DNA of 64,000 nucleotides from Schlesneria sp. DSM 10557 (GTDB lineage Bacteria; Planctomycetota; Planctomycetia; Planctomycetales; Planctomycetaceae). Location of the stretch: assembly GCF_041860085.1 (NCBI RefSeq), contig NZ_CP124747.1, forward strand, positions 2,418,001 to 2,482,000, in the 5' to 3' direction. Below the pieces are notes generated by a model, which worked only from the letters and a program-made list of their open reading frames with translations, did no database searches and was not told the origin of the DNA. Below are positions 1 to 64,000 of this stretch, one piece after another. Made by a program: the position numbers and the translations under genes. Numbering within the stretch: the first letter of the stretch is position 1; each line of letters begins with the position of its first letter.

Positions 1-65
1 CGGGTGGTAGTATCGTTTCCATAGTCTATAACCATCCGAACGGTCAATTCCCTGCCGACGCGTGA
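1..65 (+). CDS. Possible C-terminal end of a gene entering from the left
   Basis: One frame is open from the window edge to a TGA at 63-65 and reads about 20 residues ending in NHPNGQFPADA. The other two plus-strand frames stop earlier or do not read as protein. It could be the tail of an upstream gene, but it is too short to identify, and an open stretch of this length also occurs by chance. Confidence 0.25.
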   Translation, partial: GGSIVSIVYNHPNGQFPADA

Positions 66-372
66 ACAGCATACTCAAACGCCGATTGATGCTAACCGTC
101 AGTTGCTCAGACGACCACCGAACGACGGTGCCGCAGGGATCAGTCCCTTCAAGTATGCTGTATTTTCTACAAAGAGAAAGAACACGTGATCCCATCGGAC
201 GAATTGCCCGAGAACGCACATTCGGCCAGCTTCGTCAGCACTCGGTCTCGCGCAAGTGATTGGTCCTCGTGTAGAAATTGAAAGGCGAATAAATTCTTTC
301 AAACATTTACCTTAAGGTAGCGTAGATGGGCGAACTTCGACCGTTTTTGTTGCCTACGGAACGACCTGACAC
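66..372. other. Intergenic region upstream of the polysaccharide genes
   Basis: About 300 bp without a convincing gene. Short ORFs on both strands overlap each other and have no recognisable composition. The promoter of the downstream glycosyltransferase operon presumably lies here, but no clear -35/-10 pair or terminator hairpin could be picked out. Confidence 0.4.
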
Positions 373-1467
373 ATGTGGCCGTTGATTGCTGGTTGCCTGA
401 TATCCGCGTTTGCGGTCTCTTTCCTCATAACAGGCGTGATGCGTTGGGTTGCTCCACGGATCGGCCTGATTGATAAGCCAGCAAGTCGGAAAGTCCATGT
501 CATTCCGACGCCTCTCGGGGGAGGCGTCGGAATCTGGTGTGGAGTTGTCATCCCACTCGTTGCAGCACAAGTCCTGATTCAGCTTTGGCTGCATGAACCA
601 CCTAAATGGCTTCCCCTGGAATTAGCTGAGCACCTCAGCGGAGCAGCCTATCGCGCTACCGAGCTGTGGGGAGTTGTTGCCGCAGCGACGATTCTTTCCA
701 TCACAGGGCTCATCGACGACTTTCGCCCTCTCTCGTGGAAGCTGCGAATCGCACTGCAGTTCGGAATATCGGCCGCCGTCGTCATGTCAGGCGTACGGGC
801 ATCGATTTTCCTCATCTATCCCTGGATGGGGATCTTGTTGTCGATCATGTGGATGGTCGTCCTGGTGAACTCATTCAATTTCCTTGACAACATGGATGGT
901 CTTTCGGGTGGGATCGGGCTGATCACCAGTACAACTCTGGCGGTCATGATGCTGACGAAACCGGGGGACCCTCACTGGTTCGTCGGCGGATTTTTTCTGA
1001 TCGTGGCGGGATCACTGATGGGATTTCTCTGCCATAACTGGTCGCCGGCCCGCATTTTTATGGGAGACGCCGGCAGTTACTTTATCGGCTTCAGCATCGC
1101 CTGCATGACCCTGCTGGGGACCTTCTACACTCCCGCAGACGAGAGCCAACACGTGATTCTGGCGCCACTCTGCGTTCTCGCCGTTCCTTTGTACGATATC
1201 TGTTCGGTAGTCCTCATTCGATTGAAAGAGGGCCGCAGTCCGTTTCAGCCCGACAAAAAGCACTTCTCACATCGTCTTGTTGCATTGGGACTTACAAAAG
1301 AGCAAGCCGTCTTGACAGTACATCTGACGACGATCATCACGTCACTGCTGGGGCTGACTCTCTATGCTGTTTCGACGTGGAATGCAGCTGTGATTGTGGT
1401 GGCTTGTGTTGGTTGCATCCTGCTATTAATTGCCATTCTGGAAGCGGCACCACGTGATCAGCCCTAA
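373..1467 (+). CDS. Polyprenyl-phosphate sugar-1-phosphate transferase (MraY/WecA family)
   Basis: Integral membrane enzyme expected to move a sugar-1-phosphate from a UDP-sugar to undecaprenyl phosphate, the first step of a lipid-linked glycan. The 364 residues are mostly hydrophobic helices. Family motifs are visible: NSFNFLDNMDGLSGG near residues 166-180 (the Asp-rich catalytic loop), FMGDAGSYFIG near 229-239, and KKHFSHRL near 295-302, matching the conserved histidine loop of WecA-like rather than MraY enzymes. The length fits the family. The O-antigen ligase-like gene starts 5 bp after the stop, so the pair is probably an operon for surface polysaccharide. The sugar specificity cannot be read from the sequence. 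Confidence 0.9.
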   Translation: MWPLIAGCLISAFAVSFLITGVMRWVAPRIGLIDKPASRKVHVIPTPLGGGVGIWCGVVIPLVAAQVLIQLWLHEPPKWLPLELAEHLSGAAYRATELWGVVAAATILSITGLIDDFRPLSWKLRIALQFGISAAVVMSGVRASIFLIYPWMGILLSIMWMVVLVNSFNFLDNMDGLSGGIGLITSTTLAVMMLTKPGDPHWFVGGFFLIVAGSLMGFLCHNWSPARIFMGDAGSYFIGFSIACMTLLGTFYTPADESQHVILAPLCVLAVPLYDICSVVLIRLKEGRSPFQPDKKHFSHRLVALGLTKEQAVLTVHLTTIITSLLGLTLYAVSTWNAAVIVVACVGCILLLIAILEAAPRDQP

Positions 1468-1472
1468 CGGAC

Positions 1473-3737
1473 ATGGGAATGGGAATGGCAGACAGTCGAG
1501 TAGTTCGAAGGGCGGGGTCCGCAGCGGGGGGGGCAGCACGACACCCGGGAACGACTCGCCTGGAACAGACAATCCGCTGGCTATTCGCGGGCTGGGTGCT
1601 GGTTCTCTTTCTAAGTCGCTTTTTCTACGTCGCTGAATCCGCCGATCAGGGAGACACCCTGTGGATCGTTGCGGGCTGGATAACCGCCGCACTGGGGTGG
1701 TCCCTGCTGTCGTGGATCTGGCCATCCACACAGTTGCGACTCGGCTGGCTGGGGGTCGGTGTCGCTCTGTTATTCGGTGGCGAAGTGATTTCCGCCCTCC
1801 AGATCGTCCTGGGGTCCGGCGATCAGCGAACGGCCATTAATCTGGCTTGGGAAGCTCTGGGGGTCGTGATTGCCTGGTCCATCCTGCACCAGCACTGCGG
1901 AAATTTTCAATTCCGTCGCGAACTGCTGGCAGCCCTGATCGCCACAGGAGTTACCACGGCTGGACTGGGCCTGTACCAGCACTATTTCGATTTTCCGCAG
2001 ATGGCAGCAAAGTACGCTCCCTCATTTGACAGACTCAAGCAGGCAGATCCGATTGAAGCCGCTATCATTCGTAAGGAACTGGCTTCGGAGAGTATTCCGA
2101 CCGACGGCCCGGCGCTGATCCTGTTCGAGAAACGGCTGAGGGACAGCCGGGAACCGCTCGGTTTCTTCGCTCTGGCAAACTCATTGAGCGGATTTCTCGC
2201 CGTCAGCCTGATCCTGATGGTGAGTGTCGTGGCGTCCCGAATCCGCGCCGGCAATCGCTGGAGCGGAAAGCAACTTACTCTCTGGATCGTGGTCCTCCTG
2301 GTGCTCGGGTGGGCACTGCTGCTGACGAAAAGCCGCACGGCGTGGTTGGGCACGGGGGCTGGCCTGATGTTACTGATGCTGCTTTCCGGCCGCACCCTCC
2401 TGACCGTTCGGGGCCTGCAGTACGGGGCTGGTGTCGGAACGTTTCTGCTGTTTCTCGGATGGGGACTGACGATGTTCGGAGGGCTTGACCGACAGGTGCT
2501 CACCGAAGCCCCCAAGTCACTGCAGTACCGTTTGCAGTATTGGCAGGCGACCACCCGGATGATCGCCGATCACCTGCTTTTTGGTGTTGGCCCCGGACAG
2601 TTTCGCAGTCACTACCTCCGCTATAAGTTGCCGGAAGCAAGCGAAGAGATCGCCGATCCCCACAATCTGTTTCTGGACGTTTTCGCCAGCGGCGGAATTG
2701 CCTCGTTCTTCGGTCTGGTGCTGATTGGCGTCGTCCTGTTTAAGGATTTGGGAACGGAACCAGAAACGGAAGCTTCTGTCTCCGGCGCTAATCCGCAGTG
2801 GGGAATCCTCCTCGCCTCTATAGCCACCGTGGCCTGGTTGCTGCTATTGCTCAGCAGTGCGGACGACCGTTTGCTGGTCGTTTTGCCTGTCGCAATGGGT
2901 CTGTTTTGGGGCCTGTGCCGTGTACTCGACGGAATTCAGGCGGAAACCTCACTGCTGCGAGCCGGCTCGCACGCAGCGGCGTTTGCGCTGATGTGCCATC
3001 TCTGCGGGGCGGGGGGGATTGGAATGCCAGCCATCAGCCTGCTGCTGCTGACGTTAATTGATTGTGGCACGGTTCACCGTCCCGGTTTACAGAATTCGAC
3101 ACGGGGGAAAGTCGACATCCGCTGGCTGCCGTTGAGCGCTTTCAGCCTGCTTCTCCTGTGTGGGCTGATAGCAACAGGAATTCGCCCGATCCGTATCGCG
3201 CAGGCAGCACTGATGAGCGGAGATCGTCTGGTCACCAAAGGCCAGTTGAGTGCCGCCGAGCTGGAATACCGGAAGGGGGAGCTGGCTGATGGCTGGTCCA
3301 GCGAAGCGACGCGGCGTCGTGCGGAACTCGCATATCGCCAGGCGGCGGCAGACCATTTCCGGTCCAACGAATCATTTCTGAACGCCGTACAACTGTTGAA
3401 TGACGCCAAACGGCGAAATCCGACGTATTTTCGAGATGACGTTCGACTAGCGGAATGGTGGATGGAACGATGGAGGGCTTCGCAGAACAGTGAAGATGCC
3501 GCTCAGGCGGTGGCCGCTTTGGAACGAGCATGGGATCGCTACCCTACCAATGCGATTTTGATGTCCGAGCTGGCCGTTGCCTGTCAACGGGCGGGGAAGC
3601 TGGCTCAAGCCAGAGAGGTCGCCGAAAAGGCTCTGCGGCAGGAGGCCATCAACCGCGAGTGGGGGCATGTGGACAGGTACCTGGAAGAATCCAGAAAACG
3701 TGAGCTCGAATCCCTGATCGGGGAGAACGCATCGTAA
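1473..3737 (+). CDS. O-antigen ligase/polymerase-like membrane protein with C-terminal TPR region
   Basis: A 754-residue protein with about a dozen hydrophobic segments across residues 30-585, then a soluble tail (about 590-750) rich in Ala/Glu helices that reads like tetratricopeptide repeats. The Wzy_C-type region holds LLTKSRTAWLGTGAG near 283 and, near 370-405, FGVGPGQFRSHY followed by DPHNLFLDVFASGG, the conserved periplasmic loop with the ligase histidine. It would polymerise or ligate lipid-linked glycan at the outer face of the inner membrane. It starts 5 bp after the transferase. In-frame ATGs at 1473, 1479 and 1485 arise from a short GGGAAT repeat, so the exact start is uncertain. 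Ligase and polymerase cannot be told apart by sequence. Confidence 0.85.
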   Translation: MGMGMADSRVVRRAGSAAGGAARHPGTTRLEQTIRWLFAGWVLVLFLSRFFYVAESADQGDTLWIVAGWITAALGWSLLSWIWPSTQLRLGWLGVGVALLFGGEVISALQIVLGSGDQRTAINLAWEALGVVIAWSILHQHCGNFQFRRELLAALIATGVTTAGLGLYQHYFDFPQMAAKYAPSFDRLKQADPIEAAIIRKELASESIPTDGPALILFEKRLRDSREPLGFFALANSLSGFLAVSLILMVSVVASRIRAGNRWSGKQLTLWIVVLLVLGWALLLTKSRTAWLGTGAGLMLLMLLSGRTLLTVRGLQYGAGVGTFLLFLGWGLTMFGGLDRQVLTEAPKSLQYRLQYWQATTRMIADHLLFGVGPGQFRSHYLRYKLPEASEEIADPHNLFLDVFASGGIASFFGLVLIGVVLFKDLGTEPETEASVSGANPQWGILLASIATVAWLLLLLSSADDRLLVVLPVAMGLFWGLCRVLDGIQAETSLLRAGSHAAAFALMCHLCGAGGIGMPAISLLLLTLIDCGTVHRPGLQNSTRGKVDIRWLPLSAFSLLLLCGLIATGIRPIRIAQAALMSGDRLVTKGQLSAAELEYRKGELADGWSSEATRRRAELAYRQAAADHFRSNESFLNAVQLLNDAKRRNPTYFRDDVRLAEWWMERWRASQNSEDAAQAVAALERAWDRYPTNAILMSELAVACQRAGKLAQAREVAEKALRQEAINREWGHVDRYLEESRKRELESLIGENAS

Positions 3738-3771
3738 AGTCGTATAAGGCATCACCCTGAGACTCGCCGAA

Positions 3772-3799
3772 TTGCAGCGCGAGCTTTTTCGTTTATACT
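3772..3799 (+). promoter_or_regulatory. Candidate sigma-70 promoter for the DUF1573 operon
   Basis: TTGCAG (3772-3777) and TATACT (3794-3799) are separated by 16 bp, in the gap between the ligase-like gene and the DUF1573 gene. Transcription would start near 3806, about 65 nt before the GTG start. Only the spacing and the match to the bacterial consensus support it. Confidence 0.45.
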
Positions 3800-3872
3800 T
3801 CGCATTGCGACGCTGAAGGCGCGCGGCACACGACAGATAGTCGCCCTGCGAAAAATCAAAGAGGTCCCATCT

Positions 3873-5081
3873 GTGAAACCGTTTTCGATTGTATTGTCCC
3901 TTGTTCTGGGATTGGGTGCACTCGCCCTGATCGTCTGGGTCGGACGTTTTGGTGGTGCACTTCCCGTTTCAACTTCGACATCGCCGGAAACGAACCCCAG
4001 CGAGGCGAAACCGGCAGAAGAAATTCCTTTGCCCAAATCGGGCCCTTTCGGCAAAGCCGAGGTGACTGAGTCAGAATTCAACTTTGGTGTGAAGAACGTC
4101 GGCGACACTGATGAGCATGTCTTTTCCATCAAGAACGTGGGAGAAGGGGTGCTTCGCTTCGAAATGGGCAAGCCGACCTGCCAATGTACTTTGGGCGAGA
4201 TCACCAAGAACGGTGAAGCTGTTGAGAAAAAGGGCGAGCTTGCTCCGGGTGAGTCAATCAGCATCCTGGTCAAGTGGGTCATGAAGAACCAGATGGAGAA
4301 ATTCCGCCAGACGGTCCCCGTCATGACGGATGACCCGGACCAGCGAAAAATCGAACTGGCAATCACCGGCATGGTTGACCAGGCGGTCCGCATTTTCCCG
4401 GAAGGGCAATGGGACTTCGGCGATATGTCGTTGACCGAGCCTTCAACGGCTGAAGGATATATCGGTTCCAAGAGCCTGACCGGCTTCACAATCCAGGAAA
4501 TGCCCCGCGATAACGCTCGGGCAAAAATTACATGGGAACCGGCAGACGAAGAGACACTCGCTCCTCATCAGGCGAAAAGTGGATACAAGATCAAGGTCGA
4601 AGCAGGTCCTGATGTTCCCATTGGACGCTTCCGGGAAACGATTCGCCTGCAAATTATTCCTACCGACAGCAGCCAGCCAAACGACGATCTGTTCGTCAAT
4701 TTTGGCGTGATTGGACGGCGAGGGGGCCCCATCGAAATTCGTGGGGTGAACGGGGCCAATTTCAATGTTGACTACAACCGCCTGCACTTCGGTGAATTCC
4801 CGGCTTCCAGTGGAAAGAAAGCTAAAGTAACCTTCTTCGTGAAGAACTTTGATGAAGAACTGGTGCTGCAGGCCGTTGAGCCCTCCGATTCCAGAATCAA
4901 GTTTACCTTTCCAGAAAAAGGAAAGGTCTTCGGGAAGTCCAAGAGCTATCAGGCGGACGTGGAAATTTTGCCGGGTCCTCCAGGGAAGCATCGTGACAAC
5001 GATGCCAAATCGTTCAAATTGAAGTTCAATCATCCCGAAGCACCTGACTTCAATCTTACTATCGACTATCACGCCACGTGA
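3873..5081 (+). CDS. DUF1573 domain protein, membrane anchored
   Basis: A 402-residue protein with a GTG start and one N-terminal hydrophobic segment (about residues 4-26), probably an anchor or signal, then a Pro/Glu/Ser-rich linker. Residues about 65-165 match the DUF1573 pattern: a beta strand ending in FNFGVKNVGDTDEHVFSIKN, then a CQC pair in PTCQCTLG where the family has CGC, then LAPGESISILVKW. Further immunoglobulin-like beta segments follow. The family is common in planctomycetes and Bacteroidetes and its function is unknown. The next gene, a haem lipoprotein, starts 28 bp downstream, so the two are probably co-transcribed. Confidence 0.85.
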   Translation: MKPFSIVLSLVLGLGALALIVWVGRFGGALPVSTSTSPETNPSEAKPAEEIPLPKSGPFGKAEVTESEFNFGVKNVGDTDEHVFSIKNVGEGVLRFEMGKPTCQCTLGEITKNGEAVEKKGELAPGESISILVKWVMKNQMEKFRQTVPVMTDDPDQRKIELAITGMVDQAVRIFPEGQWDFGDMSLTEPSTAEGYIGSKSLTGFTIQEMPRDNARAKITWEPADEETLAPHQAKSGYKIKVEAGPDVPIGRFRETIRLQIIPTDSSQPNDDLFVNFGVIGRRGGPIEIRGVNGANFNVDYNRLHFGEFPASSGKKAKVTFFVKNFDEELVLQAVEPSDSRIKFTFPEKGKVFGKSKSYQADVEILPGPPGKHRDNDAKSFKLKFNHPEAPDFNLTIDYHAT

Positions 5082-5109
5082 TTGACCACGGGTTCCAGGA
5101 GGGAATGTG

Positions 5110-6831
5110 ATGCAAACAATGGCCAGACGACATTGTCGTTCTTGCGTATGGACAATGATGATGTCGTTGAGCGTCCTGTTTGCAGGATGCCAGCCCCCGA
5201 ACTCGGGACAAGAGCAGTCGAGTCCCACACCGACATCGGAAGCACCGAAAGCGGACACCCCGAAGAAAGAGCAGAGCGAGGCCGTCACCGCTTCTCCAAA
5301 GCACGAACCAGCGGTGACGCCCCCCAAGTCGGGGACTTCGAATTCCGCCACAGTGAATTCCGCCACCGTCGCGGCCAATTCGACGAAGGACCTTGCCGTC
5401 GAGCCTTATCTGAACGGCTGGGATAAACCTGCTGTCGCTTTCCTGCTGACAGGAGAGCAACATGGGTATCTGGAGCCGTGTGGCTGCTCGGAAACTCAGT
5501 CGGGGGGCATGGCCCGCCGCGCGGACCTGGTTCGGATCCTCACCGAAGAAAAAGGCTGGGACCTCGTCGGTCTGGACGTAGGAGGACTCCTCAAACGCTC
5601 TCGACGTCAGGATCAGATTAAGTTCGAGAAGCTCTTCGAGTCGTTTCAGAAACTGCACTATGCCGCCGTCGGCGTCGGCCTCGAAGAACTGCGACTGGGG
5701 GCTGATTTTATCCTGACCCGGATGCCGGGGGATCCGGACGAACTGGCGAAGGCGACAGCCCTCGTCTCGGCCAACGTGGTCTTGTTCGACCAGCCGGAGC
5801 TGGGTTGGCCAATTCCCTACCGGCTCGTGGAAAAGAATGGCGTGAGGATCGGAGTCACCTCGGTCTTTGGTCCCAGTTTGCGTGACCGCGTCGCCCCGGC
5901 GGGAGTGAGTACCAATATCACCATTGTGGAACCTGAAACCGCACTGCCACCTGTCATTCAGGCACTGGAAGAGGCAAAACCTGATCTCATGGTTCTGCTG
6001 TGCCACGGCAATGAAGCCGAATCGATGCAGCTCGCCAAAGCTTATCCCCAGTTTCGCATCGTTCTGGCAGCGGGTGGATTTGAGGAACCCGATGGCAAGC
6101 CGATTCCCGTCGGCGACTCGTGGGTACTCCATGTCGGAAGCAAGGGAAAACGCGTCGGCGTGCTGGGCTTCTATCCCGACAACAAAGCACAGCCGTTCCG
6201 CTTTGAACTGATTCAACTGGATAAGGATCGCTTCAAGAATGACCCTGAGATGCGCACCATGATGCAGCATTATCAGCAGCAACTGGAAGACGAAGGGATC
6301 TCGACATCGGAAGAGCTGCTGCTCCGACACCCGTCCGGGTTCAGCTATGTGGGCGCTGAAAAATGCGGCGACTGTCATACCAAGGCGTTCGAACACTGGA
6401 AGGAGACCGGCCACGCGCTTGCCTTTCAGACAATCGTTGAGGGCCCCTGGCACGAAGAACGCGCCGCAGAGAAAATTGGCTGGATCAAACGGCAGTTCGA
6501 TCCGGAATGTCTCTCCTGCCACGTGACCGGTTGGCACCCGCAAGAGATGCTGCGTTACGAAAGTGGCTATGTCTCCGAGAAGTTGTCATCACACCTGCTG
6601 GGACAACAATGCGAAAACTGTCACGGTCCGGGGAGTGAGCACGTTCGACTAGAAGAAGGATCGGCGTCGATGGACGAGTTGGCCGCTGGCCGTCAATTTG
6701 TTCGTCGTACGCTCGCTGACGCCAGAAAAACGATGTGTATCGAATGTCATGACCCCGATAATAGCCCCAAGTTTACCCCTGAGCGGTTTGACGAGTACTG
6801 GGACCAGGTCAAGCACCCCTTCAAGGACTAG
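5110..6831 (+). CDS. Lipoprotein fusing a metallophosphatase-like domain to a tetrahaem cytochrome domain
   Basis: 573 residues from the ATG at 5110, chosen over the in-frame GTG at 5107 because AGGAGGG lies 6 bp upstream. The N-terminus has a hydrophobic stretch ending in LFAGC, a lipobox-like site, then a Ser/Thr/Pro/Lys linker. Residues about 105-400 resemble the calcineurin-like/5'-nucleotidase fold (LDVGGLLKRSRRQ, LMVLLCHGNEAES), though the usual metal ligands are only partly obvious. The C-terminal part has four CxxCH haem sites: CGDCH (about 418), CLSCH, CENCH and CIECH, as in cytochrome c554-type domains. An LEPCGCSETQSGG segment precedes the phosphatase-like part. It probably acts in periplasmic electron transfer; the substrate is unknown. 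Confidence 0.85.
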   Translation: MQTMARRHCRSCVWTMMMSLSVLFAGCQPPNSGQEQSSPTPTSEAPKADTPKKEQSEAVTASPKHEPAVTPPKSGTSNSATVNSATVAANSTKDLAVEPYLNGWDKPAVAFLLTGEQHGYLEPCGCSETQSGGMARRADLVRILTEEKGWDLVGLDVGGLLKRSRRQDQIKFEKLFESFQKLHYAAVGVGLEELRLGADFILTRMPGDPDELAKATALVSANVVLFDQPELGWPIPYRLVEKNGVRIGVTSVFGPSLRDRVAPAGVSTNITIVEPETALPPVIQALEEAKPDLMVLLCHGNEAESMQLAKAYPQFRIVLAAGGFEEPDGKPIPVGDSWVLHVGSKGKRVGVLGFYPDNKAQPFRFELIQLDKDRFKNDPEMRTMMQHYQQQLEDEGISTSEELLLRHPSGFSYVGAEKCGDCHTKAFEHWKETGHALAFQTIVEGPWHEERAAEKIGWIKRQFDPECLSCHVTGWHPQEMLRYESGYVSEKLSSHLLGQQCENCHGPGSEHVRLEEGSASMDELAAGRQFVRRTLADARKTMCIECHDPDNSPKFTPERFDEYWDQVKHPFKD

Positions 6832-6972
6832 ACTTTCCAGAGCCGACATTACACCGTTCCACGTAGTCACACTCGCCCGCACATGAACTTCTCGCACAGA
6901 GACGTAAGAGCGGGGTTCGCCATCGAAACCAGGATCTGGCGGACGAACTGATCTCACCATGAAAGAACAACC

Positions 6973-7287
6973 GTGACTGACATTGGTCCGCCGCAATCAC
7001 TTCGTGCATTGAAGGATGCAGGCGTATTTGAGATTACCTGGGCGGACGGTCGGGTCTATCGCCCACCTTTCAAGCTTGTCCGTTTCGAATGCCCCTGTGC
7101 TCAATGCGTCGACGAAATCACCGGCGTCAGACTTTTGCGTCCGGAATCGATTCCCGATGACATCCACCCCATCGAACTGGGTTTTTCAGGCAACTATGCT
7201 CTGAAAGTCGTCTGGAGCGACCAGCATGGCTCAGGGCTTTTTACCTGGGACCGCCTCCATCGTATCTGCGTCACCAGTCAGACGTAG
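6973..7287 (+). CDS. DUF971 domain protein
   Basis: A 104-residue protein with a GTG start. It matches the DUF971 (GBBH-like N-terminal) family in length and pattern: an early ITWADGRVYRPPFKLVR strand-turn-strand, a Cys-rich FECPCAQCVDE, then LGFSGNYALKVVWSDQH and a C-terminal GLFTWDRLHRI. The Trp-Ser-Asp-Gly/Gln-His and GxFTWDxL motifs are typical. In some proteobacteria the domain occurs near iron-sulfur cluster and apbC-type genes, but no such neighbour is present here. It lies 141 bp after the haem lipoprotein on the same strand. Confidence 0.85.
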   Translation: MTDIGPPQSLRALKDAGVFEITWADGRVYRPPFKLVRFECPCAQCVDEITGVRLLRPESIPDDIHPIELGFSGNYALKVVWSDQHGSGLFTWDRLHRICVTSQT

Positions 7288-7389
7288 GACTCCCACGGTG
7301 CCCAGTCCAAGTGAGGGGCAGGGGAATCAACCATTCACCACGGTGAGGTGAACGGAATCTGTTGCACGCAGATGCCACAACGATATGAA

Positions 7390-7424
7390 GTGGGCCGAGC
7401 CTCATTTGAGGCTCGGCTCACTTT
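7390..7424. terminator. Hairpin between converging DUF971 and fuconate dehydratase genes
   Basis: A 10-bp perfect stem (7394-7403 with 7408-7417, loop ATTT), extendable at its base to about 14 pairs with one GT wobble. On the plus strand it is followed by CTTTGATTT, a weak U-rich tract. It lies about 100 bp after the DUF971 stop and 5 bp past the 3' end of the convergent gene, so it may serve both. Confidence 0.6.
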
Positions 7425-7428
7425 GATT

Positions 7429-8733
7429 TCAGGGGGTGGTCCAGGCGGCACCATCCGGAAAGGAAAACTCTGCAATCGACTCTGGTTTCATCGTGATGCT
7501 GTAACCCGGTGCTTTGGGAGGAACATAGTGCCCGTTACGCATCTCGACAGGATCCACGAAATGCTCGTGCAAGTGTCCGGCGAATTCACAGAGACGATTC
7601 TCGAGCGAACCACTGACGCAGATGTAGTCGATCATCGCCAGGTGCTGAACGTACTCACAGAGCCCTACACCGCCAGCATGGGGACAGACAGGAACGTTAA
7701 ACTTGGCCGCAAGCAGCAAAACGGCCAGCACCTCGTTGACTCCACCAAGCCGGCAACTATCGATCTGGCAAACTCCGATGGCGCCGGACTGGAGAAACTG
7801 CTTGAAGAGAATCCGGTTCGCACAGTGTTCGCCGGTCGCGACCTGAATCGGAGCCACCGCTTTGGCGATCGTTAGATGGCCCAGAACGTCATCAGGGCTG
7901 GTCGGTTCTTCGATGAACCATGGTTTGAACTCGGCCAGCGACTTCATCCATTCAATCGCTTGGGGCACCTCCCAGACCTGATTCGCATCAACCATCAGTC
8001 GGCGTTCCCAACCAATCTCTTCGCGAATAATCCGGCATCGGCGGATGTCGTCGTTCAGGTCGCGTCCCACCTTGATTTTAAAGACGTTCCACCCTTGAGC
8101 GAGGCAGTCGCGGCACAAACGGCGCAGCTTGTCATCGTCATACCCCAGCCATCCTGCTGAGGTGGTATAGGCGGGATATCCTTCCCGCTGCAGTTGCGCA
8201 ATTCGCGCCGACTTGGTGGGTGCGATCCGCGAGAGAATCTGAAGGGCCTCACCGGGACTGAGGACGTCGGTGAGATATCGGAAATCGATGCACGCGACGA
8301 ACTGCTCAGGCGTCAGATCGGCGACCAGTTGCCACAACGGTTTGCCTTCCGTCTTGGCCCAGAGATCCCAGACGGCGTTGACCACGGCCGCTGTCGCCAG
8401 ATGGATGACCCCCTTGTCCGGACCGACCCACCTCAACTGGCTGTCTCCGGTGATATGACGCCAGAAGCCCGCCATGTCTGACGTAAACGATTCCAGAGTC
8501 CGGCCCACAACGAGCGGCGCCAGCGCCTCAATCGCAGCGACACAAAGTTCATTCCCCCGACCAATCGTAAAGGTCATACCATGCCCTGCGGCATGGTCGG
8601 CCCGATCCGTCTCCAGCACGACATAAGCGGCCGAGTAGTCTGGATCGGGATTCATCGCGTCCGATCCATCGAGCATTCGAGATGTCGGAAAGCGGATGTC
8701 AGATGCCGTCAGTCGCGTGATCGTCGTGGGCAT
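7429..8733 (-). CDS. L-fuconate dehydratase (enolase superfamily)
   Basis: 434 residues from the ATG at 8733 (MPTTITRLTASDIRFPTS). An upstream in-frame extension to 8829 lacks family similarity. The protein follows the FucD branch of the mandelate racemase/enolase group: N-terminal DIRFPTSRMLDGSDAMNPDPDY, then KIKVGRD with the catalytic lysine, DANQVW and EEPTSPDD with metal ligands, TGEHCANR, and CPHAGGVGLCEYVQH with the general-base histidine. It would dehydrate L-fuconate to 2-keto-3-deoxy-L-fuconate (EC 4.2.1.68), part of non-phosphorylated fucose breakdown. No other fucose pathway gene is nearby, so it may belong to a dispersed algal-polysaccharide pathway. Confidence 0.9.
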   Translation of the reverse strand: MPTTITRLTASDIRFPTSRMLDGSDAMNPDPDYSAAYVVLETDRADHAAGHGMTFTIGRGNELCVAAIEALAPLVVGRTLESFTSDMAGFWRHITGDSQLRWVGPDKGVIHLATAAVVNAVWDLWAKTEGKPLWQLVADLTPEQFVACIDFRYLTDVLSPGEALQILSRIAPTKSARIAQLQREGYPAYTTSAGWLGYDDDKLRRLCRDCLAQGWNVFKIKVGRDLNDDIRRCRIIREEIGWERRLMVDANQVWEVPQAIEWMKSLAEFKPWFIEEPTSPDDVLGHLTIAKAVAPIQVATGEHCANRILFKQFLQSGAIGVCQIDSCRLGGVNEVLAVLLLAAKFNVPVCPHAGGVGLCEYVQHLAMIDYICVSGSLENRLCEFAGHLHEHFVDPVEMRNGHYVPPKAPGYSITMKPESIAEFSFPDGAAWTTP

Positions 8734-8878
8734 GAGTTGAAGTATCTTTATCTGGGGGAACCTTGCACAGATATTTGCGTGGAATGGTATCGCGAGTGCC
8801 CGGACCGTTCCACTTCCCGAAATGTGCAAATACCAATCTGCACCAGGCCCATGACTCGCCGGCGGAGGTCGTACGTCG

Positions 8879-8907
8879 TTGACCGGGGGAACCAGAACTG
8901 ATACGAT
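8879..8907 (+). promoter_or_regulatory. Candidate sigma-70 promoter of the leuA leader transcript
   Basis: TTGACC (8879-8884), a 17-bp spacer and TACGAT (8902-8907) give a good sigma-70 match. Transcription would begin near 8914, about 54 nt before the leader peptide start, exactly where an attenuated leuA transcript would need to begin. It lies in the divergent gap after the fuconate dehydratase start. Confidence 0.55.
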
Positions 8908-8967
8908 TTCAAAGGTTAGTGATAATTACGGCGAACCATTTTCCGTCTCCATTGTCTGCCCTGTACC

Positions 8968-9012
8968 ATGACACCATTTTCGTTCCTGCTACTGGGCCTG
9001 CTAGCTCGCTGA
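8968..9012 (+). CDS. leuL: Leucine-rich leader peptide of leuA (attenuation control)
   Basis: A 14-codon ORF, ATG at 8968 and TGA at 9010-9012, reading MTPFSFLLLGLLAR. Five of its fourteen codons are Leu, clustered as CTG CTA CTG, then GGC, then CTG CTA. It sits inside a probable leuA leader transcript, 54 nt after the predicted start and 48 nt before a terminator stem. There is no strong Shine-Dalgarno sequence, which is common in this window. The composition and position match the leader peptides of leucine biosynthetic operons in other bacteria. Scarce charged tRNA-Leu would stall a ribosome on these codons. The gene symbol follows that functional analogy, not sequence homology. Confidence 0.7.
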   Translation: MTPFSFLLLGLLAR

Positions 9013-9090
9013 GATGCGAGGTTCAGGGAACGTCTGGTCGCACGATATGCACATGTTCACCCTGAGACCTCGTGGTCTCAGGGTTTTTTG
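8997..9090 (+). promoter_or_regulatory. Transcription attenuator of leuA (protector, antiterminator, terminator)
   Basis: Four pairing segments are visible. Segment 1 (8997-9009, the end of the leader ORF) pairs with segment 2 (9016-9027) through CTCGC/GCGAG and CCTG/CAGG. Segment 2 (GGTTCAGGG, 9020-9028) can instead pair with segment 3 (9060-9069) through nine pairs and one bulge. Segment 3 pairs with segment 4 (9074-9083) in a perfect 10-bp terminator followed by six T. A ribosome stalled on the Leu codons would cover segment 1 and free segment 2 to form the antiterminator. A ribosome at the TGA would cover segment 2 and let the terminator form. Confidence 0.7.
9060..9090 (+). terminator. 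Intrinsic terminator in the leuA leader
   Basis: Stem CCCTGAGACC (9060-9069), loop TCGT, stem GGTCTCAGGG (9074-9083), then TTTTTTG and a further T run. No gene ends upstream on this strand apart from the 14-codon leader, and leuA begins 171 bp later. It therefore terminates within a leader rather than after a gene. Confidence 0.85.
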
Positions 9091-9261
9091 TTTTTACAAC
9101 CCCGCTTCACGCTGGATCGTCACAGGGTGGAGTGGTCAACTGACGTTTGTCCCGACGATTGCCCCTGGTCCTGAATAACCTCGAACCGACACGGAACAAC
9201 GATCGAGCATCAATCAACCGATTGATGTTGTCACCTTTCACTTTTCATTGTGAAACACACC

Positions 9262-10851
9262 ATGCCTGATCATGTAATCATCTTTGACACGACCCTTCGC
9301 GATGGCGAGCAATCCCCCGGTTGCAGCATGACGACCCCTGAGAAACTCAAGGTGGCAGAAGCACTCGTGGAACTGGGTGTCGATGTCATCGAGGCAGGGT
9401 TCCCCATCACTTCCCCGGGCGACTTCGAATCCGTTCGTGCCATCGGACAGAAGTTCGGCGACCGTGCCACGATCTGCGGGTTGGCTCGCTGTCGACGCCT
9501 GGATATCGAGCGGGCTGCAGAAGCGTTGAAGGGAATCGCAAAACCGCGCATTCACGTCTTTCTCGCGACAAGTCCCATCCATCGCGAATTCAAGTTGAAG
9601 ATGGCCGAGCGTGAGATCGTCAAAACCGCGGTCGAACACGTGAAGCTGGCGAAGTCGTTCTTTGAGGACATCGAATTCTCGCCCGAGGATGCCGCTCGGA
9701 CAGAACTCGATTTCCTGGCCGAAGTCGTCGAAAAGGCGATCGAGGCGGGTGCGACCACGGTGAACATTCCCGACACTGTTGGATATGCGACTCCAACACA
9801 CTATTTCAAGGTCATTTCTCATCTGAAGCAGCATGTCTCCAACATCGACAAAGCAGTGATCAGCACTCACTGCCATAACGATCTGGGACTGGCTGTCGCC
9901 AATAGCCTCGCCGCAGTCGAAGCAGGGGCCCGGCAGGTGGAATGTACGATTAACGGATTAGGCGAGCGGGCAGGGAATGCCGCGCTTGAGGAAATCGTCA
10001 TGGCCTTGAAAACGCGCAAAGACTATTACGGAGTCGAAACGCGTATTAACACACCAAAGCTGTGTGGTGCCAGTCGCCTGGTTTCGAGTATCACCGGGAT
10101 GCTCGTTCAACGAAACAAGGCGATCGTGGGCCAGAACGCCTTTGCACATGAAGCCGGGATCCATCAGGACGGCATCCTGAAAGAACGCAGCACGTACGAG
10201 ATCATGCGGGCAGAGGATGTCGGCTATGTCGGCGCGAACCTTGTTCTCGGCAAGCACAGTGGCCGGGCCGCGATCCGCTCACGCGTGATTGAACTGGGCT
10301 ACCAACTCGACGAAGCTCAGATCGAGACCGTCTACAAAGACTTCATCGCCCTGGCTGACAAGAAAAAGGACATCTATGACGCGGATATCGTGGCACTGAT
10401 CGATAACAGGTTGACCGTCACGACGGATCGCTGGGAACTCGTTCGCTTTCACATCGCCGCCGGGACGGGAACGATTCCCACGGCGACCGTCGAATTACGA
10501 GATCTGGCGTCAACCAAACCAGCGGGTCTCGATGGAGTCGACGAATCGACTACGACACCCAAGACCCACAAGGATGCCTCGATCGGTGACGGGCCTGTGG
10601 ACGCCGTCTGCAAAGCCATGGAACGAATCGTCGGCATCAACGCGGAATTGAAAGACTATCAGGTGCGAGCAGTCTCCGGGGGCGAAGACGCCCAAGGGGA
10701 AGCTTCCGTCGCGATCGTTTATCACGGTCGCCGTTATCACGGCAAGGCCGTCAGTACAGACGTCATTGAAGCCAGTGCTCTGGCTTATTTGAAGGCATTG
10801 AACAAGGTCCTCCGCGACTGTCCAACGGAGAAAGCATTGCCAGGGGTCTGA
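9262..10851 (+). CDS. leuA: 2-isopropylmalate synthase
   Basis: 529 residues from the ATG at 9262; a GTG 12 bp upstream is a possible alternative start. It condenses acetyl-CoA with 2-oxoisovalerate, the first committed step of leucine biosynthesis. The catalytic TIM barrel starts with [12 protein letters not shown] near residues 9-20, has the [20 protein letters not shown] metal-binding strand, then [18 protein letters not shown]. The C-terminal 130 residues form the LeuA_dimer regulatory domain (strands around VELRDLA and [13 protein letters not shown]) that binds leucine for feedback inhibition. Together with the upstream attenuator, the gene appears controlled by leucine at both the RNA and enzyme level. 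No other leu gene follows in the window. Confidence 0.97.
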
Positions 10852-10880
10852 GTTCACATCCGGTTGACAAATGACAACAA

Positions 10881-10922
10881 AAACCAGGCGCGGGGGAGAC
10901 GTTTTCCATCGCGCCTGGTTTT
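10881..10922. terminator. Bidirectional terminator after leuA
   Basis: A 12-bp perfect stem (10881-10892 with 10910-10921) with a 17-nt loop, preceded by an A-run and followed by T's, so it can act in both orientations. It lies about 30 bp after leuA and about 80 bp past the 3' end of the convergent MFS gene. Confidence 0.75.
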
Positions 10923-11004
10923 ACGTACGGCTAACTCAATCCCGATCTGCTGATCGGAGTGACCTCGCGATGGAGCGACAAAGGGGAAGACGTGCAGCGA
11001 CTTC

Positions 11005-12237
11005 TCAACTCACCGTTGCTGCGGGCCGAGCGGAACGAAGACCACGCCGGATCAGCCATTCGTGCATCAGGAACAGTAACGACGACAGCGCAATGGCAAT
11101 CAGGGGAATCGTTTCCAATCCTGATTTTCTCGCCGCGATTCCCGCAGCTCCGGGAAAGAGAGCAACCCCCAGCATGGCTGCACTGACCTGAAATCCGATG
11201 GCATGTGCTGCCTTAGTCGCGCCGAGACGCTGAGGGGTCCTTGCCATCAGGCAGGGAAAGACGCAGGCAAGTCCCAGTCCCGTGAGCAGGACACCAGCCA
11301 GGCCGACACCGACAGGAGACCGGACGGTCAGCATCAAAGTTCCGCAAAACGTAATTACGAGCGAGCACCGCACCATCCGGTCCAACCCGATTCGATCGGC
11401 GACCATTCCCAGCACGACTCGTCCCACGCCAATCGCACCGAAGTACGCCCCTGCGAACATTCCCGCTGTCTTCGCAGGCACATTTCGTGATTCTGTGAGG
11501 ATCGTGTAACACCACTGACCGACGGTGAATTCCAGGCCGGTATACAGGAAGAACACCACGATACTCAGTTGGACGAGCGGGTCGCGGAGTGTTCCCAGCA
11601 GTCCCACGGGTTTCGCTGTAGGGTCGCTGTCTGTCGTGGCGGGCTGTTGCCACCACTGGCGCGTCGCAAGAAAAAGACAACTCATCAGCAGCAGGACCAC
11701 CGCCACCAGCACGTAGCCCGTTCGCCACGATCCCCGATTGACGATCATGGCCGTCATCAGCAACGGACCGACGGTTGCCCCGACGCTGTAACACGCGTGC
11801 AACCAGTTGACGTGGCGCGTTGAGAAGTAGGTCGAGGCATAGCTGTTCAGGGCACTATCGATTCCTCCGGACCCCAGCCCCCAGATCACCGCACATGCAA
11901 CGAACAAAGACCAGACAGGAGCCGAAGCAAAACCGAACATGGCGACGCAGACGAGCAGGCTGCTTCCGGTGAGAAGTGTTCCCACTCCCCATCGTGACAT
12001 CAAGCCTCCACCGAGAAAGCTGGAAGTGCAGTACCCGCATCCCAAAGCGATGAACACCAGCCCGAAGTGATCTTGCGGCAGAGAGAATGAATTACGGACA
12101 GACGGCCAGGCGACTCCCGCCACCGTGTCCGGAAGCCCAAGACTGATAAACCCCAAATAGGCAATCAGCAGCAGGAGAGTCTTGCGCCACGCAGTCGCCG
12201 GGGGAGGTTGAGTAGCCGATTCGATGACTTCGCTCAT
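11005..12237 (-). CDS. Major facilitator superfamily transporter
   Basis: 410 residues from the ATG at 12237; an upstream in-frame extension adds only non-homologous sequence. About twelve hydrophobic helices are visible. The loop after helix 2 has the MFS-A-like pattern LMSRWGVGTLLTG, and the equivalent C-terminal loop reads MVADRIGLDRMVR, the GxxADRxGRR-type motif. The start codon overlaps the stop of the upstream esterase gene as TAATG, so translation is probably coupled. The transported substrate is unknown, but coupling to a secreted-type esterase suggests uptake of a product of that enzyme or an unrelated sugar. Confidence 0.85.
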   Translation of the reverse strand: MSEVIESATQPPPATAWRKTLLLLIAYLGFISLGLPDTVAGVAWPSVRNSFSLPQDHFGLVFIALGCGYCTSSFLGGGLMSRWGVGTLLTGSSLLVCVAMFGFASAPVWSLFVACAVIWGLGSGGIDSALNSYASTYFSTRHVNWLHACYSVGATVGPLLMTAMIVNRGSWRTGYVLVAVVLLLMSCLFLATRQWWQQPATTDSDPTAKPVGLLGTLRDPLVQLSIVVFFLYTGLEFTVGQWCYTILTESRNVPAKTAGMFAGAYFGAIGVGRVVLGMVADRIGLDRMVRCSLVITFCGTLMLTVRSPVGVGLAGVLLTGLGLACVFPCLMARTPQRLGATKAAHAIGFQVSAAMLGVALFPGAAGIAARKSGLETIPLIAIALSSLLFLMHEWLIRRGLRSARPAATVS

Positions 12238-13394
12238 TACTTGGTGTCGACCTGTATGCCGTCGAGTTTTAACGCTGCGACCGCTTTCTGTGAGAGATAC
12301 GTCCCAAGCCATTCCGCGAGACGTTCGTAGACATCGTCAGGAATGGTATGCCCCTGACCATGATTGAGAAGGCCGAGACGGGGAGAATCTGAGAATAATC
12401 GATAGACCGGCAGGGCGGCACCGATCAGTGGCCAGCTTCGGTCTCCATCGGCTGCTCCTGGCCCCGTCTCACCCCCCAGCACCAGGAACGCGCGCGGAGC
12501 GATGAGAGCCACCAGTTCATGGTGATTCCGGCCAAACGAGGCCTCATGGATTTGCGGCCCCAGATACCACGGTGCATCCCAGTTTGTGGACTTAAGAGCC
12601 ATTCCTCCTTCGCTGGCAACTGCGGCCTTGATCCGCTCGTCAAACGCCGCCAGATACAGCACCTCTTTTGCACCAAGCGAATGTCCGACAGCCCCAATCC
12701 TCGTTCTGTCTACGTGCGGTTGAGCCTCCAGGATGTCGACGGCTCGACGTGCATCGAACAACATTTTGCGCATGCCCAGCGACTCGGGATGACGAGCACG
12801 GTATCTGTCGACGGCCGCCGTCAGACTCGGAGCGTCCTGCCACAAGAAACAGCGGGGACAGATGACGACGAACCCGCGCTGTGCCAGCTTCAGTCCTAAC
12901 TTGCGGGAGTCGGGACCACTGACTCCTGCGATTTCGTCGATCGTATCCTGAGCCGTATGATGCAGTGCCACGATGCCCGGAAGCAAGGTCCCCTCCGTCA
13001 CGTGAGCAGGTCGCAGCAGATAGGCCTCGACGAACAGATTCGGTTCACATTCGTAGCGAATCAGGTCCCGAATGACACCCCCAACGGACTCACTTTTTAG
13101 CAGTTGCGTCGCTATGCCCTCAGGTGTCTGCGGACTGGGTCCAAGAAAATCGTCCCAGGCCTCGATCAATTCCCGACGCCGCTCTTGCCATTCATCCGGG
13201 TTATGGACCTCGCCACCGCTTTTACGCATCAGGAGGGGTTCCATGAACCCGACATCGAAACTGACCTCCCGTTGGGGACTTTTCTGAACCTCACCCAGCC
13301 AGCGGACATCCAGTTCACCGGCGTGCAGTGAGAGAGGCCTGACGAAAAGCAGAGCCATATGGCAGACAAGCGGAATGCAGACTCTCAATGTCAC
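12237..13394 (-). CDS. Alpha/beta hydrolase, acetylxylan esterase/dienelactone hydrolase-like, probably exported
   Basis: 385 residues from a GTG at 13394; an ATG at 13358 is the main alternative. The first 25 residues are hydrophobic and end in LSLHAGE, consistent with a signal peptide. The core has IVALHHTAQD (oxyanion strand), RTRIGAVGHSLGAKE with the nucleophile Ser near residue 239, IAPRAFLVLGGETGPG and a C-terminal NHGQGHTIP that supplies the His. It resembles the large glucuronoyl/acetyl-xylan esterase-like hydrolases common in planctomycetes. The coupled MFS gene overlaps the stop codon by one base. The substrate is not readable from sequence. Confidence 0.75.
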   Translation of the reverse strand: MTLRVCIPLVCHMALLFVRPLSLHAGELDVRWLGEVQKSPQREVSFDVGFMEPLLMRKSGGEVHNPDEWQERRRELIEAWDDFLGPSPQTPEGIATQLLKSESVGGVIRDLIRYECEPNLFVEAYLLRPAHVTEGTLLPGIVALHHTAQDTIDEIAGVSGPDSRKLGLKLAQRGFVVICPRCFLWQDAPSLTAAVDRYRARHPESLGMRKMLFDARRAVDILEAQPHVDRTRIGAVGHSLGAKEVLYLAAFDERIKAAVASEGGMALKSTNWDAPWYLGPQIHEASFGRNHHELVALIAPRAFLVLGGETGPGAADGDRSWPLIGAALPVYRLFSDSPRLGLLNHGQGHTIPDDVYERLAEWLGTYLSQKAVAALKLDGIQVDTK

Positions 13395-13573
13395 CTCAAC
13401 TCTGTTTTCGTGGATCACAGCATCCCCAACCACGGCCCCAACAAACGGCGAAGCAGGGGAGGGCCTAAGCACATTCCAAATGCCAGGAAGCGGACGAAGA
13501 AGAACGACCGGCGGTTAGCTCGATGATCCGCTACCTGGCATAACTCCCATCGAAGGGTCACGTCGCGACGAGC

Positions 13574-15079
13574 TCAGCTTTCAATCGTCGGAGTGGCAGG
13601 TCCCTTTCTCAGAGTGCTGTGTTTCATTCCGTAAAAGTAGTAAATCGCAAGCCCCAGTCCCATCCACGCGATCAGTCGCAGCCAGTTTGCTGCAGGGAGT
13701 GAAAACATCAACGTGAGACAAGCCCCGATGCCCAGCAGGGGAACAAGCGGAACCAAGGGACAACGGAACGGACGAGGCGCATCTGGGTTTGTGTACCGCA
13801 TGACGAGAACGGCAGCGCAAACGATTACGAACGCGAATAATGTTCCGATATTTGTGAGGTGAAGAAGGGCATCGATGGGTAGAAACCCTGCCAGAAAAGC
13901 AACGAACACTCCGATCGCGATTGTGCTTTTCCAGGGAGTGCGAAAGGTGGGATGCACATCTGCGAAGAATGCTTTGGGAACAAGCCCATCTCGAGCCATT
14001 GCCAGAAAAACGCGTGGAGCGCTCAGCATCATCACCAAAAGAACTGACGTGATTCCCGCCACGCCGGCAGTCGCGATGATCACTTCGGCCCAAGGAATTC
14101 CCGCATTTTTGAATGCAGACGAAATTCCCGAGTCTTTGTCGATCTGGTCATATTTCACCATCCCTGTCAGTACAGCAACCACGGCGACGTACAGAATCGT
14201 GCAAATTAACAGCGACGCAATAATCGCGATGGGAACGTCACGTTGAGGGTTTCGGGCTTCCTCTGCGTGGGTCGATACAGAGTCAAAACCGATGTAAGCA
14301 AAAAAGATGATCGCAGCACCGGCCAACATTCCGACGGGCTCTTGTGCCGCGTTGGTTTCGCCAGCAACGTGATACCCGAAGATGTTCAAACCAGTCCAAC
14401 CATAGGGAGCAAAGGGAGTCCAATTCTCCGGGTGAATGTAGAACGAGCCGACCAGGATCACAAAAACCACCGCAGCGACTTTAATAAAGACCATCAACGC
14501 GTTGAATCCCGCACTCTCGGAGATTCCCTTGACGAGGATGAATGTCATGATTGCAACAATCAGGACCGCAGGAAGATTGAAATACGATCCTGTCAGAACA
14601 AACTGGTCATTCTCAAAAACCACCGTCGCCCTGTTTAATGACGAGGGAAAGTGCAGTCCAGCTTTAGATATCACTGTCTGAAAATAGCCAGACCACCCGT
14701 TCGCGACGGTCGCGGCTCCCACCGCGTACTCCAGAACCAGATCCCAGCCAATGATCCAGGCGAAGAGCTCCCCCATCGTGATATAAGCGTAGGTGTAGGC
14801 ACTGCCAGCGACCGGTGCCATCGAGGCGAACTCGGCGTAACAGAGGGCTGCAAAGATACAGGTCATGCCTGCCACGATGTACGAAATCATCAGGGCTGGT
14901 CCCGCCGTTTCACTGGCAGCTTTACCGGTCGCGACAAAGATTCCTGCACCGATCACCGCACCGACCCCCAGGGATGTCAGATTGACCGGCCCGAGGCACC
15001 GCTTCAGACGCTGATCCCCTTTCATGTCGACTAATAGCTCGTTCAGATCTTTGCGGGCAAACAGCTGACTCCAATTCAT
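13574..15079 (-). CDS. APC-superfamily amino acid permease
   Basis: 501 residues starting at the ATG at 15079 (MNWSQLFARKDL). The in-frame extension to 15247 is not typical and is omitted. Twelve or more hydrophobic helices are present. The first holds GVGAVIGAGIFVATGKAA, the unwound substrate-binding Gly motif of cationic amino acid transporters, after the typical KRCLGPVNLTSLG lead-in. YAEFASMAPVAGSAYTYAY follows. It probably imports or exchanges an amino acid; the pattern is closest to the CAT/YfnA branch. It is divergent from the DUF1501 gene and is the only membrane transporter of its kind here. Confidence 0.88.
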   Translation of the reverse strand: MNWSQLFARKDLNELLVDMKGDQRLKRCLGPVNLTSLGVGAVIGAGIFVATGKAASETAGPALMISYIVAGMTCIFAALCYAEFASMAPVAGSAYTYAYITMGELFAWIIGWDLVLEYAVGAATVANGWSGYFQTVISKAGLHFPSSLNRATVVFENDQFVLTGSYFNLPAVLIVAIMTFILVKGISESAGFNALMVFIKVAAVVFVILVGSFYIHPENWTPFAPYGWTGLNIFGYHVAGETNAAQEPVGMLAGAAIIFFAYIGFDSVSTHAEEARNPQRDVPIAIIASLLICTILYVAVVAVLTGMVKYDQIDKDSGISSAFKNAGIPWAEVIIATAGVAGITSVLLVMMLSAPRVFLAMARDGLVPKAFFADVHPTFRTPWKSTIAIGVFVAFLAGFLPIDALLHLTNIGTLFAFVIVCAAVLVMRYTNPDAPRPFRCPLVPLVPLLGIGACLTLMFSLPAANWLRLIAWMGLGLAIYYFYGMKHSTLRKGPATPTIES

Positions 15080-15342
15080 CGCGATTCCTTCGGATGGAAG
15101 TATGACGGTCGCAGAGATCGGGACCGACCGACTGAGCACGTTCGTTATCTGGACAAACGGTAACGCCCAGCAGGAGTCATTTTGAAGCTCCACGCATCGA
15201 AAATCTGACATCAGGGCTTCGGAAAGCCGCTGGTAGGGTCCTCGCAAATGGGCTTCCTGTTTCCTCGGCTTGCAATTATCTTGAACGCATCAGAAAATGC
15301 GAATGTTTAGCAAATCGATTCTGCGCAGCCAGGGGAATTCGG

Positions 15343-16755
15343 ATGGCGATTCAATTACAGGGTTCCAACCACGGTACTGCCAGTTCCGGTTCAGTCGCAA
15401 CAATTCCGCAATTCGCTCCTCCCCCCTCGGATCTGATTCAGATTGGCCGTTCCCGCCGATGGTTCCTGCAGACCGGAATGGCGGGTATCGGCGGATTATC
15501 ACTTCCTGCCATGATGAACCTGCAAGCACAGTCCGCCCGTGCAGAAGGATCAGTCACGCCGCAGCGCAAGAAGTCTGTGATTCTCTTCTGGCTTTCCGGG
15601 GGGCCCAGCCATATCGATATGTGGGATCCCAAACCCAACGCCCCTCGCGAAATCCGCGGCCCCTATTCCACGATCTCTACGAAAATCCCTGGATTATCAC
15701 TGTGTGAGCATTTACCGCTCCAGGCCAGTATCGCTGATAAGCTTTCCTTCCTCAGGGCCGTCGATTGCAAGACAAGCAATCACACGCCGATCACAATGCA
15801 GGCGGGGAATCCACTGGCCCGTCGAACCGACGACAACAAGGACGGTGGTGGCTACCCGTCAATGGGTTCCGTCGTGGCCAAGTTCCGAGGCTCAAATCAT
15901 CCTGATCTGCCCCCGTTCGTAGGTCTGGCTCCATCCTGGGTTGCGGATGTCTGGGAATCGGGCCATATGGGATCTGCGTATAACCCGGTCAAAGGGCTCG
16001 AACTATCAGGCAAGTTTGGACTCCCCAAGGGCATTCAACTGGATCGCCTGCAGGACCGCGATCGATTGCGTCAATCGTTCGATCGGTTCCGTAAAGACTT
16101 GGATACCAATCGAACACTGGAACACATCGATCGCTACAACGCACAGGCATTCGAAATGGTGGCGAGTGGCCACGTTCAACGAGCGTTTGATCTGCAATCT
16201 GAAACTGACGCCACGCGTGACCTGTATGGCCGCAACAGTATCGGCGAAAAGGCAATCCTGGCCCGACGACTTGTCGAAGCTGGGGTGACCTTTACGCTGG
16301 TCAGCGGTGCATGGGGCTACTTCGATCATCACGGTGATTCGGTGAACTGGGGAGGGATCGAGAAAGGATTAACCCCGCTTCTGCCGCACGTCGACCGAGC
16401 ACTCTATGGCCTGGTGATGGATCTCGAACAACGGGGTTTGCTGGATTCGACGCTGATCCTGATGATGGGCGAGTTTGGTCGCGCTCCCGTCATCAATAAA
16501 GATGCCGGCCGCGACCATTGGACCAATGTGATGTCGATGGTCGTCGCTGGCGGCGGACTGAGGCATGGTCAGGCTGTCGGTGCCACGGATGACAAAGGTT
16601 ACGATGTGAAAGAAGGGCTGGTCCGCCCTCAAGATCTCGCCGCAACCGTCTTCCGCTACCTGGACATTGATCTTGGGTCTCACTGGGTTAATCCCCAAGG
16701 TCGCCCGATTCCGATCGTCGTCGAAGGGGGACGACCAATTCCTGAATTGATCTGA
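15343..16755 (+). CDS. DUF1501 family exported protein
   Basis: 470 residues. After a Gln/Ser-rich leader comes SRRWFLQTGMAGIGGLSLPA near residues 36-60, an RR-containing signal of the Tat type. The mature part has the family marks: ILFWLSGGPSHIDMWDPKP, AVDCKTSNHTPITMQAGN, a DGGGYPSMGSVVAK segment, and near the end LILMMGEFGRAPVINKDAGRDHW, which resembles the alkaline phosphatase/sulfatase fold. In planctomycetes these genes usually sit beside DUF1549/DUF1553 cytochrome genes; here no such partner is adjacent. The role is unknown; sulfatase-like hydrolysis has been suggested from the fold. Confidence 0.88.
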   Translation: MAIQLQGSNHGTASSGSVATIPQFAPPPSDLIQIGRSRRWFLQTGMAGIGGLSLPAMMNLQAQSARAEGSVTPQRKKSVILFWLSGGPSHIDMWDPKPNAPREIRGPYSTISTKIPGLSLCEHLPLQASIADKLSFLRAVDCKTSNHTPITMQAGNPLARRTDDNKDGGGYPSMGSVVAKFRGSNHPDLPPFVGLAPSWVADVWESGHMGSAYNPVKGLELSGKFGLPKGIQLDRLQDRDRLRQSFDRFRKDLDTNRTLEHIDRYNAQAFEMVASGHVQRAFDLQSETDATRDLYGRNSIGEKAILARRLVEAGVTFTLVSGAWGYFDHHGDSVNWGGIEKGLTPLLPHVDRALYGLVMDLEQRGLLDSTLILMMGEFGRAPVINKDAGRDHWTNVMSMVVAGGGLRHGQAVGATDDKGYDVKEGLVRPQDLAATVFRYLDIDLGSHWVNPQGRPIPIVVEGGRPIPELI

Positions 16756-16756
16756 A

Positions 16757-16802
16757 TAACCGGGCTTCCACCTTTGGATTCCGGCTCCGCTAGACCCGGT
16801 TA
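16757..16802 (+). terminator. Hairpin after the DUF1501 gene
   Basis: TAACCGGG (16757-16764) pairs with CCCGGTTA (16795-16802) across a 30-nt loop, 2 bp after the stop codon. No T tract follows, so it is a weak candidate. Confidence 0.35.
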
Positions 16803-16968
16803 GAACACGCCGGGCGGTGGGAACCTCATGAGGGCGTCGGACCCTGCCAGATTTCCAAGAAGGGATTTTCCATCCCTCCCGATCCCAGCTTACAGTAACT
16901 CAGCTTGCGGGACCTCAGCTGGCCCGGATCTCGAGTCACCTAATCTTCGTGCTGTTGAAGGTTTGCTC

Positions 16969-18213
16969 TCAGGGAGCCAGATCGAGGCAGACCAGTTTTC
17001 CGGCTGCGTTTCTGCCGTAGACTTTTTTGTTCAGAAAGACTGGGACAGTCCAGCAGCGACCGGTCAGCATCGGTGACTGGGCGAGTTCTTCAAATCCGTC
17101 GGGGTTCGCCTTGGCCAGGATCAGCGTCCCGCTCTCACTCAAGATCAGCAGTTTGCCATCGACGATCATCAGCGAACCACACCCCATCCCTCGCTGCTTC
17201 CAGGCAACTTTTCCAGTATCAAACTTCATGCATGTCAATTGAACGACACGACCCTGGTTCGAATTGCCATCAAACCCGTAGAGATATCCGTCGAGCAGAA
17301 TGCTGTTGTTGAAGTGGTTCCGCATTTCTTTGTTGGTGTAGATTTCCTTGAGTGATGAGCTTTCCGCGTCCCACTCAAACAGGCCGCAGCCAACGTTGTA
17401 GGCCGTCGAGATTGAGATCAGATCGCCTTGGATGATGGGAGTCGTCGCATTCGTGCGAAACGGAGAGGACCACGACTTGAAGGCAACCGCTTTGCCCGTC
17501 ATCAGCTCGGTAATCCGTAACCCTGCACAGTCCAGCGTCGCAACCAGAGGTGTCTCGGTATCTCGACGAAAGACCGCCGCAGACCCATATCCCGCTTCGT
17601 GAGGTTTCGTCTCCCAGTTTTTCGCGCCCGTAATCTTGTCATAGGAAACGACGCGACCTCCCTCAAGAATGACCTGGTTCCCTTCGATCACGGCAGAACT
17701 TGAAAAGCCCCACTCAGGATTGGGAACCTTCAGATCATCCTGCAGCATCACGCTCCAGTGAACTTCACCGGATTTCAGATTGAGGCAATAGAGCTGGCCT
17801 GATTTTCCAAGGGTATAGACGCGCTCGCCGTCAATCGTCGGTGTCGCACCGGGTCCCCCTTCGTGAAGGTTGTTATTGAGTTCGCACGGATAGCGATGCG
17901 TCCACAGCTCTTCGCCGGTATTTGCATCCAGGCACCACACGATCTCTTCACCCTCGACATGCCCCATCGTAAGCAGACGCCCCTGAGCGATAGAAACCGA
18001 ACTGAAGCCAATTCCAATCTCACGCGACCAGTTAACCGGCAATCCCTCATCGGGCCACTCTGTTTTCCAACCCGTCTCGTGGGAAATTCCGTCCCGATTT
18101 GGGCCCATCCAGTTCGGCCATGACGGCTGAATCTCGGACTCAGCGTTCAACACCGCGGGTGCCAGAAACGAGACAGAGATCAATGCGCAAAGGGCCAGCC
18201 TCGAATAGAACAT
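16969..18213 (-). CDS. PQQ-binding-like beta-propeller protein, secreted
   Basis: 414 residues from the ATG at 18213. The N-terminal stretch MFYSRLALCALISVSFLAPA reads as a signal peptide, cleaved near NAESE. The rest is a string of propeller blades with motifs such as WCLDANTGEELWTHRY, YCLNLKSGEVHWSVML and YDKITGAKNWETK, the [Y/W]x[L/Y]D..TG..[L/W]W pattern of PQQ-like repeats also found in BamB. It starts with WPNWMGPNRDGIS, a lead-in common in planctomycete paralogues. It is probably periplasmic and either scaffolds or binds a ligand; no catalytic residues for a quinoprotein dehydrogenase are visible. Confidence 0.85.
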   Translation of the reverse strand: MFYSRLALCALISVSFLAPAVLNAESEIQPSWPNWMGPNRDGISHETGWKTEWPDEGLPVNWSREIGIGFSSVSIAQGRLLTMGHVEGEEIVWCLDANTGEELWTHRYPCELNNNLHEGGPGATPTIDGERVYTLGKSGQLYCLNLKSGEVHWSVMLQDDLKVPNPEWGFSSSAVIEGNQVILEGGRVVSYDKITGAKNWETKPHEAGYGSAAVFRRDTETPLVATLDCAGLRITELMTGKAVAFKSWSSPFRTNATTPIIQGDLISISTAYNVGCGLFEWDAESSSLKEIYTNKEMRNHFNNSILLDGYLYGFDGNSNQGRVVQLTCMKFDTGKVAWKQRGMGCGSLMIVDGKLLILSESGTLILAKANPDGFEELAQSPMLTGRCWTVPVFLNKKVYGRNAAGKLVCLDLAP

Positions 18214-18489
18214 GCAACTACTTTTCCTGTATGACAAGTTAATCACTTCCGTGTTTGAGGAACGCCCCAGGATGATTCAAAGGGCGAAAGTCGAATGCCG
18301 ATTCCCGAAATGACTGACGAGCTCGATCCGACACCGGCCCACATCGCAAAGCATGAACCATGCATAGAATCAGGCGTGGGGCGAACAGTATCGACCGATC
18401 CGTACAACGAAGCAAACGAACTGCAGGTTGGCTTCGCATTCAACGTGAGAACGGCCGTGATCATGCTTAAAAAGCTTGAAGGGCCCCGC

Positions 18490-19227
18490 TCAGTTTGGCA
18501 CGAGTGGGTCTTTCGTCTTGAGAATGCCAGAAGTCAGTTGAGTCAGCGAGAATTTCTGCCTCCCTTGTTCGTCGAAATTAATCGGGTCGAGCCATGTGAG
18601 GAACGCCTTCTGAAGGTCAGGCCATTCGGAATCGATCGCGGCAAACCACGCAGTATCGCGGTTTCGTCCTTTCAAGACGGCCGCCTGACGAAAGGTCCCT
18701 TCGTAAGACAGCCCCAACCGTTGCGCAGCACGGCGGGAAGGGCCATTCATCGAATGACATTTCCATTCGTAGCGTCGATATCCCAGTTCAAACGCATACT
18801 TCATCATCTGGTACATCGCATCGGTGGCAGTGGGCCTCCCCTGGAGCAAGGGAGAGAAATTCAGATGGCCCACTTCGATTGACCCGTGGCTGGGATCAAT
18901 CCGCAGATAACTGCAGACACCGACCGCCTTCTCCGTCTGCTGATCGATAATTGCGAAATAGAGTGGGTCCGCTGTCGATGCGGACTGTGTCAACCAGAGG
19001 ATGTATTCGTCATAGGTTGGAAAGGGGCCGTATGGCAGATACGTCCAGTTTCGCCCCTCAGCATCGAGTGAATTTGCCTGGTACAGATCACCCCCGTGCT
19101 TCGCTGAATCCAGCGGTTCCAAGCGGCTGAACCGGCCCTGTATGGCGACTCGCTGGGGCAGGGGGCGGGGACACCAGTGGGGGACCTCGTCTCCTACGGG
19201 CTGTCCGAATTGATTTACAGCAGGCAT
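18490..19227 (-). CDS. GNAT-family N-acetyltransferase
   Basis: 245 residues starting MPAVNQFGQPVGDEV. The fold is recognisable from SRLEPLDSAKHGGDLYQA (strand 1), YFAIIDQQTEKAVGVCSYLRID, GSIEVGHLNFSPLLQGRPTA (acetyl-CoA loop), then EWKCHSMNGPSRRAAQRLGL and YEGTFRQAAVLKGRNRDTAW. This matches the RimJ/RimL-type group that acetylates protein or peptide N-termini, including homologues of about 230 residues in proteobacteria. The true substrate cannot be assigned. It is transcribed toward the PQQ-propeller gene with a 276-bp gap. Confidence 0.85.
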   Translation of the reverse strand: MPAVNQFGQPVGDEVPHWCPRPLPQRVAIQGRFSRLEPLDSAKHGGDLYQANSLDAEGRNWTYLPYGPFPTYDEYILWLTQSASTADPLYFAIIDQQTEKAVGVCSYLRIDPSHGSIEVGHLNFSPLLQGRPTATDAMYQMMKYAFELGYRRYEWKCHSMNGPSRRAAQRLGLSYEGTFRQAAVLKGRNRDTAWFAAIDSEWPDLQKAFLTWLDPINFDEQGRQKFSLTQLTSGILKTKDPLVPN

Positions 19228-19494
19228 CGAATCACTTTCTCGGCCAAATTTCCATCAGGGGAATCGATCAATGCAGAGGTACTCCAGCGGTTGCTGGAGA
19301 GACCATCGCTCCGGCGGTAGTCTAGACGAAACTGCGTGAATGTGAGGTCACTTCTCCCCGCAACAGGCGAGAAGGAGATACAATAGAAACAGTTCCTCTC
19401 TTTCTACGAGAGGCCGCTATCAGACAGACTCGCGCAAGAACCCTTCACCGAGTATGGATTGCGTTCCATTCATTTTAAACTCAGGAGATCTGGC

Positions 19495-20958
19495 ATGGCT
19501 TCCACAACAGTCCCGGTACCAAAGATCCGCCAAACGAATATGTTGATCGGTGGGAAGTGGCAGGAGTCCCGCAGCGGCAAGCGGTTTTCCACTCTCAATC
19601 CCGTCAATGAAAGCGTCATCGCGGAAGTTCCTGAAGGTGACGCCGCCGATGTGGACGCCGCTGTAAAGAGCGCCCGTGCCGCCTTCGAATCGGGCCCCTG
19701 GCACAAGATGGACGCACGCGACCGGGGTCGGCTGATGAACAAATTGGCCGATCTCATGGAGAAAAACCTCGAAGAACTCGCCGCACTGGAAACGCTCGAT
19801 AATGGAAAGCCGATCAGCGACTCAAAAGCAGCCGACCTTCCACTGGCCATCGATTGCCTGCGATACTTTGCCGGTTGGGCAGACAAGCTGACAGGGGACA
19901 CGATTCCCATTCGCGGCAATTACTTCTGCTACACACGCCGTGAACCCGTCGGAGTCGCGGGACAGATTATCCCCTGGAATTTCCCCATCCTGATGGCCGC
20001 CTGGAAGTGGGGACCCGCGCTCGCTGCCGGGTGTACCATTGTCATGAAGCCGGCTGAGCAGACCCCGCTGACCTGTCTGCGGATGGCGGAACTGGCTCAA
20101 GAGGCAGGGATTCCCGACGGGGTCATTAACGTCGTAACGGGATTCGGCCAGACCGGTGCAGCCATCGTTAAGCATCCCGGCGTCGACAAAATCGCGTTTA
20201 CCGGACACTACGAAACCGCCCAGAAGATCATGGTGGATGCCGCAGGGACTCTCAAGCGGCTTACGTTCGAACTGGGAGGTAAAAGTCCCAACGTCGTCTT
20301 CGCCGATGCGGATCTTGATGCCGCTGTCGCCGGTGCCGAGTTCGGACTGTTCTTCAACCAGGGTCAGTGCTGTTGCGCCGGCTCTCGCCTGTTCGTTGAG
20401 CAGTCGATTTATGACAAGTTCGTCGAGAAAGTCGTCGCTCGGGCTCGCGCCAGGAAGCTGGGTGATCCATTCGATACTCAGACGACGCAGGGTCCTCAGG
20501 TCGATGCGGACCAGTTTGAGAAAATCATGGGCTACATCGACAAGGGCAAATCGGAAGGGGCACAATGCCTGACGGGGGGGAACAGGTTCGGGGATAAGGG
20601 TTACTTCATTGAACCCACCGTCTTCGCGAACGTCACAGATAACATGGCGATTGCCCGCGATGAAATCTTCGGCCCCGTCCTCAGCATTCTCCCCTTCAAG
20701 GATACGGACGATATCATCGAACGCGCTAACAGTACTTATTACGGCCTCGCTGCGGCTATCTGGACGCGTGATGTCACCAGAGCTCATCAGTTTGCCGCAC
20801 GAGTGAGAGCAGGGACCGTATGGGTCAACTGTTACGATGTCTTCGATGCTGCAGCCCCATTCGGTGGTTTTAAAATGAGCGGTATGGGACGCGAAAATGG
20901 CGAAATCGCTCTCGCCAACTACACCGAATTGAAGACCGTAACGATGAGTTTGTCGTAA
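19495..20958 (+). CDS. NAD(P)-dependent aldehyde dehydrogenase
   Basis: 487 residues from the ATG at 19495, with AGGAGATCTGGC just upstream as a good ribosome site. It has the aldehyde dehydrogenase family layout: [20 protein letters not shown] (cofactor-binding), [16 protein letters not shown], the catalytic Glu in [13 protein letters not shown], and [11 protein letters not shown] with the nucleophilic Cys, identical in pattern to ALDH2-type enzymes. [12 protein letters not shown] is present near the end. One departure is the segment after the Rossmann fold, [14 protein letters not shown], where most enzymes have FTGSTEVG. The substrate aldehyde is unknown; class 1/2 similarity suggests broad specificity. 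Confidence 0.93.
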
Positions 20959-20982
20959 TCGTGCAGCTGATTCGGAAGCCAT

Positions 20983-21014
20983 CCCCCTGGTTCCTCTTCA
21001 CGAGGGACAGGGGG
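20983..21014 (+). terminator. Strong hairpin after the aldehyde dehydrogenase gene
   Basis: CCCCCTG (20983-20989) pairs with CAGGGGG (21008-21014), and CCTC with GAGG inside, giving about 13 pairs with one bulged G and one wobble around the loop TTCAC. It begins 25 bp after the stop. The 3' side is GC-rich rather than U-rich, so it may be Rho-assisted or a 3'-end stabiliser. Confidence 0.45.
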
Positions 21015-21166
21015 CGGCCCTCTTGAACATCAGTTCGTCATCGCTCAAAAACTGGGCGAGCAGCAGCATCAAGACCAGATAACGAATTGCAAATTGCGAC
21101 TGCGCTGAGTATTGAGAGTTATCATTCCATTACCGAAGTTAATTCATCTAAGACAGGTCCGGATTG

Positions 21167-23155
21167 ATGACACAGACTCCGGATTTCCAGGACACCTCTG
21201 AATTCCCTCAAGTGATAGAAACTTCCATTGAGGGAACGATGTGTCCGCGTTGTGGACGACATTCCCGGGACGAATCATTCTGTGAACATTGTCAGTTCGA
21301 GCTGCCGCTTCCTACCTCTCCTGGGCAGGAGAATGTTCCCGAAGAGACCTGGGGCCCTGGTTGTTTCAGCGTCAACTGGCCGAACAACCCGGACGGCTCT
21401 TTTCTGATCAGCTCAAACTTGAACGGACTTCGCATTCACGGCATCCGTCCAGAGCTTTGGACCGAACTCGCTGCCGACCTGAAGACGCGCCAGGCCGTGG
21501 TCCTCGAGATCTTACCCCCCATCCATGTACTTGAGACGGGGGGAGGAGCCCTGATCTTCGCCGAGGCCTGGCCAGCGGAACGTTACGCTAGTTCAGACAC
21601 CACCGAAATCACTATCGAGAACCTCGTCACCGAGACACTTGTCTGGTGCAGGAAGCTCGCAACGGCGATGGATGCGTTGCACCAATCAGGACATGTGTGG
21701 CTCGATTTCGACCCGGAGGCAGTGGAATTCCGGGGCAACCACGTCCGCATCACGAATCTGGACTGGCGATTGTTTCCTGCTGGGAAATGTCCCAGTCATC
21801 TGGCCAAAATCTCGAAAAGGTTCTCTCCACCGGAAGTGTGCCAGTTCCGGGATGACCAGGTTGGTCCACAAACAGACGTCTTCCACCTGGCACTTGCTGC
21901 GTATTACCGGTTGGCAGGACTCGAACGACACGGCTTCTCGGACCTTGGACTGGAAGCATTTGGGTTCGACTTCCCCCCCTTGCGAATTTACCGTCCTGAA
22001 CTTCCCACAGGAATCTGGCCTGCGTTGAGTCAGGCATTGTCAAAAAATGCCAGCCAGCGACACGCTTCACCCCTCGAACTGATCCAGCAACTGGAGCGAG
22101 CCGCTGGCGATCATTTGCGGTCACATTATCTCCCATCGGCAGCGCCCCCGACTCCCTCCGAGGAGCGGAACGTGTTACAGCGTCTGTTCGGGCGGAAAAA
22201 ATCGCCCCCCCCCGTCGAGGTGTTCGACCCCATTGTCCCGTCAACCACTCTCGAAATTGGCTGGCAATGTGAAACCGGGCGAGCAAAGTTGTCCGCGGGG
22301 ACCGTCAATCAGGATCAGGCCGTCGTCCATACGATCCCCGTGCATCAAAGCGAAATTCAGCTGTTGATCGTGGCAGATGGAGTGACGCATTCGCGTGTGG
22401 GATCGGGCGAGCGGGCCAGTAAGCTGGGCTGCGACACACTGGTCGCGACTGTCCGCGAACAGATTCTCGGTCTCGCACCTCTGGCCAAGCCCGATTGGAA
22501 CACAATCCTGGAAATCGCCTGTCAATCGGCCAGCCAGGCGATCGTCAACAACGCCCTGTCCATTCCGGACCGTCCGGAAGTTGTGCACGATAATGATCTG
22601 ATGAGCAGCACTGCACTGGTCGCACTGATTGACGGTCGAGATCTCTACCTCGCAAACGTCGGTGACAGTCGAGCGTACCTGATTTCACAGGGGCGAGCCG
22701 AACAATTGACCGTCGATGGTGATGTCGCCACATCGCTATTGAGAGAAGGGGTCCCGCCCGAGCAGGTGCAGGAAATGGGAGCTGCGGGGAAAGCGCTTCG
22801 TTATTGCCTCGGTGCTTGTCGTGAACTGGCCAACGGGCAACTGGTCGCTGACCTGGAACGAGCACGTCCCCAACTCAGTCAATGGCGGATCAAACCGGAT
22901 GAAATTTACGTTCTCTGCTCGGATGGACTTGTGGAAGAGCGAGTCTTCCTCAATCCAGAAGACCTCGTCACGATTGCCGAGGCCAACAGCAGCGGGAGTG
23001 CACAAGCAATCGCGGAAGCGATGGTGGAAAGTGCAAACTCGCGGCAGCGACTTCCCTCTGAAGCCGAGCCCGCAGGCTACGGCGACAACATCACCTGTAT
23101 CGTCATCAGATCGGCTCACGGACCGTCTCAAGTCGTCCTCTCTGGAAAGGGCTAA
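21167..23155 (+). CDS. Zinc-ribbon, pseudokinase and PP2C phosphatase fusion
   Basis: 662 residues from the ATG at 21167 (a TTG sits directly before it). Residues 26-42 are a CxxC-x9-CxxC zinc ribbon. Residues about 70-325 resemble a Ser/Thr kinase, but the catalytic loop reads HVWLDFDPEAVEF and the DFG site reads NLDW, with a recognisable SPPEV in place of APE, so it looks inactive. Residues about 365-655 are a PP2C domain with expected metal-site motifs: NQD, VADGVTHSRVGSGERAS, LYLANVGDSRAYL, VLCSDGL and GDNITCIVI, so the phosphatase is probably active on phospho-Ser/Thr. The VWA gene begins 2 bp after the stop. Confidence 0.88.
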   Translation: MTQTPDFQDTSEFPQVIETSIEGTMCPRCGRHSRDESFCEHCQFELPLPTSPGQENVPEETWGPGCFSVNWPNNPDGSFLISSNLNGLRIHGIRPELWTELAADLKTRQAVVLEILPPIHVLETGGGALIFAEAWPAERYASSDTTEITIENLVTETLVWCRKLATAMDALHQSGHVWLDFDPEAVEFRGNHVRITNLDWRLFPAGKCPSHLAKISKRFSPPEVCQFRDDQVGPQTDVFHLALAAYYRLAGLERHGFSDLGLEAFGFDFPPLRIYRPELPTGIWPALSQALSKNASQRHASPLELIQQLERAAGDHLRSHYLPSAAPPTPSEERNVLQRLFGRKKSPPPVEVFDPIVPSTTLEIGWQCETGRAKLSAGTVNQDQAVVHTIPVHQSEIQLLIVADGVTHSRVGSGERASKLGCDTLVATVREQILGLAPLAKPDWNTILEIACQSASQAIVNNALSIPDRPEVVHDNDLMSSTALVALIDGRDLYLANVGDSRAYLISQGRAEQLTVDGDVATSLLREGVPPEQVQEMGAAGKALRYCLGACRELANGQLVADLERARPQLSQWRIKPDEIYVLCSDGLVEERVFLNPEDLVTIAEANSSGSAQAIAEAMVESANSRQRLPSEAEPAGYGDNITCIVIRSAHGPSQVVLSGKG

Positions 23156-23157
23156 CC

Positions 23158-24576
23158 TTGGCTGAAGAATTCTTGCTGGAATGCCGACTGGATCAGCCCG
23201 CCGTTTTAAGCGGACGTTCCGCTGACGTTTATAGTCTTGTGACAATTAAACCCAACCCGGTCCGCCTGGGGGCGCTGATGGAATCGGGGCAGGGAAGTAG
23301 TCTGCCCGCTCACCTGATCGTGCTGGTTGATGTCAGTGGTTCGATGCTGACGCTCATCGAACCTGATTCCAATGCCAAAGTGGTTGGCAGATCGATGGTC
23401 GAAGGGATCATGATGTCCGAGGTGGAAGCGACCGTTCCATCTCGCCGCGCCGTCGCCGTCAACGTGGTACGACACCTGGTGGAACGGATGGCCCCGATCG
23501 ACCGGATGACGCTCATCGGATTCGACGACCAGCCACACACCCTCGCAAGGGCTCTACCGAAAGGTCCGCAACTTGATGATGCTGTTCGCGAACTGATCGA
23601 TGTCGGGGGCGGAGGAACGTCGCTCTCCAAGGCCTTCGGCGAAGTCCGGAAGATCCTGAGTCGCTCCGGGACGGGAACAGTTTCAGAGACCGAAACTCAG
23701 CGCATCGTTCTCCTGACCGACGGCGAAGACAGTGATCCGGACCTCGCCCTCGGAGAGGCCAAGCAGTTGGGTGAAGATTTTCACCTGCCGATCTGTGCCT
23801 TCGGCACGGGCGATTCACGCGCCGACTTTCTGTTGGAAGTCTGCCGAACCACGCTGGGCGGGTCTTTCGATAACATTCGGAATGAACGTGAGGCGGAGGA
23901 CTGCTTCCAGCGTTTCTTCACCGGTCAGAAGAATATCCTGGCCACGAATGTTTCACTGAAACTATGGCTTTCACCCGAAATCTTTGTGCGAGAACTGTAC
24001 CGTACCAAGCCTGAAGTTTTGTACGTCGGGGATATGCAGCCCGATTCCGGCAATTCCGTGGACATTCCGCTGGAGTACATGGAACGAGGTAAAATCTATG
24101 AACTGTTGTTCCGCAGCACAGTCCCCGCGCGCGATGCCGGTCGGTTTCGACTGGCCAAGGCGACGTTGACCTACGACGTCCCCGGATTGGGAGTTAGTGA
24201 TGGTCGCGTCGAAGCAAACATCGCCGTCGAATCAACCCCCGATGAAAATCGGACACTCATTCGCACCGGCGATGTCCGTCGAGTCATCACACAGGCAGAA
24301 ACACAGCGGCAAGTCCTGTTCCTGCAAGGCAAGCGGGACCTGATCGAACGAGGTCAGGCAACTGCGAAGGATAAGGACGTCGTCGCCAAGCTCCTCGAAG
24401 CACTGATCAAGAAATTTGAAGAGCAGGGGGACCAGGCAAATCTCAACATGTATCGACACATGCAAAGTGAGTTCCAGACGAAGGGCCTCATCACGCAGGA
24501 GATGATGAACAGATCCCTCGCGGCATCCTCCAAAGTCGAAGGAGCCATCGCTCTGCAGGAGGTCGACGACTTCTGA
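23158..24576 (+). CDS. von Willebrand factor A domain protein of the phospho-signalling cluster
   Basis: 472 residues with a TTG start 2 bp after the PP2C stop; GGAAAGGG precedes it. The VWA fold begins near residue 52 with HLIVLVDVSGSM, giving a complete MIDAS D58-x-S60-x-S62. MTLIGFDD supplies the Thr and IVLLTDGEDSDPD the last Asp strand. Residues about 270-390 form a beta-rich segment, and the rest is a charged helical tail, probably coiled coil. No signal peptide or membrane helix is visible, so it is cytoplasmic. VWA proteins paired with PP2C and kinases act as metal-dependent protein adaptors. Its likely partners are the flanking phosphatase and kinase. Confidence 0.88.
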   Translation: MAEEFLLECRLDQPAVLSGRSADVYSLVTIKPNPVRLGALMESGQGSSLPAHLIVLVDVSGSMLTLIEPDSNAKVVGRSMVEGIMMSEVEATVPSRRAVAVNVVRHLVERMAPIDRMTLIGFDDQPHTLARALPKGPQLDDAVRELIDVGGGGTSLSKAFGEVRKILSRSGTGTVSETETQRIVLLTDGEDSDPDLALGEAKQLGEDFHLPICAFGTGDSRADFLLEVCRTTLGGSFDNIRNEREAEDCFQRFFTGQKNILATNVSLKLWLSPEIFVRELYRTKPEVLYVGDMQPDSGNSVDIPLEYMERGKIYELLFRSTVPARDAGRFRLAKATLTYDVPGLGVSDGRVEANIAVESTPDENRTLIRTGDVRRVITQAETQRQVLFLQGKRDLIERGQATAKDKDVVAKLLEALIKKFEEQGDQANLNMYRHMQSEFQTKGLITQEMMNRSLAASSKVEGAIALQEVDDF

Positions 24577-24701
24577 ACCGGAATAGGGCGCTGCGCGTCT
24601 CCATCACCCACAGTCGATCCGTATGGGTGCTACTTAAGTATCGAGTTTTCAATGACCAATCGATCTCGCCCCGCGGAGCACCTCGCCAGCCGAGGTTTCG
24701 C

Positions 24702-26696
24702 TCAGCGGACAACAGGTGTTTGTCTTGAGCGGGTGCGGATCACGATCGTATCCGCTAACCGGTCGCCGAATCGTTGGCGCAGCCTTGAAAAGGCAACCAG
24801 CAAAATCGCAGGAGTCCATGTGAACAGATACAAATTCTCCATCGCCAGCAGAACTTCACGCAAGAGGCTCTTGGCGAATCCACAGGGCCGGAGTGACGTC
24901 TGTACGACTCGCAACCGACAAACCCATTTCCCCGGAGTCAACCCGAACCATCCCTGCATAGCGATATAAAGGAAGCACATGACAAGGAAAGCCAGGAATG
25001 TGATCACAGCAATCCGAAGTGCGACGAGAAGAGTAGGGTGGTCATAGACTCCAATCGCCATCGCTTCAATCGTTGTTCTCCAGTCGAGGTCCCAGGTCCT
25101 CAGAAGAATACAGGGCAGTCCCGCTGTGATTACAAGGAAGACCGTTCCATCAATCCCGCGTGCAATGGCACGTTCCATGACCGAGGCCAGCTCGACAGTA
25201 CGATTGCCGAATTCGTATCTGGCTGTGTCTCGGCGCATGAAGACAGTTGCAAAGCAGGAGAGCATCATCCCAGCAAACGCACTCCAGGCAAGACAGTAGA
25301 ATGTGATCAGGTAACCAGTTTGCCCGTTAGGTTGCAGGGAATAACGAATCGCCGTCTGACTTAGGCCATCCGGCCCTACTGCAAAGACTTCGCCGCGCCG
25401 CGTAGGTGTGGTTGCCGAGAAATACGTGAGCGACCCCTCCTCGTTCTGCCCAAGACACGTAATCAACGCAGAGAATGGAAGCTTCATTCTTGAATATTCC
25501 ATCCAGCGATCATTTTTCAGCGCCAGTGCAACCGCGACAGGATACCCCTTTCTCTTCTCGTCAATCACAACGACGACTGGATCGCCCCCAGCAATCGCTG
25601 GGAACCACAGAGCCCCTGGAGGAATGTCATCCGAAACAAGCAACCACTCATCCGTGACGCCAGCCTCAGAACTCACGTGTTCTTGACATTCCAAAGGCGC
25701 TGGGTCACCCCCGCCCAGCTTGGGTTGATCCAGCGCACCCGTCGAAATTGACTCTTCGAATTGGAATCCTCTGCGATGGAGCAGCCGCCCGGGTAGCCGC
25801 CAGAATAGATGCGCCGTCGAGCCGATCGGAAGCACGCTTAGCAGGCCGTCCTTTGCCGTGCCCCATCCCGGTGGAGGGGCTGGAACCGGCAAGATCAGTG
25901 TTTCATTCAGCGAATTGCGCCAGCGTCGAGTGACGTCAAGCAGGGAAATGACACCTCTCGACGTCCAGAATCCATCGATGAGTTGATAAAGCTCCCGATT
26001 ACCGACGACCGGTGAGTAAAGCGAACTCAGCTTTCCGTCCAGAATGAACTCCTCCGACAAGCTATACTCATACACAAGTCTGTTGCCGGGTAAAGTTGAA
26101 GTCATAGGTCTCTGCTCGGCTTTCGGCATTGCCGACTCTGGTATGAACTCTTCTCCCTCAACGCGGACGATGTCTTGATGCCACATGCCAGCAGAGTCCG
26201 GCCGCGATTTCCCCAGCAACCAGAGATGATGGTCATCCCCTACAACGGTCTGGCTATAGCCGGTATCGTAACTCAGTTCGTCTGAGGTGAATGAAGCACC
26301 CGGGTCGTCGAATTTTCTGGACTTATCTAATGGCACCCACGACACCTCCAAGTAACCACGTTCCGCCGATCCCTGAGTCAGGCGACTACTCGCACGATAA
26401 AGTCGGTTCTTGATCAACTTGGCATCTTGGAATGCGCCCGGAATAACAATCTTGCTGTTAAATCCCAGGAACATCAATCCTGTGTATCCAAACCGTTGGA
26501 AACTTAAAAAGACGCCAACGACCACCATAAGCAACGGCAGTTCGATCCCGACTCCCACGAGCAACAAGATGAACCTCGAGAGAGCACCACGACGCATTAT
26601 CGCACTCACAGGAAACGCAGAAGACCGTTCCAGAACATGAAAAGATGAGGGGACCACGCAATTCCCTTGCAGGAATTTCACGATTTCGGCCTGCAC
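24702..26696 (-). CDS. RDD-family membrane protein with a large beta-rich domain
   Basis: 664 residues on the strand opposite to the cluster around it. One N-terminal membrane helix (FILLLVGVGIELPLLMVVVG, about residues 42-62) is followed by some 380 residues rich in Trp, Tyr and strands (YLEVSWVPLDKS, DDHHLWLLGKSRPDS) without clear homology, perhaps a propeller facing outwards. Another helix lies near 465-490. The C-terminal 160 residues form an RDD domain: VMERAIARGIDGTVFLVITA, then GLTPGKWVCRLRVV and SLLREVLLAMENLYLF. The RDD role is unknown; transport has been proposed. A later ATG at 26597 is possible. It may be a sensor linked to the kinase cluster, but this rests on position only. Confidence 0.75.
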   Translation of the reverse strand: MQAEIVKFLQGNCVVPSSFHVLERSSAFPVSAIMRRGALSRFILLLVGVGIELPLLMVVVGVFLSFQRFGYTGLMFLGFNSKIVIPGAFQDAKLIKNRLYRASSRLTQGSAERGYLEVSWVPLDKSRKFDDPGASFTSDELSYDTGYSQTVVGDDHHLWLLGKSRPDSAGMWHQDIVRVEGEEFIPESAMPKAEQRPMTSTLPGNRLVYEYSLSEEFILDGKLSSLYSPVVGNRELYQLIDGFWTSRGVISLLDVTRRWRNSLNETLILPVPAPPPGWGTAKDGLLSVLPIGSTAHLFWRLPGRLLHRRGFQFEESISTGALDQPKLGGGDPAPLECQEHVSSEAGVTDEWLLVSDDIPPGALWFPAIAGGDPVVVVIDEKRKGYPVAVALALKNDRWMEYSRMKLPFSALITCLGQNEEGSLTYFSATTPTRRGEVFAVGPDGLSQTAIRYSLQPNGQTGYLITFYCLAWSAFAGMMLSCFATVFMRRDTARYEFGNRTVELASVMERAIARGIDGTVFLVITAGLPCILLRTWDLDWRTTIEAMAIGVYDHPTLLVALRIAVITFLAFLVMCFLYIAMQGWFGLTPGKWVCRLRVVQTSLRPCGFAKSLLREVLLAMENLYLFTWTPAILLVAFSRLRQRFGDRLADTIVIRTRSRQTPVVR

Positions 26697-27188
26697 CTCA
26701 GATTATTCTGACTTTTCTAAACCAAGACCACAATCAACGACGCCACGCTTGTTCCAATGGCGTGCTTTCACACAGTATATCTTCACGTCAGACCAACTCT
26801 TATCAAATAGTGAAATATTCTGTCACCGATCACCAATACATTCCAACCTCGCGTCGTTAACCAGTCTCACTTAATTATCAGCCTCTACTCGTCGGAATTG
26901 ATATCTCAAACCTAAAGATAGGCTTGCCAAACAGGGCAAGAGTTCGACAGGGGAAGAAACTCCCGCGCAATGAGTGCCCCTTTCTGAGTAAGGTGATGAG
27001 ACGCCGATGGTCCTGGGAATCAGAAAAATCGGGTGAGTAGCCTTGAGTCTGAATTTGCGACGCGAGGGCGATCGAGTTCCTGACACGATCCGACTTCGGC
27101 ATGATTGAGGATGAGTGCAGTCATCCACTCGATTCTGGTAGACTTCACATATGTACGATTGATGCCGACTTGTTCGCAGGAATTCTCT
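26697..27188. other. Divergent intergenic region inside the phospho-signalling cluster
   Basis: About 490 bp, visibly more AT-rich than the flanking genes, between the diverging RDD and FHA genes. It probably contains both promoters. A minus-strand ORF across 26871-27278 runs into the FHA gene in another frame and is not credible. No hairpin with a T tract was found. Confidence 0.5.
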
Positions 27189-27929
27189 ATGCCGAACTGT
27201 GCTGTATGCGATATCGAACTTCAGCCGCAACAAAAGACCTGCCACGTCTGCGGTTCGGCAACGAGTGATGTTTCTCAATCGGGAGCGTCCCTCACCCCTC
27301 CGTTACCCCTTTCAAGTGCTCCATCACCACTGCCGGAATCTAGCGGTGTCGAGGAGAAAGCCCCATCCGGCGAGCGGGAATGTCCTGCCTGTGGCAACAT
27401 TTTCGATTCACTTTATCAGGACGAGTTCTGTCCGTGTGGGACAGAACTACGCCCCCGTGTAACGCTCGGCAGAGAAGGGGCTCCGACGGATTCCATCAGC
27501 CCCGAGTCTCTTCTTCCGCCAGTGCCACTATCGCCCCCTGTTGAACCTGCCGGCCCCAGTCGCCCCGCTGCGGGAACGGTCTGTATTGTTGTTTACTCGG
27601 ACGCCAAACCTCGACAGCCGATCCGCTACGTTCCAATCGTCAAGGATGTTGTTCTGATTGGTCGGGAAGACCCGGTCCGGGGTGATTTCCCTGATCTTGA
27701 TCTGGCATCGCTGCTTGATCCGGCAGCCGCGAAGAAAGTTTCACGACGTCATGCAGAACTGCTGCGTGCTCGCGATTCTCAATCGTTTTCACTCAGACCG
27801 CTGCCCGGCAATACGGGGACGCAAGTCGGCAAGGAACTCGCATCCCCCGGCCAGCATTATCCGCTCACCGATGGCACTCCGATCGTCCTGGGTGGTGTGG
27901 TGTGGATGAAGTTTGAAACGATCAAGTGA
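27189..27929 (+). CDS. Double zinc-ribbon and FHA domain protein
   Basis: 246 residues from the ATG at 27189; the longer frame starting at 27105 adds unrelated residues. Two zinc ribbons come first: C4/C7/C18/C21 (MPNCAVC...CHVC) and C65/C68 with a second pair in FCPCG near residue 80. A Pro/Ser linker follows. The last 110 residues are an FHA domain with GREDP near the first loop, KVSRRHAEL with the phosphothreonine-contacting Ser/Arg/His, and PLPGNTGTQVGKE with the Asn loop. FHA domains bind phosphothreonine peptides, so this is a plausible reader of the kinase whose gene begins 39 bp later. Confidence 0.88.
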   Translation: MPNCAVCDIELQPQQKTCHVCGSATSDVSQSGASLTPPLPLSSAPSPLPESSGVEEKAPSGERECPACGNIFDSLYQDEFCPCGTELRPRVTLGREGAPTDSISPESLLPPVPLSPPVEPAGPSRPAAGTVCIVVYSDAKPRQPIRYVPIVKDVVLIGREDPVRGDFPDLDLASLLDPAAAKKVSRRHAELLRARDSQSFSLRPLPGNTGTQVGKELASPGQHYPLTDGTPIVLGGVVWMKFETIK

Positions 27930-27968
27930 TCTTCCTGGCAGCTCATCTTTGTTGGCCGGTTCCGTGAC

Positions 27969-29057
27969 ATGTCTTCTTCTCCCCCATTCAAAACGGCCGC
28001 CGTATGGAATGAATTTTCGTATCGCGGTCGCGATTTCGTCAGAGCGACGGTGCCTCATGGAATCAATGCGGGACTTCCCTTTGTCATCGCCAAGCGTCTC
28101 GCCGAACGGTACGAGGTTCGTAAATTCTTTGCGTCTGGAGGCTGTGGACTACTACTCGAAGGACGCGACCTCTGCACCGAAGCCAATGTCCTGATTAAGA
28201 CGACACTACGGTTCGACGGGATTGTTACCTATGCCCAAAGCAGGGATGAAGAGGGGATCAAGCGGCGACTCACCGAGAATCGCAAGCTGTTGCAGACCGA
28301 GCGACGCGTCATGGTCCTGCTGAAGAATCGAGGCTGCAACGGGATCCCCAACCCCAATGACTACGTCTTTGACTGGAACCCTCAACTGGAAGAACTCTTC
28401 CAATCGCAGGGGGGCGGATGGCAGTATCAAGACATAGAACTCCTCTCCTCAGAACACTACCTGATCATGGAACGGATGGAAGGTCGGCCACTGACTGAGG
28501 TGATCAAAAAAGGAATGCCCGAACGGACCTCATTACAGATCCTGGCACACGTTTGCCACGTGCTGGCGGTTCTCCATCAGCCGACACAGCGCGAGGGTCG
28601 TGAATGGAAGCTGGTTTATCAGGACCTCAAACCTGACAACATTCTGATCGGCGAACAGAACAGTGTAGCCCTCCTGGATCTGGGAGGTTGTCGACTCACC
28701 CTGGGAACCACGGTTGGGAACAAGGGGGCGTTTACCCCGGGGTATTGTCCACCTGAATGTCAGACGGGCGACACACTGACGCCGACGGCGGATTCGTACA
28801 CGGTGGGAAGTACCTTGTTTCATATGCTGACCGGTCGCCGCCCTGAAGAATTTCTCGGATCCAATGCGGCTGTGGGGGGACCGCAATCTGTCGCATTCCG
28901 CAACTGGGACTGGCCACGGCTCGAACAAACCGCCCGGCGAGAGACCCAGGAGTTCATCAGGAGGTGTCTCTCTCCCACTCCTTCCGAACGTCCTGCCGAC
29001 GGTCGTGCACTCGTCGCGGAAATTGAACACCTGTTGAAGGGAAGTGCTCCGACATGA
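27969..29057 (+). CDS. Serine/threonine protein kinase
   Basis: 362 residues. The glycine loop is ASGGCG (55-60), the ATP-anchoring lysine K77 in VLIKTTL, and the catalytic loop YQDLKPDN has D219, K221 and N224 with Tyr in place of the usual His/Arg start. The DFG site is DLG (237-239), and PPE stands for APE in GYCPPECQ. Later helices carry ADSYTVGSTLFHMLTGRRP and the SERP segment near the end. All residues needed for phosphotransfer are present, so it is likely active and soluble. The activation segment is short. Its TGA stop overlaps the ATG of the next gene (ATGA), pointing to coupled translation. Confidence 0.9.
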   Translation: MSSSPPFKTAAVWNEFSYRGRDFVRATVPHGINAGLPFVIAKRLAERYEVRKFFASGGCGLLLEGRDLCTEANVLIKTTLRFDGIVTYAQSRDEEGIKRRLTENRKLLQTERRVMVLLKNRGCNGIPNPNDYVFDWNPQLEELFQSQGGGWQYQDIELLSSEHYLIMERMEGRPLTEVIKKGMPERTSLQILAHVCHVLAVLHQPTQREGREWKLVYQDLKPDNILIGEQNSVALLDLGGCRLTLGTTVGNKGAFTPGYCPPECQTGDTLTPTADSYTVGSTLFHMLTGRRPEEFLGSNAAVGGPQSVAFRNWDWPRLEQTARRETQEFIRRCLSPTPSERPADGRALVAEIEHLLKGSAPT

Positions 29058-32000
29058 AGTTGCCAATCGGGGCACGACTCCCGCACGACTTCGCGGACAT
29101 TCCTGCGAATGAGCCCGAAATTGTGCAGCGCAATCGGGCCATCTACCGGATTACACAGGTCCTGCACGAAACCCCCTGGTCCTGTCTTTACCGGGGGAAG
29201 AAGATCTTCCGTAACTTTGAATTTTCCAGGTCGGTCCTGACAGAAGCCACAGACGACGAATGCCTCGACGTCTTTATCCGAACCCTGGCCTATCCCAAAA
29301 CGGACGACCGGGAATACATCAAGGCACGTCGTGAGCACGCGTGGTTTGAACTGAAGCAGGTCATGGGATTCCGTAAAACCAACCTGATTGCAGAGCCGCT
29401 TGACTACCTCGAGATTCGTAACGACCAAGACGCGTTTACATTCCCTCGCCCAGGAAAAATCCCCAAGTCGGAACCGGTCCTTGTCTTTGAAACAATCGAC
29501 GGTCAGGACATGGAGCAATGGCGAAATTCGACGCACTTTGACATCCCCCTTGGATTGCGAGTTCTCAGTCAGATCCTGGAATTTCTGTCGACTCTGCACT
29601 CATCTCGACTCATACTGAATGTGGTCACGCCCTCCTCGTTCTGGATCGATGGCTTACATCAGATTCACTGTCTAGGGACCGAGCACATCGTTGACGAACG
29701 GCGGGCCCGGACCTGGCGCGGCCTCTTTCCCAGCGAACGGTATGCTCAAGGGTTCATTGCTCCGGAATTGCTTAATCCTGAGGTTCCTCCATCACCCCAA
29801 AGTGACGTCTACGGGTGGGCTGCTCTGGCGTGGCTCGTCCTCACGGGAGAGCACCCGGCCCGGTTAGCGACAGTTCAACACCAGCGGATCGCGCGGTTTG
29901 AACCCATGCATCGCGATCAGCTCCGCCGCGAACTCTCCAGGCTGAAGCCCCAACAGGTGGCGGTCGTCAAGCAGGAACTGGGTGTCACGGGCAACCGTTT
30001 CGAATTGCAATGGCCTGACAGTTTTCTGGAAGGACTCTGGAGTTGCCTGGAGCGCAGACCCTCATTTCGTCCCCCGTCAGTAGCAGACTTACGAGCCTGC
30101 TGGAGCAATCCTCCCCCACCACCAGTCCCCCTGTTCCTCGCCATCAGGCAACCCGGCGGCGCGATTCGTTTCCTCCTTTCCACGACCGGACTACGGCCCG
30201 GTCTTCAGTTTCAGATCACGCGTGAGCCCCCCGGGGGCTCTTCCACCCAGGGCGATCGAGAAGTGATCTGGAGTGGGACCGATAACCAGCGAATTGAACT
30301 GCGCATGCCGCTCCCTCAGGGGGTGTCGAAGCCTGGCGGTGCGTCTGCAGCCGATTGGCTTTTTAACATCGTCACGACAGAAACTGTCGCGGGATCAACC
30401 TCCCATTCCCGACCGACCCCAGCGATTGCCATCGATGGGACCGTGGCGGGATTCCGGAGCAAATTCGCGGAGTCCTACGCCGCTCAAACCAAGTTATTAC
30501 CCGATGCCGTCACTCTTCTCGCCCAGGTGGAGCCCTTCGAAAGCCTCATCGACGAATTGTTCGATTCCCCGCTGGAACACGTCCGCCGATGGAGTCTGGA
30601 GATTCTGGAAGGTCGATTCCGGACCGGGCCGGTCCCGCCCGCTACTCGTGCCTTCCTGAGGGACCGCGCTCTGCTCGACGAAGAGAATGAGATCCGTCAG
30701 CTCGCCGCCGGTCTGCTGTTGCGTTACTTCGGCAAAGTCACCGTTGAAACCACGGTCGATCTGGCCCAGCGAATGGGTGGCAACGCGGTGGACGACATGA
30801 TCCGAGCAGCCCGGGGATTCGTCTCCTTCGGTGTTGATTACAAAGTCATCGAGACGACCATTGAACTTCTCGAGCAACAACACCGGATCGTTGTCTGCCC
30901 GGTCTGCCATCATGACCTGCGAACACGAGAACTCGATCAGCATCTGATCTCGGAACATCGATATCTCCCCATCGATGGTAAGCTGCTCCCCTTTGGCCAG
31001 GCACTCACCCGTCTTTGGTCTCGCGTGATGCAGCAGTTCGATGAGGTGGCTCTCAATGAGCTTACCAGCCACTTGCAACAGCGGCAGGCACAGCATGTCG
31101 TTGCGGCCTTTGCCACGGCATTAACGCAGCAGGTGGTATTCATGCTGCAGGCGCAGGCAGCGCTGCAAATGCAGGAACAGAGACAGACATGGCTCGGCCG
31201 ACTGAGTCAATGTCTTCATCCCAATCAAATCGCACGGTCGGCCTGCTGGACCTTGTTGGCGCACGATGATGCCCGAATTCGTGAACTGGCCCGCAGTACG
31301 GTGGTCTTGTCTGCCGTGACGCGGCTGGTTGGTGAGCATGTGACCCCTGCGGCCTTTCGTGCCACGGTCGACGGACTCGTTCCGCTCGCTGCGGTCCACG
31401 AGCGAATCGACGCTTGCCGCCAGCTGATAGAACTGGGAGCCAATCAATTCGCCGGAGAACAGTGCGAAAAAGAACTCGAACTGGAACGCCTGATCGACTG
31501 CCCTGAATGTGGAACTTCGTTTCCCAAAAGAGATCTGGCAAGTCACCGGCGGCAGGTGCACCAGGTCTATGAATGGGAAGGAACACGGTATCAGTGGGAA
31601 ACGCTGGTGCCAGTCTTGCTGAACCGGACAGTCGCAGTGGAAGGGGACGCATTTGCTGCCCGAACGCTCGCCGAAGTCTTCCTGGAAAAATATGGTAACG
31701 ACGCCTCGAGCCAACTCCATCAAAGCCTGCATGATCAACTCCATAAATCCCGATCAGCCGCTGAACTCCGCGAACTCATATCCGGAGTCGCGACAGCGCT
31801 TGGTGGCCTGTCCACCGCATCACACCTTTCCCACGACTTCCTCAACGAGATGAACCTCACCAGTCAGATAGCGGGCCTGGCCATCTTCTCCAGCCTGCAT
31901 GATGATCCGCCGGGTCCCCTCGTCTCCCTGGCCACCAGCCGGATTGGCGACAGGAAAATTCCGTTCACCATCGGGCAGCAGGCTGCAATCCGGTTACTCA

Positions 32001-33967
32001 AAACAACCGGCGTCGATTCCGATTTAATACACCGGGCACTCATGGCTTTCGCATCGCGAGCCGACGACGGTCTGAAGGGGATCGAACTCCTGCGTACGTT
32101 GGAACAATGGGTTGGTCCGTCCAAAGCCGTCGACGCTGTCTGTCATGATCTGGCCTCAAGAATTCGGATGAGGTGCCCGCGATGCGATGTCGTCATGACT
32201 CCCCCCGACCTCGCGCGTCACGTCCGCACAGAGCACGGAATGATTCTCGAGGGACGATCCGTTCGTCAGCCCTGGTCAGTGATTCTGGAATGCCTGGATG
32301 AATATGCAGAGCACTCGAATCCTGATTTCCTCGAGCGTGCCGAAGAACTCGCTGACTTTATGTCCCCTCGAAAAGGCCGCGTCCGTTTATGGCGTGAGGC
32401 ATTGCGAAGGGGGATCGCGCCCCCACACTATCGTCAACAGATGCTCGACTCGGTCAGCAGAACAAACGACAGCCTCTGTCCGGAATGTTGGGAAACGCTT
32501 TCTTCCGGCGAGACGGGCGGAAGTGAACTCCAGATCGATCCGCGAGGCGATCTCAAATCGAATCTCATTTCGCTCTATCAACTTGGTGTCCCGGGCATCT
32601 GGGGAAGCGTGGAGATCACTCCGTGGAGCGGACCGATCCCTCACTGGTCCCTCACCACATTGGCTGCAGCGATGGCCGTGGGACTGCTGTTCCTGATCCC
32701 TGCGGGGTTGTGCGGTCTGTTGGTTCTGGGGGGTAATGCGTCCGCCAGATTGCCCGCGATGTTGACGGGAATCGCAGGACTGATCAGTGCCATGGCCGTG
32801 CTGTTGTTCTATCGACCTCGATCGTCGATACCACTGGATGTGGCGTGGGAGTACGTTGTCCCTGCATTGCTGGAATCCGAAACCGAATCGATCAACCCGG
32901 CCCACTCGACCTTCATCGCAGACCTTTGCCGGGCGAGTGTCGATCAGGGGACTCCACAGCTTCGGCAGAAGACCTTGGTCAGGGCAATCGAGTTGATCCA
33001 GTCGCAGGTAAGGAAGGGGAGTCTGCCGATCTCCCACCTCGTCGAATTGTGGATACTTCGGTTGGAAGATGCGCTGTATCAGAAACGTCACTCCGGGGAA
33101 GTTGAATCTGTTTTGAATGAGATGCTGGCAGAAATGGTGAAAGGCGACCTGCCAGTCCAGCTTGATGCGCGAGCAAAGCGACTGATTTCCCGACTCAATG
33201 TGGAAGTCGTTGTCGGGGGATTGTGGCATTTCATCGTTAAAGCCCGCGCGGTCGGCCTGAATGCCGTGGACCTCATCGAGTTGTGCCAGAACTCAACCAC
33301 TCTGACAGCATTGTTGACCCGGCTCACCATTCGCCCCCACGAGCTTGCGTATTTTGTCGCCCTTACCGAAATGGAAAAAGTAGGCAAATTGCCCGTTGGG
33401 CTGATCCCTGCGAGAAAGCTGAAACCAGGCAGCAGGGATGTCCTCACAGAATACCCCAATCTGCTGGCAAGAACGGAACTTGTCGGGCGCTCATCCGATC
33501 ATGATGCAGTTTTGTTATGCCCTAATGAACTGATATTCAGAGACCGGCGATTTACGAATCGTCCAGATGTCACAGTGCAAAAGAAGTATCAATTCGTTCA
33601 GACAGGATGGACTTACCAGCGCAAAGACGGGGGCCCCGATCTGCGGTATTCAAAGAATCCCCCTACGGGTTATGACAATCTTATCGGTTATCACCTTTGT
33701 GTCGGTAATCAGACCTGGAGCTACAAGGCAGATCCTGAGCCGCTGGCGGCCAGACTCAGGACATTGGGGCGCTTTGTTTTTGGCGATCTCCCGATTCTGG
33801 CAGAAAAATTGCAGCAGGAATCCGTTTCGCCCCGGGTTTTGCATCTGCTCGCCGGCCGTAGCGTCCGCTGTCCGCGCTGCAGGACTGCGCTCGTCTATCA
33901 AAAGGGCGCAGTTTCCGACCGAACAACAGAACCGGTACCCTTTCTTGAACAGGAAGAACTTGTCTAA
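29054..33967 (+). CDS. Giant pseudokinase protein with spaced C2H2-like fingers and two membrane helices
   Basis: 1637 residues, starting by ATGA overlap with the kinase gene. Residues 1-350 follow a protein kinase fold (IYRITQVLHETPWSCLYRG; FIAPELL; SDVYGWAALAWLVLTGEHP), but the catalytic loop reads LNVVTPSSFW and no DFG is present, so it is a pseudokinase. A Pro-rich linker and beta segment follow, then long helical stretches broken by C2H2-like fingers at C615, C816 and C1041 (CPxC-x8-L-x2-H-x3-5-H). A fourth CPEC pair is at 1142 and a CPRC near 1606. Two membrane helices lie near 1200-1251. It may be a scaffold regulated by the kinase; no homologue is recognised. Confidence 0.85.
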   Translation: MKLPIGARLPHDFADIPANEPEIVQRNRAIYRITQVLHETPWSCLYRGKKIFRNFEFSRSVLTEATDDECLDVFIRTLAYPKTDDREYIKARREHAWFELKQVMGFRKTNLIAEPLDYLEIRNDQDAFTFPRPGKIPKSEPVLVFETIDGQDMEQWRNSTHFDIPLGLRVLSQILEFLSTLHSSRLILNVVTPSSFWIDGLHQIHCLGTEHIVDERRARTWRGLFPSERYAQGFIAPELLNPEVPPSPQSDVYGWAALAWLVLTGEHPARLATVQHQRIARFEPMHRDQLRRELSRLKPQQVAVVKQELGVTGNRFELQWPDSFLEGLWSCLERRPSFRPPSVADLRACWSNPPPPPVPLFLAIRQPGGAIRFLLSTTGLRPGLQFQITREPPGGSSTQGDREVIWSGTDNQRIELRMPLPQGVSKPGGASAADWLFNIVTTETVAGSTSHSRPTPAIAIDGTVAGFRSKFAESYAAQTKLLPDAVTLLAQVEPFESLIDELFDSPLEHVRRWSLEILEGRFRTGPVPPATRAFLRDRALLDEENEIRQLAAGLLLRYFGKVTVETTVDLAQRMGGNAVDDMIRAARGFVSFGVDYKVIETTIELLEQQHRIVVCPVCHHDLRTRELDQHLISEHRYLPIDGKLLPFGQALTRLWSRVMQQFDEVALNELTSHLQQRQAQHVVAAFATALTQQVVFMLQAQAALQMQEQRQTWLGRLSQCLHPNQIARSACWTLLAHDDARIRELARSTVVLSAVTRLVGEHVTPAAFRATVDGLVPLAAVHERIDACRQLIELGANQFAGEQCEKELELERLIDCPECGTSFPKRDLASHRRQVHQVYEWEGTRYQWETLVPVLLNRTVAVEGDAFAARTLAEVFLEKYGNDASSQLHQSLHDQLHKSRSAAELRELISGVATALGGLSTASHLSHDFLNEMNLTSQIAGLAIFSSLHDDPPGPLVSLATSRIGDRKIPFTIGQQAAIRLLKTTGVDSDLIHRALMAFASRADDGLKGIELLRTLEQWVGPSKAVDAVCHDLASRIRMRCPRCDVVMTPPDLARHVRTEHGMILEGRSVRQPWSVILECLDEYAEHSNPDFLERAEELADFMSPRKGRVRLWREALRRGIAPPHYRQQMLDSVSRTNDSLCPECWETLSSGETGGSELQIDPRGDLKSNLISLYQLGVPGIWGSVEITPWSGPIPHWSLTTLAAAMAVGLLFLIPAGLCGLLVLGGNASARLPAMLTGIAGLISAMAVLLFYRPRSSIPLDVAWEYVVPALLESETESINPAHSTFIADLCRASVDQGTPQLRQKTLVRAIELIQSQVRKGSLPISHLVELWILRLEDALYQKRHSGEVESVLNEMLAEMVKGDLPVQLDARAKRLISRLNVEVVVGGLWHFIVKARAVGLNAVDLIELCQNSTTLTALLTRLTIRPHELAYFVALTEMEKVGKLPVGLIPARKLKPGSRDVLTEYPNLLARTELVGRSSDHDAVLLCPNELIFRDRRFTNRPDVTVQKKYQFVQTGWTYQRKDGGPDLRYSKNPPTGYDNLIGYHLCVGNQTWSYKADPEPLAARLRTLGRFVFGDLPILAEKLQQESVSPRVLHLLAGRSVRCPRCRTALVYQKGAVSDRTTEPVPFLEQEELV

Positions 33968-34276
33968 ATTTAGGATCCGACGCGTCTCATCGTCGCATCA
34001 ACAATGTATGATAAGGACGTCGGAAGAGACGAAGAACCTTGATCGAAGGCCCGTTAAGGCAGCATTGCCACGACGACTGGTCCCTGACAAAGGTAATTCA
34101 GGCAAGTCGAATAGGAGCCAACCGGTGAGTCATACCCACCCAGCCTGAAAAACCGGGCCGGGGGGGTGACTCAGTCGAAGTTCGCTCAAAAAATGGTTAG
34201 AAGTTCCCATATCGATATTTGTTTGTGCCAGATCTGCGGGGGAATGTTATCCGTGTCGAACACGCATCCATCAGTC

Positions 34277-35530
34277 ATGATCTCGACTTGTCTGGGGGCA
34301 ATGTGCGGGTTGATGTTATCCGCCGTGGCCCTGGCTCAAGAGACCGCTCCTGCGGCGGTTGCTCCTGCGACAGAGACCCCTTCGGCACCCATCCGATTTG
34401 ACCTGCAGGCGTTGGCGAATCCTCCTGCTGTTTTTCCCGCTGACGACCTTCAGGTCGAGGGGGTCAAAGCCTTCTACTATCAGGGGTTGAACTACAACCA
34501 GCGACCGACCCGCGTGTTCGCCTACTACGGCGTCCCCGCGAAAAAAGAAGATTCGCATGATACTCGGTTGCCCGCCATCGTTTTGATCCATGGAGGAGGG
34601 GGCACCGCCTTCGACCGCTGGGTGAAACTCTGGAACTCGCGCGGTTACGCTGCCATCGCGATGGATCTGTGCGGATGTGTTCCGGTTGGAACCTATGGCA
34701 ACTGGAAACGTCATGACGATGGTGGTCCTGCAGGATGGGATGCCAGTTTCAACCAGTTAGAAACGCCCGTCGAAGATCAATGGACTTATCAGGCGACCAG
34801 CGCGGTCGTCCTTGCTCACTCGCTGCTCCGCTCGTTCCCTGAAGTGGACCCGGATCGAATTGGAGTTACCGGGATCTCGTGGGGTGGCTATTTGACCTGC
34901 ATCGTGGCAGGGGTCGACTCCCGCTTCAAATTTGCTGCTCCCGTCTACGGCTGTGGTTTCCTCGGGGAAAATTCAGCCTGGCTACCCGCCTTTGAAAAGC
35001 TCGGTCCTGAAAAAGCGGGACTCTGGCTGCGACAATGGGACCCCTCGGTCTACCTTCCCCAGGCAGAAATGCCGATGCTGTGGGTGAATGGAACCAATGA
35101 TTTTGCTTACCCGATGGATTCATGGCAGAAGTCTTACCGCCTGCCAAAAGGAAACCGTGATCTGTCCCTTCGCGTGCGAATGCCGCATGGTCACGGCCCC
35201 GCAGGCGAAAACCCCGAAGAGATTCACGTCTTCGCCAATTCCATTCTGAAACACGGCCAACCACTGGCCCGCATCACTGCCCAGGGTCAGGCCAACAATA
35301 ATGAGATCTGGGCAACCTACAAGTCCGATGTTCCAATCACCAAAGCCGAATTGAACTATTCCGTCGATACAGGACGGTGGCAGGAGCGCAAATGGGAGAC
35401 GCTCGCCGCAGAAATCGATACCGCCACCGGCCGTGTCTTTGCCCAAATTCCTGCCGAGGCAAAAGTCTACTACCTGAACCTGTTCGACGACCGCAACTGT
35501 GCCGTCAGTACTCAGCACATCGTCAGGTAA
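34277..35530 (+). CDS. Secreted alpha/beta hydrolase (acetylxylan esterase/DLH-like)
   Basis: 417 residues from the ATG at 34277, chosen because it gives an immediate signal peptide (MISTCLGAMCGLMLSAVALA, cut before QETAP). In-frame starts at 34166 (GTG), 34193 and 34244 are possible. The hydrolase core has AIVLIHGGGGTAFDRW (oxyanion), DRIGVTGISWGGYLTC with the nucleophile Ser near 201, MLWVNGTNDFAYP with the Asp region and MPHGHGPA with the His. The C-terminal 90 residues are beta-rich (ELNYSVDTGRWQERKW). It resembles the large prolyl-oligopeptidase-like esterases of planctomycetes. The substrate is unknown; carbohydrate ester cleavage is an inference. Confidence 0.8.
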   Translation: MISTCLGAMCGLMLSAVALAQETAPAAVAPATETPSAPIRFDLQALANPPAVFPADDLQVEGVKAFYYQGLNYNQRPTRVFAYYGVPAKKEDSHDTRLPAIVLIHGGGGTAFDRWVKLWNSRGYAAIAMDLCGCVPVGTYGNWKRHDDGGPAGWDASFNQLETPVEDQWTYQATSAVVLAHSLLRSFPEVDPDRIGVTGISWGGYLTCIVAGVDSRFKFAAPVYGCGFLGENSAWLPAFEKLGPEKAGLWLRQWDPSVYLPQAEMPMLWVNGTNDFAYPMDSWQKSYRLPKGNRDLSLRVRMPHGHGPAGENPEEIHVFANSILKHGQPLARITAQGQANNNEIWATYKSDVPITKAELNYSVDTGRWQERKWETLAAEIDTATGRVFAQIPAEAKVYYLNLFDDRNCAVSTQHIVR

Positions 35531-35912
35531 TGGGCCTCGGACCCATTGCCAGCGTTCTTGACGATGAGGCCGTCAATACCGCCCCTGTTTGCTCATCTGC
35601 TTTGGCTGAGTCGTCAGAGAAGTTGAGCTTCGTTAATCAGATATCCCCTCGCGGCTTGTCCCGGCAGCAGTCCAGTCAACAAGGGCATCATTGGACGACT
35701 GTTGCAAACGCCTAATCAGGCGATGAACGCGACTGCTCTACTGGGTTGGAGCGTTTACCGAGAATTCCCAACCAGATCCGCTCCTTCTCGTCGCTGGTCC
35801 GGTACTGGCATTGCCGGGAGTCAGTCTGGCGGGAGCCGCCCGTGGACCGCGATGGCGACCAAATGGTCCGGAAGAGTTAGCTATTGGCCGATGCACGTAC
35901 CCGGGCACGTAC
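35531..35912. other. Intergenic region between converging hydrolase and YitT-like genes
   Basis: About 380 bp. Short ORFs on both strands do not resemble protein. No strong terminator hairpin with a T tract was found, and no repeat was recognised. Confidence 0.4.
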
Positions 35913-36833
35913 TCAGTGCAGACCCGACCGCTTGACCATTCCTCCCTGAACATCAGACAGGGATGTCGTCACCACGAATGCCGACGGATCGACATCAAAT
36001 ATGATGGCCTTCACCTTACCAATCTCAAGTCGCGTCACCACGCAATAGAGGATTTCCTGATCGGCACCGCTTTTCCCCCCGCGGGCCTTATAGATCGTCA
36101 CCCCACGTCCAAGTTCATCCATGATCCGGATACGAATCGGGGAACTCTGCTCAGACACAATCGTCAAGGCCGTGTATTGCTCGATGCCGTAAATAATGAA
36201 ATCCAGCGTTTTCGCTGCTGAGACATACGTCAGAATCGAGAAGAGCGCCTTCTCGACACCCAGCACAAACATCGCCACGAAAAAGATGACGACATTGATC
36301 GCCAGAATAATGTCCCCCACCCGGAACAGGTGACTCTTCTTACTGATCAGCAGGGCCGCGATTTCGGTTCCGTCCAGCACCGCGCCACCGCGAATCGCCA
36401 GACCAATTCCTGCCCCGATGAAGAAACCGCCAAACACGGCCGTGAGCAGATGGTCTTCTGTGACATCAGGAAAATGCACCACCTGCAACATCAATGCGAG
36501 CAGACCGATCGCACACGTACTTCGAAACGCGAAGGCGAGTCCGACCTGACGATACCCCATTGCGATGAACGGGAAATTAATGACGGGCAACAGAACGGAA
36601 AGTGATTGTCCGGTCGACTTCGCCAGCAACATTGAGATACCGGTCACCCCACCGTCGATGAAATCGCTCGGCATCAGGAAGCCATGTAAGCCCATTGCCG
36701 CAGAAAGTGCCCCGAGCACGATGAGAGCCAGGTTGCGAATTTCCCGCAGCTGCCGTTTCTGGATGACGAATCGCGCTGAATCGAGCAGTCGTTCCTGAAG
36801 AGTCGAAAGCAGGTCGCGGAACGTACTTGGCAT
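35913..36833 (-). CDS. YitT family membrane protein with DUF2179 domain
   Basis: 306 residues. The family layout is clear: after a soluble start, helices from LALIVLGALSAAMGLHGFL, the signature GGVTGISMLLAKSTGQS, then GAGIGLAIRGGAVLDGTEIAALLIS, and a helix ending in YVSAAKTLDFIIYGIEQY. The last 80 residues form a cytoplasmic DUF2179 domain (GRGVTIYKARGGKSGADQEILYCVVTRLE). YitT proteins are five- or six-helix membrane proteins of unknown transport role. It is a single gene, flanked on its 5' side by an insertion sequence about 260 bp away. Confidence 0.9.
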   Translation of the reverse strand: MPSTFRDLLSTLQERLLDSARFVIQKRQLREIRNLALIVLGALSAAMGLHGFLMPSDFIDGGVTGISMLLAKSTGQSLSVLLPVINFPFIAMGYRQVGLAFAFRSTCAIGLLALMLQVVHFPDVTEDHLLTAVFGGFFIGAGIGLAIRGGAVLDGTEIAALLISKKSHLFRVGDIILAINVVIFFVAMFVLGVEKALFSILTYVSAAKTLDFIIYGIEQYTALTIVSEQSSPIRIRIMDELGRGVTIYKARGGKSGADQEILYCVVTRLEIGKVKAIIFDVDPSAFVVTTSLSDVQGGMVKRSGLH

Positions 36834-37096
36834 AGATTCTGATTCGGTCTTCCAGAGTGATAAAAGACAAGGAGTAAGCGGTATAACTGTGTTGTCTGAA
36901 ATTGGGAAGTGTTGCTAGCCGAAACTCCCCGAAAACACCTTCTTTTCGTGTGCGGAGCTCATTCCTCGTAGGGAACAATTTTCACCGGAATTGCCATATC
37001 CGGATCAACCTCATGCCTGGTAACGCGATGCCGGGAACACTCAATCCTGAGATTGACGCAAGCTAAAGCACAGATCGGTTTGTTATCTGAGCAGGG

Positions 37097-37100
37097 TTAA
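37097..37100 (+). repeat. Target site duplication of the insertion sequence, left
   Basis: TTAA directly outside the left inverted repeat, matched by TTAA at 38622-38625. Confidence 0.7.
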
Positions 37101-37115
37101 CAGCCTGTTGAAGAA
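37101..37115 (+). repeat. Left terminal inverted repeat of the insertion sequence
   Basis: CAGCCTGTTGAAGAA; 14 of 15 positions match the reverse complement of the right end. Confidence 0.8.
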
Positions 37116-37176
37116 TCTGTGAATTTCAGAGGTTTCATCCGATTTTCGTATTTGCGAGAAAATGTGGCGGACAGAC

Positions 37177-38568
37177 TCAGAAGGCCATGCAAGTAGCCGG
37201 TAGAGGGAAGTGTCGCCGATGATGGCTCCAGAGAGCGATTTTGAGTGAACTATAGACCGGAATAATGGCCGAAATACGGCCCCTGGCCGTGTGCAGCGTC
37301 CTCGGTTTGCCCATTCCGAACAGCTTGAGCATCAAGATTCCCAGATTCCGGGTGGCAGCCACCATCAGATAGCGTTTGTTGATCTTGGCCAGGCCTCGTA
37401 GCCATGTCCTTCGAGATCCCCCGGTCCGACAGACGTGGGCAAAACTTCGCTCCACCTTCTCGCTGCGAGCACGCTGCAAGCTCTTTCCCTTCGCCCGAGT
37501 CATCCGGCGGCGGTTGTTTGCCACCGCCCTATGCTGCTCGACAGGTTTGTCTTTCCAGCGACGGCGGTAACGGGACTTCGGCTTGGGGATATAGGTCCGC
37601 AGGTCCATCTCCTCTGCCCCGGCTAACTGCTCGTTCGTGTGATACCCCTTGTCAGCCACCACCTCTTCAATCTTCAGGGAACTTCCGCTCTGTTCCAAGT
37701 GTGTTTGAGCCGTCAGAACGCTCGCCAGTAATGTCTGCGAATCCCCTTCCGTTCCCGTGTAAACGGTCGCGGACAGGATGACTTCACTCTCCAGATCAAT
37801 GACGTGCTCGGCCTTGTAGCCCAGGTGAGTGCGCCCGTCCTTCATCTTCACAATTTTACTGGAAGGATCGGTACGTGAGGCCCATTCGGCGTTGGAGACC
37901 TTCTTCTTTCCTCGTTTCGCTCGCTGCTGGTCGAACCGCCGCAGTTCCTCATCCGTCGGGTCGTCATCTCCCTCTCCCAGCAGGCCCTCTTCCTTCATCA
38001 ACCGCTTCAGGTACTCCTTCCAGTCTTCCCCCGTATCTTTGCGGATAATGGACTTCATCGCCGCGTTGGCTTCCAGGTACGTTGAGTCCACTCCGACCGT
38101 CCTGGCCTTCAGTAGGCCCTGTTCCTCGATCACAAACAGGATGTACTGAAAGACTTCCTCGTGAACCGACAGCGGTAACCGATCACGGATACGAGTCAGA
38201 CTGCTGTGGTCAGGAGTCTCTTCCGACAGGCTGATTCCCAGAAAACGCCGCAGCGCCAAGGAGTCTTCGCACCGCCAGGCGATTCCCCGCTGAGAGTCGA
38301 TCCCTTCCAGATAGCCAATCATCAGCATTCGAAAGTAGACGCCTGGAGGAATCGAAGGGCGGCCACCACTCTTGTAGTGCGGCTGGCACAACTGCTCGAC
38401 GAACAGATCAAACCCGTGTTCACGCAGCAAGCGATTGAGTTTGTCGTAAAACACATGTCCTGGACCGGTCGCCAGACGATCCGTCTCCAGCCAGAATTCC
38501 CGTTGACTCTCTGATTCACGCTTCCCCAGCGACACCGCCAAATCCTCCAGATACCATCTTCTCAACAA
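37177..38568 (-). CDS. IS1182-family transposase
   Basis: 463 residues. The N-terminal part (to about 130) has the DUF772-type transposase domain with GGRPSIPPGVYFRMLMIGYL. The DDE catalytic triad is visible as VGVDSTYLEANAAMKS (first Asp), VVADKGYHTNEQL (second Asp) and RARSEKVERSFAHVCRTGG (Glu), with the typical HLGYKAEHVIDLESEVILSA strand between. The frame is unbroken and length fits the family, so the enzyme is likely functional. Upstream (38569-38621) is the right end with the probable promoter. Confidence 0.92.
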   Translation of the reverse strand: MLRRWYLEDLAVSLGKRESESQREFWLETDRLATGPGHVFYDKLNRLLREHGFDLFVEQLCQPHYKSGGRPSIPPGVYFRMLMIGYLEGIDSQRGIAWRCEDSLALRRFLGISLSEETPDHSSLTRIRDRLPLSVHEEVFQYILFVIEEQGLLKARTVGVDSTYLEANAAMKSIIRKDTGEDWKEYLKRLMKEEGLLGEGDDDPTDEELRRFDQQRAKRGKKKVSNAEWASRTDPSSKIVKMKDGRTHLGYKAEHVIDLESEVILSATVYTGTEGDSQTLLASVLTAQTHLEQSGSSLKIEEVVADKGYHTNEQLAGAEEMDLRTYIPKPKSRYRRRWKDKPVEQHRAVANNRRRMTRAKGKSLQRARSEKVERSFAHVCRTGGSRRTWLRGLAKINKRYLMVAATRNLGILMLKLFGMGKPRTLHTARGRISAIIPVYSSLKIALWSHHRRHFPLPATCMAF

Positions 38569-38606
38569 GGCCCGTTGAGTATATCAGGGATATTGGCTTT
38601 TGGGAG

Positions 38607-38621
38607 TTTTTCAACAGGCTG
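38607..38621 (+). repeat. Right terminal inverted repeat of the insertion sequence
   Basis: TTTTTCAACAGGCTG, the reverse complement of the left end except one position; TTAA follows at 38622-38625. Confidence 0.8.
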
Positions 38622-38899
38622 TTAACAGGACTCAACAGGAAAGGGCCCGGTGACTTCGACGAATCAAGAGGAAGTGTGACGTGTCACGTCGCTCCGGATC
38701 TTGCCACACTGCTCCCACCCCTTGAGACCCGCGTACCAACCCTACAAGACAGTTCCTCGCTCTGTACTCTCCCTTCACACCAGCCTACCAACAAGCCCCG
38801 ACGAACGAAGCAGCAACCAGCTTCCCTGTCACCTCGCTGCTCATCACTTTCATGGTCCGACGGCGGGCCATAAAGGTCGACTTCCCGTGGGTCGTGCCC

Positions 38900-39370
38900 C
38901 TAGTCAACCACTTCGGCCCAGATGGCCAGTTCCACCGCCGCGTTCATCGGCAGTTCATTCGATCCCACCGCAATACGTGTATGTTTTCCAGCTTCACCAA
39001 AGGCTTGAATGAGCAGTTCGGAAGCCCCATTGATCACTTGTGGCTGACGGGTGAACCCCGGCGCTGATTGCACGTAGCCTTCGACGCGGACGATGCGAGT
39101 CACCCGATCAAGGCTTCCCACGCACTTCTTGATCTGAGCCAGTGCATTGAGAGCACACATCCGGGCGGCGTGAAACGCCTGTTCCTCGTGAAGTTCGGTC
39201 CCCACTTTCCCTTTGAACATCAGTTCCTTGCCCACCATCGGCAACTGGCCGCTGGTGATGACCAGATTGCCTGTCCGCAGGACCGGCACATAGAAACCGA
39301 CCGCCTCTGGCGCACTCGGCAACTGATGGCCAATCTGCGAGAGACGCTGTTCGACGACTTCTTCTGTCAT
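38900..39370 (-). CDS. RidA/YjgF-family protein
   Basis: 156 residues. Family features are present: [21 protein letters not shown] (strand and SGQ loop), [34 protein letters not shown] and [27 protein letters not shown], the RxxVGxxxLPxxxxVE C-terminal signature in which Arg binds the imine carboxylate. The Asn/Leu-Pro-Met spacing places it in the YjgH/RutC-like branch (about 150 residues) more than classical RidA of 128 residues. It probably deaminates reactive enamine/imine intermediates. No neighbouring PLP enzyme is present. Confidence 0.88.
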
Positions 39371-39437
39371 GATGCCTTGTCCTTTCGTGGTAGGGGTCTG
39401 GGAAGCACACGTTCAAAATACCACGGCACAGTCCAGA

Positions 39438-41270
39438 TCAGGAGTCCGGTGTGACCGTCAGCACCTGATCGACCTGAGGAGCCAGGATGACCTTGCGCTG
39501 TCCACCGGGCCAGGTCACCGTCACCTGCTTGATGGAATCCTTCTTGCCCAGGCCGAACGTCACTGGCAACTCACTTTGAGAAAGATAACTGCGAGTCGGC
39601 ATCACCTGAGCATTCATCTTCTCTGAGTCCAGTTCGACTTCAATCTGGGCACCGATTGCAGACCGACACGCATGAGGCCCCCGTGCATCCACGCGTAACC
39701 AGTGATGCCCCAGCTTCTGATCATTGCGCAAAAGTCGCGGTGCCGAATTCACCGCCGCAAACAACAGGTCCAGATCCCCGTCACCGTCGATATCCGCAGC
39801 AGCCGATCCCCGTCCGACCATCCGCTGGTAGAAATCGACGCCGGACTTCGCCTTGGGGACTGCCACAAATTCCGTCGGAGACTCAGGCCCGCAGTTCCAG
39901 AAGAAATGCGGTGGCTGGGCATACTGCTGGCTCAACTGCACCTTGCTGATCTCATTCTCGAGATGACCGTTCGCTCCAATAATGTCTGGGCGTCCGTCCA
40001 GATCGATGTCGAGGAACAGTGTTCCGAACTTGAGTTCCAGTCGCGATTGCGGACCGATCCCGGTCGCATTCGCCTCGTCCACGAAATCCATCGAATCACC
40101 GCGTGTCACATAGAACGCAGTCATCTCGTTAGAAAAATTTCCAATCACTACGGCCAGATGTTCGCCATTGCGGAAGCGGGCCGAGTCGATCCCCATGGCC
40201 CCACGGGCGTTTCCCTGCTGGTCAAACGCGACGTTGTGCAGAATGGCAACTTCTTCGAATGTTCCATCCCGCAGGTTATGGAACAGAAAATTCTGGACGG
40301 TATCGTTTGCGACAATAATGTCCATAAACCCGTCACGATCCGCATCCACGAAGGTGACCCCCAGCGACTTCGCGACAGCGACATCCTTTCGTGCCGGGTT
40401 CGTGACGTGCAGCCCGGCAGACTTGCCAACTTCTGTGAACTTGCCTTGATCATTGCGATAGAGATACGGAAACGTCCCGGGGAAGTTTTGGGGACGGCCG
40501 TAGGCGCGCTCACGTCCCGTCAAAGTGAAGGGCTGGGCCTTATCAAACTCACGGTCCCACTTCACGTAATTGGCCACAAAAAGATCCAGGTCGCCGTCGT
40601 TGTCATAATCCAGAAAGCCGCAACTGGTGCTCCACTCCACTTTGTCTCCACCAACCCCTACCTCTTCGCTGACATCAACGAACTTCCCACCCTCATTGCG
40701 AAACAGCCGATTGGGCCCCACCGCCGAAAAGAAAATATCGAGGTCGCCATCAGAGTCATAATCGCCGATTGCAACCCCTTGTCCGTAGAAGGCCACATTC
40801 AGCCCAACCTCGTCAGTGACGTCCGTGAATCGACACTCGCCGTCATTGCGGAACAGCTTCTGCGTGGGGACCGGATCCAGCGGCTGATCGTCCCAGGGCC
40901 ACTGAGTCGAGTTGACGAAGAGGATGTCCTGGTCGCCGTCATTGTCGTAGTCGAGGAACGCACACCCCCCGCCCATCGTTTCCGGCAGCAATTTTTCTCC
41001 CGTGGCACCGCTGTAATGCTGGAACCGCAGACCGGCTGATTTGGTGATATCGACGAATGGCATCTCCGGAATTTCGACGGTCGGTAACTTACGTCGTTCT
41101 GGCGGAGCTACCTGGGTCGTGATCTCGACTTTCGGGGGTTTCTGCAGCGATTTCCAGTAGAAGAAGCCTCCAACGACGATCGCCGTCAGAGCAATGGCAC
41201 TGGCAGACCAGACAAAGGCCCGGCCCACCAAGGCATCATCCTGCTCTTCTCCGTTTTGAGGTTGATTCAT
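39438..41270 (-). CDS. FG-GAP/VCBS repeat protein with ASPIC/UnbV domain, membrane anchored
   Basis: 610 residues. One N-terminal anchor helix (about 20-40) is followed by DITKSAGLRFQHYSGATGEK and at least seven calcium-binding propeller repeats of the type FLDYDNDGDQDILFVN, GDYDSDGDLDIFFS, DADRDGFMDIIVAN and DIDGDGDLDLLFA. The last 90 residues are the ASPIC/UnbV domain (GAQIEVELDS...SELPVTFGLG...VTVTWPGG). It resembles human CRTAC1 in layout. Its ATG overlaps the stop of the upstream multihaem gene by one base (TAATG), so the two proteins are likely made together and may work at the cell envelope. Confidence 0.9.
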   Translation of the reverse strand: MNQPQNGEEQDDALVGRAFVWSASAIALTAIVVGGFFYWKSLQKPPKVEITTQVAPPERRKLPTVEIPEMPFVDITKSAGLRFQHYSGATGEKLLPETMGGGCAFLDYDNDGDQDILFVNSTQWPWDDQPLDPVPTQKLFRNDGECRFTDVTDEVGLNVAFYGQGVAIGDYDSDGDLDIFFSAVGPNRLFRNEGGKFVDVSEEVGVGGDKVEWSTSCGFLDYDNDGDLDLFVANYVKWDREFDKAQPFTLTGRERAYGRPQNFPGTFPYLYRNDQGKFTEVGKSAGLHVTNPARKDVAVAKSLGVTFVDADRDGFMDIIVANDTVQNFLFHNLRDGTFEEVAILHNVAFDQQGNARGAMGIDSARFRNGEHLAVVIGNFSNEMTAFYVTRGDSMDFVDEANATGIGPQSRLELKFGTLFLDIDLDGRPDIIGANGHLENEISKVQLSQQYAQPPHFFWNCGPESPTEFVAVPKAKSGVDFYQRMVGRGSAAADIDGDGDLDLLFAAVNSAPRLLRNDQKLGHHWLRVDARGPHACRSAIGAQIEVELDSEKMNAQVMPTRSYLSQSELPVTFGLGKKDSIKQVTVTWPGGQRKVILAPQVDQVLTVTPDS

Positions 41271-44224
41271 TACTTATCTTCCTTGTCTGCCACTTGTGTC
41301 GCATCCGCTGAGACCTGCTGCGCTGCAAGCCCCGGAGCACCGGCGCGATGAAGTTGATAGATCACGATCGGCTCGGATGCTTTCGCAGCGGCAGGATATT
41401 TCACTTTTGCCTTCTGCTGAGCCACATCGCGGGCATTATCATCCTGTTTGTACCGCTCATGCAGCCTGCCGTGCTCTTTGGCAAGGGTGTCGTGCCTGGC
41501 GACCGCTGCCTGATCCCCTCGCGCGTCGGCAATCAACTTCAACTCGGCATGGATCTGTCGCAGTCCGTAGTGCGCCGTGACGTTCTCGGAATCCAGCTTC
41601 AAAGTTTTTTCGTACTCAGTGGCGGCCTGTTCCAGCAGCACCTGGCGAGCCTCGGTTTCGGCGGGGCTGCGAATCTGCTTGGCCTGCTCAAACAGCGTTT
41701 GAGCGAGCAGGTTAATCACTTCGTAATCCATACTGAAATCGAATCCCCGTTCCGTCCGTTCCGGCGTTTTATCTTCAAGAACCGAACGAAACGCCTTTTC
41801 TGCCCCTTGAAGGTCACCTTGCTGGAGATTGATCATCCCCGTCAGCCAGGCAATCGTCCACGGCGGTGCTGGCGGATCCGTGAACTCGGACGCACGGGCA
41901 ATGGCCGCCGTCGCCTCATCAAGCAGTCCTTCCTCGAAGTAGGAACGGGCAATATTGAGAGCCCCGTCATACCGCTTGTTGTCTTTCAACTGTTCCAGCC
42001 GGGTAAACGCCTCGTCCGCCTGCTTGAGCTCCGCACGGCCTTTCAGGAACAAACCGATCCCGTAGTCGTTCCACCGTTGCCAGACGGGAATTTCAACCTT
42101 GGCGTTCTCGACAACGGCATCACTGCCATCTACGGGGAAGGTGATCTTGTCCACCGCCAGTGTCGTGATCGGCAGTTCGTTCAGGTAGGGTTCCCCCGCC
42201 TTGTGCCCGCGAATCGGCAGGTCCCCAGGTTTCGCCGTCCGGGTGAAGAAATCCGTGAAGATTTTGTCGAACTTGCGATACTGCAGCTTGACCTCCACCG
42301 TAATCGGTTCGGTCACATCCTCAGGAACCGGCAAACTGTAGTGAACCGTGCTGGCCGCACCGGGTGGAATCTGGTTGTTGTACAAAGGAGTGAAGATATC
42401 CTGCGGATTTCGACGGTCGATTCGATTCCCGTCTTTGTCCAGCATGAACACATTGATGAAGTGCGACCAGGGATCGACTTCGCGTTGTTCGTCCAGACCA
42501 CCGCTACGCCCGATCACCCGGCCACCACTCGTGGCGATTACGTCCAGCCACACCTCGTTGGAATCGACCGTCCCCTGCGTAAAGGGATGCCCCATCTTCA
42601 GCGTCCGGACGACCGTCTCCAGCAGATACGTTTTCCCCGGCTTGAGCGTCGGCACTTCGGGACGGAGCGGAGCAATCAATTCCCCATCCACCTCGCCACC
42701 TTCCTTCACACCGAAGATATCGACCCGGAGTTTCTCTTTGAGAAAATCCTGATGAGCCTTCACCGTAGCGTCGTCATCCTTCAGCCAGGAAAGCCCGGTA
42801 TTGGCCGCCGGAAAGAGATGATTGTGAATACTCGGCTGCTTTGCTCCGGCAAACAGCCGTGCCCCGAAGTCCTGGGACTCCTGCAGTGGCATATGACAGC
42901 CATTGCAGTTCTGCACGGCCTTATCGGGATAGTAGAAACTGCGGGCGCCGTGGCCCGAAACACCACTCAACAGGTACGTGTCATGATGATTCTGACCACG
43001 CAGAAATTCCTTGTAGTGGTTCAGGGCATAAGGCAAATGCACCTTGTGGCACGTCGAACAGAAATCCGCCGACTTGTGAAAGTCTTTCAGGAAGGTCTTC
43101 TTGTGCAGAGCCGGCTTCGCCTTCACCAACTGGTTATTCACCCATTGCAGCACCGCGTTATCGCTGAAAGCGAATGGATAATGTTCCGGCTCTTCAATCG
43201 TGTAATCGGCATTGCCACGGGTGCTGTTGACGTGCGTGATCGAATGGCAGACCGTGCAGGTAATCCCGGCCTGAGCCGTCGGATGATTGACGTCATCAAA
43301 CTTGGGATCGTCAAACGCCCCGCTGAAGAAGGGGACCGGGTCGTGACAACCAGCACACCAGCGCGCCCCTCGAACATCTCCGTCCCGTTTGAACGAGACT
43401 TCGCGTGTCTCCCGCACACTCGCCAGGTACGCCGGATTGTTGAACGAACTGAGATGATGCGAGCTGTGGAACCAGCCCTCGTACGCATCCTTGTGACACT
43501 TCAGACAGTAGTCGTCCCGCATCATGGACTCGGCAGGAATAAAATTCCCGGTTGAGGTCCGGGCCAGCGACGGGAAGAAATACTTGTCTGCTCCCTCCTT
43601 GGGTCCCGCCTGATTCCACTGACGGGGATCCTGGTTGTGCAATGAGATCAGAACTGCCGCTGTCGCACCGACGCCCACGACATACCCCAGTCCCAGTTTC
43701 CAGCGAATTTTGGGGCCCGCCAGCCGATGCAGCCAGTAAAGCCACAAGCAGAAGAGAGGCGACAGGACGTGAGCCCAGTAAATCAGCGATCGCGTAGACG
43801 CATTTTTGATGACGAAGACCGAACCACTGCCGCCGAAGTCGATCCGCATGAGCAGAATGCCGCTCACCAGCAGCAATAGCGAACCGACCAGCAGAGCATA
43901 GCCCACACGAATCGCCCGCTTGTTCTTCCGCAGTCGTGTATTGAATAAGTGAATAAAGACGAAGATCAGAAACGGAACGAGCATCACCAGACCAAGCAGC
44001 AGGTGACCGCCGAACATCAACATGTAGAACCAGTTCTCATACGTCCGGTCCGAGTTCCAACTGAGGAACGTTACCGTCGCCAGATAGACCGAGTTCGCTC
44101 CCAACAGGGCGATCAGCCCGTAGATAAACCACATCAACACCCGCAACCGGGGACCGACGGCGGGAATCACGACGGCCCGAGCCGGACGCGGCAGGGGTCT
44201 CGAGGAAGGACCAGGGGTCGACAT
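41270..44224 (-). CDS. Pentahaem membrane cytochrome with C-terminal TPR region
   Basis: 984 residues. Five hydrophobic helices lie in residues about 27-196, then a periplasmic part with five CxxCH haem sites: CLKCH (about 241), CAGCH, CTVCH, CSTCH and CNGCH, in a cytochrome c554-like order. A beta region follows with KTYLLETVVRTLKMGHPFTQG and VWLDVIATSGGRVIG. Residues about 720-900 hold TPR-like repeats (GLFLKGRAELKQADEAFTRL, LTGMINLQQGDLQGAEKAF). The tail is Lys/Ala-rich. It probably carries electrons at the outer face of the membrane. It is coupled by TAATG overlap to the FG-GAP protein, suggesting a shared complex. The physiological partner is unknown. Confidence 0.88.
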   Translation of the reverse strand: MSTPGPSSRPLPRPARAVVIPAVGPRLRVLMWFIYGLIALLGANSVYLATVTFLSWNSDRTYENWFYMLMFGGHLLLGLVMLVPFLIFVFIHLFNTRLRKNKRAIRVGYALLVGSLLLLVSGILLMRIDFGGSGSVFVIKNASTRSLIYWAHVLSPLFCLWLYWLHRLAGPKIRWKLGLGYVVGVGATAAVLISLHNQDPRQWNQAGPKEGADKYFFPSLARTSTGNFIPAESMMRDDYCLKCHKDAYEGWFHSSHHLSSFNNPAYLASVRETREVSFKRDGDVRGARWCAGCHDPVPFFSGAFDDPKFDDVNHPTAQAGITCTVCHSITHVNSTRGNADYTIEEPEHYPFAFSDNAVLQWVNNQLVKAKPALHKKTFLKDFHKSADFCSTCHKVHLPYALNHYKEFLRGQNHHDTYLLSGVSGHGARSFYYPDKAVQNCNGCHMPLQESQDFGARLFAGAKQPSIHNHLFPAANTGLSWLKDDDATVKAHQDFLKEKLRVDIFGVKEGGEVDGELIAPLRPEVPTLKPGKTYLLETVVRTLKMGHPFTQGTVDSNEVWLDVIATSGGRVIGRSGGLDEQREVDPWSHFINVFMLDKDGNRIDRRNPQDIFTPLYNNQIPPGAASTVHYSLPVPEDVTEPITVEVKLQYRKFDKIFTDFFTRTAKPGDLPIRGHKAGEPYLNELPITTLAVDKITFPVDGSDAVVENAKVEIPVWQRWNDYGIGLFLKGRAELKQADEAFTRLEQLKDNKRYDGALNIARSYFEEGLLDEATAAIARASEFTDPPAPPWTIAWLTGMINLQQGDLQGAEKAFRSVLEDKTPERTERGFDFSMDYEVINLLAQTLFEQAKQIRSPAETEARQVLLEQAATEYEKTLKLDSENVTAHYGLRQIHAELKLIADARGDQAAVARHDTLAKEHGRLHERYKQDDNARDVAQQKAKVKYPAAAKASEPIVIYQLHRAGAPGLAAQQVSADATQVADKEDK

Positions 44225-44444
44225 TCAGAAAACTCCGTCAAAAATCGCTGATGAATGGACGTGAACAGTATGATTTCATACTTCAACGCACTATCGACAA
44301 GGTCACCAGTACTCGGATGTGAGAGCACTGACTGATGCAGCCGTCATACTGCCGACAGGAGCCACCTGGGAGGAAAGGGGACACCGTTCCGCAGGGGACA
44401 CACGAACGACAAGCAGGTCGACCTCGCCAACGCGCAGTCATTCA

Positions 44445-44933
44445 TCAAGCGAATTTTGGGGGGCGCTCAATCCCCCCCAGACGTCGTTCGATCAAACAAC
44501 GTTCTGACTCAGGGTCCAGATGAACCCAGGGATGCTCTACCAGAAGGGGAGGAATCAGGCAGAGGCAGGACTTTTTCCCTGTCTGATCCCGACTGCTGGA
44601 TTCCGATCGTCGCAGAGGAGCAGGGGCCGACTTGCGGCACAATGGCCCGGTACAGGCCGGTGCCGAAGGCGCTGACTTGGGTAAAAGTCGAGACAGAAAC
44701 ACCTCTGTGACATCGTCATCGTGAACCGAGCCATCGTAGCTCCCCAGAACTTGACTCACCGCATCGTCTACCCGATGAAAGCTCGAATGTCCCCGCCCGG
44801 TGTGAAGGTAGTCACCACATGAAGCCCAGGCAGAGTCTCCCACGAGCGTCGGCCCGATCAATACCAGCAGCCAGGGGATCGAGGTGATGAGCCCCGAACC
44901 TGCGAATGACCCGACTCGCGACCCGCCTGACAT
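44445..44933 (-). CDS. Small secreted protein with ASCGDYL start (planctomycete type)
   Basis: 162 residues. A hydrophobic stretch (SGLITSIPWLLVLIGPTLVGD, about residues 13-33) ends at SAWASCGDYLHTG, a plausible signal peptide with the mature protein starting near Cys/Gly. The middle has CTGPLCRKSAPAP, a Cys-Pro motif. I recall similar ASCGDYL...C.GP.C proteins in planctomycete genomes, but that recollection cannot be checked here. The rest is of low complexity and no fold is recognised. It lies alone between the multihaem gene and repeats. Confidence 0.5.
   Translation of the reverse strand: MSGGSRVGSFAGSGLITSIPWLLVLIGPTLVGDSAWASCGDYLHTGRGHSSFHRVDDAVSQVLGSYDGSVHDDDVTEVFLSRLLPKSAPSAPACTGPLCRKSAPAPLRRSESSSRDQTGKKSCLCLIPPLLVEHPWVHLDPESERCLIERRLGGIERPPKFA
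44456..44479. terminator. G/C hairpin at the end of the small secreted gene
   Basis: TTGGGGGG (44456-44463) pairs with CCCCCC in 44472-44478 across an 8-nt loop; it lies inside the last codons of the minus-strand ORF ending at 44445, with AAAATTCGC beyond on the minus side read as GCGAATTTT. A terminator is possible for the minus strand; the T-run is short. Confidence 0.3.
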
Positions 44934-45849
44934 GGATGCTGGCTCAGAAAAAGGATGATCCGAACGTGTCGACCATTTTTGTTATTGCTGTGTAATGTAG
45001 GGTTCGTCGGTGAGGCGAGTCAAATTACCGCGATTATGTCGCCTGGAAACTCAACGCCGATAAGCATTTCCCGCAGAGTATCGAGATGTCCCAATCTCCA
45101 GCGCAAGCGTCCTCGTTCCAGACTCCTGGGTAGACCCGGTTGTCGCGTCTTCGCGGCTACCGGGGCGGCGACAGCCACAAGAGGTTTTTCAATCGAATTA
45201 ACCCTCCACCCCGGTCTCCAGCCCCCTCTGCAATCCCCCAATACGATTCCTGTTTTCCAGGAGTTCCCGTTCCAGTCCCTCGCCGACCCCCAAGCCTCCC
45301 GTTGCTCCGCAACCCAGACGTCCAAAGCGACGTCTGGGCCACCCCCCCTCGTGTCGCCTGGAAACTCAACGCCGGTAAGCATTTCCCGCAGAGTATCGAG
45401 AGATCCCAATCTCCAGCGAATGCGTCCTCGTTCCAGACTCCTGGATAGACCCGGTTGCCGCGTCTTCGCGGCTACCGGGGCGGCGACAGCCGCAAGAGGT
45501 TTCCTCACACCAATCCCCCAGTCCCTCGTCAATCCCTCTGCAATCCCCCAATACGATCCCTGTTTTCTGCTGTCCCGGTTCCAGTCCCTCGCCGACCCCC
45601 AAGCCTCCCGTTGCTCCGCAACCCAGACGTCCAAAGCGACGTCTGGGCCACCCCCGTACTGTCGAATGAACGATAACGAACAAGTCACCGTCCCCACGGC
45701 ACTCCGTTTCAACGGACATTCCAGACATCGTTCGCGGCTTCTATCGCAGCAATTCGTACAGCAACTTCATCCAGGTCCAGTTCGTCTTTGCATTTCGAAA
45801 TGCGCGCTGCACGTTGTTGAGCACCTTGAGCAACTAATTGACTAAACCC
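44934..45849. other. Gene-free stretch holding the tandem repeat
   Basis: About 900 bp without a supported gene. Apart from the 315-bp tandem repeat, the last 140 bp (45709-45849) continue the reading frame of the downstream ATPase gene beyond its TAG stop, which is described separately. Confidence 0.6.
45037..45655. repeat. 315-bp tandem direct repeat (two copies)
   Basis: Copy 1 starts at 45037 and copy 2 at 45352; both open with GTCGCCTGGAAACTCAACGC and end near CCAGACGTCCAAAGC, with scattered substitutions and a slightly shorter second copy. Each copy holds a perfect 10-bp inverted repeat (45313-45322 with 45329-45338; 45622-45631 with 45638-45647) and a smaller GCCGCG..CGCGG hairpin. 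ORFs through it, on the minus strand, read as the same residues twice and look spurious. It is non-coding and possibly one unit of a dispersed family. Confidence 0.85.
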
Positions 45850-47517
45850 CTATTTTTCAGGCGTTTCGATTAGATGCTCACGTTGAGCACCTTGAGCATC
45901 TTGAGCAACTAATCGAGGAGACCCCGCGCGGTAGAAAAATCCCTCGCCCGGCAGACGCCAGTACCACTGACTGTTCCGGCCTTTCCCCTTTTCCCGATTG
46001 GTCTTACACCCGAGGCTCTTGAACGCTCGACGGAGCGTAGACCAGCAGATCTCGTTTTCCGCCGCATCCTCCCGGACGATGGTCGAGAGAACCCGTCCGC
46101 CACTCAATCGCTCATAAAGCCACCGGGCGGCTCGGTCTCTCTCGTACCGGTGCTCCCGCTCCAATGGCTTTTGCGGCGGCACGGTCACTTCGTCGAGATA
46201 ATCATCCCCGGTGATCGTGACAGGTTCCGTATCCCAGTGAATCTGGCCGTCCTCCGGCGAGTCCTTTTGCTGTGCACCGTCTTTCTGTGCACCGTCACGC
46301 AGCGAGTAACCAAACCCGCGACGGTCCCTCTGGGAAACGGTTTTCAGAGGAATCAGCATCCGTCGATTCCCTTCGTCCAGATCCCGCACGATCATCCAGG
46401 CCGAGCGAGCGACCCCCGCGAGCGCCGCCAATCCAAAACCACCCCGTCTCCGAACGGCCCGGACAGTCTCCGCCCCCCCTGAGTTCGAAACAGTCAGAAT
46501 CGCGACTCCGGTCTGTCTGGCCAGTTCCGCAAGTTGAGCGACGTCCGCCTCCACCTGTGATCGGCCGCGGTGCGATTCGAGATAGAGGTCGACGGGATCA
46601 ATGACGATCATCCGGATGTCGACGCCCTCGTTCTGCAACCGCTTCAATTCCGTCGCCAGCACGGGCAAATCACGCCGCAACTGAAACGACCACGGACGAA
46701 TCTCCAGTGGAAAAGGGACGGCTGCCGCCTCGGTCACCGCAGACACGTCTGCATCGGCACCGGGATCACTCGCCAAGGGATCGTCGCAACCGCACAGCGC
46801 ATACACGCGAGCCAGATCCGCTCCAGCTTCCGCCAGTCGCGGCCGAATCACCTCCGTCAGCAGTTGCGCCGAAGAAAAGACCACCACCGCAGGCCGGGTT
46901 GCCAGAGGATCGTCATCTGGCGGAAGCGAGTCGATCGGACAATCTACAACTGGCTCGGAGCCACCAGAGCAGGGGGGATTCTCCTCCGCAGTCGATCGAG
47001 TGATTGCGTCGCTGACCGAACATCCCGCCACGTGCGATCGGCTGATGGCAATTGCGTCCGTCTCCGCACAGTTGCTGAGGGCTGACCGTGAGTCAGCGAT
47101 CAAATCAGCGGGGGTATTGTTCTCCCGGTCGACTCCCGCGTCGATCTCACCATCCCCGGCAGTATCCTTAGCCCGTGGCCCCTGTAAGCCGCGCAGCACA
47201 GAGACCATCAGTCCTACGGCAAGCCGACTTTTCCCCACCCCCGCATTTCCCGCAAGCAAGGTCACCGCCCCACGCGGAATCAGCCCCTCAATAACCCACT
47301 CCGTCGGCTCCGCCACCAGATCCGCCAGGCACCGCAAACTCACCTTCGGTTGCCGGTCGTTCCCGACCGAATTCAAACTCCTCGCAGCCCCCGCCGAAAA
47401 CCGCTCGGGAATTCCTCCCGAACGATTTTCCCGAAGACCAGCGTCCAACTTCACCGGGTCAGCAGCAACCCGGTCCGGAAAAGCCCAGTCAGGGGGCGAA
47501 TTGGAAAACCTGCGCAT
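45850..47517 (-). CDS. RecA-like AAA ATPase (plasmid/phage RepA or helicase type)
   Basis: 555 residues. After a 75-residue lead-in, VTLLAGNAGVGKSRLAVGLM (near 85-104) is a Walker A of the AAA_25/RepA type. Walker B is probably MIVIDPVDLYLESHRGRSQ, followed by LARQTGVAILTVSNSGG and SAWMIVRDLDEGNRRMLIPLK, the RecA-fold helicase core. An acidic Asp/Ser-rich insertion lies near 125-200. The last 110 residues include AENEICWSTLRRAFKSLGC, a helix-turn-helix-like part seen in replication ATPases of plasmids and prophages. The sequence is a single gene, next to repeats, so it may be a remnant of an integrated element. Confidence 0.75.
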   Translation of the reverse strand: MRRFSNSPPDWAFPDRVAADPVKLDAGLRENRSGGIPERFSAGAARSLNSVGNDRQPKVSLRCLADLVAEPTEWVIEGLIPRGAVTLLAGNAGVGKSRLAVGLMVSVLRGLQGPRAKDTAGDGEIDAGVDRENNTPADLIADSRSALSNCAETDAIAISRSHVAGCSVSDAITRSTAEENPPCSGGSEPVVDCPIDSLPPDDDPLATRPAVVVFSSAQLLTEVIRPRLAEAGADLARVYALCGCDDPLASDPGADADVSAVTEAAAVPFPLEIRPWSFQLRRDLPVLATELKRLQNEGVDIRMIVIDPVDLYLESHRGRSQVEADVAQLAELARQTGVAILTVSNSGGAETVRAVRRRGGFGLAALAGVARSAWMIVRDLDEGNRRMLIPLKTVSQRDRRGFGYSLRDGAQKDGAQQKDSPEDGQIHWDTEPVTITGDDYLDEVTVPPQKPLEREHRYERDRAARWLYERLSGGRVLSTIVREDAAENEICWSTLRRAFKSLGCKTNREKGKGRNSQWYWRLPGEGFFYRAGSPRLVAQDAQGAQREHLIETPEK

Positions 47518-47554
47518 GTGTCACATCCTGGAAGAACGGAAACCCTTTCTCCGC

Positions 47555-47583
47555 AACATAACACAACCACATGTGAACGTCAA
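47555..47583 (-). promoter_or_regulatory. Candidate promoter of the RecA-like ATPase gene
   Basis: On the minus strand TTGACG (47583-47578) and TATGTT (47560-47555) are separated by 17 bp, giving a start near 47549, about 32 nt before the ATG. The spacer contains the perfect palindrome CACATGTG (47568-47575), which could bind a regulator. Confidence 0.5.
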
Positions 47584-48011
47584 GTTTTTTTGTCGCACAA
47601 CCCTCATTCAAGAACAGCACCACTGCGAAGTTTCCGTTACGGTCTCCATCTCCACCCCTCGCCATGCCACTGCTTCGGCCGTCTTCTCCGAAGCAGTGAC
47701 CCCGTGCACAACATGGAATGCTTTGATCCGCAGATTGCACGGATTTTCGCAGAAGTTTCCCTGACCTCGAAATCTGCGTCGCTCTGTGTCATCGGCGGAT
47801 CCACGTAGGATTGACAGCAAACTCTGATGCGATTGCCCTGGGTGTTTCACCACGGCAGAGTCACCTCAGACCTGCTGCATGGGCTCAGCTCGACCGGGAT
47901 TCCGGGGAACTCTGATTCTGGGGACCAACCTACTTGACCCCTGACGGGTTGGTTGAAACTCTTTTGTTTATCGGGTCGACTCTTTTACCGCGTCGCCCCG
48001 GACACGAAGAG

Positions 48012-48040
48012 CACTGCTTGCACGAAGCGGGCAAGCAGTG
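48012..48040. repeat. Inverted repeat, palindromic REP-like element
   Basis: CACTGCTTGC (48012-48021) pairs perfectly with GCAAGCAGTG (48031-48040) around a 9-nt loop. No T tract follows. It looks like a small intergenic repetitive hairpin. Confidence 0.5.
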
Positions 48041-48095
48041 GTATCGATTTGAATTTGGCCGTGGGGCCTGGTGGAAGGACGGGGCGGAAATGGCG

Positions 48096-48131
48096 AGAGG
48101 TCGGAAACTCGGGGGTGAGCTTCCGACCTCT
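48096..48131. terminator. Inverted repeat downstream of the secreted protein cluster
   Basis: An 11-bp perfect stem (48096-48106 with 48121-48131) with a 14-nt loop containing a further CTC/GAG pair. It is about 90 bp downstream of the minus-strand gene ending at 48223. No U tract is present on the minus strand, so a terminator role is uncertain. Confidence 0.35.
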
Positions 48132-48222
48132 GCTTATGGGGTGTTAACCCTGGTCCTGTTTTCGGCGGGGATCAGCGCTTTGACCGAGATCCCTGTCGCA
48201 GCTGTTCTCCGCTGGAGGCTGT

Positions 48223-49173
48223 CTAGGCCGGATCTGGGACTTCGTCCAGATCGAGACTCAAGTCGGAGTCCGATCCAAAATCGTCATTCGAGCCTTCGAT
48301 GCCGACAGAATCGAGTGGCTGCGGAGCCGCTTCGATGCTGCCAGGAGCGGACTGGATCGGGGGGACGACATCGCTTCCTTGCGGAATCGGCTGTGGAACC
48401 GCTGAGGGAACCGTATTCGGCGGGCAGTTCCCGTCGATCGCACCATTCGTGTAGTACGAGTTGACGCCGTGTCCGAAATGACCGTGGTGTCCGAAATGGC
48501 CTCCTGTGTAGGGTCCCATATATCCAGCCCACTGACCATTGCAGAACCGCGAAGCCTGCACAGCAGGGGCATGGATGTGCCACTGTGCGGGAACCGGTCG
48601 GGGTGGCAATCGACTGGGATCAGGTTGCCAGAAGGGAACGTGCTGGTATTTATAGCCGAGCTGTGTCGTGTCGGTCGGCTGATAAACCATCGGCGCGGTC
48701 GACTGACTGTAGTCAGCACCGGCCCCGTACCACTGGGCGGGGAAGTAGTGCTTGTACTCGACACCCCGTCGCTGCAGCGGGTACTTGGCGGGGGGTGAAT
48801 ACCCATAGTCAGGCGAATGCTTGCAGTAGTGTTCGCCGAACTTGCCGTGCAGACATCCGTGGCAGTGGTGACCGGGTGGGCAGGCCCCTCCTGGTGGGCA
48901 ATTTCCTGTCGGACAGCTACCGTCGATATAGCCGGTCACCGGTTCGCAGTTGCCGGTCGGGCAGGGGGTTGACCTCAGGTGATGGCCACCGACCTGCTGC
49001 ACCCCTTGAGCGTTGCGGGCGCTGGCAGGTTGAACGGTCGTCCGGGGACGTCCGTCGGTAATCCGGACATACCCTGCATTATTCGGCCCCTGCTGTGAGA
49101 ATCCCCGGTCAGCCGAGCCGAGGACCAGCACAAACGCGGCCGCTATCAATCGATTCGATTTTGTGAACCTCAT
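48223..49173 (-). CDS. Secreted Cys/His/Gly-rich protein of unknown function
   Basis: 316 residues. The start MRFTKSNRLIAAAFVLVLGSA is a signal peptide cut near FSQQG. Soon after comes GYVRITDGRPRTTVQP, similar to a segment in the protein encoded at 49274-50170. A Cys/Pro/Gly-rich region follows (CPTGNC repeats, HHCHGCLHGKFGEHYCKH, about 70-120), then a Tyr/Pro/Trp-rich part (VPAQWHIHAPAVQASRFC) and an acidic tail. The Cys/His clusters could bind metal. I recognise no family. It is the last of four minus-strand secreted genes in a row. Confidence 0.7.
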   Translation of the reverse strand: MRFTKSNRLIAAAFVLVLGSADRGFSQQGPNNAGYVRITDGRPRTTVQPASARNAQGVQQVGGHHLRSTPCPTGNCEPVTGYIDGSCPTGNCPPGGACPPGHHCHGCLHGKFGEHYCKHSPDYGYSPPAKYPLQRRGVEYKHYFPAQWYGAGADYSQSTAPMVYQPTDTTQLGYKYQHVPFWQPDPSRLPPRPVPAQWHIHAPAVQASRFCNGQWAGYMGPYTGGHFGHHGHFGHGVNSYYTNGAIDGNCPPNTVPSAVPQPIPQGSDVVPPIQSAPGSIEAAPQPLDSVGIEGSNDDFGSDSDLSLDLDEVPDPA

Positions 49174-49273
49174 CGTAGTTTCCTTATCATCGCCGGTCGG
49201 AGCCAGTCCGTGGCGGAGGCGGTACTTGAATGCCGCGATCCGCGGCGGCTAAAGAGGGTGATTGTGAATAAAC

Positions 49274-50170
49274 TCAGTACGCGGGGTGCGAAACGGGGAC
49301 GAGTCGACTTGAGGGGACTCCCCAACCGTATTCGTAGGTATGACCGACCACGGGAGCCAGCGGAACAGCCATCGGAATGCCGTATCCCTGGGCCGCCCAG
49401 ACCTGACCATCGCGCGAGTCAGTGTGATAAGGATTGACGGGATAGACCCGGCCGTAATGTCCGACCCAGGGAAGTCCCGCTCCACCACCACCCGTGGGAA
49501 TGAAGTAGCCAAACTTCGCCTTGAAGTAGTCACACATGTCCTGACCCGAGGGGTCGTGGTAGTACATCGATGGAGTATGACCCGTGGACCGGCCGTAGGC
49601 GTTTTCCAGGGCCAGACTGTGTCGTTGAGTGCGGCGGTGCACTGAGGCTCCCCAACTGTTGTCATTACCCCAGTCGGAATAACGCCAGTCCTGACGAGCA
49701 TACTTGCGGTAACCGCGGGCACTGTCGTGGAATTCGACGGGACCAGGTCCATATCCCTGACCAGCCCCAACCCCTGCACCCGCACCCACACCAAAACCCG
49801 TTCCGGCTCCGGCGCCTGTCCCATCTCCAAAACCGGAACCAGCGCCTGCACCTGCTGTTCCGCCAGCACCTGCTCCGGCACCAGATCCGTTTCCGTAACT
49901 GGACCCCAGTCCTCCCGAGGTGGCCGATCCTGAGAACGCAGGAACCTGAGTTCCCGATGTGCATCCCGGTGCGGCCGTCGTGTTGCAGTTGGCTTCGTGG
50001 AAAGCGCTGACGGGGGTCACCTGGTCGCTGGCAGCGGTTCCCGCTTTCGCTTTGGTAATTCGTACGACACCCACCGGGCTGGACTCATCGGCCAGCAGCG
50101 TCCCTGCAGGAGCAGCGGCAAGTCCCAGGACGAGCGTACTCCAGACAATATTTTTGCATAACGACTTCAT
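49274..50170 (-). CDS. Secreted Gly/Ala-rich protein of unknown function
   Basis: 298 residues from the ATG at 50170; the frame extends to 50221 without signal-peptide sense. MKSLCKNIVWSTLVLGLAAAPAG is a signal peptide, then GVVRITKAKAGTAASDQ, which resembles the VRIT segment of the 48223 gene. A low-complexity run of Gly, Ala and Ser repeats (about 80-135) is followed by a unique C-terminus rich in Tyr and Trp (SMYYHDPSGQDMCDYFKAKF, GHYGRVYPVNPYHTDSRDGQ). The C-terminal part looks structured, the middle is probably an extended linker. No family is recognised. Confidence 0.65.
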   Translation of the reverse strand: MKSLCKNIVWSTLVLGLAAAPAGTLLADESSPVGVVRITKAKAGTAASDQVTPVSAFHEANCNTTAAPGCTSGTQVPAFSGSATSGGLGSSYGNGSGAGAGAGGTAGAGAGSGFGDGTGAGAGTGFGVGAGAGVGAGQGYGPGPVEFHDSARGYRKYARQDWRYSDWGNDNSWGASVHRRTQRHSLALENAYGRSTGHTPSMYYHDPSGQDMCDYFKAKFGYFIPTGGGGAGLPWVGHYGRVYPVNPYHTDSRDGQVWAAQGYGIPMAVPLAPVVGHTYEYGWGVPSSRLVPVSHPAY

Positions 50171-50291
50171 ATCAAAAATCCTTCCATTCCCTCGGATGGA
50201 TTGGTTCAACCTCTGATCCATACGGTGTTAACAAACGGTGTTTGAAACTGAATGCGGAACCGGTGTTCTGCCGAATTCCGTGCGTTCGCCA

Positions 50292-50951
50292 TTACTTGGC
50301 GACTTTGAAAACGCGATACTGCAGGTCCTCAGCTTGAATGACGTAAACTGTGTGTGGTGAGATTTCTCTCTGCACTGGGACACCTGTCACGCCCCCCCAC
50401 TGAGGCGCAGTCGCTCCGCCGATTCGTTTTGCAAAGGGAATTGAAGGGGGGTGGCAGCTCAATTCCGGTCCATTCCGCACCCAGACAACCGGTCCGTAAC
50501 CTCGGATATAGTTAAACCAGTCGCGGGCATTTTCTTTTTCTGTATTGACGACGTCACAACTCGCTCGATGAAGCCGGGCGTAGTAACAATCCCGGGATTT
50601 CGCACGCAGCTTGGCAGCATGCGGATCAGGAAGCTGATTGGGAACCACTTGCCCGTCGTTCCCCACATTCGGATCGACCGTGGTATCCATCAGCACCACT
50701 GTCGAACTGAAGCTCGCCTGAGTCACTTTTGAGTCGGATTCCGCGGCCTCGGCCTCGGCCTCCGCAGAGGGGGTCTCGACCTTCGCCGGTGCGGCGGGTG
50801 CCCTGGCAGCCGACCGCGGTTCACTGCTACGTAGCCGGATTTTGGCCGGGGCTTTCGGGGTCACTTTCTCTGCCGACCAGGCCGGCGAGACCGTCACAAA
50901 CCCGACCACCGTCAGTAGCAGTGGAGTTCCCAGTTTGAACTGCCAGTGCAT
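50292..50951 (-). CDS. Secreted protein of unknown function, Ala/Glu-rich N-terminus
   Basis: 219 residues. MHWQFKLGTPLLLTVVGFVTV is a signal peptide ending near AWSAEK. A 60-residue Ala/Pro/Glu/Ser-rich linker leads to SRDCYYARLHRASCDVVNTE, two Cys, and GYGPVVWVRNGPELSCHPPS, another Cys. A C-terminal HTVYVIQAEDLQYRVFKVAK looks like a beta strand pair. No domain is recognised. It is 70-340 bp from its neighbours, on the same strand; the four genes may form one transcription unit. Confidence 0.65.
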   Translation of the reverse strand: MHWQFKLGTPLLLTVVGFVTVSPAWSAEKVTPKAPAKIRLRSSEPRSAARAPAAPAKVETPSAEAEAEAAESDSKVTQASFSSTVVLMDTTVDPNVGNDGQVVPNQLPDPHAAKLRAKSRDCYYARLHRASCDVVNTEKENARDWFNYIRGYGPVVWVRNGPELSCHPPSIPFAKRIGGATAPQWGGVTGVPVQREISPHTVYVIQAEDLQYRVFKVAK

Positions 50952-50990
50952 GATGAGATTCCTTTCTCGAACGGGATCAGCCTCGACCGA

Positions 50991-51572
50991 TTATCGCCAC
51001 GCTCCGTGCATGTACGATGTTGCTGGTGGGTGCCAGCCGGCTCCGCTCAAGAGGCCGGGGTAAGCGGAACGGTACTTGACCTGAACCATGGTCCCCTGCA
51101 GTTCCCACTTCTCATGCGACCGGACACCCAGCGGGGTCAGGAGCCAGTGCCCCTTGACCCGGTGGTAGTACGGTGGGTACATCGCGCGGTAAGTGTGTGG
51201 ATACAGCATCTCGTGCGGGGCCAGTGCCTGGTTGGTGATCATCGTCGATCCGGTCCAGATCGGGATGTTCGGCCGTGGGCAGGGATACATGGGTGCTCCC
51301 AGGTAGGCGTACCCAGGTTGCTGCTGCGGGGCCACACCGCCGCCCCCACCCAGATTGGCATCGATGGCCATCGGGGCCTGTCCATCGAACTGACCTTTGC
51401 GGTAAGAAGCGGGTTGACTGGAGAGCGCAGGTGCCGCTTCGTCCGTCGCGGACGTCACGGGCATCAGATCCGCTCCGAACGGATCAATCTCTTGATCCTG
51501 GGCATGGATCGAAGGCATCATTAACGCGGAAAGAACCACCGGCCACACGGCGGACAACTTAGAACCAATCAT
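50991..51572 (-). CDS. Secreted protein of unknown function, Pro/Tyr-rich
   Basis: 193 residues. MIGSKLSAVWPVVLSALMMPS is a signal peptide, cut near IHAQDQ. The mature part has acidic and Gln/Gly-rich segments, then CPRPNIPIWTGSTMITNQA and HTYRAMYPPYYHRVKGHWLLT. No family is recognised. It is the first gene of the minus-strand secreted cluster and diverges from the topoisomerase pair, with a 416-bp shared upstream region. Confidence 0.65.
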   Translation of the reverse strand: MIGSKLSAVWPVVLSALMMPSIHAQDQEIDPFGADLMPVTSATDEAAPALSSQPASYRKGQFDGQAPMAIDANLGGGGGVAPQQQPGYAYLGAPMYPCPRPNIPIWTGSTMITNQALAPHEMLYPHTYRAMYPPYYHRVKGHWLLTPLGVRSHEKWELQGTMVQVKYRSAYPGLLSGAGWHPPATSYMHGAWR

Positions 51573-51988
51573 CGAATCCCCCTCCTTGGGTCGCCTTCAG
51601 CAACGGGTGCCGGGCAAGACTCCCTGTTCATCCGACCTGTTCGGACGATAGAACCCCTCTCAATTTCGGTTGGGATCGATCGCGAAAATGAGTCATTCCG
51701 GACGCATCGAAGCGACAGCGACGATTTTTGCAAAGGTTTACGATTTAACGGCTTACAATCGGTTGCAGATTCGTTTCAACCGGTGTAACTGTTAGTTACA
51801 GCAGACTCGTCAAAGCCGGAAAAGTCAGCCCGACCCATCCGATCGTTCGCAAAAAATCCGCAATGCTTTAGCATCACCCCCACTGCCGTATCCGGATTCC
51901 CCTTCGGAGCCCCGGCAATTTGTCCTCAGCCCACAGAGAATCGACCTGCCGCAATCGAGCGAAGCAGTGCAGTTAAACGGAGTTGAAA
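51573..51988. other. Divergent upstream region of the topoisomerase and secreted gene clusters
   Basis: About 415 bp between diverging genes, so at least two promoters are expected. The perfect inverted repeat TGTAACT-GTT-AGTTACA (51784-51800) is the clearest element. No ORF is supported. Confidence 0.55.
51784..51800. promoter_or_regulatory. Inverted repeat, possible operator
   Basis: TGTAACT and AGTTACA separated by GTT form a perfect 7-bp-arm dyad in the divergent region, the usual size for a dimeric regulator site. No regulator gene is adjacent, so its role is unknown. Confidence 0.4.
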
Positions 51989-54376
51989 TTGGCGAAACGT
52001 ACGTCAGACAACGGAAATGGAGAGCAGCGATCCGAGAACGGTGATCGTATCGAGTATGTGTTGCTCAGCCAGGAAACGCGGAAGCGGTACCTGAACTACG
52101 CCATGTCGGTCATCATGTCGCGGGCGCTGCCGGACGTCCGCGACGGGCTCAAACCTGTGCAGCGGCGAATTCTGTACGCAATGTACGAAGACCTGCGACT
52201 GACGGCAGACAGCAAGACGCTCAAGTGTGCCAAGATCTGCGGGGCCACCATGGGGGATTACCACCCTCACGGTGAAGGGGCCATCTACGACGCTCTGGTC
52301 CGTATGGCGCAGAATTTCATGCTGCGATATCCGCTCGTCCACGGACAGGGGAACTTCGGCTCGATCATGGGACTTCCCGCCGCTGCGTCCCGTTACACCG
52401 AAGCCAAACTCACAAAGCTCGCCGAACACCTGAATCAGGAACTGAAGTTCCAGACCGTCGAAATGCGGCCCAACTACGACGCCCGGGAAGAAGAACCGGT
52501 CGTCCTCCCCGCACGATACCCCAACCTGCTGGCCAACGGCGCATCCGGCATCGCGGTCGGTATGGCAACCAACATCCCCCCCCATAACCTGGGAGAACTG
52601 ATCGCGGCGTGTATTCACCTGATCGACAACCCGGATGCCGAGACGAAGGATCTGCTGAAGCTGATCAAAGGCCCCGATTTTCCGCTCGGCGGGCGAATCG
52701 TCACCGACCGTAAAGATCTGCGGGTTATTTACGAAGAAGGCCGCGGTGCGATCAAGGTGCGTGGCGAATGGATGATGGAAAAAACCAAGAAAGGTGAGAC
52801 CAGCAATCGCATCATCATCTACTCCATCCCCTATGGCGTGGAATCGGGACCGCTCGCCGCCGAAATCGGTGCGATTGTCACCTCACGCAAGTTGCCGCAA
52901 CTGCTCGACTCCAATGACGAAACCGACAACAAGCACGACCTGCGGATCGTGCTCGATCTGAAGCCCGGTTCCGACCCCGCACAGGTGATGACGTATCTCT
53001 ACAAGCATTCATCACTTGAGCAGAACTTCGGCTACAACGCGACCTGCCTGGTGCCAGACGAGACCGGTTCGATGGTGCCGGCTCGCCTGAGTCTGGTGCA
53101 GATCCTGCAGGAATTCCTTAAGTTCCGCCTGGCGACCCTGCGGAAGCGGCTGGAATTTGATCTGAGGCAACTCGAGCAGCGTATTCACCTGCTGGAAGGA
53201 TTTGCCATCATCTTCAATGACCTCGATAAGGCATTGAAGATCATCCGCAACAGCTCGGGGAAGCGCGATGCCTGCGACAAGTTGCTGAAAGCATTTCCAC
53301 TGCTCGATGAAGAGCAAACGATGTCGATTCTGGAAATGCAGCTCTACAAAATCTCGCAACTCGAAATTGACTCGATCGTCGGCGAACTGAACGAAAAACG
53401 AGCCGCCGCCGAGAAGATTAGCAAGCTGCTTTCATCGGAAAAGAAACTCTGGGGCGTCGTTCGCGCGGAACTGGAAGAGTTGTCGAACGAGTTTGCCGAT
53501 AAACGGCGAACGTCGATCGGCAGCAGCGAGGAGATCGTTGAATTTGATGCTTCGGCCTACATCGTCCGCGAAAACACCAATGTCGTGCTGACTCGCGAAG
53601 GCTGGGTCAAACGTGTCGGACGCCTGCAAAGCGTGGAAACGACACGGGTGAGAGAAGGGGATTCCGTGCTGGACGTGATTCCCGGCAGTACGGTGGATAA
53701 CGTCATTTACTTTGCGAGCGACGGGACCGCGTACACGCTGCCGATCGAGGCCGTTCCCGTGTCGTCCGGTTACGGAGAACCAATCTCCAAGCACGTCAAG
53801 ATTGGCGACGGGGTGAGTATCGTGGCGGCTCTGACCACCGATGCACGCTTCACGCCGTCAGACCAGGATATGGGCGAAGGACTCCCTCCGGCGCCGTACT
53901 TCCTGGCACTCACCGCACAGGGGCAGATCATGCGACTGCCGCTGGCACCGTTTCGAGTCCCGTCGACGAAATCCGGTCGCAAATACTGCCGTCCCGTTGA
54001 GGGTGACCGGGTTGTCTGGGTCGAACTCGTCCGTGACGCGACATCGCTGTTCGTCGCCACGAAGCAGGCACGAATCATCCATTTTTCCATGGACGACGTT
54101 CCGATCCTGTCCGGGGCAGGGAAGGGGGTTCGCGGGATCAAGCTGTCCGACGACAAAGACGAGGTGCTCGGCGCAGCTCAAATGTCACGACCCAGCGACT
54201 GTCTGCGCGTCCAGACCTCGGGCGATAAGGTGCTGGTTTTTGGACAAATGAAGTACGAAGTCACGGCGCGCGGCGGGAAAGGGATTCGGGCCGCCCAGCG
54301 AAGTTCTTTCACGCATGTTATTCGTCCTGAAATCGCTCTGGTCGATTGGGCGGCGATCGAGGCAGAGAAGGGGTAG
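51989..54376 (+). CDS. Type IIA DNA topoisomerase subunit A (GyrA/ParC-like)
   Basis: 795 residues from a TTG at 51989, chosen for GGAG 6 bp upstream; a TTG at 51983 is also possible. The N-terminal breakage-reunion domain has [53 protein letters not shown] and [11 protein letters not shown] with the DNA-linking Tyr near 136. A helical coiled coil follows, and the C-terminal 290 residues form a beta-pinwheel with a ARGGKGIR segment that only partly matches the GyrA box QRRGGKG. So gyrase and topoisomerase IV assignments are both open. The subunit B gene follows 258 bp later. Confidence 0.93.
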
Positions 54377-54634
54377 AACGCATGACGCGGGCGACAAGGC
54401 GGGCCAGCAGACTGTTCGACATGAGGCGACACACCTCGTGCATTGACTCTGTTAACGCCCGCCTCCAGCTCGTCGCCCGTACATTCCCGCGCGACAAGTC
54501 CGTGCGCCATACGACCATTCAAACTGATCCGGCACGAACACCGCTCGTGCCGTCACTACACCTGACGCCCTGTCTCGAGCGAGATGGGCAAAGGTCCCGA
54601 AACCCGTTCAAGTCAAACCAACACGGAAGTGTTT

Positions 54635-56545
54635 ATGTCCAGCGCTGACTATACATCAAAAGATATCGAAGTCCTGGAGGGACTGGATCACGTCCGCATG
54701 CGCCCATCGATGTACATCGGCGGAACCGACACGCGCGGACTGCATCACCTCATGTGGGAAATCGTCGATAACTGCGTCGACGAACACCTGGCCGGACACT
54801 GCACCGAGATCACGGTGACACTGCACAAGGACGGCGCCTCGTGCACTGTCGAAGACAACGGCCGTGGGATCCCCGTCGATGTTCATCCCAAAACGAAAAA
54901 GTCGACACTGGAAACCGTGCTGACGACGCTGAACGCCGGGGGCAAGTTCAACAGCCAGGCCTATGCCCGCAGCGGCGGTCTACACGGGGTTGGATCCTCC
55001 GTAACGAACGCGCTGTCGAGCGAAATGACTGCGACCGTTTACCGCGACGGTTTCGAGTACACCCAGCGTTACAAGCGAGGCCGTCCGACGACGCCGGTCA
55101 AACAGGTCAGACCCTTCCGGGGCCACGGAACCACGATCTATTTTCGTCCGGACGAAGAGATCTTCACCAAGACGGCGTTTAACTCGGAAACGATCCGGCA
55201 GCATCTGGAGGATATCGCCTACATCCACGCGGGACTGAAACTGACGTTCACGGATGAGGCCAAGAAAGAGAAACACGAGTTCCTGCATCCTGACGGGATT
55301 GTGTCATATCTGGAAAAGATTCTGAAAGAAGGCCAGAAGAAATCGATTCATGAACAGGCTTTCTCGGCCTCGCGCGAAGATGGTTCGGTCAAGATCGAAG
55401 CGGTCCTTCGCTGGACCGAGGCGACCGACGAACAGGTCCGCAGTTACGTCAACGGGATTCGGACCCACGCCGGTGGGACGCACGAGTCGGGCTTCCGCTC
55501 GGCCGTGGCCAAAGCCGTCCGAAACTACATGGAAGTTCATGACATCAAGATCAAGGGGGTGACCATCGAGAATTCCGACATCCGTGAAGGGGTGCTGGGA
55601 ATTCTGTCAGTCTTTCTCTCGAATCCGATGTTCCAGGGTCAAACAAAAGAGAAACTCAACAATCCCGAAATGAGCGCTGCGGTTGAAGGGGTGGTCCGTC
55701 CCGCTCTGGAAACGTGGCTCAACACCAATCCGACCATCGCCGATGCCGTTGTCGGCCGGATTGTTCTGGCAGCAAGGGCCCGTCAGGCCAGTCGCGAAGC
55801 CGCCACGGAAGTGCGTCGCAAGTCCCCGACCTCGAGACGAACCAGTCTTCCCGGAAAGCTACTCGACTGCCGAGCAACCAACCCGTCCGAAGCAGAACTC
55901 TTCATCGTGGAAGGTCAGTCTGCAGGTGGAACCGCCGGTATGGGACGGGACAGTCGCACACAGGCAATCCTGCCGCTGCGCGGCAAGATCCTGAACACGG
56001 AATCCCTCGCCACCAGCAAAATTCTGGAAAGCCAGGAAATCAAGGACCTCGTCGAGACGCTGGGAACCGGCGTTGGCCCCCACTTCGACATACGACAACT
56101 GAGATATGACAAAATCATCCTGATGATGGATGCCGACAGCGACGGATACCACATCAGTACGCTGCTGCTGACGTTCTTCTTCCGGCACATGCGCGACCTG
56201 ATCACGAATCGCAAGCTCTACCTGGCGCAACCACCGCTCTACAAGATTCAGGTCGGCACCCAGATCATGTACGCTCAGGATGACGCCCACAAAGAAGAAA
56301 TTCTGGCCGGACTGCCTGCCAACCGAAAACCTGAAATCGGCCGGTTCAAAGGACTGGGTGAAATGACTGCCAACCAGTTGAAAGAAACGACCCTCGACCC
56401 CAAGACACGGACGTTGCTCGCCGTCGACATCGACAGCCTGGTCGACGCGGACAAGACGTTCTCGCAACTACTCGGAAAGGACGCCAGCGAACGGTATCGC
56501 ATCATCATGAGCGATGCCAATCTGGTCGACGACCTGGACGTCTAA
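54635..56545 (+). CDS. Type IIA DNA topoisomerase subunit B (GyrB/ParE-like)
   Basis: 636 residues from the ATG at 54635, with GGAAG upstream. The GHKL ATPase has GLDHVRMRPSMYIGG, EIVDNCVDEHLAG, VEDNGRGIPVD and GGLHGVGSSVTNALS; the transducer domain follows with a conserved lysine. The TOPRIM domain starts LFIVEGQSAGGTAGMGR and has the DxDxDG metal site as MMDADSDGYHIS. The tail carries IGRFKGLGEMTANQLKETT. The length, short of the usual 800-residue GyrB of E. coli, fits ParE and the 640-residue GyrB form equally. It is paired with the upstream subunit A gene, so together they make a heterotetramer that passes one DNA duplex through another using ATP. Confidence 0.94.
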   Translation: MSSADYTSKDIEVLEGLDHVRMRPSMYIGGTDTRGLHHLMWEIVDNCVDEHLAGHCTEITVTLHKDGASCTVEDNGRGIPVDVHPKTKKSTLETVLTTLNAGGKFNSQAYARSGGLHGVGSSVTNALSSEMTATVYRDGFEYTQRYKRGRPTTPVKQVRPFRGHGTTIYFRPDEEIFTKTAFNSETIRQHLEDIAYIHAGLKLTFTDEAKKEKHEFLHPDGIVSYLEKILKEGQKKSIHEQAFSASREDGSVKIEAVLRWTEATDEQVRSYVNGIRTHAGGTHESGFRSAVAKAVRNYMEVHDIKIKGVTIENSDIREGVLGILSVFLSNPMFQGQTKEKLNNPEMSAAVEGVVRPALETWLNTNPTIADAVVGRIVLAARARQASREAATEVRRKSPTSRRTSLPGKLLDCRATNPSEAELFIVEGQSAGGTAGMGRDSRTQAILPLRGKILNTESLATSKILESQEIKDLVETLGTGVGPHFDIRQLRYDKIILMMDADSDGYHISTLLLTFFFRHMRDLITNRKLYLAQPPLYKIQVGTQIMYAQDDAHKEEILAGLPANRKPEIGRFKGLGEMTANQLKETTLDPKTRTLLAVDIDSLVDADKTFSQLLGKDASERYRIIMSDANLVDDLDV

Positions 56546-56793
56546 CCTGGAACGGGGCAGTGCAAGGGAGCGATCCTGGTCGCAGTGGGTTTCATCGGGC
56601 CTTTTAAAACTGTCTTGGATGATCCCATTTTGTACAGAACGGTAACGCACCCGTGGCAATTGCCGAGATGGGTGAGACCTGAGAAGAAACGAAATTTTTC
56701 CCGCGTTCAATTTCGTGGCGTTGGTCAAATACCGATATGGATAATCTCATCGCAACGATGAGCGATTGTTTTAACCCAGTAAAGGAATGTTGA

Positions 56794-57201
56794 ATGAAAC
56801 TCCCAGGGATTCTCTTTTCAGCGGCGCTGTGCCTGACATGCATCGGGACTGTCGACGCGTTCCCGTCGATTCCCGGATACATCAAGGAGGGTTACAAGGA
56901 CGACGGCGAATACAAACCGTTCCTGGAAACGCTCGATTCGCTGAAGTCGAAGTGCGATGTCTGCCACAAGCCTGGCGCTGACAAGAAGGCCAAAGGACAC
57001 GGTCTGAACGACTTCGGCAAAGTCTTCCATGACCGGTTCAAACACCGTGATTACACCGCAGCGGACAAGGCCAAGAACACCGAAGAAGCGATGAAGGTCT
57101 TCAAGGCCGCGTGGGAGAAATCGGTCATCGAAAAGAACGCCGACGGAAAGGTGTTTCTCGACCTCATTAAGGAAGGAAAAATTCCAGCCAAGAACGACTG
57201 A
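56794..57201 (+). CDS. Secreted monohaem c-type cytochrome-like protein
   Basis: 135 residues with AAGGA 7 bp before the ATG. MKLPGILFSAALCLTCIGTV is a signal peptide ending near DAFPSIPG. One haem site, CDVCH, lies near residues 54-58 in LDSLKSKCDVCHKPGADKKA, followed by a Lys-rich helix (AKNTEEAMKVFKAAWEKSV) typical of small cytochromes c. A distal Met is not obvious; His in GHGLNDFGKVFHDRFKHR could serve as the other ligand. Likely a periplasmic electron carrier, or a general haem protein of planctomycetes. It follows the topoisomerase gene, with no functional link evident. Confidence 0.8.
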   Translation: MKLPGILFSAALCLTCIGTVDAFPSIPGYIKEGYKDDGEYKPFLETLDSLKSKCDVCHKPGADKKAKGHGLNDFGKVFHDRFKHRDYTAADKAKNTEEAMKVFKAAWEKSVIEKNADGKVFLDLIKEGKIPAKND

Positions 57202-57267
57202 GGCAATGGAAGAAACTCGTGCACCGTGAAGTGGCCTTCCCACTCCCGTTGCACCTCCCGCCAAGCA

Positions 57268-57297
57268 GCACTGGCCCGTCGATGGACAGGCCAGTGC
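57268..57297 (+). terminator. Hairpin after the cytochrome-like gene
   Basis: GCACTGGCC (57268-57276) pairs perfectly with GGCCAGTGC (57289-57297), loop of 12 nt, about 65 bp after the stop. No T tract follows. Confidence 0.4.
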
Positions 57298-57440
57298 CGC
57301 TGGCGCATGCACCACCCGAAACGGAAAGAAAACAAGCAACGCGGGAAAGGTCTTTTTCTCAATCCGCAAATTGTCTTAGCCCCGGACTTTAGTTAGTCAC
57401 CGACGACGTCACGCGATGAAGTCGGCAACTCTCAGTGGGG

Positions 57441-57947
57441 TCACTCCGAGTTTGAGCTCGACCCAGCCCGGAATGCTTCCGATTGGAAGACTGCGTTCAT
57501 CTTCGCAGAGATATCATTGGGGTTAGACTGGGACTTCTTTTTGTCATCTTCCATGTCGAGAGCGATTTCATTGGTCCCCGAGTCACGAACAGTAATTCGC
57601 AGGGGAGTCCTTCCTTCGCTCTGATACACCGCAGGTATGGGCTTAGGGGGCGCCGCACTGATCGCAGATCTTACCATCACCTTGAATTCACCAAGCGGCA
57701 GACCATCACCAATCTTATAGGTGGTGAACTCGACATTCCCCTCTTTGTCCACCATCCCCACGGCAGTCCGGGCGTCTTTCTCCTTGGACAGCGGAGCTAG
57801 TAAGAGTTGGCAAGGACCGAATGGCTCACCGTCCAGTCGTACAACGGCGGATGCTTTATGAACTTTCGGATTTCCTGAACCGCAACCCGTCACCGCCAGT
57901 GCGGTCACACATACGATCCAGCTTAAAAAGATTCTGCTAGAGAACAT
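57441..57947 (-). CDS. Small lipoprotein, beta-sandwich-like
   Basis: 168 residues. A hydrophobic start ends in LAVTGCGSG, a lipobox with the lipidated Cys near 22. The mature protein has ASAVVRLDGEPFGPCQLLLAP, then DARTAVGMVDKEGNVEFTTY and LPLGEFKVMVRS, a pattern of short strands seen in the transthyretin/CarbopepD-reg-like lipoproteins that are abundant in planctomycetes. A KKKSQSNPND tail follows. It is 121 bp downstream of the DUF1559 gene on the same strand, a very common pairing in this phylum. Function unknown. Confidence 0.75.
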   Translation of the reverse strand: MFSSRIFLSWIVCVTALAVTGCGSGNPKVHKASAVVRLDGEPFGPCQLLLAPLSKEKDARTAVGMVDKEGNVEFTTYKIGDGLPLGEFKVMVRSAISAAPPKPIPAVYQSEGRTPLRITVRDSGTNEIALDMEDDKKKSQSNPNDISAKMNAVFQSEAFRAGSSSNSE

Positions 57948-58068
57948 ATTTCACTCCTTCGCAGGAAGAGGTAACAACTAATGAACTTGCTGCGGGCATC
58001 GCGATGACACCCGCAGCAATTCAGTACTTCAAAACATCACATTCGCTGCAAATTGCCATTCACCAGGA

Positions 58069-59094
58069 TTAGAACTCGCCGACGATTTCGTTGCCCGAAA
58101 TGGTGGATGTCGCGTAGTAGACATTCCACGAGATGTTTTGACTGATGAAGCGAACGGAGCCGTCTGCCATCAGAGCATGGATTCCACCGGTGTGGTAACT
58201 CGAGGTCCCCGGCCATTCCGTATTGGGACCGTACTGAGCGATGAAGGAGGGAGCGTACAAGTAAGGAGCAGGCCTCCACCAGCTACCACTGTTCGACGAT
58301 CCATCCGGGAAGGGGAAGGGAATTGCGGTGTTATAGTCTTTTCCACCCTCGTTCATTTCGGTCGTAAATTGTCCACCGATGAATGCCGCGCGGAAAACAC
58401 CGTTATTCGCAATTCGGCGGCGTCCAGTCCCCGAGGTGGACGGAGGGCCAGCTTCAAATCCACCGCGATCTGTTTCTGCAACAGCGATGGTGTTCGATGT
58501 CCCATCGACGATATCACTGATTTTCACGCTCTGCAGTGGATTGAACACGCCGCCATAGAAGCTATTAACCGTGTCCGTTGCTGGCGGACGACTCCACCAG
58601 TCGAACCCGTTACAGGCAGCGTAGTCCGTGGTTGCAAAGCCATGTGTCCCGCCGACGGGGGAGATGCTGGCCGCATCTGACGGACAAACGAAAGCTGGGA
58701 GTTGAATCGCCAGGTGAGGCTGATTCACCCCGCCCGAGATGGCGGGCAACATGAAGTTAACCTGATTGTACAGGGGAGCCTGATCGATGTACGGCAGGAT
58801 CCCTGTCATCCACGTGTGATGATAGGGGAGCATGGTGGTTGTACCAGGGACACGGTAGCCCCAGATCACGCTTTGTGGAAACCGCAGAGCTGTGTCGTGG
58901 TAGTTATGGAGTGCCAGACCAATCTGCTTGAGATTGTTTCGGCACTGGGTGCGCCGAGCTGCTTCACGAGCCTGCTGGACGGCAGGCAGGAGCAACGCAA
59001 TCAGCACCGCGATGATCGCGATCACGACAAGGAGTTCAATCAGTGTGAACCCGCTCGCAAATCGCAGACGTCGAAGAACAGTCTTCCTTCTCAT
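58069..59094 (-). CDS. DUF1559 domain protein with prepilin-like N-terminus
   Basis: 341 residues. Residues 1-40 carry GFTLIELLVVIAIIAVLIAL, the type IV prepilin signal, with the Gly-Phe cleavage and Glu5. DUF1559 follows (AREAARRTQCRNNLKQIGLA, about 45-65; ALHNYHD), then GTSNTIAVAETDRGG and near the end the H-X9-DG motif HALMADGSVRFIS. This pseudopilin-like family is hugely expanded in planctomycetes, and its members probably assemble into surface or secretion structures; the function is not known. It is upstream of a small lipoprotein on the same strand. Confidence 0.92.
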   Translation of the reverse strand: MRRKTVLRRLRFASGFTLIELLVVIAIIAVLIALLLPAVQQAREAARRTQCRNNLKQIGLALHNYHDTALRFPQSVIWGYRVPGTTTMLPYHHTWMTGILPYIDQAPLYNQVNFMLPAISGGVNQPHLAIQLPAFVCPSDAASISPVGGTHGFATTDYAACNGFDWWSRPPATDTVNSFYGGVFNPLQSVKISDIVDGTSNTIAVAETDRGGFEAGPPSTSGTGRRRIANNGVFRAAFIGGQFTTEMNEGGKDYNTAIPFPFPDGSSNSGSWWRPAPYLYAPSFIAQYGPNTEWPGTSSYHTGGIHALMADGSVRFISQNISWNVYYATSTISGNEIVGEF

Positions 59095-59455
59095 GAGCCA
59101 CCTTTTTCAAACGGTAAAAACGAAGAGAGAGCGCAATTGTTTTGCGTTAAGTAAGATCATCGGCAACAGAACAGCAAAAACCCTGGGCGATACACGCACC
59201 TGACGGGCCTGCTCACCGATTACCACCGAAGACATCGGTTCATAAGTCAATTATTGTGAAAGGAGATCTTGGGAAGTATCACTGCTATAAAGCTAAACTT
59301 CAAGGTGCAACCCTGCAAAATAACTGTTTTTTAGGGATCCTTAAGATTAACTGTTATTAATACATCAGGTAGCAAAGTGACCTGAGGAAATCGCAGCGAG
59401 CAAAAAGATGCAGCGCTACCACAGAACAATTCGAACGACAGATGTGAACGCCAGA
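59095..59455. other. Intergenic region upstream of the DUF1559 gene
   Basis: About 360 bp with an AT-rich core (around 59320-59370) that probably holds the minus-strand promoter of the DUF1559 gene. No ORF or strong hairpin was found. Confidence 0.5.
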
Positions 59456-62407
59456 TCAGTCTGCGCGTTCAATCACGACAACGTCCGTATTCTCAGTCAG
59501 CTCATCCAGTGCAGATACCGCGCCAGAAGGCCAAAAAATTCTTAGTTCGTCGATCTGCTGGGCTGAACCGAGGCCGATGAGAAAAGACCTCTCATTGCAG
59601 CTCATGAAACCATCGCCCGAACTGGACTCAAGGATGCGGGTCTGCCCACCAACCTCGATCTCTATTCGACAGCCGCGACCGTCCCGATTCGAGAGGGTTC
59701 CAACAAGTTTCAGTCGAACGTGATTCCCCACCTTTTCGGACACATTTTGTAACAAGGCAGCAGGACGGTCGAGATACGTCACGGCAAGATCGGGCCTGCC
59801 GTCGCAATCGAAATCCAGGCGTGCCACCGCGCGTGCGAGTGCCGGCGCCTGGAAAAAGTCCCCCGCCGTCTTGGAGCAGTCAACGAAATGCCCTCGTTGA
59901 TCACCCGAGAAAGCCTGTGGCGGCATCTTCCAGGGCTCATTTCGCTCACCGAAATCGCCAATGTGACCATTGGCAATAAATAACCCCATGGCCCCCGACA
60001 GCGAATAATCAATGCTTTGAATTCCGAAACCCAGCAACTGTTTGGTGGCGGACAAGAGCCCTGCTGTTGCAGACTGGTCCTCGAAATACCCTTCACCTTG
60101 ATTGAGGTAGAGCGTCGCCCCTTCGTTGAAAAAGTTGGTGACGATCAGGTCGAGCCATCCGTTGCCGTCGAAATCCTCACAGACAATTCCCATCCCGGCC
60201 TGAGCCATTCCCCGGTTATTGACCGCACAGCCTGATCGCATTCCGATCTCGGTAAACCGGCATCGCCCCTGCGCATCATTTCCTTCATTCATAAAGAGAA
60301 AATTGGGAGTCCCGTCGTTGGCCACGTAGATATCAGGACGTCGATCCCCAGTGAAATCCGCCACGACAACGCCCAATCCCTTTCCTAACGGGACCCGAAT
60401 TCCGCTCTCCTGCGAGATATCCTCAAACGTGCCATCCCCTCGGTTCAAATACAGGGTGTCGTCCGCCGCGATGTAGTTTGCCGGGCTGCAAATCGTGTAC
60501 GTGCCGTCCGGCTTCCTGCAGACCTTGAACGGGTCGCGAACATAGGCCGTCACGTAAAGGTCAAGATTGCCATCCAGATTCAAATCACAGAAGGCAGCAC
60601 TCGTTTGCCATTCTGTCCCCACGACCTGCGCAGCATCAGAAATCTCGGTGAAGCTTCCATCCCCGTTGTTCCTGTAGAAAACATTCCGGCCAAAACCCGC
60701 AACGAACAGGTCGGCATCGCCGTCATTGTCAAAGTCACCTGCGGAACATCCTTGACCATACACCTGACGATCGATCCCCGCAGACTCCGTCGCATCACGA
60801 AACTGCCCGTTACCCAGGTTACGAAACAACTTTCCCGCAGGGGCGGGCCACGTTTTTCCCGCGATAACACCGCTCCCTCGAAATTGACTTTCAAGCTCAC
60901 CACCCTGAGCGAAATAGAGGTCCGTCCAACCATCGTTGTCGTAATCAAACGCAGCCACCCCGCCGCCCAGTGTCTCCACGATCCATTTTTGTCCGATCCC
61001 CCCCACCTCAAACGTGAAGTCGATACCCGCAGACTGATGCACATCCTCAAACTTCGGCAGGGACGCCAGCGCCGACGGACCGGGCTCCAACATGACAGAC
61101 GTGGCCGGCTTGTTGATCGACCGATCGGTGCCCGGTTTGGACAGCGTGACCGCGGCCACTAACTCGAGTTCGGGAGGCAATACATTCTCAGAGCGATCTG
61201 CGGAAAGGGCCGTACGCAACTCGTCAATTCGAGGCGATTCGACTCCTTCCGTCATCAGCAACCGCAACCATGACGCCGCTTCACGTCGGCGTCCCAGTTC
61301 CCTCATCAACTGACACGCATCAATAATCAGCGGCGACAATGCCCGGACTGGCAAATGCGTCGTTCGACGAATGCGATGAATCAGGTTACTGAGCTGTTCC
61401 CCCTTCGCTGCCAGTCTCAATGCGGCGGCGGCCGGTTCCGCGTGTCCCAGACGATCCAGAGCCTGCCCCAATTGATAGATGGCCGGAGTGTCAGCGGGAT
61501 CATGAGTGACAACCAGACGAAGAAACCAGGCCGCTTCCGCCCAGTGGGACGTCGCCGCCGCATACATTCCCCGGGCGCGGGCGATCGGTGAAGGAGGATT
61601 TTCACTCTCTGCCCAGGGCTTCAGCGATTGCTCGGCATCAACCAGCCTGCCAAGTCGCAGTTGCGCCTCGACAGCCAGACGAACATCCTCCGGCCGCAGG
61701 GGACGGGATTGCAGCAAAGCAAGAACCTCGGGATACCGATCGTCGAGCAACAGGTAACGCGCCGCTGCCGTGTGACTCTCCGCGTCTTGCGGATCCGCCT
61801 TGGAGTACTGCTCCATCAGAGCGAGTCGCTCGCCAGCGGAGTAAAATTGCTCATTCGCGGACGAGTACGCTGAAAGCTCTTCAACCGAAAGAGGACGGCA
61901 CGTCTGCAGCCCCTCAAATGCCTTGCGGACGTCACTACTGCGGATCTGGGACAAATAGAGCTGCGCCAGTCGCTCCCAGGCGGCTCCCAGCTTGGGATTC
62001 AGAGTGACAGCGTCGATCCAGTATCGCTCTGCATCGGCCGCGCGATGTTTCATGGCCGCAACAATTCCCTGCAGCAATTGTCGCCCGGGACTCGGTTCCG
62101 TCTCGGGCAACTGACCAAGGAATGTCGCCGCCATGTCAGCGTCGTCGAGATTGATACTGACGAGCGCAAGCCGGAGCACCAACTTTTCGCGAGTCGGCTT
62201 TCGTCTCGCCAGATCACGGAGCAGGGGGGACAGTTCATCAGCCCGTTGCTGCTCTGCCAGTTTCTCAACGGTACTGACAGCCCGAGACCAATCTTCGTCG
62301 GTGAATTCTTCTTCAGGCTGAAAGTAGCGGTAGAGTCCGACGACGACTATTACGCCCAGAACCGCACCCAGTATCCATCCAATCCGTCTCGATCTCTGCG
62401 TTGCCAC
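59456..62407 (-). CDS. TPR and FG-GAP/ASPIC repeat protein, membrane anchored
   Basis: 983 residues from a GTG at 62407 (GGAG 8 bp upstream); the in-frame ATG at 62521 adds unlikely sequence. A membrane helix (about 10-30) is followed by roughly 430 residues of TPR-like helices (LAEQQRADELSPLLRDLARR, AWERLAQLYLSQIRSSD). Then FEDVHQSAGIDFTFEVGGIG starts the propeller, with calcium-binding repeats such as FDYDNDGWTDLYFAQ, GDFDNDGDADLFVAG and DFDGNGWLDLIVTN. The tail is ASPIC/UnbV (GRGCRIEIEVGG...SFLIGLGS...LRIFWPSG). It has the same fold as the protein at 39438-41270, but with an added TPR arm. Confidence 0.88.
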   Translation of the reverse strand: MATQRSRRIGWILGAVLGVIVVVGLYRYFQPEEEFTDEDWSRAVSTVEKLAEQQRADELSPLLRDLARRKPTREKLVLRLALVSINLDDADMAATFLGQLPETEPSPGRQLLQGIVAAMKHRAADAERYWIDAVTLNPKLGAAWERLAQLYLSQIRSSDVRKAFEGLQTCRPLSVEELSAYSSANEQFYSAGERLALMEQYSKADPQDAESHTAAARYLLLDDRYPEVLALLQSRPLRPEDVRLAVEAQLRLGRLVDAEQSLKPWAESENPPSPIARARGMYAAATSHWAEAAWFLRLVVTHDPADTPAIYQLGQALDRLGHAEPAAAALRLAAKGEQLSNLIHRIRRTTHLPVRALSPLIIDACQLMRELGRRREAASWLRLLMTEGVESPRIDELRTALSADRSENVLPPELELVAAVTLSKPGTDRSINKPATSVMLEPGPSALASLPKFEDVHQSAGIDFTFEVGGIGQKWIVETLGGGVAAFDYDNDGWTDLYFAQGGELESQFRGSGVIAGKTWPAPAGKLFRNLGNGQFRDATESAGIDRQVYGQGCSAGDFDNDGDADLFVAGFGRNVFYRNNGDGSFTEISDAAQVVGTEWQTSAAFCDLNLDGNLDLYVTAYVRDPFKVCRKPDGTYTICSPANYIAADDTLYLNRGDGTFEDISQESGIRVPLGKGLGVVVADFTGDRRPDIYVANDGTPNFLFMNEGNDAQGRCRFTEIGMRSGCAVNNRGMAQAGMGIVCEDFDGNGWLDLIVTNFFNEGATLYLNQGEGYFEDQSATAGLLSATKQLLGFGIQSIDYSLSGAMGLFIANGHIGDFGERNEPWKMPPQAFSGDQRGHFVDCSKTAGDFFQAPALARAVARLDFDCDGRPDLAVTYLDRPAALLQNVSEKVGNHVRLKLVGTLSNRDGRGCRIEIEVGGQTRILESSSGDGFMSCNERSFLIGLGSAQQIDELRIFWPSGAVSALDELTENTDVVVIERAD

Positions 62408-62695
62408 CGGCTCGACTCCAAGGGACCCTCCAGAAAGAGAGAAGAACTGTATTCCCCGATCAAAAGAAATCACAGCAACCCTGAATTGTTCGACCGCTTT
62501 GCAGTGTCCGTCAACCGACACTCTTCAAGCCCCACCCTTGCAGAACCCTGCATGACCGCACATCGCCTTCCCTAGACTAGGGCATCGTCACCGTCAAAAA
62601 GCGGGCAGCTTCGGGTCGCCATAAACTTCGCTGCACAGATTGCCAGCCGGTAGCTCTCATGAAGAGATGGCGGTCACACGCCGCAGCCTCACCTC

Positions 62696-62735
62696 TTTAA
62701 TCAGAGACGAGACCGTTTAATCAGAGACGAGATCG
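62696..62735 (+). repeat. 20-bp tandem duplication
   Basis: TTTAATCAGAGACGAGACCG (62696-62715) is repeated directly at 62716-62735 with a single change. Confidence 0.8.
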
Positions 62736-62840
62736 TGACTCGCTCTGACCTGATTTATCCAGACGAGCCACGAGGAAGCGACCACCATGTTAAAGCAGGA
62801 CTCGGACAATGTTCGCTTTACATGAATTATCACCCTGCGT

Positions 62841-62869
62841 TTGTACACTCGTACACACACCCCTATAAT
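62841..62869 (+). promoter_or_regulatory. Strong sigma-70 promoter with an overlapping dyad
   Basis: TTGTAC (62841-62846), a 17-bp spacer and a perfect TATAAT (62864-62869), giving a start near 62876. The dyad TGTAC-ACTC-GTACA (62842-62855) overlaps the -35 box and spacer, a good position for a repressor. It drives the truncated gene beginning at 63030 with a leader of about 150 nt. Confidence 0.65.
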
Positions 62870-63029
62870 CTGCGCCTCATCTCGAACGACGATTACGTTA
62901 GTTAACGCTCTACAGCGGCAACTGGTCAGGGAGTTACTTTCCCCCTCCTCCGATGAGTCTTGCAAGAAGTGTTTCCGGCGGAAGCGACAGCACGATTGCA
63001 CCGTTATGCCAACTCACAAGGAACTCAAG

Positions 63030-64000
63030 ATGCAACGTCGTCAACGACTGATCCTTACCCTGCTGGTGATACCGTTCGCTTTGATCTTCACGACAGCGAC
63101 TCCTTCGGCCGGCGAAGAAACAAAGCGAACTCACACGGTCACGATCGCTGATTACTTCACGCAAGGTCACATTACGGAGTGCGAAATCTCACCGAATGGC
63201 CAACACGTCGCCTACGTCGAACGACGGTGGGGCGAGCCCGACGTCCCCGGCAATGTCGACATCTGGCTGGTCGACATTGCAACGAAACGAACGGAAAGAC
63301 TGACATTCGATCCAGGCCCGCAAATGATGGTCAAGTGGGCTCCTGACGGGAAATCGCTGTTCTTTCGGGGAACGTTTAAACGACCGAATGAGACAAGTCC
63401 TCCCTATAACAACAAAGCTCAAGTGTGGAGACTTCATATCGAGTCCACTCGGATCACTCCCGTCACATTCTGCTCGGATGGGATCAGTGCCTTTGAGGTC
63501 GGCACTGGAGGGGATTCTGTCTACTACGTCGAATCGGTCCCCCAGCCGCACGCCGAATGGGCAAAACTGAAGAAGGATTTCAAGAACCTCGTCTATGGTG
63601 AAGGTGCCTCCGAATGCAGTCGCCTGTGCAAAGTCAATTTGACAAATTGGCGAGTCGAGACGCTCTACGACCAGAATCGATACATTCACTCCATGAGTGT
63701 CAGTCCGGATGAAACCAGAATCGCTCTCATCACGACGCCCGACAGCTTCGACGTCACTCATGAAGGAAGCAGCCAGGTTGACATACTGGCCGTCAAGTCA
63801 GGTCGCCTGATTCAGATCCCCGATTCCATCTGGCGGGCGAACGGACCTTCACCCTATGGCTGGCTTGAATCACCCTGCTGGTCGTCCTCAGGAGAACAAC
63901 TGGCGTTCGCCGTCTACTACGACGGCTATCCGAGTGAACTGATCATTGCAGATCTGAAGACTGATGACGTGAACGTGAGAAAGACGCCCCGTCTCGCTGG
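63030..64000 (+). CDS. Secreted propeller protein, S9 peptidase/TolB-like N-terminal part (truncated by window)
   Basis: At least 323 residues, open at the window edge. The ATG at 63030 gives a signal peptide (MQRRQRLILTLLVIPFALIF, ending near PSAGE) and has AAGGA upstream; the in-frame ATG at 63006 is less likely. The mature part reads ITECEISPNGQHVAYVERRW, MVKWAPDGKSLFFRG, SMSVSPDETRIALIT and SPCWSSSGEQLAFAV, the repeated S.DG..[IL]AF pattern of TolB/DPP-IV-like propeller blades. This fits the N-terminal domain of S9-family peptidases, whose hydrolase half would follow outside the window; a plain TolB-type protein is the alternative. Confidence 0.75.
   Translation, partial: MQRRQRLILTLLVIPFALIFTTATPSAGEETKRTHTVTIADYFTQGHITECEISPNGQHVAYVERRWGEPDVPGNVDIWLVDIATKRTERLTFDPGPQMMVKWAPDGKSLFFRGTFKRPNETSPPYNNKAQVWRLHIESTRITPVTFCSDGISAFEVGTGGDSVYYVESVPQPHAEWAKLKKDFKNLVYGEGASECSRLCKVNLTNWRVETLYDQNRYIHSMSVSPDETRIALITTPDSFDVTHEGSSQVDILAVKSGRLIQIPDSIWRANGPSPYGWLESPCWSSSGEQLAFAVYYDGYPSELIIADLKTDDVNVRKTPRLA

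Follow-up and report, generated by a model that had tools for sequence, protein, structure and literature searches.

In silico analyses indicate that the region upstream of leuA in a Schlesneria sp. very probably functions as a ribosome-mediated transcription attenuator, which would sense charged leucyl-tRNA and control leuA. Genome comparisons further make it likely that the class Planctomycetia, including Gemmata-like genomes, attenuates both branch-point synthases, leuA (Leu) and cimA (Ile/Val), commonly with the stop codon of the leader built into the antiterminator arm. The window analysed here, a stretch of 64,000 nt (C1:2418001-2482000), belongs to a host genome of 7.07 Mb contained in one contig, whose closest named relatives by LeuA are uncultured Schlesneria genomes (L001-L004) with 79-88% LeuA identity. 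The features of the locus are listed in Table 1.

Table 1. Features of the leuA leader region of Schlesneria sp., in window coordinates
Feature	Position	Strand	Details
Promoter-like element, TTGACC-17-TACGAT	8879-8907	+	-35, TTGACC, 8879-8884; -10, TACGAT, 8902-8907; 17-nt spacer
Leader ORF, MTPFSFLLLGLLAR	8968-9012	+	14 codons; ATG 8968; stop TGA 9010-9012
Putative control codons	8986-9003	+	CTG CTA CTG (8986-8994), GGC, CTG CTA (8998-9003)
Possible protecting hairpin, 5' strand	9005-9009	+	5 pairs with 9016-9020
Antiterminator 5' arm	9016-9028	+	Partner 9060-9073
Intrinsic terminator hairpin	9059-9084	+	11 pairs; 4-nt loop TCGT
U-tract	9084-9095	+	T6 at 9084-9089, then G, then T5
leuA, 2-isopropylmalate synthase	9262-10851	+	Profile matches TIGR00973, NF002086

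The product of leuA scores well above the profile cut-offs, with 700.1 bits for TIGR00973 (cut-off 598.7) and 752.6 bits for NF002086 (cut-off 532), and an in-frame GTG at 9250 represents a possible alternative start. A TG dinucleotide lies 5' of the -10 box, two of the five Leu codons of the leader are CTA, and the antiterminator helix comprises 13 pairs with one bulged G (-21.9 kcal/mol, z -4.4). A preliminary description of this DNA had claimed an upstream promoter-like sequence, which is present and recurs across the class, and a 14-codon leader with five clustered Leu codons, which is present as well; it had also claimed a perfect 10-bp terminator followed by T6, of which the terminator and the T6 are found as described and the hairpin has 11 pairs.

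Two neighbouring genes occur on the minus strand of the window. One (7429-8829) is enolase-superfamily-like and divergent from the putative leuA promoter, with L-talarate/galactarate dehydratase as best match (120 bits, below the cut-off of 500), and its longest ORF has its 5' end ca. 50 nt from the leuA -35 box. The other (13574-15247), located ca. 3 kb from leuA, corresponds to an amino-acid permease; among the families it matches best the branched-chain amino acid transporter BcaP, at a score of 579.8 bits that falls short of the cut-off (690).

The occurrence of the element in other genomes was assessed with a detector that accepts leaders of at most 35 codons, having at least 5 Leu within 12 codons and ending within 90 nt of a terminator. 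Of the 98 class genomes, 77 carry such a leader and terminator before leuA, versus 1 of 490 dinucleotide shuffles, with G031 omitted from the set (no N-terminal leuA match) and G004, cut at a contig end, scored as a miss. The same arrangement was detected in 13 genomes from a set of 60 belonging to other classes, hand-chosen for high-scoring LeuA and family spread, versus 0 of 300 dinucleotide shuffles. When the threshold was lowered to at least 4 Leu, the counts rose to 85/98 and 19/60, respectively; at this setting no leader was detected in 41 of the 60 genomes outside the class, and 13 of the 98 class genomes have fewer than 4 Leu in the detector, including G009 which belongs to the same genus as the host. 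A control set was drawn from 80 leuA loci, from which L001-L004 (same genus) and L048, L056, L076 and L077 (short upstream) were omitted. Among the 72 that remained, all three named planctomycete loci reach at least 5 Leu, one of them (L005) being a genome already counted (G049), and none of the 69 loci whose records name no planctomycete does so, with a single one (L078) reaching 4.

At E<=0.1, a covariance model built from 34 chosen family members matched 143 of the 150 genomes of the family, a loose count since the 34 training genomes are included, the E-value is generous and the match positions were not individually confirmed. Among the genomes with a completeness of 90% or more and a contamination of 5% or less, 118 of 119 were matched. 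One of the genomes matched by the model is G009 (E 1.8e-3), in which no leader is visible. In this 4.7 Mb genome of the same genus (locus L095), a promoter-like site is retained and no Leu leader with terminator was seen before leuA, in what appears to be a loss of the attenuator upstream of this gene. Overall, the spread of the attenuator suggests an ancestry at class level or deeper and not a single-genome curiosity.

Upstream of the leader, a promoter-like site of the form TTGAC-17to19-TAnnnT occurs in all 12 genomes of the genus. Among genomes with a leader, it is found in 64 of 85 within the class, versus 4 of 1700 shuffles, and in 6 of 19 belonging to other classes, versus 1 of 380 shuffles. 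A motif resembling GCGAACC...TGTCC was also seen by eye to recur near the leader or the -35 box, in the window (8929-8962) and in the leuA upstreams of many relatives. As a candidate leu-specific site this motif was rejected, with 42 genome matches versus 19 for a reversed control pattern; the window's own copy deviates from the search pattern.

Evidence for the antiterminator comes from a co-evolution test in which each genome's arm was paired with its own terminator arm and compared with the arms of other genomes over 2000 permutations. Own arms gave the stronger duplexes, and co-evolution was detected in members of the family from other genera (N=45, z -7.3), in other families (N=28, z -8.1) and in other classes (N=19, z -5.5), with 0/2000 permutations in all three cases. 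Within the genus, whose sequences hardly differ, the test is not decisive (N=12, z -1.6, 159/2000 permutations). Column covariation tests, as well as the covariance model, rest on a chosen set of 34 rows: the alignments include 43 of 57 family leaders and, outside the genus, 34 of 45, from which 11 with a different-looking layout were omitted. In these 34 rows, the terminator helix displays 32 doubly changed cells (0/500 shuffles as high) and covariation of the antiterminator columns is modest (22/500 shuffles as high), with 85.3% of the antiterminator cells paired (45/500 shuffles) and one slid version scoring higher. A short hairpin preceding the arm is visible by eye in many aligned relatives. 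Strong conservation of this protecting hairpin was not seen in the permutation tests, which gave z -0.6 for all 93 in a first version and z -2.5 for all 93 in a second, the latter with z +1.9 within the genus and z +0.4 in other classes.

The behaviour of the competing helices was then modelled by folding constrained with assumed ribosome footprints, the ribosome at the stop being represented as cover of 8995-9024. For RNA ending at 9073, the antiterminator pair probabilities range from 0.40 to 1.0, with at least 10 of the 13 pairs above 0.75, when no ribosome is present or when it is placed on the Leu codons, and fall to 0 with the ribosome at the stop. For full-length RNA at equilibrium, folding favours the terminator in each of the four states modelled, at 0.84, 0.87, about 0.54 and 1.0, and the margin is narrowest (about 0.54) when the ribosome occupies the first Leu codon, so that the choice would have to be kinetic and made during transcription. 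Of the two alternative pairings put forward in the preliminary description, the antiterminator is borne out by the co-evolution of its arms outside the genus and the protecting hairpin finds little support in the comparison; the predicted order of ribosome states is reproduced for RNA ending at 9073 and not at full-length equilibrium, where the terminator prevails throughout. The check proposed there, a search for conserved leader and stems in related planctomycetes, revealed that leader, antiterminator, terminator and promoter-like site all recur across the class.

Over 104 loci, the median distance from the first base of the last Leu codon to the start of the antiterminator arm is 12 nt, and the ribosome has been described to cover up to 12 nt beyond a stop codon (excerpt of PMC4833913). 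Under the assumed footprints, both this geometry and the constrained folding predict that a ribosome at the control codons would leave the arm free and that a ribosome at the stop would cover it. Of the 92 relatives outside the genus, 62 have the leader stop codon within the antiterminator arm, and none of the 12 Schlesneria does (62/104 loci overall); this codon is TAG in 53 of the 62. Outside the genus, a terminating ribosome would therefore often sit directly on the arm.

The leader ORF also carries a marked rare-codon bias. In the 27 genomes with a leader of a 30-genome set, CTA accounts for 41 of 154 Leu codons of the leaders; in the leuA genes of the full set, it accounts for 3 of 1076 (Fisher p 5.5e-36). 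The five Leu-codon columns of seven Schlesneria leaders vary at codon positions 1, 2 and 3 in 0, 1 and 4 cases, respectively, and outside the Leu runs the leader peptides of most genera look dissimilar by eye. These patterns indicate that the leader ORF is under selection at the codon level. CUA is the Leu control codon that enteric leu attenuators use and that is predicted to suit control best, and its preference in a distant phylum agrees with the theory in which the sensitivity of tRNA charging governs the choice of control codons (excerpt of PMC1183508).

In the host genome, the covariance model has a second match, outside the window and directly before cimA (C1, about 3454775-3454942; L253/L258), which encodes a citramalate synthase (TIGR00977, 630.5 bits, cut-off 450). 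The corresponding leader, MPLPPVIRLRCASQAFIAGMIVVSIIGDL, is rich in Ile/Val; a terminator accompanies it, as does a promoter-like site of the leuA type. The cimA gene was found in 65 of 69 genomes and the upstreams of 63 were analysed (G041 and G065 left out): a terminator together with a leader of 5 or more Ile/Val within 12 codons precedes cimA in 44 of these 63 class genomes, versus 1 of 315 shuffles, and a promoter-like site precedes 37 of these 44 leaders, a count made without shuffle control. When a single detector was applied at both genes, at least 5 Leu were found in 77/98 genomes at leuA and 3/63 at cimA, and at least 5 Ile+Val in 3/98 and 44/63, respectively. Since cimA opens the isoleucine branch and leuA the leucine branch, codon identity in the leaders follows the product of the pathway. 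This match between codons and pathway represents the strongest single argument for what would be amino-acid-specific attenuation, and it supports the leucine attenuation reading already advanced in the preliminary description.

The antiterminator of cimA likewise co-evolves outside the genus (N=31, z -7.6, 0/2000 permutations), with z -2.5 within the genus (N=13) and a weak value (z -1.7) in the host genome itself. GTA is enriched in cimA leaders (odds ratio 8.6) and, among their Ile codons, ATA is not (p 0.72). Elsewhere in the host genome, no arrangement of leader and terminator was found at the best match for ilvB (L247, where one hairpin occurs without a suitable leader), at leuC (L250), which is located apart from leuA, at trpE and its second homologue (L325 and L326) or at hisG (L327). 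The last three loci have no terminator within 700 nt, and the ORF upstream of L325 contains several Trp codons.

The Gemmata-like genomes show a variation on this scheme. In five of six genomes of the genus g49, a squalene epoxidase gene and a squalene/oxidosqualene cyclase gene lie no more than about 1.1 kb apart, a neighbouring pair that we take to mark Gemmata, and g49 is on this basis presumably Gemmata. Squalene epoxidase alone was rejected as a marker, its family also matching in the E. coli and Caulobacter controls; the cyclase is above cut-off in 16 of 21 genomes, and the neighbouring gene pair is the stronger marker. At five g49 leuA loci (L141, L142, L148, L150 and L151), a Leu-rich leader is kept with the arm within the ORF and a weak U-tract at the hairpin. 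Across the Gemmata-like family f3 (11 genomes), the best antiterminator arm at leuA lies inside the leader ORF and the U-tract is mostly weak, with antiterminator z of -0.2 to -2.9 in 9 of the 10 genomes scored and -5.0 in G092; no ORF was found in G067. At cimA, the four g49 genomes scored retain the leader, the arm and a terminator with a U-tract (z of the arm from -3.8 to -5.0 in G062, G080 and G086, -0.9 in G071), and this element is more canonical than the one at leuA. The leuA mechanism in g49 may differ from the canonical version.

The mechanism that we infer, from promoter use and leader translation to footprint limits, kinetics and the leucine response, would operate as follows in the window. 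RNA polymerase would start just 3' of 8907 and a ribosome would follow onto the leader. With leucine scarce, this ribosome would stall at the control codons with a footprint ending about where the antiterminator arm begins, so that 9016-9028 would be free to pair with its partner, block the terminator and allow leuA to be transcribed. With leucine plentiful, the ribosome would reach the stop and cover the RNA roughly to 9024, hiding most of the arm; the terminator hairpin would then form and transcription would end in the U-tract. If no ribosome is present, the antiterminator is predicted to form first, which is unusual, and there would consequently be perhaps little of the super-attenuation that is known from trp.

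Other readings of the same parts were weighed against this one. T-boxes and riboswitches likewise use pairs of terminator and antiterminator, and leuA might thus be controlled by a T-box or a metabolite-binding riboswitch, the leader ORF being incidental. This is very improbable given that no Rfam 15 family matched in the window, in 8860-9300 (E up to 10) or in 16 related loci (gathering threshold), that the T-box covariance model in particular gave no match in 8860-9300 up to E 10, that just 60 nt separate the -10 box from the leader start in the window, and that the leader ORF is selected at the codon level. A switch based on nascent-peptide arrest would rely on identical parts and RNA logic, with the same arms acting and the ribosome stalled by the leader peptide, with or without a metabolite, and not by charged tRNA. 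Arrest-peptide uORFs do occur in other Planctomycetota (excerpt of PMC10987492); such a switch is nonetheless improbable here, as the leader peptides of most genera differ by eye beyond their Leu runs, what is preferred is a codon (the CTA bias described above), and cimA leaders carry other amino acids that fit their own pathway.

Translation of the leader could also act on leuA chiefly through RNA protection or reinitiation and not through early termination. Reinitiation from leader genes has been proposed for several groups including Planctomycetes, for leaders that end about 10-14 nt before the gene (excerpt of PMC4833913); in the window, the distance from leader end to leuA start is ca. 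249 nt. Both variants leave the conserved terminator and the co-evolving antiterminator unexplained and are highly unlikely. As for an ordinary intergenic terminator next to a chance ORF, a terminator by itself is not rarer than chance in this region (one found, shuffle mean 1.2), and chance is therefore excluded through conservation and not through the single sequence: comparative conservation, co-evolution, codon bias and the specificity seen at cimA all contradict this reading, as does the conserved promoter-like site upstream of the terminator on the same strand, leaving it scarcely credible.

Compared with known systems, the putative attenuator of leuA departs from the enteric leu attenuator (leuL of Salmonella and E. 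coli, presumably the Leu_leader of Rfam) in having no Rfam match and in that leuA stands apart from leuC. The stop-in-arm layout of relatives outside the genus (62/92) may be a further difference. What both share is a Leu leader before leuA, the CUA control codon (excerpt of PMC1183508) and the alternative between terminator and antiterminator. The likeness to trp and his attenuators of Proteobacteria lies in a ribosome whose position would pick between exclusive helices. In the trp attenuator the stop codon is found just before the antiterminator arm, and the window resembles it with a stop codon immediately 5' of that arm. Differences concern the amino acid, the sequences and the protecting hairpin, which here is short and weakly supported, so that leader translation may not be required for read-through.

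The LEU element found upstream of leuA in Actinobacteria, compared here by its description, involves a pseudoknot whose base stem joins the Leu run to the Shine-Dalgarno site of leuA, and classical attenuation is reportedly opposed by mutation data in that case (excerpt of PMC1262725); the window differs by a U-tract terminator located ca. 170 nt before leuA and by a co-evolving antiterminator. The Leu/phe leader of Lactococcus (RF01743) and Termite-leu (RF01730) are other leader RNAs tied by name to leucine genes (excerpt of PMC2864571), and differ in being from other taxa and in having no match in the window or the 16 related loci.

In the excerpt of PMC4833913, planctomycetes appear solely as one group with a reinitiation-type distance peak, and a term search of the available portion of PMC2965389 gave no mention of planctomycetes. 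No report of planctomycete attenuation was found among the literature matches listed; a cross-bacterial survey from 2010 (Lopatovskaya) could contain one. What appears new is the phylum, the depth across the class, the pairing of leuA with cimA and the stop-in-arm layout seen in relatives, the mechanism as such being of a known kind.

These data would extend classical amino-acid attenuation to a phylum for which the literature matches listed hold no such report. Attenuation works only if the first ribosome closely trails RNA polymerase, and the coupling of transcription and translation has been disputed in planctomycetes. A separation of the two processes has been described for this phylum, and for Gemmata in particular (Gottshall 2014, cited in excerpts of PMC5287468 and PMC5394234), and in a 2026 study Planctomycetota are absent from the list of phyla with runaway transcription given in the excerpt (PMC13323073). 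Because attenuation needs this close coupling, the leuA and cimA leaders would offer a reporter of transcription-translation coupling in the phylum.
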